Source of the DNA: a virus
Direction: 5' to 3' (one strand)
Virus record (IMG/VR): IMGVR_UViG_3300034121_000161
Span: 1 to 26,776 of that record
DNA length: 26,776 nt
The notes below the pieces were generated by a model. It was not told where the DNA came from, did no database searches, and saw only the letters and a program-made list of their open reading frames with translations. Below, piece after piece: positions 1-26,776 of this stretch (positions within the stretch are counted from its first letter, which is position 1; each line of letters begins with the position of its first letter). Both the position numbers and the translations under genes were made by a program.

Positions 1-195
1 TAGTCCTTGATTCATTGTCATTTCCCATATATGAAATATCTCGTGGAAAATAGTTTGGCATCTTACCCATCCTGTGAGTTCTGGATCTATGACAATGGTA
101 TTTGTCTTTGGATCACATAAGCCGAGACAATCAATTAGTTCTCTTGGCTCTGCTTCTCTTATATTCCATTTTTGTGACATAAACTCTATCTGCAT
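1..195 (-). CDS. HExxH-containing small protein, C-terminus cut by window edge
   Basis: Open frame of 65 codons running off the left edge with no stop. It begins at an ATG preceded by AAAGGA with good spacing, 17 bp after the stop of the 74-aa gene. Residues 50-56 read FHEIFHI, an HExxH zinc-metallopeptidase signature (H51, E52, H55), preceded by a hydrophobic strand as in small ImmA/IrrE-like or SprT-like peptidase folds. The third metal ligand would lie beyond the edge, so the family cannot be fixed. It is the last visible gene of the replication-side operon. Seen: frame, RBS and motif. Inferred: metallopeptidase. It could instead be an unrelated phage protein in which HExxH is fortuitous. 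Confidence 0.7.
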   Translation of the reverse strand, partial: MQIEFMSQKWNIREAEPRELIDCLGLCDPKTNTIVIDPELTGWVRCQTIFHEIFHIWEMTMNQGL

Positions 196-212
196 ATCTT
201 TGTTCCTTTGTT

Positions 213-437
213 TTATTTAGTTGATTTTTTCAGTATTGCTCTTACTTGATCTTTTTTAATCCAATCAATCCAACTACCTGTTTTTCTACATCTTGGATTA
301 CCGCAATACAAGCCCCAATGAGGACCTGCTTGTTTGATTTGTATCGGGCAATTCCTATGTAAGTTCTCTCTAGCTAAGTTAGCCAATTTCGTTTGTGTTC
401 TTTGTTCATTGGGAGTTAGTGCATTATGTATTGTCAT
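213..437 (-). CDS. Small Cys/His (zinc-binding type) phage protein, 74 aa
   Basis: Starts at an ATGA overlap with the stop of the polymerase-like gene, so translation is probably coupled. Residues C30, H40, C45 and C50 are set in a C-P-x(8)-P-H-W-G-L-Y-C-G-N-x-x-C pattern followed by the aromatic stretch SWIDWIKK. Small phage proteins with a GPH...C..C...W core and a lysine-rich tail are common beside replication genes; their function is generally unknown. The four ligands suggest one zinc site, perhaps nucleic-acid binding. No enzymatic motif is visible. Family resemblance is from memory, while the ligand spacing is directly seen. Confidence 0.8.
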   Translation of the reverse strand: MTIHNALTPNEQRTQTKLANLARENLHRNCPIQIKQAGPHWGLYCGNPRCRKTGSWIDWIKKDQVRAILKKSTK

Positions 438-2074
438 AAGTGACTCACTGACATTCTATTGGGATTTAGTGATAACACTATGTCTTCTAACAATGCTGTA
501 TTGCCTGTGGCCACAGCGTGTTTGTAAAGTTCCACTGTGGCATTGACTTCTTGTTTGGGCAGTTCTGTTTGGATAAAGTGTCCATAGTGTTCTGTGATCT
601 CTACGCTTAGGTATGGATTGAGTTGTTGTAACGCACTAACAAGTTCTGCTCTGTTGATCTTATGCTTGATATAAACAGCATCATGCACTGGCAGTAATAG
701 TTCTTCTTGACCAAATCTGTCTATTACATAACTCATTATTGCTGCCAAATATTTGTATTCTGCTTGTTGATACAGATATGCCATTACTTTGTTTTTGTTT
801 ATTCTACCTGCCCGATCCTTGACACATTCTGGCATATCTTCTTTAGTGTTATCTAACATTGTGCGTTCTAGAACTAATTTATTCATAGACTTTTGCTCAT
901 CAATAAACTCCATAAACCAACGGCTGTTAGTAAGTAGTTCAACTTCTTCCTTGTTGATAATCTCACGTATTGCTGGCAGTTTATAGTTGTCATTGCCCGT
1001 GGGCCAAGGACTGGCTTCAATGTCTGCTCCAAATCCTATGGCAGTGATAATCTGTTTGGCACGACCTTGATGTTTATCACCAAGCACCTTTGACAGTTGT
1101 TGTCTAAACGCCGCTTTGTCTTTGATTAGACTTCTTGTATGTCCCATCTTAATATTTGAGTTTATTGACTCACATAAATAAACTTTCCACGCTTGACTAC
1201 ATACATCAATGTCAATGCTGTAGCAATGTCCCAATGCGGCATGGCGTAATTCTTTACTTGAATTTTGTAAGTTCAGGCCCATAAAATATAGTCTGCCAAA
1301 CTCGCTGTATTTGTATGCTTGATTGAGTTTATTGTCCTCTTGTAGTTTAAGTATGCACACGGCTTGCTTTAAGTTCTCTGCCGCTTTAGCTTTATACTCA
1401 TCCGTGGCCCATTTATAACTTTGAGTCTTTGTGTCCCAACGACCCATACTATCTACATTCAAACAACGTTGTATAAAGATCGTCAAACTCTGTAAGTCTA
1501 TGGGTGTATCAAAGTAATCTTCTACATCCTTAATTTCTTTTTTGTAGTATTCTTCTATGGCCTCTCGGGGCCAAGCAGTAAGTTCTTCTGCGTCTGCGAT
1601 TTCATAATTAAGTGTCACTTTTGTATTCTCCTCTGTTAAGTTACTTCCCCGTTCCACAATAGTATAAAGACTATATGGACTTGCTTCAAACCAATCCAAC
1701 CAATACAATCTCTTTCCATTAAGGGTGTATTGTCCCAACTTGCGTTTGATTCTTGATATTCTTATGTGATATAAGTCTAGTTTTGTTTGACTTGGATTAC
1801 GCCAGTTTAATTGTATTTCTGTAGTAACCAAATCATAGTAGTGTTTGACAACTTTTAGGTAATCAATACGGGCTCCTCTTTTTGGTTGCATTATCTCATT
1901 TGAAACTGCTGTGGCTGTCGTCTCTATGTCAAACCAACCAGTAGGCGACACCTCCCTCTCCTCCCCTTCACCCCTATATGTGCTACATACAGGTGATGTA
2001 GTCATCCTTATACTATTAGTCACAGCAGTTATTTCATCACAGTCACAGCAGTTATTTGTAGTTAAATTAGTCAT
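434..2074 (-). CDS. Divergent family A polymerase-like palm protein, 546 aa
   Basis: The C-terminal half carries the three palm motifs of Pol I/T7 RNA polymerase-like enzymes in order. Motif A is SIDIDVCSQAW (residues 286-296, D288/D290). Motif B is K340-x7-F348-G349. Motif C is PVHDAVYIK (462-470, H464-D465). Spacing is about 50 residues A to B and 125 B to C, close to E. coli Pol I (D705, K758, D882). Oddities are the absence of the Pol I steric-gate Glu after motif A, Phe where Pol I and T7 RNAP have Tyr before the motif B Gly, and no Arg four residues before K340. A conserved-looking block (GRLYFMGLNLQ, 260-270) precedes motif A. The N-terminal ~60 residues are Cys/Thr-rich and look disordered. 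It starts at an ATGA overlap with the 112-aa gene. Likely role: phage genome replication or priming; DNA versus RNA synthesis is unresolved. Confidence 0.62.
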   Translation of the reverse strand: MTNLTTNNCCDCDEITAVTNSIRMTTSPVCSTYRGEGEEREVSPTGWFDIETTATAVSNEIMQPKRGARIDYLKVVKHYYDLVTTEIQLNWRNPSQTKLDLYHIRISRIKRKLGQYTLNGKRLYWLDWFEASPYSLYTIVERGSNLTEENTKVTLNYEIADAEELTAWPREAIEEYYKKEIKDVEDYFDTPIDLQSLTIFIQRCLNVDSMGRWDTKTQSYKWATDEYKAKAAENLKQAVCILKLQEDNKLNQAYKYSEFGRLYFMGLNLQNSSKELRHAALGHCYSIDIDVCSQAWKVYLCESINSNIKMGHTRSLIKDKAAFRQQLSKVLGDKHQGRAKQIITAIGFGADIEASPWPTGNDNYKLPAIREIINKEEVELLTNSRWFMEFIDEQKSMNKLVLERTMLDNTKEDMPECVKDRAGRINKNKVMAYLYQQAEYKYLAAIMSYVIDRFGQEELLLPVHDAVYIKHKINRAELVSALQQLNPYLSVEITEHYGHFIQTELPKQEVNATVELYKHAVATGNTALLEDIVLSLNPNRMSVSHL

Positions 2075-2409
2075 TGGAACAGACCTTTATACTGCTGTTG
2101 TTGGCAATAGCGATGATAAGTCATCGGACCTTGACTGGCCATTGGAGCCCATGCCAAAACATTTTTTCCCAAAGCACTATTTGCCACACTTGGACAATGT
2201 TCTATTTGATCCACTAACCAAACGAAGGTATTCTTTTTTGTGCTGTTTATTTCAAAGTGATTTTCGTTGAACTGGTCAGCGGCTTTGACTACCCAGTCCC
2301 ACCAAACTGCATAACTTTTTTGACTTAGATTTTTTTGTTTATAAATGTCGCATTCTACGAGTATCTGTCTCATCTCATCTAAATGCGGTTTTGTTAAATG
2401 TAATTCCAT
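2071..2409 (-). CDS. Unknown protein, 112 aa, first gene of replication-side operon
   Basis: Preceded by a strong AGGAGAAG ribosome binding site and by the sigma70 promoter at 2492-2520, giving a leader of about 75 nt. The stop overlaps the polymerase-like start as ATGA, a coupling arrangement. The protein is soluble and rich in aromatics and glutamine: a Trp-rich helix (YAVWWDWVVKAADQF, about 53-67) and a Gln-rich C-terminus. The C-terminal part (ALGKNVLAWAPMASQGPMTYH) resembles linker or accessory segments but shows no motif I can name. Position suggests a replication accessory role, such as a primase or loader partner; that is inference only. Confidence 0.8.
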   Translation of the reverse strand: MELHLTKPHLDEMRQILVECDIYKQKNLSQKSYAVWWDWVVKAADQFNENHFEINSTKKNTFVWLVDQIEHCPSVANSALGKNVLAWAPMASQGPMTYHRYCQQQQYKGLFQ

Positions 2410-2491
2410 TTTCTTCTCCTAAAAATAATAAAACAATGACTAATATCATTGAGTGCTGTATTTGCCAATACTTCTCTATCCCTGAGTATTT

Positions 2492-2520
2492 AGTATAACA
2501 CTTCAAAGATTGTTAGTCAA
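2492..2520 (-). promoter_or_regulatory. Sigma70 promoter for replication-side operon
   Basis: Minus-strand -35 TTGACT (2515-2520) and -10 TATACT (2492-2497) separated by exactly 17 bp. The predicted start is near 2485. The leader to the ATG at 2409 contains a short CAATGA/TCATTG hairpin and a GTATT/AATAC hairpin. The promoter lies just after the terminator at 2539-2560, so it restarts transcription for the replication side. Confidence 0.85.
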
Positions 2521-2538
2521 TAGATAGTATAGCCAAAA

Positions 2539-2560
2539 GAAAAGCCCCGAAGGGCTTTTC
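2539..2560 (-). terminator. Intrinsic terminator with UUCG tetraloop
   Basis: Perfect 9-bp stem GAAAAGCCC/GGGCTTTTC. Read on the minus strand the loop is TTCG closed by C-G, the extra-stable cUUCGg tetraloop, and the stem is followed by TTTTGGC. It ends the small-gene operon whose last gene stops at 2682. The symmetrical A/T flanks could also allow some function on the plus strand. Confidence 0.88.
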
Positions 2561-2681
2561 AGTGCTAGGTCATTGCGACTTCGCTGTAATAGGACTTGTC
2601 TAAAGGTTACTTTGGCAAATACAACTTAGGAGTTTCTGTCTATAAAGAAAGGAATTGCCTATTACAATATTACTTATCATC

Positions 2682-2858
2682 TTATTCTATTCTACAACTT
2701 TGTTCTACAGGAAATCCTGGACATTGAAAGCTGGAGCACACTACCCAATAATGACCTTCCGGTGTGTGTATCAACGTGCGTGTATTAGTGTCCGGGCAGT
2801 CAGTTCCGCCACACCCTGAGAGTAGGCTTACCGCGATTATCATCACAAGTGTTTTCAT
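2682..2858 (-). CDS. Small outer-membrane-type lipoprotein, 58 aa
   Basis: The first 16 residues, MKTLVMIIAVSLLSGC, form a type II signal peptide with lipobox LSGC, so lipidation is expected at C16. The +2 residue is Gly rather than Asp, which in enterobacteria favours Lol sorting to the outer membrane. The mature part is about 43 residues with four further cysteines (C21, C41, C46, C56), enough for two disulfides. The start ATG lies inside the 55-aa gene in another frame, with GGAG upstream, overlapping by 59 nt. It is the last gene before the UUCG terminator and is transcribed from a consensus sigma70 promoter. Small phage lipoproteins such as T5 Llp block receptors against superinfection; that role here is a hypothesis. 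Confidence 0.82.
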   Translation of the reverse strand: MKTLVMIIAVSLLSGCGGTDCPDTNTRTLIHTPEGHYWVVCSSFQCPGFPVEQSCRIE

Positions 2859-2967
2859 TTTGTATCTTCTCCAATACTTTACCTAGTTCGGTGTAGAAGT
2901 CATCACCGTGCCGGTCCAAGTGTTCGCGGATGAGTAGTTCTAGTTTTAATCTTTCTGTTAGGGTCAC
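2800..2967 (-). CDS. Small unknown protein, GTG start, 55 aa
   Basis: GTG start overlaps the TGA of the 133-aa gene as GTGA, with AGAAG just upstream, so initiation is probably coupled. The protein begins MTLTERLKLELLIREHLDRHG, a charged amphipathic helix, and continues helical to about residue 40. The C-terminal ~20 residues are encoded in the segment shared with the lipoprotein signal sequence and look unstructured. No membrane segment or known motif is present. The spanin-like layout of overlapping genes is superficial because this protein has no anchor. Confidence rests on the operon fit rather than homology. Confidence 0.6.
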   Translation of the reverse strand: MTLTERLKLELLIREHLDRHGDDFYTELGKVLEKIQNENTCDDNRGKPTLRVWRN

Positions 2968-3365
2968 GCTTCTTCTCCGTGAGTTAGTTTATAAAGCAAA
3001 TCCAATTGTTGGCATCCCTGTTGGTCTTGAATTGCCAAGACACATTCTATAATGTCATCAATACTGGCATCTTGTAAATTACTCCAAAATAAATGAGCAT
3101 AACTATTAGGACTGCTGTCCAATTCAATGTGAAAGTCTTCTTGATTATCTTTAAGATGCGCCAATGCTCGTTCAGGTGTGCGGCTGCCATCACGGGTTAT
3201 GTCTGCCATTTTGTTTAGAGGTGTCCAAAGATAGCAAGTAAAACGAACACCATCCTTACTGGGAATCTTCATTGAGATATATCCCCAAGTGTGTTCAATT
3301 TCATAGCCCATACGAGCCGCGGCCAATTCAAATCTATCTTTAAGAGCAAAGTTCCATTTGGACAT
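2964..3365 (-). CDS. Unknown soluble protein, 133 aa
   Basis: Third gene of the operon transcribed from 3740-3768. It starts one base after the stop of the two-TM gene, with AAGGA inside that gene as its RBS. The sequence looks like an alpha/beta protein: an N-terminal helix (WNFALKDRFELAAARMGYEI), strands around TWGYISMKI and VRFTCYLWT, then a helical C-terminal half including SIDDIIECVLAIQDQQ. No cofactor, catalytic or DNA-binding motif is recognisable. Its place between a membrane protein and a lipoprotein in an early-type operon suggests a host-interaction role, which is inference. Confidence 0.82.
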   Translation of the reverse strand: MSKWNFALKDRFELAAARMGYEIEHTWGYISMKIPSKDGVRFTCYLWTPLNKMADITRDGSRTPERALAHLKDNQEDFHIELDSSPNSYAHLFWSNLQDASIDDIIECVLAIQDQQGCQQLDLLYKLTHGEEA

Positions 3366-3366
3366 T

Positions 3367-3537
3367 TTATTCCTTGACCAGTAGTGCTACCAAAATAAAC
3401 TTCAATGTTGCCAGCATCATTAGTGCAACACCAGCAATCTCATGAATAGCACCATTAGCTGTGGTCAAAACAAATATGCCTATGATATAAGCAAGAATGC
3501 CTAGGATGCCAGATGCTATACAAATAAAGTCTTTCAT
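3367..3537 (-). CDS. Two-TM small membrane protein, 56 aa
   Basis: Start ATG overlaps the previous stop as TAATG, with GAGGAG upstream. Two hydrophobic segments are clear: residues 4-24 (FICIASGILGILAYIIGIFVL) and about 34-52, joined by a short polar turn containing TANGAIH. The protein ends with the charged VKE. Size and topology fit a class II holin, an antiholin or a small membrane effector, but no lysin gene is adjacent. The strong early-type promoter argues against a simple late lysis role. Its partners in the operon are a soluble 133-aa protein and a lipoprotein, so an envelope-directed function is likely. Confidence 0.82.
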   Translation of the reverse strand: MKDFICIASGILGILAYIIGIFVLTTANGAIHEIAGVALMMLATLKFILVALLVKE

Positions 3538-3686
3538 TATGCTGTCTCCTCATTAAAGTATTTCAAATGACCGGCTTCGTCTACCTGGTCAAATCTTAAA
3601 TTGAGATTTTTTAGTGCTTCTAACATATTACTTGCTTCAGTATAAAATACATCACCAGTAAAGGTTATAATTTTCCATTTAGCCAT
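3537..3686 (-). CDS. Unknown small protein, 49 aa
   Basis: The frame is open to an ATG at 3734, but that codon sits at the predicted transcription start of the promoter at 3740-3768. The internal ATG at 3686 has a proper AGAGGAAAT ribosome site and gives the protein MAKWKIITFTGDVFYTEA..., so I choose it. The product is a compact beta-alpha protein: a strand-turn-strand (WKIITFTGDVFYTEA) followed by an amphipathic helix (NMLEALKNLNLRF) and an acidic tail. No family recognised. It is first in a five-gene operon (49 aa, two-TM, 133 aa, 55 aa, lipoprotein). Confidence 0.78.
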   Translation of the reverse strand: MAKWKIITFTGDVFYTEASNMLEALKNLNLRFDQVDEAGHLKYFNEETA

Positions 3687-3722
3687 TTTAATTTCCTCTG
3701 TGTGTGTTAAAGTGTTATGTTC

Positions 3723-3758
3723 CTCGCTGAACATAGTGTATTATACTATGTCAGCGAG
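3723..3758. promoter_or_regulatory. Long palindrome centred on the -10 box (operator candidate)
   Basis: Arms 3723-3737 (CTCGCTGAACATAGT) and 3745-3758 (ACTATGTCAGCGAG) are complementary over 14 bp with one extra A, around a 7-nt centre. The centre holds most of the -10 box of the promoter at 3740-3768. The right arm lies upstream of the predicted transcript start, so the structure would not be in the RNA. That makes a repressor operator, or a DNA cruciform, more likely than an mRNA hairpin. No cognate repressor is identified in the window. Confidence 0.65.
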
Positions 3759-3768
3759 ATTGTGTCAA
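3740..3768 (-). promoter_or_regulatory. Perfect-consensus sigma70 promoter
   Basis: Minus-strand TTGACA (3763-3768), 17-bp spacer, TATAAT (3740-3745): 12 of 12 consensus bases. The -35 box begins one base after the stop codon of the upstream 60-aa gene. The predicted start is near 3733, which places the first usable ATG at 3686. It is embedded in the palindrome at 3723-3758. Confidence 0.9.
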
Positions 3769-3769
3769 T

Positions 3770-3952
3770 TTAAGCGGCTTCTTGCCAATCTTGCCAAATC
3801 TTGCAAACCCAAGCATACTGCATGCCTTGAGTAATATTGACCGCATAGTTTTCAGCATCAGCAAGTTTGAAGATACCTTTCAATGCTCGCGGTGTTTTGG
3901 CTTCTAAAACCATACTAGGATAACCGTTATGAATAAGTTGAACTACTACCAT
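3770..3952 (-). CDS. Unknown small protein, 60 aa
   Basis: Single-gene unit with its own consensus promoter (3987-4015) and an AGGAG site nine bases before the ATG. The predicted protein starts with a beta strand (MVVVQLIHN), has a central helix (KTPRALKGIFKLADAENYA), and ends with a Trp-rich tail (YAWVCKIWQDWQEAA). The layout is similar to that of its small neighbours, with an N-terminal strand pair and then a helix, but no sequence identity is obvious. Function unknown; the promoter type suggests early expression by host RNA polymerase. Confidence 0.8.
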   Translation of the reverse strand: MVVVQLIHNGYPSMVLEAKTPRALKGIFKLADAENYAVNITQGMQYAWVCKIWQDWQEAA

Positions 3953-3986
3953 TTTGTAAACTCCTGTTTAGTGTGTGTAAGTGTTT

Positions 3987-4015
3987 ATTATACTGCCAAA
4001 GTCATTTTGTGTCAA
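3987..4015 (-). promoter_or_regulatory. Perfect-consensus sigma70 promoter
   Basis: Minus-strand TTGACA (4010-4015), 17-bp spacer, TATAAT (3987-3992). The spacer contains the last codon and stop of the upstream 49-aa gene (stop at 4002-4004), showing extreme packing. Predicted start near 3980, leader about 28 nt with AGGAG before the ATG at 3952. Confidence 0.9.
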
Positions 4016-4151
4016 TTACTTCATTGACCCACCAATCGCCCTCATCCTCACCAATGTTGTTGCTTTCAATAAAAGCATTCATAAATTCAAGGGCTTGTTG
4101 CTCAGTATTAAATACCTGCTCAAAATCATAACTGCCTGCGATTGTAAACAT
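4002..4151 (-). CDS. Unknown acidic small protein, 49 aa
   Basis: ATG at 4151 preceded by AGGAG at seven-base spacing, downstream of the promoter at 4214-4242 with a hairpin leader. The protein begins MFTIAGSYDFEQVFNTEQQA, followed by a helix (QALEFMNAFIESN) and a very acidic C-terminal part (NIGEDEGDWWVNEVIDTK). The 3' end overlaps the promoter of the next gene. The acidic tail recalls DNA-mimic or polymerase-binding phage peptides in general character only; there is no specific family evidence. Confidence 0.75.
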   Translation of the reverse strand: MFTIAGSYDFEQVFNTEQQALEFMNAFIESNNIGEDEGDWWVNEVIDTK

Positions 4152-4178
4152 AACTAACTCCTGATTAAAGTTTAAGTA

Positions 4179-4207
4179 ATACAGGACAGCACCTTACTGC
4201 CCTGTAT
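4179..4207 (-). promoter_or_regulatory. 5'-terminal mRNA hairpin
   Basis: Inverted repeat ATACAGGGCAG / CTGTCCTGTAT on the minus strand: 11-bp stem with one G-U pair and a 7-nt loop. Its first base is about 7 nt after the -10 box of the promoter at 4214-4242, so the transcript should begin with the stem. Such 5' stems are known to protect mRNA from RNase E/RppH-dependent decay. It is followed by about 28 nt of single-stranded leader with the RBS. Confidence 0.7.
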
Positions 4208-4213
4208 GTATGT

Positions 4214-4242
4214 ATTATACTACCGAATTGAATTTAAGTCAA
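4214..4242 (-). promoter_or_regulatory. Sigma70 promoter
   Basis: Minus-strand TTGACT (4237-4242), 17-bp spacer, TATAAT (4214-4219). It lies immediately after the stop codon of the 122-aa gene (stop 4244-4246). Predicted start at about 4207, the first base of the 4179-4207 hairpin. Confidence 0.88.
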
Positions 4243-4243
4243 T

Positions 4244-4612
4244 TTAAGCAATTTTTTCGTAGATCATTTTTGCACTATTTTGTTCTTTAGTAGCACGATA
4301 AAGAGCATACAACTCATCAGCGGCTTGAGCATCGGGCAAGCCCCAAACAGTGACCTCTAACTTACTACGGCTTTGCTTTAACTTGCTCATATTGGTAAAT
4401 CCAATAGTCCAGTTTGTGAAATGTATAATTTCCATACTAGTCAATGTGCGATCCATTTCAACATACTTACGCATCATTGTTGGAATACAACTATGAAATT
4501 GTTTGGGCGGCATCATAAGAGGAGGCATATGATCCATATCAACGATTTGAAACCGTTCTTCATTAGTTTTCAAATCACGAACCAAATAACCGAGATATTT
4601 TGTATTTGCCAT
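4244..4612 (-). CDS. Unknown protein, 122 aa
   Basis: The frame is open to an ATG at 4675, but that codon is inside the -35 box of the promoter at 4647-4675. The internal ATG at 4612 follows AGGAG and gives MANTKYLGYLVRDLKTNEER..., so I take this start. The protein is alpha/beta with a Met/Pro-rich loop (VDMDHMPPLMMPPKQFHSC, about 24-42), a strand pair (MEIIHFTNWTIGF) and a C-terminal helix (AADELYALYRATKEQN). No family recognised. A small GAACT/AGTTC hairpin at 4617-4630 places part of the Shine-Dalgarno in its loop. Confidence 0.8.
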   Translation of the reverse strand: MANTKYLGYLVRDLKTNEERFQIVDMDHMPPLMMPPKQFHSCIPTMMRKYVEMDRTLTSMEIIHFTNWTIGFTNMSKLKQSRSKLEVTVWGLPDAQAADELYALYRATKEQNSAKMIYEKIA

Positions 4613-4646
4613 TTTTGAACTCCTAAGTTCTGTTGTTGAAGTAGTT

Positions 4647-4675
4647 ATTATAGCACCAAAATCATTTAATGTCAA
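4647..4675 (-). promoter_or_regulatory. Perfect-consensus sigma70 promoter
   Basis: Minus-strand TTGACA (4670-4675), 17-bp spacer, TATAAT (4647-4652). The predicted start near 4640 gives a 28-nt leader to the ATG at 4612. A second promoter (4724-4752) lies 77 bp upstream, making a tandem pair. Confidence 0.9.
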
Positions 4676-4693
4676 TTAATGCTAATTGCCTTA

Positions 4694-4716
4694 TGAACAG
4701 CGTTTTCTGCTGTCCA
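4694..4716 (-). promoter_or_regulatory. 5'-terminal hairpin after upstream promoter
   Basis: TGGACAGC / GCTGTTCA on the minus strand, 8-bp stem with one G-U pair and a 7-nt loop. It begins one base after the predicted start of the 4724-4752 promoter. It repeats the layout seen at 4179-4207. The eight-codon frame within it (MDSRKRCS) is too weakly supported to call a gene. Confidence 0.6.
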
Positions 4717-4723
4717 TACATTG

Positions 4724-4752
4724 ATTATAACATCAAAACTAATTTAGGCCAA
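4724..4752 (-). promoter_or_regulatory. Sigma70-like promoter, weaker -35
   Basis: Minus-strand TTGGCC (4747-4752, 4 of 6), 17-bp spacer, TATAAT (4724-4729). First promoter after the tail-operon terminator at 4883-4912. The stretch between that terminator and this promoter (about 4753-4882) holds no gene I can support. Confidence 0.7.
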
Positions 4753-4882
4753 TATAAAAAATCCAGCCATACAGGCACCGCAGACAGCGAAAAAAGTGTT
4801 GTTTTTACCACGAAAACCTTATTTCAGCCTAATTTACCTGTTTCAGTGGTCAGTATACTACTTCAGTATGATTTAAGGTAAA

Positions 4883-4912
4883 AAAACCCCCGATATTTCT
4901 AAAGGGGGTTTT
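4883..4912 (-). terminator. Intrinsic terminator ending the tail operon
   Basis: Stem AAAACCCCC/GGGGGTTTT (9 bp) with a 12-nt loop. On the minus strand it is followed by a run of seven T residues. It lies 38 bp after the stop of the NUMOD-like gene and separates the late structural block from the small-gene array. Confidence 0.9.
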
Positions 4913-4950
4913 AAGCAGTAATCGATGATGTTGATTACTCATCATCTACA

Positions 4951-5703
4951 CTACTCAGTAGTGCTATTTGTATTTAACTCTTGAACTCGTAATAAGTATT
5001 CTTCAACACTGATGTATCTGTATCCTGGGCTATTTTTCTTAAGATGATGTGTTACTCCGCAGAAACTTAGACCCATATCTCCAGCCGCGGCTGATACACT
5101 TTGATAAACACCTTTAGGAGTTTCCAAACACTTGCTATTTCTTCTAATATGAAATATACCTGTATTTTTTCTAGGATAGTTTTTTCTTTTTATTGGTCCT
5201 GCTTCTACATCAACCTCTTTAGGACGACCAAGTGGATTTAGGTCAAGTAGGTTTTGACCAGCAACCATAAACTTATTTTGATGACCTAACATTTCAATGT
5301 AAGTTACTTTATCCGCTGTTTTAGCGGGAACTTCTTTGAGTGTATATGGTTTTTGTGGTAGTCTGGGCTGTGCATATTGATTATACCAACTGCGCTGTGC
5401 TCCATTACTGATTTGTAAATCTATCCAACTCTGTGCCTGTTCTCGGGGAATAAGTGGATAGCCAACTGCTTGTATCCATAGTCCTGTTTTCTTATCTCGG
5501 TATATAAAAGCATCACTGGCTACCAAGTCTGGGGGTATCTTAGTCCAAGCCACTGCCGCAGTGAAGTTATTGGGTTCGTATCCATTTATTGTGCTGTATC
5601 TTTTTGTGCTGTCAGGCGTCCATTTTACCAAGGCACTTAATACTAGGTCAGGTGCTTCTGGTCTAGGGAAGTCACCTGACCATTTCTTTCTTATTTCGCT
5701 CAT
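4951..5703 (-). CDS. Phage protein with C-terminal NUMOD/IENR1-like module, 250 aa
   Basis: Residues about 195-235 (CLETPKGVYQSVSAAAGDMG then GVTHHLKKNSPGYRYI) match the TP.G.Y.S..AA...G.....V..HL.....GYRY pattern of NUMOD1/IENR1 helix-turn-helix modules, which are DNA-binding pieces often attached to homing nucleases. A basic stretch (KRKNYPRKN) precedes it. The N-terminal ~130 residues contain the strand-rich segments FIYRDKKTGLWIQAVGYPL and look like a separate domain I cannot name. No GIY-YIG or HNH catalytic core is visible. The start ATG lies inside a 7-bp hairpin (5701-5720) and lacks a strong RBS. Last gene of the tail operon, directly before the terminator. Confidence 0.7.
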   Translation of the reverse strand: MSEIRKKWSGDFPRPEAPDLVLSALVKWTPDSTKRYSTINGYEPNNFTAAVAWTKIPPDLVASDAFIYRDKKTGLWIQAVGYPLIPREQAQSWIDLQISNGAQRSWYNQYAQPRLPQKPYTLKEVPAKTADKVTYIEMLGHQNKFMVAGQNLLDLNPLGRPKEVDVEAGPIKRKNYPRKNTGIFHIRRNSKCLETPKGVYQSVSAAAGDMGLSFCGVTHHLKKNSPGYRYISVEEYLLRVQELNTNSTTE

Positions 5704-5720
5704 ATCTTTATTTAGATATG
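5701..5720 (-). promoter_or_regulatory. Hairpin containing the start codon
   Basis: Perfect palindrome CATATCT / AGATATG with a 6-nt loop (AAATAA on the minus strand). The ATG of the 250-aa gene is the last three bases of the 3' arm, so it would be paired in the mRNA. No clear Shine-Dalgarno precedes it. This suggests low or regulated translation. Confidence 0.55.
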
Positions 5721-5729
5721 ACTTTCACT

Positions 5730-6005
5730 TTAATTTACAATCAAGTATCCTGCAAAAGCTAATATAGCAGTTATGATAGTGCCAAATGTGGCAATTACTT
5801 GAACTTGCTTACTGGAATTTTGACGCTCCAGTAATAACTTGATCTCACTAAAGCCTGCTTGAGTTTGAACCTGGAGGTCGTTGATAGTTGTTTCAATCTT
5901 TGCGATTCTAAGTTCAACATTGTCCAGCCTTTCTTCTAGGGCCTTGTAGCGAAGTTCGCATAGTTGTATATGACCTTTAAGGCTGGTTTCTTTAAAGTTA
6001 TCCAT
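5730..6005 (-). CDS. Coiled-coil protein with C-terminal TM segment, 91 aa
   Basis: Residues about 10-65 form a heptad-rich coiled coil (YKALEERLDNVELRIAKIET, then NDLQVQTQAGFSEIKLLLER). Residues about 70-90 are a single hydrophobic segment (VIATFGTIITAILAFAGYLI) ending two residues from the C-terminus. This architecture is that of XhlA-type and related phage membrane-associated proteins, some of which act with holins in lysis; others are unassigned. It sits after the fibre genes, the usual place for lysis functions. No endolysin is next to it. Starts one base after the 26-aa gene stop. Confidence 0.75.
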   Translation of the reverse strand: MDNFKETSLKGHIQLCELRYKALEERLDNVELRIAKIETTINDLQVQTQAGFSEIKLLLERQNSSKQVQVIATFGTIITAILAFAGYLIVN

Positions 6006-6006
6006 T

Positions 6007-6087
6007 TTACTTTCGGCCGGGTCTAGGCTTCTTACGATTTGTCTTAGTTCTCATTCCGCGTTCTGGTAATTGTCTTTGATAATTCAT
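6007..6087 (-). CDS. Tiny basic peptide, 26 aa
   Basis: ATG preceded by AAAGGAG with seven-base spacing, in the gap after the 581-aa fibre gene and one base before the coiled-coil gene. The peptide MNYQRQLPERGMRTKTNRKK continues PRPGRK, giving eleven Arg/Lys residues of 26. It is too short for fold recognition and may be a real micro-protein or only a leader that couples translation to the next gene, whose own RBS is weak. The excellent RBS supports translation. Confidence 0.55.
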   Translation of the reverse strand: MNYQRQLPERGMRTKTNRKKPRPGRK

Positions 6088-6099
6088 AATAGTCTCCTT

Positions 6100-7845
6100 T
6101 TATGCTACAACTAAATGCGTAGCGGTGGCGTAATCGCCAACGACATACGCATTGATTATAATTCTTGGACTGCCTGTGGTAATAGTATGTGTCGTTAAAT
6201 TATTGGTATTGATTCTTGTATTTTTAACTTGAATAGGTGTGCCGCTGGCAGTGTTATTAAACACTAAAATGTTATAACTAGCACCTCGTGTATTTCCAGT
6301 TAGATTAATTAGATCAATGACAGTAGTGCCGCCAGCAAGTGTATCAATTTGAACACTGATGTTGTTGTCCACTGTGGCTGCTGGTGTGTAAGTTGTGCCT
6401 TCACTGATTGTAGTAGTAGTAATTTCAGTGGTAACTGGCACATTAAACTTGGCTGTATTAGCATCTATAACAGCGTAGTCCGTGCCACTACTATTATCAA
6501 ATGTATAAGCATCACTTTTAAATGTAGTAGCATTTGGGCTGGCATTAATAACCTGAATACCAGTAGTAGCACCTATTTTATTAGCAGTGAAAATAACACT
6601 GGTGCCCTGTGCAAGAGTAGTCCAAGTTTCTGTGGCTTGAGCATCAATACTAACACCCGGACCTGTTGTGCCACCAGGACTACCACCACTTAATGCATTA
6701 CCATTAAACTTAAACTGTCCTAAATAATCACCACTCTGTGTTGGTGAATAAGTGCCACCACTACTTCTTTGAGTATTAAAATTAATAAGAGCATATTCAC
6801 TGCCTGTAGTAGCATCTAGTTTGTTTACACTAAAAGTTGTTTTACCAGTGCCGTCATCTGCCAGTGTTGCCATAGAAGTAGCATTGGTTTTACCTTTACT
6901 CCAAGAAAAACTATCGCTTCTCGTAGCAAATGTCTGTGGATTAGCATTTAATATTGTAATTCTATTAGCATTGGCGCCGCCCATATTTGTGGCAGTGGGA
7001 TAACAGGCTATTTGATAACCTGTGCCAGCATTTGTTACTGTGCCTGCGCCATTATCAGCCCAGTTTTCTGTGGCAACGAAAAAGGCTGCTCCAGGCGTAG
7101 CACTGACTAAATTAGCAACATAATTATTTGTAGCATAACCTGTGACACTGGATTCACCTATTAAGTCGTTATTTTGTATTGCTGTGGGCGTTGTTTCTGT
7201 GCCTCTGGCATTTTCAAAGAATATGCCGCCGCGAGCACCACCAGTCACTGGGAATGTTCGCATTACTATAGCATTACGAGCACTGGCCGCACTACTTGCA
7301 TTGCCATTACTGATCATTAAGCCTCTATGATTAGTAGCACCTGCTAATGCGTAAATTACAGGACTGGTATATCTATTTGTGCCATTGATAATACTGCTAC
7401 CAGTTTTAGCACCAATATTAGTTGTTGTGGCTGCACCACTTACATTTACTGTTGTTGCTGTGGTATTGAATACACTGGCAGTTGTTTGTGTTGTTGTGAT
7501 ATCGCCACCATTGACTGCTAGATCACCTGAATTAATTGTGTTGGCAGCAGTGATAGTTAATGTGCCTTCTCCATCACCTGTTGGTGTTGTAGGTCCACTG
7601 GCTAGCATTCTTACATCATAGTCTACGCTACTTGCACTACTGTGAAAATCTATATAAGGAGTGCCTGCAACTGTTCTACCAGTTAGACCGATTTCAATTC
7701 TACCATTATCGCCCACTCCTGCACCGACTGTAATTTGTCCATTATCGCCTTCAGCGAATACGCCTTCACCTGTAGTAGCATCTATTGTTGCCGCGGTGTC
7801 GCCTACTGCGAGACCAAATTTTACTTTAAATTTTTCGTTTGCCAT
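6100..7845 (-). CDS. Repetitive tail fibre protein, 581 aa
   Basis: Thr/Asn/Gly/Ala-rich, low in charged residues, with beta-strand-like repeats typical of trimeric fibre shafts. Residues 106-140 (GDLAVNGGDITTTQTTASVF...) are nearly the same as two segments in the upstream 780-aa fibre. The N-terminus (MANEKFKVKFGLAVGDTAAT) lacks the RRGT head of the upstream fibre and probably attaches to it or to the tip. Further repeats of the kind YAVIDANTAKFNV / YALINFNTQRSSGG occur in the centre. The C-terminal ~90 residues (SVQIDTLAGGTTVIDLINLT to ATHLVVA) look like a compact beta domain that may contact the receptor. No collagen repeat, peptidase or lectin motif seen. Confidence 0.8.
   Translation of the reverse strand: MANEKFKVKFGLAVGDTAATIDATTGEGVFAEGDNGQITVGAGVGDNGRIEIGLTGRTVAGTPYIDFHSSASSVDYDVRMLASGPTTPTGDGEGTLTITAANTINSGDLAVNGGDITTTQTTASVFNTTATTVNVSGAATTTNIGAKTGSSIINGTNRYTSPVIYALAGATNHRGLMISNGNASSAASARNAIVMRTFPVTGGARGGIFFENARGTETTPTAIQNNDLIGESSVTGYATNNYVANLVSATPGAAFFVATENWADNGAGTVTNAGTGYQIACYPTATNMGGANANRITILNANPQTFATRSDSFSWSKGKTNATSMATLADDGTGKTTFSVNKLDATTGSEYALINFNTQRSSGGTYSPTQSGDYLGQFKFNGNALSGGSPGGTTGPGVSIDAQATETWTTLAQGTSVIFTANKIGATTGIQVINASPNATTFKSDAYTFDNSSGTDYAVIDANTAKFNVPVTTEITTTTISEGTTYTPAATVDNNISVQIDTLAGGTTVIDLINLTGNTRGASYNILVFNNTASGTPIQVKNTRINTNNLTTHTITTGSPRIIINAYVVGDYATATHLVVA
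7423..7527 (-). repeat. Fibre repeat unit, copy in 581-aa fibre
   Basis: Encodes GDLAVNGGDITTTQTTASVF followed by NTTATTVNVSGAATT (35 aa). It shares most residues, and long DNA stretches such as CCACCATTGACTGCTA, with the copy at 8799-8903 in the neighbouring fibre gene. A continuation (TNIGAKTGS) extends the same pattern. Confidence 0.9.
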
Positions 7846-7865
7846 AATTCACACAATCCTTATGT

Positions 7866-10208
7866 TTAATCTAAACTAATTCTGGCTACTGTAAATGTAG
7901 TTGAATTAGAACTTATTGGGTTAGCAAGAATGGTTGTAAACCCGCCAGTGCCCGTTACCGTAAATGTCGCTAATGCAACACTTGAATACATCTCAGCATA
8001 CGTTGTTAAGAATCCAGCAGTTCCACTACGGAACGCTAATGCTTCTACCATATGCACTTCACCTGTAACATTGTCAATTATTTTGATAATTGATTTTTGA
8101 CTTACTCTAGTTGTAGCACTAATAGACACAGGAGTTCCTGCCAATGAAGTATTAGTTGTCTGTGTATTGTAAGTTGATAAATTATCTACAGTATATTGGT
8201 CTGCATCAACATTGTTATTAACTAACAAGTCATAACCAATAGTTGTAGTGCCGCTGACAGTTGAACCAATATCAACACTTGTGGCTGCTCCACCAATATT
8301 CAAATCTGTTGTAATAGTATTGAATAGGTTAAAGGTAGTAGATATACCAGGAGACAAATCATTTTGTAATAAACTCTGTGATTTGATATTAACTGTTCCA
8401 GAAGTATAGTTACCTATGTTAACTTGACTTGTTGCACCATCACCAATATTAACTGTGGTTGCTGTTGTGTTGAATAAATTACCTATTGCTTGTGTAGTAG
8501 TAATGTCACCACCATTCACTGCCAAGTCACCTGATGTAACAATATCACCTGTTACTTTAATTGGTTGATTGAATTCCCAACCATCTGCGGCATTGTTCCA
8601 AGTGATAGTTTTATTTGTAGCACCCAACAATGTAATACCACCGCCTGCGGCAGTTACATCTGAGGGTGTTGCTACATCACCAATTGTAATGTTTTTATCT
8701 TCTACTAATAAATTAGTTGTATTAATATTTGTAGTTGTGCCATTGATTGTTAAGTTGCCAGGAATAGTAACTGTTCCTGCGGCATTACCAATACTCATTG
8801 TGGTGGCAGCACCACCAATGTTTACAGTTGTTGCTGTTGTATTGAATAAATTACCAGTTGTTTGTGTAGTTGTTATATCACCACCATTGACTGCTAAGTC
8901 ACCATCAATTTGTAAATTACCTAAATTGTCTAATTCCATTCGGGTAGTGGTTGTGCCCGCTGACATTACACCAAATGACATTTTGAATTCATCTAATACC
9001 CCGGCGTTGTCACCGGTAGATTGATTGTTAATATATCCAGTTTGAACAGTTGTTCCAGGTGTTGTTTCTGTTTCAAATTCTAATTGACTACCAAAACCTA
9101 CAACCGGCGTTCCAGTGCTATCAAGACGCAGAGTTAGTGTTCTAACAGGAACGCCACCTGATCCAGTTGCGGTTGTATTTCTTACTACAGTCACTGGATC
9201 TGTAGCGGCAGTTGTTGATATAGTAACATCTCTACCACTAAAAGCTGTAATATTCAAATCATCGCCAGTTAGTGTTGTTATACTAGGAACGGTTAAACTT
9301 GTTTCAATGTTAGCTGTGCCATTTACATCTAAAGTGTATGCTGGTGTAGTTGTATTAACACCTAAATTACCAGTGTTAAACCATTGATTACCAGTGGCAC
9401 CATCAAATGTTAATCTACCTGTGGCACCTGGTGTAGTTCCATAACTTAAACTTAGTAAATCATTGCTGTCATCAATTGTTAATATTGCTGTGCGTTCAGT
9501 AGTGGTTATACCAAACTGTGTAAATCCATAAGTGTTATCGCCAATATGTAATTCATAACTTGGACTTGCATTGTTGATACCGACTTTATTAGTTGTGGCA
9601 TTAACTTTAAGTGTTTTAGTATCCACTGTTAAACCACCGAGTAATGTTACATTATTAGTGACATCGTCAACAGTGATTATGGCTGTGTTTCTCCAAAAGC
9701 CTGTGGTAGCATCATAGTAAAAACTGTTGCCTTCAGCCAATGATGTAATATCTACATCTAATAAATCATCTAAATTCAAACTTGCCGCAACAATGCCGCC
9801 TACTGTGACTCCATCTCCAACCCACAAGGGTGTAGAGTTAGTGCCCAACGGCACGCCGGCGGCGTTTGTAGGTGTTTTGGCAAATATCAACGGAATTGTA
9901 AATGTGCCTGTGATATCTACAATTCCTCCGCCTAATGTAAGACTCAGTGTAAATGTATCACTGCTGGGCACAGCTTTAACAAAATAAACTTGATTTAATG
10001 TTAGACCATTTAAGTTGGCATCTTGAAATTTAATTTGTTGATTAACTGTTAATCCATGTGCCACTGATGTCAGTGTATCTGTGCCTGCGTCAATGGCAGT
10101 TACACTTATTGTTACTAATTCATAGTCAGTGACATAAATCAATTCGCCAATTAATGGCGTCATTGCCAAACGCTCTGCGTTTGTTCCTCTTCTTAATTGT
10201 AATGCCAT
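7866..10208 (-). CDS. Large tail fibre protein with RRGT head, 780 aa
   Basis: The N-terminus reads MALQLRRGTNAERLAMTPLI, then GELIYVTD, and at 128-138 LWVGDGVTVGG. Together these match the RRGT...GE...D...GDG attachment domain common to phage fibres and structural proteins. The domain is split by an insert (about 30-126) containing an HGL...V.F...Y.V..V module. The shaft contains repeated GDLAVNGGDITTTQ units and the common fibre patterns TLDVNGTANIETSLTV and VNIGNYTSGTVNIK. The C-terminal ~90 residues (ISATTRVSQKSIIKIIDNVT to VARISLD) form a beta-rich end domain. It probably forms the first fibre segment joined to the tail tip, with the 581-aa protein next. Confidence 0.82.
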   Translation of the reverse strand: MALQLRRGTNAERLAMTPLIGELIYVTDYELVTISVTAIDAGTDTLTSVAHGLTVNQQIKFQDANLNGLTLNQVYFVKAVPSSDTFTLSLTLGGGIVDITGTFTIPLIFAKTPTNAAGVPLGTNSTPLWVGDGVTVGGIVAASLNLDDLLDVDITSLAEGNSFYYDATTGFWRNTAIITVDDVTNNVTLLGGLTVDTKTLKVNATTNKVGINNASPSYELHIGDNTYGFTQFGITTTERTAILTIDDSNDLLSLSYGTTPGATGRLTFDGATGNQWFNTGNLGVNTTTPAYTLDVNGTANIETSLTVPSITTLTGDDLNITAFSGRDVTISTTAATDPVTVVRNTTATGSGGVPVRTLTLRLDSTGTPVVGFGSQLEFETETTPGTTVQTGYINNQSTGDNAGVLDEFKMSFGVMSAGTTTTRMELDNLGNLQIDGDLAVNGGDITTTQTTGNLFNTTATTVNIGGAATTMSIGNAAGTVTIPGNLTINGTTTNINTTNLLVEDKNITIGDVATPSDVTAAGGGITLLGATNKTITWNNAADGWEFNQPIKVTGDIVTSGDLAVNGGDITTTQAIGNLFNTTATTVNIGDGATSQVNIGNYTSGTVNIKSQSLLQNDLSPGISTTFNLFNTITTDLNIGGAATSVDIGSTVSGTTTIGYDLLVNNNVDADQYTVDNLSTYNTQTTNTSLAGTPVSISATTRVSQKSIIKIIDNVTGEVHMVEALAFRSGTAGFLTTYAEMYSSVALATFTVTGTGGFTTILANPISSNSTTFTVARISLD
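8427..8531 (-). repeat. Fibre repeat unit, second copy in 780-aa fibre
   Basis: Encodes GDLAVNGGDITTTQAIGNLF then NTTATTVNIGDGATS. Same 35-residue unit as 8799-8903, about 370 bp downstream within one gene. A more degenerate continuation (FNTITTDLNIGGAATSVDIG) follows near 8270-8330. Confidence 0.9.
8799..8903 (-). repeat. Fibre repeat unit, first copy in 780-aa fibre
   Basis: Encodes GDLAVNGGDITTTQTTGNLF then NTTATTVNIGGAATT. It shares at least 28 of 35 residues with the 8427-8531 unit and at least as many with the 7423-7527 unit in the next gene. Such units could serve as recombination points between fibres. Confidence 0.9.
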
Positions 10209-10221
10209 ATCTTAAAAATCC

Positions 10222-13200
10222 TTATGTTGGGTCAATTTGCCAAACAAATGTTTCTACATCTGTTGTTGCTGATGTCACTGTGTTTTCTACTACACTTACT
10301 AATCCTAAATCTAACTGAGCACTACTTCCTATATTATTGTCGTTGCCGAAATCCACAGGATTCATAGTTCTAAATAATAAGAAACCATTGTTGGGTATAA
10401 CCAAGCTGCCAAAATCTAATTTAACTAATGCCTTTGTTATATTTAACACAGTTACGCTGCCGGCTCCTGCATCTGGTTCGTAATGAAAGTTACCATCTTT
10501 ATCAACAGTAGTCGGAACGCTGAATGCACCAAATCTCTTCTTAATACCCATTCGTGATATGATAAACCAACGACGATATGTTTGTGTATTGGCAGGTAAT
10601 TCAGTGATAGTTACATTAATAGTTTCGCCATTGGTAAATGTTGCGGTGTTACCGTTGGGTGTTACTTTCTTAAAGAAATTGTAGTCACTGGGTATTGGTA
10701 GATCAAAAATGGTATCTGTGCCTGATGTAGTCACTGACTGACTAACTGTGTAAGTGCCAAGACCGCCAAATACTGTATAAGTGCCGGCAGCCTGTGCTGT
10801 AAAGAAAGTATCTAGAGTAACTTGACTGCCGGATATTGCTGTAATGTGTGCGCCACCTGTGGGCAGTCCGGTGCCTACTAAATTATTACCTATTAATAAT
10901 CCTGTGGTGTTGTTCAGTGTTACAGTATTCACTGGAGGACTAAATGTGCCACCACTGAAAAATGTTTTGCTTACTGGATTATTTGTAAGTTGATTAACAA
11001 CTGTGACACCACCTAGGTCAAAATAGTCTCCAACGTTGATTGTTCCGAATGGTGCACTTGTTACAGTCATTATACTTTGACTTGCTCCAACTTCACTGGT
11101 AATAGTTCCGCCTGTGGTAAATCCAGTTGCTGTGCTGGCGTATGATATACTATTGGTTGTGACCCCTGTAATTGTTTTAACGCCATTATATCCACTAGGA
11201 GTCATTCCAGCAATAGTTACAACTTGACCAATTTCATAAAAAACAAACGCCGGACTTGCTGGCGTAAATGTAAGAGTTGCCACTGAGCCTGTGCCTGATG
11301 CTCCTGTCACAGGAATTTGTCCTGCTACAATGTTACCAGTAATATTCATCTCGTCCCAACCTTCTGTGACATAGAATTCTATTTCATCATATGGACCGCC
11401 AGTTGCGGGTATTTGAACTTGTAATTGAAAGTTAGGAATTGGATCAGTATCATTAACTTTAACAATGGCCAGTCTCGGTGGCAGTGGCATATTTGGACTT
11501 GTTCCATATACACCAATACCAATTTTAACATTTGCTTCTGTGGTAAATTCTGTGATAGGTTCTATTGTATATGCATCACCATTATATTCTAATCCCTGTA
11601 TCTGTGCTACCAATCCACCATCTTCAGTTTCTTGTTCTTTGACACGCATTACACGGAATAACTTTGGATACCATCCGTATAGATCAGATGTTACTGCAAC
11701 AATATCTCCAGCCTGTGCTTGTATGCCATAGTGATTTGCGGTAAATTCTATGACTAAGTCATCACGACTTTGACGCAGTTCTACTTGACCCAATATATCA
11801 CTCTGCATTGAGTTATTAACTAAATCTAAACTCATTCGTAGTTGATTGTCTGGCTCGTTGGGATTGCGTTGTAGTTGCGGTAAATCTACTCTATAGTATG
11901 CCTTTTGATCTTTGTTATATCTATCAAAAAATTCTACTTCTAATTTATTGTATAAGTCATCAAGTCTTGTTGAACTAATGTTGATACCAGAAATAATATT
12001 GTCATCACTGAACTCTAGTAAGTTGGGTGCTGTTGTATAAAAGGTTGTTGATGCTATTGCACCACTTGTTGATGTTGTATATTTTCCTATTTGTCCAGCC
12101 GTTTGTCCTGCGGTAGGTGCAACTTGTCCTGTGATAGTGCCAATTAGCGTGCCAGCACTATTATAAAGCAGTTGTCCTGTTTCAATTCTACCTTCTGGAA
12201 ATACTGTTACAGTTAATTCATTTCCGGCATTTCTACTTGCTGTAAAATGTGTAGTTGTTTCTGTGGGATCACCAGCAGTAATGGCTTTCTTAATTACAGG
12301 TCTCCATAGTCCTGTGCTGACATCATAACTCATCCAAGCACCACCATTTTGTAAAATAGTGTCTATGTTTGTTTTAACTTGATTACTTGTGTCAATAACA
12401 CCATTTATGTTATAGCGTAATGTGCTTTGGTTTGTATTGCCGGCAGCATTGGTGTAACTGATATCTTCTTCGCAGTAATTATACCAAGCCAGTCTTGCTG
12501 TCTCATCAATGTAAGCAGGATCAATGTTAGCACCATAACGCTCACTGGTCATATAGTCATACCATACATCAGCAGGATTTGCTACATTGTTGGCTAATTG
12601 GAATGTGACATTAGGTAATGAAGTAAAACCTTTTTCACCATTGTAAGTTAGTCTAACTATGGCAAACACTAGACCTTCCATAGCATAATCTGTGGTCCAA
12701 CTATTGTCATTGTCTCCCCAGAAGTCATATGCTGCCTGTGTTTGCCCTGATGACTGTGGAGGATAGATTTGGTCTGCGGCTGCTGTGCTACCAGCATACA
12801 CTCTAAGTTGAACTAGATTTTTATTATCAGTAACGAAATTAGTGTCAATCCAATCTTCTTCTTGTGCTGTTCCAGTTCCGGTGCCTGCATTAGCACAGGT
12901 AAAGATACTGCCTAATTCATATACTCTAGGAGTAGCACTTGTGCCTGCTATAGTATTCCAGTTTATTTGAGTTGTAGTGCCGAGGCTTCTTATAATATAA
13001 GTTTTGCCAACTACGAAACTACCAGCAGTAATAATAGCACCATCAACTACTTTTCTACCATCTTTAACTTTATATAAGTCTGTTGCATCAGGAGTTAGTC
13101 TAAGGTCATTCCAATAAACACCTTCTAGGCCATACACAGGACTTCCTACTGGAATATTATTACTTGTTTCGCTGAGAACAATACAATAAAACATTGTATC

Positions 13201-13488
13201 ATTAATCTTGTTGTCTGTGGTTATCAATCTAGCATCTGTGATGATACCATTTACATAAGCACTACCATAAACCACAGGAATCTTGTTGTTGCTTGCTGGA
13301 GGAACTTGTATCCTACCACCTTGATTGCCTGCTGAGTTATTACCTTTGTTGGCATTACCATTTATAATTCTGCTGGTAACGAATGCTGCCGCTGTTGCAA
13401 CTAACCATGATGTAGCGATAAAGGCTGCTGTGCCCGCGGCAAAGAACCATCCTGCTACAATTCCACCAGCCCATGCAAAAATCGGCAT
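10222..13488 (-). CDS. Tail tip host-specificity protein (lambda J-like), 1088 aa
   Basis: N-terminal hydrophobic stretch (about 8-38), then VPPASNNKIPVVYGSAYVNG, the tip-assembly hub start seen in J-like proteins. The central region (about 490-645) has the hub pattern DLYNKLEVEFFDRYNKDQ, then ELRQSRDDLVIEFTANHYGI and AGDIVAVTSDLYGWYPKLFRV, as in gpJ/TipJ-type proteins. Four inserted modules are visible: 154-208 (AGSFVVGKTYIIRSLGTT), 416-485 (ending KYTTSTSGAIASTTFYT), 729-798 (GASGTGSVATLTF...YNG) and 839-908 (KTFFSGG...FTAQAAGTYT). The last two also occur in neighbouring tail-tip genes. It follows the tape measure and tip genes in lambda-like order. It probably closes the tail tip and carries the fibres. 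Confidence 0.85.
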   Translation of the reverse strand: MPIFAWAGGIVAGWFFAAGTAAFIATSWLVATAAAFVTSRIINGNANKGNNSAGNQGGRIQVPPASNNKIPVVYGSAYVNGIITDARLITTDNKINDTMFYCIVLSETSNNIPVGSPVYGLEGVYWNDLRLTPDATDLYKVKDGRKVVDGAIITAGSFVVGKTYIIRSLGTTTQINWNTIAGTSATPRVYELGSIFTCANAGTGTGTAQEEDWIDTNFVTDNKNLVQLRVYAGSTAAADQIYPPQSSGQTQAAYDFWGDNDNSWTTDYAMEGLVFAIVRLTYNGEKGFTSLPNVTFQLANNVANPADVWYDYMTSERYGANIDPAYIDETARLAWYNYCEEDISYTNAAGNTNQSTLRYNINGVIDTSNQVKTNIDTILQNGGAWMSYDVSTGLWRPVIKKAITAGDPTETTTHFTASRNAGNELTVTVFPEGRIETGQLLYNSAGTLIGTITGQVAPTAGQTAGQIGKYTTSTSGAIASTTFYTTAPNLLEFSDDNIISGINISSTRLDDLYNKLEVEFFDRYNKDQKAYYRVDLPQLQRNPNEPDNQLRMSLDLVNNSMQSDILGQVELRQSRDDLVIEFTANHYGIQAQAGDIVAVTSDLYGWYPKLFRVMRVKEQETEDGGLVAQIQGLEYNGDAYTIEPITEFTTEANVKIGIGVYGTSPNMPLPPRLAIVKVNDTDPIPNFQLQVQIPATGGPYDEIEFYVTEGWDEMNITGNIVAGQIPVTGASGTGSVATLTFTPASPAFVFYEIGQVVTIAGMTPSGYNGVKTITGVTTNSISYASTATGFTTGGTITSEVGASQSIMTVTSAPFGTINVGDYFDLGGVTVVNQLTNNPVSKTFFSGGTFSPPVNTVTLNNTTGLLIGNNLVGTGLPTGGAHITAISGSQVTLDTFFTAQAAGTYTVFGGLGTYTVSQSVTTSGTDTIFDLPIPSDYNFFKKVTPNGNTATFTNGETINVTITELPANTQTYRRWFIISRMGIKKRFGAFSVPTTVDKDGNFHYEPDAGAGSVTVLNITKALVKLDFGSLVIPNNGFLLFRTMNPVDFGNDNNIGSSAQLDLGLVSVVENTVTSATTDVETFVWQIDPT

Positions 13489-13490
13489 AA

Positions 13491-13913
13491 TTAAAACTCC
13501 AATCTATAATAGTTATAAGTGTTCCCATCGGGTGCCACTTTCAAATCCTGCGTAAAATTCAATTTGATACGACGAAATATTGTTTCAAATATACTATCGT
13601 TGCTGTATGAATATACGGCTTTAACATTCAACCCCCGAGCATAATCGCAGAGTTGGTGTAAATCTTTTATGTAAGCAAAGGTTGATGTCTCTTTGCCCAT
13701 GCTGTGAAACTCAATCTCATCTTCATCTAACTTCAATAAAAACACTATGTTTCCAAATTTAACTAACTTAGTATTTGGAGTAATCTTTATTTTAGTATTT
13801 AACTTCTTAAACTCGGCGAATGCTCGTTGCTGATTCTTATAATGATTAGAGAAATAATTATAAACAATCTCATTTATTTCTTTATCTTCTTTGATATCTG
13901 CTATGCTAATCAT
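13491..13913 (-). CDS. Tail-tip region protein, possibly GNAT-like, 140 aa
   Basis: Lies between two tail-tip genes where lambda-like phages have the K/I assembly genes, but no NlpC/P60 or JAB catalytic residues are present. The C-terminal half (EIEFHSMGKE, then YIKDLHQLCDYARGLNVKAV, YSYSNDSIFETIFRRIKLNF) recalls the strand, helix and final beta-bulge strands of acetyltransferase-like folds in other phages. I cannot confirm an acetyl-CoA site. The protein is richer in Lys/Glu and much poorer in Thr/Gly than its neighbours, so it may be a moron or an assembly factor rather than a virion component. Starts two bases after the upstream stop. Confidence 0.7.
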   Translation of the reverse strand: MISIADIKEDKEINEIVYNYFSNHYKNQQRAFAEFKKLNTKIKITPNTKLVKFGNIVFLLKLDEDEIEFHSMGKETSTFAYIKDLHQLCDYARGLNVKAVYSYSNDSIFETIFRRIKLNFTQDLKVAPDGNTYNYYRLEF

Positions 13914-13915
13914 TG

Positions 13916-14848
13916 TTAATATCTTTCGCCTGAAGTTTGATTGTCGCTGGAGCCTGTATTGCGCCCATTAACAGCACTACTGCTGTCACCTTTTGATGTG
14001 CTGGCTGATTGTGCTACATACGGCTTGCCAAAGTCAAAGCTACTATTGAACAATGCTTCAACACGATTCATACTTGGATCAGTGCTACTATTTGTTAATT
14101 CGGCATAGACAATTTGAAAGTCTTGTTTGTTTGTTCTACGACCACTTACTTTATTTTCCAACACACCCATAATGCTACTTGCAATAAGTGTAATAGTATG
14201 AGTAGTAGTGGGTTCTTGATCACTTATATCTATATCTTCTTGGACACTGAAGTTGCTGACAACGCCGGTAAATCTTTTATATACTTTAGCGTTTCCTAAT
14301 CCATCTGTTAATACATCCTGTGTGTCATAGTCAAAGAACGCACGATAAATGTTTATTTCACCACCTTTGATCTGTGTGCCTAATACTGCGGCAATATAAA
14401 CAGAGGGAATGGCACTTAAAGTTAATTGTATTTCATCGTTGGCATTTGAGATATTACTTTGTATGTCACTGACTGTTAAGAATCCTGCCAATGCTTGATA
14501 AGCCTTGCCGTTATGACTTACTGCTTTATAACAGTTACTGATGTAATAAGTTAAGCCAATAATGCCTGCCTGTGTTTGACTGCCTGTTGCGGTGCTGAAG
14601 AAGCTTACGCTACTTGTTGTTGCACCCGTGACTACATGTGTTCCATTGTATGTTGCGGGAATCATATTGCTGACTGTGATAGTATCACCTACACCAAAGG
14701 GTGCTGTTGCTTCAGCGGCAAAAGTTATTGTGGCTGTTGATCCTGTGCCACTTGCACCAGTTGTAGGATTAGTGACTATCAGTGTTAGGTCAATTAGAAC
14801 ACCATATTCAATCTTAGGAAGATCAACTTCTGGAATTGCTGTTGTCAT
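13916..14848 (-). CDS. Tail-tip protein (lambda L-like position), 310 aa
   Basis: Core segments IEYGVLIDLTLIVTNPTTG, then YYISNCYKAVSHNGKAYQAL, NANDEIQLTLSAI and IKGGEINIYRAFFDYD match a tail protein type common in uncultured phages, with the role of a distal tail or baseplate hub component. Between residues 31 and 97 a module starting GASGTGSTATITF and containing the NMIPATYNG core interrupts the first strand pair; it resembles residues 729-798 of the J-like protein. The C-terminus is a Ser/Gly/Asn-rich tail. Its start overlaps the upstream stop as ATGA, and the order TMP, this pair, then J-like fits lambda M/L. No Cys cluster for an Fe-S site, unlike lambda gpL, is apparent. Confidence 0.78.
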   Translation of the reverse strand: MTTAIPEVDLPKIEYGVLIDLTLIVTNPTTGASGTGSTATITFAAEATAPFGVGDTITVSNMIPATYNGTHVVTGATTSSVSFFSTATGSQTQAGIIGLTYYISNCYKAVSHNGKAYQALAGFLTVSDIQSNISNANDEIQLTLSAIPSVYIAAVLGTQIKGGEINIYRAFFDYDTQDVLTDGLGNAKVYKRFTGVVSNFSVQEDIDISDQEPTTTHTITLIASSIMGVLENKVSGRRTNKQDFQIVYAELTNSSTDPSMNRVEALFNSSFDFGKPYVAQSASTSKGDSSSAVNGRNTGSSDNQTSGERY

Positions 14849-15720
14849 AGTATTTCCTCAACCATTTCAAAGTCGCTGGTAAATTCTACTAACTGGCCTG
14901 GCAAGAATCTAATCTGTGGTAGTTTGCTTACAACTACATTGAATACTGCGGCTCTGCGTCCAACATATATATCTGTTCCTGAACTAAATGTTTCTAACTT
15001 GCCACGATGAACTGTAACTACTGCTGTGGCACTTGCACTAACTACAACATCACTGCTGACAATATAAGGATAGACTCCATCTTCAATTCTTAAATAATCT
15101 CCAGCTTTGAAAATATAATTACCTACAGTTGGTGAGCCAACTTTTGTTATAGTCAGTGCGTTGCCTGTCATTGATGTTGCTGTATAATTATTAAGCGCAC
15201 TATTACCTATAGTATAAGTGCCTGCTGCCTGCACAGTAAATGCTGCCGCGATAGTAATTACGCTGCCTGCAATAACGGTTATTTTAGTTGTGCCGATAAT
15301 ACCTGTTCCTGATATACTCATTCCCACTGCTAGATTGATAGTGTCGTTTAATGTAACAGTAAATGCGGCTACAGCACCACCAGAAACGAATGTTTTTGTA
15401 ATATTATCTTGGCTAAGATCGCCTTGATATTCTGTAATCCAATCCATACCAGTCTGCGTTAGTGCTCCAGTTGATGTATTAAAGTTAGTCAGTGCTATGC
15501 TTTGCGTGGTATATCTATCTGATGTAAATATTGGTTCAAATATTGCTCTATATTCAGTGTAGGTCCAAACAGGTTTAGGTGTAACTGTAAATCTAAATGG
15601 GTTGGCCCAGTTGCGACTGGCAACACTGATCCTACCACTGCGGCTAACTGTTTGTGCTACTAATTTACTGCGATTAATTTCAATGTTACTCGCTGTGTTA
15701 ATTATGTCTTGTAATGCCAT
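14845..15720 (-). CDS. Tail-tip protein (lambda M-like position), 291 aa
   Basis: Directly after the tape measure gene with a TAATG overlap. The N-terminal part (SRSGRISVASRNWANPFRFT, then VTPKPVWTYTEYRAIFEPIF and SDRYTTQSIAL) matches a tail protein seen after tape measure genes in aquatic siphophages. Residues 108-172 hold an inserted module (TKTFVSGG, VGMSISGTGI, FTVQAAGTYTIGN) also present at 839-908 of the J-like protein. The C-terminal part (YIFKAGDYLRIEDGVYPYIV, VHRGKLETFSSGTDIYVGRR) is beta-rich. Probable role: adaptor between tail tube and tip. Assignment to the distal tail region is based on position; sequence alone would say only phage tail protein. Confidence 0.78.
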   Translation of the reverse strand: MALQDIINTASNIEINRSKLVAQTVSRSGRISVASRNWANPFRFTVTPKPVWTYTEYRAIFEPIFTSDRYTTQSIALTNFNTSTGALTQTGMDWITEYQGDLSQDNITKTFVSGGAVAAFTVTLNDTINLAVGMSISGTGIIGTTKITVIAGSVITIAAAFTVQAAGTYTIGNSALNNYTATSMTGNALTITKVGSPTVGNYIFKAGDYLRIEDGVYPYIVSSDVVVSASATAVVTVHRGKLETFSSGTDIYVGRRAAVFNVVVSKLPQIRFLPGQLVEFTSDFEMVEEIL

Positions 15721-18296
15721 TATCTACGGCTCCTTATTGGTAATTGTCGTCTGCCTTGTTCTGCTACATTGTGAATAAACTCTGGATCACGGGCTAACAT
15801 ACTTCTAAAACTACTGGCGTCCATTGCTTGGATACTGTAGGTAACTTCTGTTGTGTTATTGACAACACTACTTCCGCCACCCAATGCGTTGTTTGGAATA
15901 ATACGCCCTGCGCTTTGTGGAACAAATAGTTCTGGACCACGCTCGCCTACAATACTTGGAACACCCACTGGAGGCATACCACCATTGGCAAATCCAAATA
16001 TCTTACCTATGCCGCCTAATATATCACCACCACCAAATAATCCTGTCAGTGCTTTCTGTGCTTGTATTCTAGCAAAGTCAGCAATCATACTATTAGCCAA
16101 GTCTTTGAAACTTAACTTACCTGTTTGCACGAACTTAACGAACACATCTTCAATGCCTTTGGTAAAGTTCTGCATGGTTTTGCCAGCATATTCAGCATTG
16201 GTAGTAATACTGTTGCGATACTTTTCTGTGGCCTGTGCCCATCCAAAACTAAAGCTGTTTTGTTCTTCTGTGGTTCGTGCCTGTGTTTCTTGTATTCTAG
16301 CCAATCTGTCATCGTATAACTTATTGATTTCTTCCATACGCTGTTTCATACCACCAACACCTTCAAATGGTAGATTTTGTATCTTTTGTATTTCTTCTAA
16401 TTGTTTTTTGCGTTCATTTTCTAAATCAAATAATTGTGTAGCCGCTGTTTTATCTTGCTCACGCAGATTTAGAATGCCACGCTCAAGTTCTTCACGACGC
16501 ATTAGTAAATCAAATGATTGTTTCTGTGCATCTAGTTGTTCAAAGGCTTGCACCTTTGCGGCACCTTGTTGGCTTTGAAAGCCGGCTATTTCTTCCTGTG
16601 CCTTAGACATTTCTTCCATTAAGTCAATAATATTTTTAAGTTCTTGCTGGCGATTCTTTTCTAACATTCTAGCAGTTTGCAAGCGTTCTATATATTCTCC
16701 AATATTTTTTGCCTGTGTTGAGGTAAGTTCTTTAACTTTAGCAATTTCTTTATCAATAAAACCAATGGCAGCCTTTTGATCTTCTGTGCCTTGAGCATAT
16801 TGTCTGCGAGTTTCTAATAGATCTTTTATTGTGTCTTTTTCTTTTTTATATACATCGGACAACGCTCTAGCTAATTCAATTTCATCTTCTTTCTTACCAA
16901 TCAATCGTGTGTCTAATGCCAGAGACTCAAGTTGTTGATCATTGTTAAAAGCAAGATTATCACTGACCTTACGAATTTCACTGGCAAGTTTGCCTAATCT
17001 TTCTTGATAGGCTTTTGTGGCTGCGTCTGCTTCTTCTTTGGCTTTCTTATCTTTTTCTAATTGCACCAACATTGCGTTTTGTCCAGACAGTCGCTTTGTT
17101 TCAGCATCACTTTGATTAGGTGCGTCTGGTTTAATATTAAAGAATTTTTTAGCAACATCGGCTAATTTGTCAAACTGATTAATTATAAAGTCCAAGGGAC
17201 TAAAATTAAATATAAGTTTGCTTAAAAATTCAATAGCTTGTATTACAGTATAGATGATACCTGCAACACCAGCAAAGCGTAAAAAGCCTTTGGCCAATGC
17301 TCCTAATGCAAATCCTACACTGGTCAATCCACCGAATGCTGTGGGCAATAATCCAATGGCACGACCTAAGTTAAGAATAAAATATTTTATACTGCCAGCA
17401 ATAATTACGAATTGTTTGGCAAAGAAAGCAAGAACACCACCTGTTGCTGTAGCGGCGGCACTTAAACCACCTAACAGTCCGTTGATAAGTCCAATACCTT
17501 TGAATAAAGCAAATGCTGCCACTGCGGCTAATATTGCTCTGATTAAACTTTCAAAAGCACTTACACTAACATTAATACTTTTAACAATATCATTTAATGG
17601 TTGAGCAACTCTAAGTAATGCTTCAGTGAGTTGGCTGAATTGTTTTTTCATATTCTCGCTGGCATCAGCACCTGACTTCAATGCCGCAACCGATTCTGGA
17701 CTGATAACTTGACCTTGTTGTGTTTGTTGCACACCTCCAAAACTTACGCTTCTAGCAGTTTTACCAAATAGATCAGTTTGTGTTCTAATTTGTGCTGTAG
17801 CACTACTTAAACCAGCAATGCCTGCAATACTTCTTTTTGCAAGTTCTTCAATGCCGTTTTTATTTAGATCATTAACTGATATGCCAACTTCTTTAAATGA
17901 TTTCATTGCCGCATCATTACCATTACGAGCTTGTGCAATAGTATCAGCAAATTTTAATATTGCATTCTGTGCTCCTTCTGCTGTGCCTCCATTTAATTCA
18001 AATGCACGGCTTAGACCTAATACACTTTCAATACTTAGATCAGTGGTAACACTGATGTCTTTAATAGCATTAGCAAAATTGTTGGCACTTTGAATTGCTG
18101 TGGCACTGACTAAGCCTGCCAACGCTGTTTTCAATCCGCCAATTCTAGATATTAAATTGTTGCTGACTAAATTAACATCGTTAATACTTTTACTGGCATT
18201 TTGTCCAAACTTTTTAGTAGCATTGTCGGCAGCATTGATACCTGCAATATACTGTTTGTTATCTACTGTAATCGCTACACTAATATTACTGGCCAT
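15720..18296 (-). CDS. Tail tape measure protein, 858 aa
   Basis: Standard tape measure layout. The N-terminus is helical (VDNKQYIAGINAADNATKKF). A hydrophobic, Gly/Ala-rich middle part (about 250-360) could insert into the host membrane. A long charged coiled coil follows (about 420-680). The C-terminus has the hallmark FANGGMPPVGVPSIVGERGP then ELFVPQSAGRIIPN. Lambda-family tape measure proteins share the ANGG...VGE.GPE.F.P...G.I.PN end, which matches here. At about 0.15 nm per residue, length predicts a tail of roughly 130 nm; the rule is established, the figure is an estimate. It sits after the chaperone pair, as expected. Starts one base after the gp10-like stop. Confidence 0.95.
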   Translation of the reverse strand: MASNISVAITVDNKQYIAGINAADNATKKFGQNASKSINDVNLVSNNLISRIGGLKTALAGLVSATAIQSANNFANAIKDISVTTDLSIESVLGLSRAFELNGGTAEGAQNAILKFADTIAQARNGNDAAMKSFKEVGISVNDLNKNGIEELAKRSIAGIAGLSSATAQIRTQTDLFGKTARSVSFGGVQQTQQGQVISPESVAALKSGADASENMKKQFSQLTEALLRVAQPLNDIVKSINVSVSAFESLIRAILAAVAAFALFKGIGLINGLLGGLSAAATATGGVLAFFAKQFVIIAGSIKYFILNLGRAIGLLPTAFGGLTSVGFALGALAKGFLRFAGVAGIIYTVIQAIEFLSKLIFNFSPLDFIINQFDKLADVAKKFFNIKPDAPNQSDAETKRLSGQNAMLVQLEKDKKAKEEADAATKAYQERLGKLASEIRKVSDNLAFNNDQQLESLALDTRLIGKKEDEIELARALSDVYKKEKDTIKDLLETRRQYAQGTEDQKAAIGFIDKEIAKVKELTSTQAKNIGEYIERLQTARMLEKNRQQELKNIIDLMEEMSKAQEEIAGFQSQQGAAKVQAFEQLDAQKQSFDLLMRREELERGILNLREQDKTAATQLFDLENERKKQLEEIQKIQNLPFEGVGGMKQRMEEINKLYDDRLARIQETQARTTEEQNSFSFGWAQATEKYRNSITTNAEYAGKTMQNFTKGIEDVFVKFVQTGKLSFKDLANSMIADFARIQAQKALTGLFGGGDILGGIGKIFGFANGGMPPVGVPSIVGERGPELFVPQSAGRIIPNNALGGGSSVVNNTTEVTYSIQAMDASSFRSMLARDPEFIHNVAEQGRRQLPIRSRR

Positions 18297-18297
18297 G

Positions 18298-18594
18298 TTA
18301 GATTCCTTTTAATCTGCGATCCACTTCTTTTTGGATTGCTTGTTCTGTTGGAGCAATGATACCTTGACCATTAGTCTGCGGACTCCAGTTATCTTCTAAA
18401 CGTTGTGCGTAAGGATAATTTGCTGTAACGGTATTGCCCTGTAAGTTAGTATTTCTACGGGCATTACCACCATTTACTCTTGCTATAGGAGTCTTAGACT
18501 TCATAGTTCGTTCAGCAAACTCAGGCAAGTCATCTAATGCGTTTAATGCTTTAGACATCTGCTTATTGAACTGTGTTAAATTAACTTTTGGCAC
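18298..18594 (-). CDS. HK97 gp10-like / neck-type tail protein, 98 aa, GTG start
   Basis: I choose the GTG at 18594 because GGAGAG lies seven bases before it; an ATG at 18630 would add 12 residues that overlap the chaperone gene and has no clear RBS. The core SKTPIARVNGGNARRNTNLQ then GNTVTANYPYAQRLEDNWSP and IIAPTEQAIQKEVDRRL matches the K-x-P...GNARR.T...G......YPYAQRL...S pattern of gp10-like head-tail joining proteins. Those genes usually stand before the major tail gene, so the position between chaperones and tape measure is unusual. It overlaps the T-like stop by 14 bp. Confidence 0.78.
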   Translation of the reverse strand: MPKVNLTQFNKQMSKALNALDDLPEFAERTMKSKTPIARVNGGNARRNTNLQGNTVTANYPYAQRLEDNWSPQTNGQGIIAPTEQAIQKEVDRRLKGI

Positions 18595-18841
18595 GGACTC
18601 TCTCCATGGCAGCCAACATAGTCTTCTCACTTAATTTAGGTGTGGGCTTTTTATCGCCATTCATTGCTCGCTCTTGCACAGCGTTTCTATATCCTATGGC
18701 AGTATCAGCAATAAACACATCAAAGGTATTGGCACGGGTCATAACTTCACTGGGAAGTATTCCGTATCGTTCGCTTAATGTATCTATTAACATAATCATA
18801 CTGAGTTCTATGCTGTGTTCTGGAATCTCTTCCTGTGTTAC
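18581..18841 (-). CDS. Tail assembly chaperone extension (T-like, -1 frame), 86 aa segment
   Basis: Open in the -1 frame from the slippery site to the stop: 14 codons (VTQEEIPEHSIELS) join to the frame starting MIMLIDTLSERYGI. The fused G-T product would be 184 residues. An independent ATG exists at 18799, but no Shine-Dalgarno precedes it, so frameshifting is the likely route. The helical segment (LSERYGILPSEVMTRANTFD) and basic C-terminus match second-part tail chaperones, which in lambda bind the tape measure while the G part contacts the tail tube protein. The next gene overlaps its end. Confidence 0.85.
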   Translation of the reverse strand, partial: VTQEEIPEHSIELSMIMLIDTLSERYGILPSEVMTRANTFDVFIADTAIGYRNAVQERAMNGDKKPTPKLSEKTMLAAMERVRAKS

Positions 18842-19134
18842 TTTCCCAAGCGTTCTACCACCGCTCCTATAACTGTCATCATTACATCATTGGGTAATGC
18901 TTCACCATCTTTAACTGCGGGTTGTCCTGACTCATCAAGCACTAGGCCATTGACCATCTTAATCATTTCACCATAGTTGTCTGCACCCAGAGTAGCCATT
19001 TTGATAAACTGTTCAATGGGCTGACGATCCATGATCCAAAACTCTAACTCATCACCATACTTTTCTTTGATCTCTGGTGTGTCTAAAGTAATTTTAATTA
19101 GTTGTGGCTTACTTGCCAGTTGTGTTAATTTCAT
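18838..19134 (-). CDS. Tail assembly chaperone (lambda G-like), 98 aa
   Basis: Located between the major tail gene and tape measure, as in lambda and most siphophages. Begins MKLTQLASKPQLIKITLDTP, continues with EFWIMDRQPIEQFIKMATLG and ends LGK-stop at the slippery site. Start overlaps the stop of the 58-aa gene as ATGA, with GAGGA upstream. The size, acidic helical nature and 3' frameshift signal support the assignment. Not expected in the mature virion. Confidence 0.88.
   Translation of the reverse strand: MKLTQLASKPQLIKITLDTPEIKEKYGDELEFWIMDRQPIEQFIKMATLGADNYGEMIKMVNGLVLDESGQPAVKDGEALPNDVMMTVIGAVVERLGK
18841..18847 (-). promoter_or_regulatory. Programmed -1 frameshift site GGGAAAG
   Basis: The heptamer G GGA AAG is in the correct phase (zero-frame codons TTG GGA AAG TAA) and is the same sequence used by lambda G/GT. 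The stop codon follows directly, and the -1 frame is open into the T-like frame. An AGGAG (18864-18868) lies 16 nt upstream and could act as a stimulatory internal Shine-Dalgarno. A 4-bp GGAA/TTCC hairpin is the only downstream structure I see. Confidence 0.92.
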
Positions 19135-19307
19135 TTCATATCCTCATATCTTTGTTTTAGGTAATGAATAGTTGCTAATGCAAATTTCATTCTAACTTCT
19201 GCTTGTTCCAAGTCTCTCTTGGCACATCTTAATTCGCTGAGTGCTTTAGCAACTTCTGCTTCTATACTGCGAAATATCTCACTATCTGTTTTATCGTCAA
19301 ATATCAT
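19131..19307 (-). CDS. Small helical protein, 58 aa
   Basis: ATG preceded by AGGAG at five-base spacing and terminating with ATGA overlap on the chaperone gene. Almost entirely helical and charged (RSIEAEVAKALSELRCAKRD, then LEQAEVRMKFALATIHYLKQ), with heptad-like spacing. It is located between the terminator at 19352-19369 and the tail chaperone. No family recognised. It may be a tail assembly helper; its coupling to the chaperone start suggests co-regulation. Confidence 0.75.
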   Translation of the reverse strand: MIFDDKTDSEIFRSIEAEVAKALSELRCAKRDLEQAEVRMKFALATIHYLKQRYEDMK

Positions 19308-19351
19308 AATATCTCCTACTTGTTATTTATACATTATTTCAGCCAAACAAA

Positions 19352-19369
19352 AAGCACCCTGAGGTGCTT
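19352..19369 (-). terminator. Intrinsic terminator after the major tail gene
   Basis: Stem AAGCACC/GGTGCTT (7 bp), loop TCAG on the minus strand, followed by a T-rich tract (TTTTTGTTT if the stem's last bases are included). It stands 22 bp after the major tail protein stop and before the chaperone and tape measure genes. No strong promoter follows it, so partial read-through would set a high ratio of tube protein to downstream products. Confidence 0.8.
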
Positions 19370-19390
19370 GATGTTATTCTCGTTAAAGAA

Positions 19391-19858
19391 TTATACTACT
19401 GTGTAGTCGCCAGTAACAGTTAATGTTACAGGTGATACCCAAACAGGAGCATCTGCACTAACGGTTGGAGCCAAGCCAGTGATATAGGCCTGACCACTAA
19501 TGGTTTTGCCTGCGCTGCCTGTGCTTGTGTCGCCTAGATATAAACTAAAATTTGTTAAAGTTTTATCTTTGCTTAGACCAAAAATACCCTTGTTAATTGC
19601 CACATTTGCGCCTGCGCCTGTGCCAAAGAATACTGTTTGATCTAGAACAACGTTTAAGTCTAGTCCGTTGGTTGCTGTAGTTGCAACATTTAATTTACTA
19701 CCTGAATCCAGTTGAGTCCATGTAAAAACATCATTTGAGTTATTAACTGTGATGTCTTGCATGGCCGGCACAATTAGGTCAAGTAAGTCGCCAACAAGAC
19801 TCAAAGTGAGAGTTGCTTGAACGCCTGCTACGCCTGGTGCTGGGAATATGTATGCCAT
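19391..19858 (-). CDS. Major tail (tube) protein, 155 aa
   Basis: Beta-rich, Thr/Val/Asn-rich, no charged helices: MAYIFPAPGVAGVQATLTLS, DITVNNSNDVFTWTQLDSGS, and a C-terminal VWVSPVTLTVTGDYTVV. Size and composition fit a tube protein of a siphophage. Position before the chaperones and after the tail terminator gene fits. The following terminator is consistent with high expression of this gene compared with downstream genes. No Ig-like add-on domain is visible. Other small structural roles, such as decoration, are possible but less likely given the order. Confidence 0.75.
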   Translation of the reverse strand: MAYIFPAPGVAGVQATLTLSLVGDLLDLIVPAMQDITVNNSNDVFTWTQLDSGSKLNVATTATNGLDLNVVLDQTVFFGTGAGANVAINKGIFGLSKDKTLTNFSLYLGDTSTGSAGKTISGQAYITGLAPTVSADAPVWVSPVTLTVTGDYTVV

Positions 19859-19870
19859 ATTATGTTTTCC

Positions 19871-20263
19871 TTATGCTAAATTTGCGAATCTATACTCGCC
19901 CTCATAGACGACTCTATCGTTGTCTATGGTGACTGTATAGTCAAACAAGCGTGTATATACGCCTGTGATGGTAGTGATATCTTTAGCACTACCTAAGATT
20001 GTCAATGCTGAATCTAAATCTGTATTTCGTTGCTTTGCGTCTACTGAGAGATACCATCTTACAATGGTAATTCTAGAATTGATCTGCAATGTTCCCAATG
20101 TAGGAAATAGCGTGTCTTGTTCTGTATAGGGTTCATCCAAATATACTCTACGAGCATTTTTAAGATACAGCGCATTAGTTCCTTCTTCAAACGGCAGTTC
20201 CTGACTGGTCTTAATGCTACCAGTTAGTTGTGCTGTCAAATAAGTTAATAATTGCGTTCTCAT
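19871..20263 (-). CDS. Tail terminator-type neck protein, 130 aa
   Basis: Starts MRTQLLTYLTAQLTGSIKTS at an ATGA overlap with the adaptor gene. Continues ELPFEEGTNALYLKNARRVY, INSRITIVRWYLSVDAKQRN, then FDYTVTIDNDRVVYEGEYRF. This short alpha helix followed by a beta sheet fits gpU/tail terminator-like proteins that cap the tail tube at the head-proximal end. It lies between the head-tail adaptor and major tail protein, the expected place. Sequence similarity alone is weak; a stopper protein is the alternative. Confidence 0.65.
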   Translation of the reverse strand: MRTQLLTYLTAQLTGSIKTSQELPFEEGTNALYLKNARRVYLDEPYTEQDTLFPTLGTLQINSRITIVRWYLSVDAKQRNTDLDSALTILGSAKDITTITGVYTRLFDYTVTIDNDRVVYEGEYRFANLA

Positions 20264-20769
20264 CTTACACGAACTCTATTTACAAAAGCAGCCATCTTGT
20301 CTGCAGTTTCAATTGTTGCGTTTTCGCTGAAGTCATACCAATCGCCGGCCTCTAACACTTCGTCAAACAATACATTATAACTGTCCTTATAGAACTTGAT
20401 CTTTGCGATCTCTGCGCTATCAGGATTGCCGAAGTCAGCAATAGTAGGATATGTATATTCGTGCAATGCCAAATATATATTCAAATCCTTGAATTCCTGA
20501 GTCCTTGCTAAGATATAATCTGGATCAACAACAGGTAGTAGGTTTGGATCAATGATGTCTGCCAACTTACGCTGATATTCTCTCCACCAGCTGGAGTTTC
20601 TAATCTGTGTTAGAATACGCTGACTGGCCATGTTTAGAAAGTTTTCAATTTCTGCTTGTGTAAGATCTTCATTTGCTTCAAATACACGACTATCACGAGC
20701 CTGTAGTTCGGCAAAGGTAGCGAAACGCAGAAACGTTGCGCCACTGTATACAAAATTTGGGTTGCTCAT
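20260..20769 (-). CDS. Head-tail adaptor (connector) protein, 169 aa
   Basis: Mostly helical: LRFATFAELQARDSRVFEAN, EDLTQAEIENFLNMASQRIL, TQIRNSSWWREYQRKLADII, then KDLNIYLALHEYTYPTIADF and IKFYKDSYNVLFDEVLEAGD. The pattern of an N-terminal helix pair with a Q...E...L.......I...I..S.WW motif and a bundle after it fits gp6/gp15-like connectors that attach below the portal. It follows the major capsid gene. Basic C-terminus (AAFVNRVRVR). Overlaps the terminator gene start. Confidence 0.75.
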   Translation of the reverse strand: MSNPNFVYSGATFLRFATFAELQARDSRVFEANEDLTQAEIENFLNMASQRILTQIRNSSWWREYQRKLADIIDPNLLPVVDPDYILARTQEFKDLNIYLALHEYTYPTIADFGNPDSAEIAKIKFYKDSYNVLFDEVLEAGDWYDFSENATIETADKMAAFVNRVRVR

Positions 20770-20798
20770 TGTGATAGTCCTTTAGATTAATTTAGCAA

Positions 20799-21659
20799 TT
20801 AAGAAAGTGCGCTGTCAAACTTCAAGTGACGACCGTAACCGTCTTGTAGTTCACCAACGCCATAGTATGCTGAACATACGATGTCTTCACCTAAGAAGGC
20901 TGCGCGACGCTGTGTTTCAATCTGGATGTCACCAATTAGACCAAAGCCTAGAGCATCACGGTGGAATACAGCACCTGGGAAATCACCTGGGTTTGTAACA
21001 GCGTCAATGTTGCTTGTTTCATAGATTGGGATACCAGCTAATTGTCCAACATAGCCCATACGCATTGCTTCGTTAGAAACTTCGCTGTATGCGCCTGATG
21101 TGAATGCAACAGCACCTGCTGTTGTCAATTCTTTCTTCAAGCTGAATGCGATTTCAGGATGTAATACGCAGACCATACCTTCTGTTGGAACAGCACTGGC
21201 TTTTAATGTAGCTACCGCTTTGAAGATGTCTTCTGCTGTAATAACTGCTGTATAGTTGCCATAACCTGCCGCAAAACCTGCGAACAATGCTGTTAAGTCA
21301 GTGTCAATTTTTCGGGCTACAGCCTCGCCGAACAATCTTCCCAAGTCTGCTACAACATTACTTGTTGCTGAAGCACGAGCTAAGTCAGTTAGCAATGTGC
21401 GAATAGCAACAGGAGCGATTGTTAATGTTGCTTCTGTTGTTGTAACTGCTACATTAGGAACTTCGCTGCCTTCAGCTACTGCGGCTGCTGTTTGTGTAGG
21501 ATAAAATGGAACATTTACCGTTTTTCCCTGGCCCGCAGATAGAGTGTAATTTTTTACCAAACCGCGCATAATAGATCGCTCATTAAATACGAACATCGCT
21601 TCTTGAACGATCTCGGGTAATAGGGTTGCTAATGTCCCTGATGTTGTTTCGTTTGCCAT
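20799..21659 (-). CDS. Major capsid protein, 286 aa
   Basis: HK97-fold-type capsid protein of the small, delta-domain-free kind. Segments: LLPEIVQEAMFVFNERSIMR, then LSAGQGKTVNVPFYPTQTAA, AEGSEVPNVAVTTTEATLTI (E-loop to P-domain), a spine helix ARKIDTDLTALFAGFAAGYG, and the A-domain MVCVLHPEIAFSLKKELTTA, GIPIYETSNIDAV and AVFHRDALGFGLIGDIQIET. AAGQGKTV.VP and GIPIYE are common to marine phage capsids. Follows scaffold. RBS is AAGGAGAA. No separate prohead protease gene is visible, so maturation may occur without one. The promoter at 22415-22442 likely boosts it. Confidence 0.93.
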   Translation of the reverse strand: MANETTSGTLATLLPEIVQEAMFVFNERSIMRGLVKNYTLSAGQGKTVNVPFYPTQTAAAVAEGSEVPNVAVTTTEATLTIAPVAIRTLLTDLARASATSNVVADLGRLFGEAVARKIDTDLTALFAGFAAGYGNYTAVITAEDIFKAVATLKASAVPTEGMVCVLHPEIAFSLKKELTTAGAVAFTSGAYSEVSNEAMRMGYVGQLAGIPIYETSNIDAVTNPGDFPGAVFHRDALGFGLIGDIQIETQRRAAFLGEDIVCSAYYGVGELQDGYGRHLKFDSALS

Positions 21660-21683
21660 AATATAATTCTCCTTAAATGAATT

Positions 21684-22355
21684 TTAGGCTATACCGGATT
21701 TTTTTCTATAATCCGCATATATTTTTCTGTGCTCGGGATTAGCCATATTAAGTTTACTAATATCAACTTTGCTAGTAGTGTTGCCTGTGACATTGCTTCG
21801 TGTATTAGTTGTGGCAGGTGCTGCCGACACAAAATGTGGATTGCTTTGCAGCCATGACTGAACAAAACTATCCACACTTACCGGTTTCCCGCTGTCATCA
21901 TAGCGAACAACACCTTTGTCATCTAATACTTCAACTTCACCATCTTGACTAAGTCTAACTTGATTACGAATCAATGCTTTGACTTGCTCAGGATTAACAG
22001 CACGATAACGAGCTGCCGCATCTACTATAGGAGTTTCTACTTTGAAACTTTCTATTACTCTATCCCTCTTTTGAATTTCTGCATCCTTCTTGGCTGCTAA
22101 TTCTTGTATAACACGATCGAACTCTCCACGCTTTAGTTGTTGTTCTTGTTGAATCTTTTGATGCTGACTAACGATTTCTCGTAGTTGCTCTGGATCTCCA
22201 AGTTCTTCATACTTGCTGACATATTTCTTTTCTAACTGACTTTTGGTCTTTGCTAGAATAGCATTTACTTCTGCCTGCGTAAAAGTCTTTTCTGTTGCCT
22301 GATCATTTTGAGAGATTTCAGTGTTCTCTGTAGCCGATGTTTCTTGTTGGGTCAT
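21684..22355 (-). CDS. Capsid scaffolding protein, 223 aa
   Basis: Typical scaffold: Gln/Glu/Lys-rich coiled coil (FTQAEVNAILAKTKSQLEKK, then YEELGDPEQLREIVSQHQKI and RGEFDRVIQELAAKKDAEIQ) directly before the capsid gene. The middle shows DAAARYRAVNPEQVKALIRN and QVRLSQDGEVEVLDDKGVVR, a pattern common to phage scaffolds or T7-like gp9-type proteins. The C-terminus (LNMANPEHRKIYADYRKKSG) is a basic helix expected to contact the capsid protein. RBS GAGG upstream. Confidence 0.9.
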   Translation of the reverse strand: MTQQETSATENTEISQNDQATEKTFTQAEVNAILAKTKSQLEKKYVSKYEELGDPEQLREIVSQHQKIQQEQQLKRGEFDRVIQELAAKKDAEIQKRDRVIESFKVETPIVDAAARYRAVNPEQVKALIRNQVRLSQDGEVEVLDDKGVVRYDDSGKPVSVDSFVQSWLQSNPHFVSAAPATTNTRSNVTGNTTSKVDISKLNMANPEHRKIYADYRKKSGIA

Positions 22356-22388
22356 CGTAGTCCTCGCCTCTTTAAGAGTAAATGTTTT

Positions 22389-22406
22389 GAACAGATAGTT
22401 CTGTTC
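22389..22406 (-). promoter_or_regulatory. 5' hairpin of the scaffold/capsid transcript
   Basis: GAACAGA / TCTGTTC, 7-bp perfect stem with a 4-nt ACTA loop. It begins about 2 nt after the predicted start of the 22415-22442 promoter. It is not followed by a T-run, so it is not a terminator. A transcript-stabilising role is plausible; RNase processing of a longer transcript is the alternative. Confidence 0.6.
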
Positions 22407-22414
22407 GTAGTGTA

Positions 22415-22442
22415 TTTATATAAATTTATTCAATATTGTCTA
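22415..22442 (-). promoter_or_regulatory. Sigma70-like promoter before scaffold and capsid genes
   Basis: Minus-strand TAGACA (22437-22442, 5 of 6), 16-bp spacer, TATAAA (22415-22420, 5 of 6). It overlaps the 3' end of the 99-aa gene. The predicted start is near 22408. It would give additional transcription for scaffold, capsid and neck genes. Confidence 0.6.
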
Positions 22443-22725
22443 GTATGTTTCGTGCCCAAGTAAGTCCAGCAGGTCCGCCCCATAGCAAATAAGCCTGTGT
22501 GCCTGGAGTATTCTCTCCTGGTTTGTAATAAACTCTTGCACGGCTTAGAAAACTAAATGTTCTTTTAACTATGTCCAAACTTACTTGCTGTCTATTAGCA
22601 AATTGATTTGCACGAGCAAGTCCCACAGCAGTTCCACCACGATTACTTGGGCTGGATTCTTCACGCAGTTTCAAGCCACGCTTGGCTGCTTCTGCCATTG
22701 CTCCAGTAGGACGATATGTTGCCAT
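22426..22725 (-). CDS. Conserved small phage protein (RGL..R/GGT family), 99 aa
   Basis: I take the ATG at 22725, which overlaps the portal stop as TAATG, rather than an upstream ATG inside portal. The sequence AEAAKRGLKLREESSPSNRG, then GTAVGLARANQFANRQQVSL, DIVKRTFSFLSRARVYYKPG and AYLLWGGPAGLTWARNIL follows a pattern I recognise from many phage head-region proteins (RGL..R....RGGT..G.ARA..L.NR...S...V.R..SF..R.......WGG..G..WA). Its role is not established to my knowledge; it appears alone or as part of larger proteins. Lies between portal and scaffold. Confidence 0.8.
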   Translation of the reverse strand: MATYRPTGAMAEAAKRGLKLREESSPSNRGGTAVGLARANQFANRQQVSLDIVKRTFSFLSRARVYYKPGENTPGTQAYLLWGGPAGLTWARNILDNIE

Positions 22726-24305
22726 TAAGCCATTGTCTCGCTCATTGGTTCCCAGGCAGCACACCACCAAGTTGCTTTAACTGGTGCGTTGTTCCAGCGT
22801 GTGCATAATCCTTCTACATAGTAGCCACAGTTCTTACAGTTTTCTGCACCGGTTGCTGGCTCATATGCTTCAGGTAAATCTGGACTAATAGGTGTGCCAT
22901 CAGGATAAGTTCTTGTTATTTCTTCTTCATCTGGTTCAGGAACACCCTCTTGCTCTGCGTATTCTTCAGCAAGTTCGTGCTCTGGCATTTCAATGTCAAT
23001 AGTATCCATAACAGCGTTTTCAATTAGCAAACGCTTGACAGGATCTTGAACAATCTCTGATGCAGTTTTCAAATGTGCTAATTCGTGATTTGTATTCTTT
23101 AATGCAAAGTTATCAGGATAGTCTATTTCACCATCCCAAGTATAACCCATGTATGTGTATATGATACTCCAGATTTGTTCTTCAGCAAGTTCTAGATTAT
23201 CTGCTATGCTTGATAGTCTTGCGTTTAGCAATTGGAATTCTGTTTCGATTGCTATGCCGGACATCTCTCTAGTTTCTGTGGCACGAACAGCACCAACATT
23301 ACCCATGCTGTCAATCATCTTCTTACGATTGTTAATACTAGTATAAATCTTATCTATCTGACCGCCTTCAAATTGTAATACATAAGGCTTTAAGTTTGGA
23401 TCAAGATTCTCTTCCATAGTGATGACCTGTCCAGCGGCTGCTCCTTGAGCATTTGTGCCTGCTGTGGCAACTAAGCTGGGATGAGTATCTAATCTAATAC
23501 TGTCATAGACTTCACTTAGTTCATTGTAGATCATTCTCTGTTGGTCGGCAATGTCATCAACTAGACTATTACCTAATCCTCTAACAGGACTGCGTTCAGC
23601 GTAAGCACAGACAAAAGGCAAATAACCTAGACCATTTACTTCCACAGTCATGTCTGTGACACGCTCTTGTTGTGTGTCTAAGTTATAAGTTGTGATTGTA
23701 TCGTATGTCCATTCTCGGACAACGGTTTCAGTGCCATTGACTTCTTCCACATACTTGATATATTCTAATTGATAACCGCCATTAGGCTGACGAGCCCAAC
23801 GCCAGTCTGTTACTGCCAATGGGTTATACATTGATAGATAAGGTCTGGCATTCATTGCCTGTTCATCTGCCATTGTTATAGCACCAACATCAGGCTTGAC
23901 CACTGCAATCCATACATGTCCAAACACGCTGGCCCATTGAGCACAATCTTTCATAAACGCATTCATATTGCGTCCATCTAAGTCTGCATCTTTGACAATG
24001 TCTTCAATGGTAAAATTGTTTTCTAAACTACCAAACTCACGCTTGGGTTCTGTTCTAAACAAGAAACTTGTGTATAGGCTAATTAGACTTCTAACTTGAT
24101 TGTCTAAGGGCGTATTGTTTAATCTAACTGCGTATTGTGTGTCGCTTTCAAGTGCATAGCGTTGTAGGTAAGCACCTTCACGATAGGCTTGTCCGCCTGT
24201 AAAACTTGACAGTAAGAATAACCATCGTTGTTGATTACGACTGTAGGTTGTGTTACCTGCTGTTGCCTGTAGGTAGGCATTTTGAAATGTTTGTAACTCT
24301 GCCAT
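22725..24305 (-). CDS. Portal protein, 526 aa, with C-terminal Cys4 tail
   Basis: Follows terminase and has portal-like segments: LDNQVRSLISLYTSFLFRTE, then FMKDCAQWASVFGHVWIAVV, GLGNSLVDDIADQQRMIYNE and VGAVRATETREMSGIAIETE, followed by LNARLSSIADNLELAEEQIW, the helical crown entry of SPP1/HK97-like portals. The acidic region (EMPEHELAEEYAEQEGVPEP) is followed by CKNCGYYVEGLC at 490-501, then C515: a C-x2-C-x7-C-x13-C arrangement that could bind zinc or an iron-sulfur cluster. That tail is not a normal portal part. Four other conserved portal features, such as wing and stem, cannot be fixed by eye. Confidence 0.9.
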   Translation of the reverse strand: MAELQTFQNAYLQATAGNTTYSRNQQRWLFLLSSFTGGQAYREGAYLQRYALESDTQYAVRLNNTPLDNQVRSLISLYTSFLFRTEPKREFGSLENNFTIEDIVKDADLDGRNMNAFMKDCAQWASVFGHVWIAVVKPDVGAITMADEQAMNARPYLSMYNPLAVTDWRWARQPNGGYQLEYIKYVEEVNGTETVVREWTYDTITTYNLDTQQERVTDMTVEVNGLGYLPFVCAYAERSPVRGLGNSLVDDIADQQRMIYNELSEVYDSIRLDTHPSLVATAGTNAQGAAAGQVITMEENLDPNLKPYVLQFEGGQIDKIYTSINNRKKMIDSMGNVGAVRATETREMSGIAIETEFQLLNARLSSIADNLELAEEQIWSIIYTYMGYTWDGEIDYPDNFALKNTNHELAHLKTASEIVQDPVKRLLIENAVMDTIDIEMPEHELAEEYAEQEGVPEPDEEEITRTYPDGTPISPDLPEAYEPATGAENCKNCGYYVEGLCTRWNNAPVKATWWCAAWEPMSETMA

Positions 24306-24334
24306 GTTTTAGGCTCCAATATTAGTAATGTTAT

Positions 24335-24697
24335 TTATGCTTGCGTCTGCCATCTAATAACGGCATTTCTTCTGTTAGCATCAGCCATCTTCAATCTTGT
24401 TGATTCAGGCTTTGGTATATTCTTTTGTCTTTGACTTTGTCTAATCTTAAAATCTTCAGGCATAACTTTCTCGCTACTATTTTCTTCATTAGTTAGTTTG
24501 CGAACATTGCTGGGATGATAAGGCCCAGCATCTCCTAGGCGTGCCATACATAATTTACCTTTACCGCGACCACGATTAAGAATATCGTTGCCCCACCATT
24601 CTACCCAAGATTCATAGGTAAATTGCCATTCAATCTTTCTAATGATAGCCGTGTGCATTTGGCTCATATACTTTGCTTTAATTTTATCTTTATACAT
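24335..24697 (-). CDS. Compact HNH/His-Me-finger-like protein, 120 aa
   Basis: Between large terminase and portal. The segment IEWQFTYESWVEWWGNDILN, then RGKGKLCMARLGDAGPYHPS and NVRKLTNEENSSEK, follows the W......R....L.MAR..D.GPY...NV...T..EN pattern of short phage HNH-related proteins; the H and N residues (H at about 61, N64, N72) resemble the second half of an HNH fold. The first Cys/His pair typical of HNH is not seen, so activity is uncertain. The C-terminus is rich in Lys/Arg/Gln. A homing endonuclease remnant or packaging nuclease partner are both possible. Start is uncertain: an ATG at 24667 (MSQMHTA) is an alternative. Confidence 0.65.
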   Translation of the reverse strand: MYKDKIKAKYMSQMHTAIIRKIEWQFTYESWVEWWGNDILNRGRGKGKLCMARLGDAGPYHPSNVRKLTNEENSSEKVMPEDFKIRQSQRQKNIPKPESTRLKMADANRRNAVIRWQTQA

Positions 24698-24707
24698 ATT
24701 TACTTTC

Positions 24708-25937
24708 TTATGCTAAAGCATGTCCAAATGCTCTAGGAATAACTCTCTCAACTTCTTTGTTGATAGGAAACAGATACTGGATAGCATAAGTTAAGGCATC
24801 AAATTGATGATCAAATCCACTATCCTTGTCCGGTATCTGTGTGCCTTCTTTGTAGCAAAACTGCTGTAGGCTTTTTATTGTATTCTTACACTTTGGATCT
24901 ATGTAGAATCTTGTTGTGCTATTGTCTCTCAAGAAGAATAAACTATTTGCTGAATTTATTCTATCTTTAACTAAAGGATGCTGGCGGTGATATCTTACAG
25001 TAAATCCTGCGTTCTCTAATAACTTAATGTCTGTGTTACCATTAGCTGATGTCTTGCGTTGCACACCAGCAGGGTCAGGATATATTGTTATAGGATTCTT
25101 TGGATAGCGGTTGCGTATCTCATCTACGAGTTCATTAGTATTACTACTATAGAGAACAATCTCATCCACGCAATGTAAGCCATCCTTAGTTCTTCTCATA
25201 ACTGTGCAACTCATTGGGTTCACATTGAAGTCAGTGCCTAGTATAAGTTGTTCATTAGGACTAATCTCTTCTGCTGACTTTACATTGTGTTGACCAAAAG
25301 CATAAGCAACAATGCCTGAGAAGTTCTCAAATGTTGCTAAGAACTCTTGGCTGAATGTTCTTGCATCTAAGTCCTCACGGGCTTGTGCTACTTCATCTTC
25401 AGGAACATTACCGCCATCCAATGTTGTAAATTGAAAACTCATCCAATTGTTTCTTGTTGTGTGATAGTCATAGATCTCTTTGAACCAGTTCATACCTTTT
25501 GGTGTGCCTAAGAACAATGCGTGTCCTCCAGTGTCTGCCAAGGTAGGGCGTAGCACTTCATACCACGCTTCTGAATCAATGTCTGCGGCTTCATCTATAA
25601 CAATAAAGTTTAGTCCCACACCACGCAGACTATCATAGTTATCAGCACCGCGAAGGCTAATCTCACTGCCATTGACCAACTCCAATGTGAGATCCTGTTC
25701 ATTTACTTTCTTTACCCAATTGATACTTATAAGTTTCTTCTTTAGTTTCTTCCATACAATCTGCTTGGCCATACGGTAAGTTGGAGCGACATACCAAACC
25801 CGTTGATCAGGCTTGGCGGCATACTTGGCAAGTTCTCTAATAGCAAGGTGTGTCTTACCAAAGCGTCGTCCACATACTGCAACACGGAATCTAAATGGTG
25901 CATCTGCAATAAGTCTTTGTGCTTTACTCAACGCCAT
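24708..25937 (-). CDS. terL: Terminase large subunit, 409 aa
   Basis: Packaging motor ATPase and nuclease. Walker A CGRRFGKT (22-29), Walker B FIVIDEAA (111-118, D115/E116) and coupling motif LGTPKG (143-148) are clear. The nuclease domain has GTDFNVNP (D236), YPDPAGVQRKT (D288) and FDHQFDALTYAI (D376/D380), the three acidic sites of the RNase H-like fold. An arginine/adenine contact region (RFRVAVCGRR) opens the domain. Length is normal for a short siphophage TerL. Overlaps the small subunit stop by 14 bp, and lacks a strong RBS, so translation is probably coupled. Confidence 0.97.
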   Translation of the reverse strand: MALSKAQRLIADAPFRFRVAVCGRRFGKTHLAIRELAKYAAKPDQRVWYVAPTYRMAKQIVWKKLKKKLISINWVKKVNEQDLTLELVNGSEISLRGADNYDSLRGVGLNFIVIDEAADIDSEAWYEVLRPTLADTGGHALFLGTPKGMNWFKEIYDYHTTRNNWMSFQFTTLDGGNVPEDEVAQAREDLDARTFSQEFLATFENFSGIVAYAFGQHNVKSAEEISPNEQLILGTDFNVNPMSCTVMRRTKDGLHCVDEIVLYSSNTNELVDEIRNRYPKNPITIYPDPAGVQRKTSANGNTDIKLLENAGFTVRYHRQHPLVKDRINSANSLFFLRDNSTTRFYIDPKCKNTIKSLQQFCYKEGTQIPDKDSGFDHQFDALTYAIQYLFPINKEVERVIPRAFGHALA

Positions 25938-26340
25938 TTAGTTCTTTGTATTCTTCCTGCAAGTCATCTAACTGTTCTTCTGTAGGTTTGTCATCATCAT
26001 CTGTGAATGGTAGAACTTTACTTCCGTCTGTGGTCATACCTTGATCACTCATGCCCAACATGTTTTTAGCTAGAAAGATTTGAACAGCGGCATTTAGATT
26101 TACACAGGCATTCTTAAGCATTGCTCTGCGTAATGATATCTTTAAGTTTTCTCTACCTTTTATTAAATAGGGCTTAAAACTATATACCAATGTATCTTCA
26201 TTGATACCAAACCAATTAGCAATATCTCTGTTGGTGCAACCTATTGCGGCTAGGTCTTCAACTTCTTCTGGTGGCACTACAACTTGATCTCTACCAACAA
26301 TAAGACCTTTTACAATTTTTGTGCCTTCTTTAACTGTCAT
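25924..26340 (-). CDS. terS: Terminase small subunit, 138 aa
   Basis: Directly upstream of TerL. Residues about 22-60 form a helix-turn-helix: VPPEEVEDLAAIGCTNRDIA followed by NWFGINEDTLVYSFKPYL, the pattern of DNA-recognition domains of small terminases. A helical oligomerisation region (ENLKISLRRAMLKNACVNLN, then AAVQIFLAKNMLGMSDQG) and an acidic C-terminus (FTDDDDKPTEEQLDDLQEEY) follow; the latter likely contacts TerL. The start overlaps the 45-aa gene stop as TAATG. Confidence 0.9.
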   Translation of the reverse strand: MTVKEGTKIVKGLIVGRDQVVVPPEEVEDLAAIGCTNRDIANWFGINEDTLVYSFKPYLIKGRENLKISLRRAMLKNACVNLNAAVQIFLAKNMLGMSDQGMTTDGSKVLPFTDDDDKPTEEQLDDLQEEYKELNGVE

Positions 26341-26477
26341 TATGCGAATACTGCTTTCATAATCTTATACAATACTGCGGCACAGGCAGCAAAGAATCCT
26401 ATGGCAATGATGCCATTTAGCATCAAGTAAAAGCGAACCTTTTGTTCTAATAACTTTTCTTCTAATCCCAGTTTCAT
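26340..26477 (-). CDS. Single-TM small membrane protein, 45 aa
   Basis: ATGA overlap with the upstream 71-aa gene and TAATG overlap with the small terminase gene; AAAGGA lies upstream of the ATG. Charged N-terminus (MKLGLEEKLLEQKVRFYLML) then a hydrophobic segment at about 17-37 (YLMLNGIIAIGFFAACAAVL) and a short basic tail (YKIMKAVFA). Small single-TM proteins beside terminases are often holin-like or unassigned; no specific family seen. Confidence 0.75.
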   Translation of the reverse strand: MKLGLEEKLLEQKVRFYLMLNGIIAIGFFAACAAVLYKIMKAVFA

Positions 26478-26689
26478 AATACATCCTTTAATGCTCGGAG
26501 TTGCTCGTGTGTGAGAAACATTTCAAATCTATTGTCAAATATACTTTGACTTAATATCTGTATGTGCCATACTGATGTTGCTTCAACCCAAGTCTTTTTA
26601 ACTTTTAGCTTGTAATCTTCTGTGTTGATAACATCAAACTCTTCTCGAGTCTTACCTTGACTATAAACCATAAACTGTCCTTGTCTCAT
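26474..26689 (-). CDS. Unknown small protein, 71 aa
   Basis: ATG preceded by AAGAGG. Mixed alpha/beta: GQFMVYSQGKTREEFDVINT, then LKVKKTWVEATSVWHIQILS (strand pair) and a C-terminal helix (THEQLRALKDVL). No known motif. Codes in the packaging operon ahead of the TM protein and terminase. Its size and a beta hairpin plus helix recall small regulators, but that is only fold-level impression. Confidence 0.78.
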   Translation of the reverse strand: MRQGQFMVYSQGKTREEFDVINTEDYKLKVKKTWVEATSVWHIQILSQSIFDNRFEMFLTHEQLRALKDVL

Positions 26690-26702
26690 ATTTACCTCTT
26701 TT

Positions 26703-26776
26703 TTATAAAATCTTTACCACGGTGAAGTCATTAGTAAAGAAGTCTTTGTTTAACTTTTTGGCTAGATTATCTGCTG
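26703..26776 (-). CDS. C-terminal end of a gene cut by the right edge
   Basis: One minus-strand frame stays open from the right edge to a TAA at 26703-26705, giving 23 residues (ADNLAKKLNKDFFTNDFTVV then KIL). The amphipathic composition is protein-like and the stop lies 13 bp before the next start, as expected within an operon. Too short to identify; another frame is not open through this stretch. Confidence 0.5.
   Translation of the reverse strand, partial: ADNLAKKLNKDFFTNDFTVVKIL

Follow-up and report, generated by a model that had tools for sequence, protein, structure and literature searches.

Promoter-leader sequences are kept while small genes differ in a putative early block of an uncultured tailed phage

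Phages renew their early genes fast, which raises the puzzle of how a newly gained gene obtains a working promoter at once. The locus described here bears on this question and lies in a 26.8-kb contig of an uncultured virus (IMGVR_UViG_3300034121_000161; "the window" is that whole stretch of 26,776 nucleotides), whose source is a tailed phage with a ~29-kb genome. The minus strand carries all six promoters discussed below and the window's identified genes, with terminase, portal, capsid and tape-measure genes spanning 26 kb down to 15.7 kb. The capsid protein matches phrog_267 and shows 43 to 51% identity to those of Pelagibacter phages HTVC112P/026P/111P/202P and Phage DSL-LC06. An intrinsic terminator (4883 to 4912, minus strand; 9-bp stem AAAACCCCC/GGGGGTTTT, then a T run) closes the structural block, and resembling hairpins occupy the equivalent place in six of the seven relatives checked. 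It is followed by promoters and small genes, by a second intrinsic terminator closing the array (2539 to 2560, minus), and by a promoter TTGACT-17-TATACT (2492 to 2520, minus) that precedes the conserved genes 2409-2071 and 2074-434. A match to NsiR4 (Rfam) over the terminator region was sub-threshold and was rejected. Searching named phages with the first 8 kb of the window as DNA gave no match, and the named relatives DSL-LC06 and HTVC112P have no comparable promoter array. Between the portal and terminase genes, we also observe a small protein gene (24335 to 24697, minus), with matches to phrog_16521 (E 2e-20) and, weakly, to the HNH-endonuclease family phrog_3377 (E 0.0016).

Four TTGACN-17-TATAAT promoters, three of them perfect, and one TTGGCC/TATAAT site lie within ~1 kb of the minus strand. 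The perfect ones (TTGACA-17-TATAAT at 4647 to 4675, 3987 to 4015 and 3740 to 3768; promoters are named below by their upper coordinate) agree with the consensus at 12/12 positions and have 17-bp spacers, and the other promoters score 11/12 once (TTGACT-17-TATAAT, 4214 to 4242) and 10/12 twice. The TTGGCC-17-TATAAT promoter (4724 to 4752, minus) has no gene of its own and stands in tandem with promoter 4675, 77 bp upstream of it. Across the whole window, four TTGACN-17-TATAAT sites compare with 0.047 expected (maximum 1 in 1000 dinucleotide shuffles), and in 3501-4900 the count of TTGnnn-17-TATAAT sites is five, where 0.07 would be expected and none of 2000 shuffles has as many. On this sequence evidence, the promoter array is real and beyond chance. 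All six promoters claimed in the initial annotation were found at the coordinates that it gave, with 17-bp spacers, and its description of -35 boxes abutting or overlapping stop codons also holds: stop 4246-4244 adjoins the -35 box of promoter 4242, stop 3772-3770 adjoins that of promoter 3768, and gene 4151-4002 has its stop within the spacer of promoter 4015-3987. To these features we add the terminator at 4912-4883, three leader stem-loops and sequence conservation that extends past the hexamers.

The open reading frames of 122 aa (4244 to 4612), 49 aa (4002 to 4151, its stop inside the next promoter), 60 aa (3770 to 3952) and 49 aa (3537 to 3686), all on the minus strand, had been read correctly, and each of these four genes has its own promoter. 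The wider statement that almost every gene here does so fails for the further small genes at 2682 to 3537 (minus; 56, 133, 55 and 58 aa), namely 3537-3367, 3365-2964, 2967-2800 and 2858-2682, which are probably read from promoter 3768. A profile search left the four cassette proteins without a Pfam or PHROGs match. The 122-aa protein has no relative among named phages or viral contigs, and its AlphaFold model (pLDDT 62) gave no significant fold match.

With respect to related contigs, the genes flanking the array are conserved (g5730 up to 96%, g4951 up to 76% and g434 up to 92% identity), and the six genes in the interval 4612-2964 lack relatives in all related contigs compared. With the sister contig L157, where g5730 is 90% identical, the array aligns over 322 of its 372 non-coding bases versus 46 of its 852 coding bases; judged by this alignment, the keeping of non-coding over coding sequence is the reverse of the usual pattern. 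All blastn matches of the array to L157 coincide with promoter-leaders and stop close to the start codon (4718-4598, 4247-4158, 4018-3953 and 3779-3689). Promoter order is kept, with 4752/4675, 4242 and 3768 corresponding to 12492/12568, 13080 and 13611 in L157; all 29 bases of promoter 4675 are identical there, and promoter 4015 has no separate counterpart. The proteins downstream are unrelated (122 vs. 149 aa, 49 vs. 145 aa, and 49 aa vs. a lipoprotein-like 86 aa). Among small-phage cassettes, 17 of 24 promoter-leader matches have unrelated downstream proteins, and the remaining seven comprise four with a leader lacking a called start, two tandem promoters of one gene and one shared gene, L012/L161 being the sole cassette pair that shares its gene. 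The expectation in the initial annotation that promoters would be kept while small genes vary is thus borne out by aligned contigs, with the evidence for gene exchange coming mostly from one close pair, the window and L157. The array varies within the lineage, because L005, the closest rep relative, has weaker promoters, and in relative L161 terminator-like hairpins stand immediately before promoters 11451 and 11999. We consider it probable, from these comparisons, that the locus consists of early-expression cassettes doubling as gene-exchange sites, comparable to the promoter-early stem-loops (PeSLs) discussed below and belonging to another lineage.

One could instead suppose ordinary strong early promoters, each selected for host RNA polymerase binding, with neither cassettes nor exchange. 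Promoter function alone could preserve both hexamers, and T4 early promoters likewise have a consensus outside the hexamers (PMC2988021). However, spacer and leader are similar as well, all the way to the start codon (90% over 90 nt for promoter 4242 and its leader against L157 13080; 87% over 86 nt), the conserved units include stem-loops that polymerase does not need, promoter order is kept between contigs with different genes, and a scan with a scrambled leader (below) gives 0 matches. Ordinary promoters are, in our view, an improbable account.

The stem-loops in the window's leaders lie at 4692 to 4718 (10 bp; promoter 4752), 4179 to 4207 (13 pairs with G-U; promoter 4242) and 3716 to 3735 (7 bp; promoter 3768), all on the minus strand. 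Among 27 leaders of the small-phage lineage, 16 have a stem of at least six pairs starting at most 12 nt from the -10 box, against 6.6 expected in shuffled leaders (sd 2.1, maximum 14, 300 shuffles), and 10 have at least seven pairs against 2.8 expected, counts that are not fully independent because some leaders are orthologous. Their position is kept and their stem sequences differ. The idea that the stem-loop generally belongs to the motif described below was rejected: in 348 other viral leaders, among the matches listed, 59 were observed versus 70 in shuffled sequence, and because these leaders show no excess it is not part of the general element. Transcription normally starts ~7 nt past the -10 box, and the window's leader stem-loops would therefore be 5'-terminal; they should not terminate transcription, because they have no T run and are located after the promoter. 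Such 5'-terminal stem-loops can shield bacterial RNA from decay.

A further inverted repeat was observed at the -10 box itself, where the L157 13611 region carries a perfect, operator-like 12-bp repeat (GCTGAACATAGT/ACTATGTTCAGC) centred on the -10, and the window has a shorter, 7-bp form of the same repeat at 3768-3716, with the -10 of promoter 3768 inside it. These repeats favor an explanation in which the conserved spacer and palindromes are operators, by which a phage regulator would silence the block later or in a lysogen, in the manner of the Aca-type regulators that shut early blocks of other viruses (PMC11065993). The palindrome is, however, limited to one cassette type, and no repressor or integrase gene was recognised among the window genes scanned; we regard the operator explanation as unlikely and retain that of early-expression cassettes.

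Other repeated elements and structures were observed in this lineage. A second type of cassette that has diverged, TAGACC-AAATGG..-TACAAT/TAAACT plus a TGTTGTAGC..TACAAC stem-loop, stands before small genes at 11158, 11415 and 11737 in L157 and at 7331 and 7413 in L005. Between two cassettes of L005 (7690-8040) there are about six iteron-like tandem copies of a roughly 40- to 60-bp unit (aatacttaagttacgagtgttgtttttggcatacgag). In the gap preceding promoter 2520, a candidate structured RNA (2665-2531, minus) ends in the terminator and is also found in L005, L006, L012, L013, L015, L027, L031, L157, L160 and L161. Its 8-bp closing stem is paired in 11/11 contigs (88/88 cells), with both sides changed at the majority of the variable pairs, and encloses an invariant ATTTGCCAAAGT; a variable hairpin and then the terminator follow. 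The candidate has no Rfam match.

The conserved sequence outside the hexamers can be stated as an extended motif. Spacers carry AAAT or AATT from two bases past the -35 hexamer; TTTGG close to the -10 is frequent, as is TATAATAnnnACATAG following the -10. Scanning with TTGACnnnAAWT-N11-TATAATAnnnACATAG gave at least 120 matching stretches in viral contigs, versus 0 in a control scan of viral contigs with ACATAG swapped for GATACA. In 257 Gb of cellular genomes, we observe six scattered matches, five of them Firmicutes-type, which disfavors the motif as an ordinary host promoter, bearing in mind that the true host may be absent from that set; a blastn search of named phages found no exact motif. 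At the viral loci among the matches listed, 129 of 236 TTGAC-N18-TATAAT sites outside the full pattern also have AAWT, and a whole record can contain as many as 44 TTGAC-N18-TATAAT sites, typically on a single strand, with 0 to 2 of the reversed pattern. Of 259 AAWT-type promoters among the matches listed, 207 have a ribosome site and a start codon downstream (17% at random positions), at a median distance to the start of 32 nt (quartiles 30 to 33), and the proteins behind them, from 88 families, have a median length of 90 aa. In the window, the short leaders (34 nt) agree with the median distance, and the long ones (53 and 62 nt) bear stem-loops.

The motif-bearing viral contigs among the matches listed reach 354 kb, several being T4-type; a T4-type Gp23 match over the cut-off was found in eight large records, six of these matches being long, and Gp23 is absent from the window's relatives G001, G006 and G008. 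Sharing between phages, among the matches listed, is often 80 to 90% over 45 to 56 nt and includes one 30-nt identity, the 30 leader bases that are identical in L121, a 172-kb contig, and L006. Of all the findings, this sharing across unrelated phage lineages is the most unexpected. It may reflect convergence on the polymerase of one shared host, and the same data fit transfer too. More tentatively, and with some doubt on our part, the similarities could point to an extended promoter-leader that is a virus-borne module moved between unrelated lineages (~29 kb to T4-type 150-350 kb) and a plug-in site for expression and exchange.

We compared the array with known systems. The window meets the general pattern of host sigma70 early promoters, with TTGACA/TATAAT, 16- to 18-bp spacing and a position before genes. 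PeSLs of T4-type phages are promoter/stem-loop units held to mediate gene shuffling (PMC4503421, citing Arbiol 2010 and Comeau 2014). As PeSLs are described, both systems repeat strong sigma70-type promoters with stem-loops where genes are poorly conserved, and both tie these units to small-gene exchange between close relatives, here by comparison. Compared with PeSLs, the window differs in that its leader stem-loops lack T runs and come after the promoter, with terminators bounding only the whole block and none in each unit, in that it is a small, non-T4-type phage by its phrog_267 capsid, and in that its conserved spacer/leader motif is its own. In SIRV2 and other archaeal viruses, a strong shared regulatory sequence precedes many unrelated small early genes, some of them anti-defence (PMC11065993). 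The likeness is one highly similar strong promoter before many unrelated, poorly conserved small genes; the promoter there is, in contrast, an archaeal TATA/BRE promoter, and anti-defence roles have been tested there, whereas none is known for the window's proteins. The start-associated sequences (SAS/ESAS) of cluster K mycobacteriophages are conserved repeats immediately upstream of small genes that lie at the ribosome site and are not recognisable promoters; some contain inverted repeats, which were judged not to form RNA hairpins (PMC3203893); the window's conserved sequence, unlike SAS, takes in the -35 and -10 boxes. Finally, the cultured T4-type Acidovorax phage ACP17 (NC_041997, L177) has, at 4776-28941, many small genes preceded by copies of one promoter-leader, GAAACTGTTCTATAAT-N4-GCACAGCAAACGAAACAGGAG. 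Its leader resembles those of uncultured large contigs, and it differs in its spacer and -35, with 18-bp spacing where a -35 is visible; by sequence comparison, the ACP17 array is a parallel system and not the same motif.

What the small proteins do is a separate matter. That they serve host takeover or anti-defence, an explanation compatible with the cassettes, we rate as a fair-sized possibility falling short of even. The early genes are small, unrelated and quickly replaced, and in archaeal viruses anti-CRISPR and anti-toxin-antitoxin genes are among those that a shared early regulatory sequence precedes (PMC11065993); however, the window's cassette proteins match no known family, and among the cassette genes of relatives are ones for AAA-ATPase-like proteins and for a NUMOD3-motif (homing-endonuclease-type) protein. 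The early host-takeover reading in the initial annotation therefore stands in part: the region fits an early block because it follows the late terminator, precedes conserved replication-side genes and has host-type promoters, and promoters are kept while genes vary, but takeover genes do not have the cassettes to themselves, because relatives' cassettes hold the proteins just named.

Returning to early-expression cassettes as sites of gene exchange, the region would be an early block of standard units, in each of which a strong sigma70-type promoter whose spacer is conserved is followed by a 30- to 60-nt leader, frequently with a stem-loop at its beginning, and then by a ribosome-binding site and a small gene. 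Host RNA polymerase would fire all promoters simultaneously once the phage DNA has entered, presumably early and strongly in the host, and many short messages would arise, with 5' stem-loops that probably slow decay. In the aligned contigs, the cassettes are the stable part of the locus, with position and order kept and the intervening genes swapped, and gene replacement would occur most simply by recombination between repeated promoter-leader sequences.

The sequence suggests that promoter and leader are a fixed socket and the genes the exchangeable part. Because the scrambled control gave 0 matches, the motif is specific enough to seek early genes of uncultured phages by promoter and not by protein similarity, an approach with precedent in archaeal viruses. 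If the transferable-module reading is true, the motif can gather early host-interaction genes from uncultured phages. ACP17, which is cultured and has a parallel array, could serve as a model.
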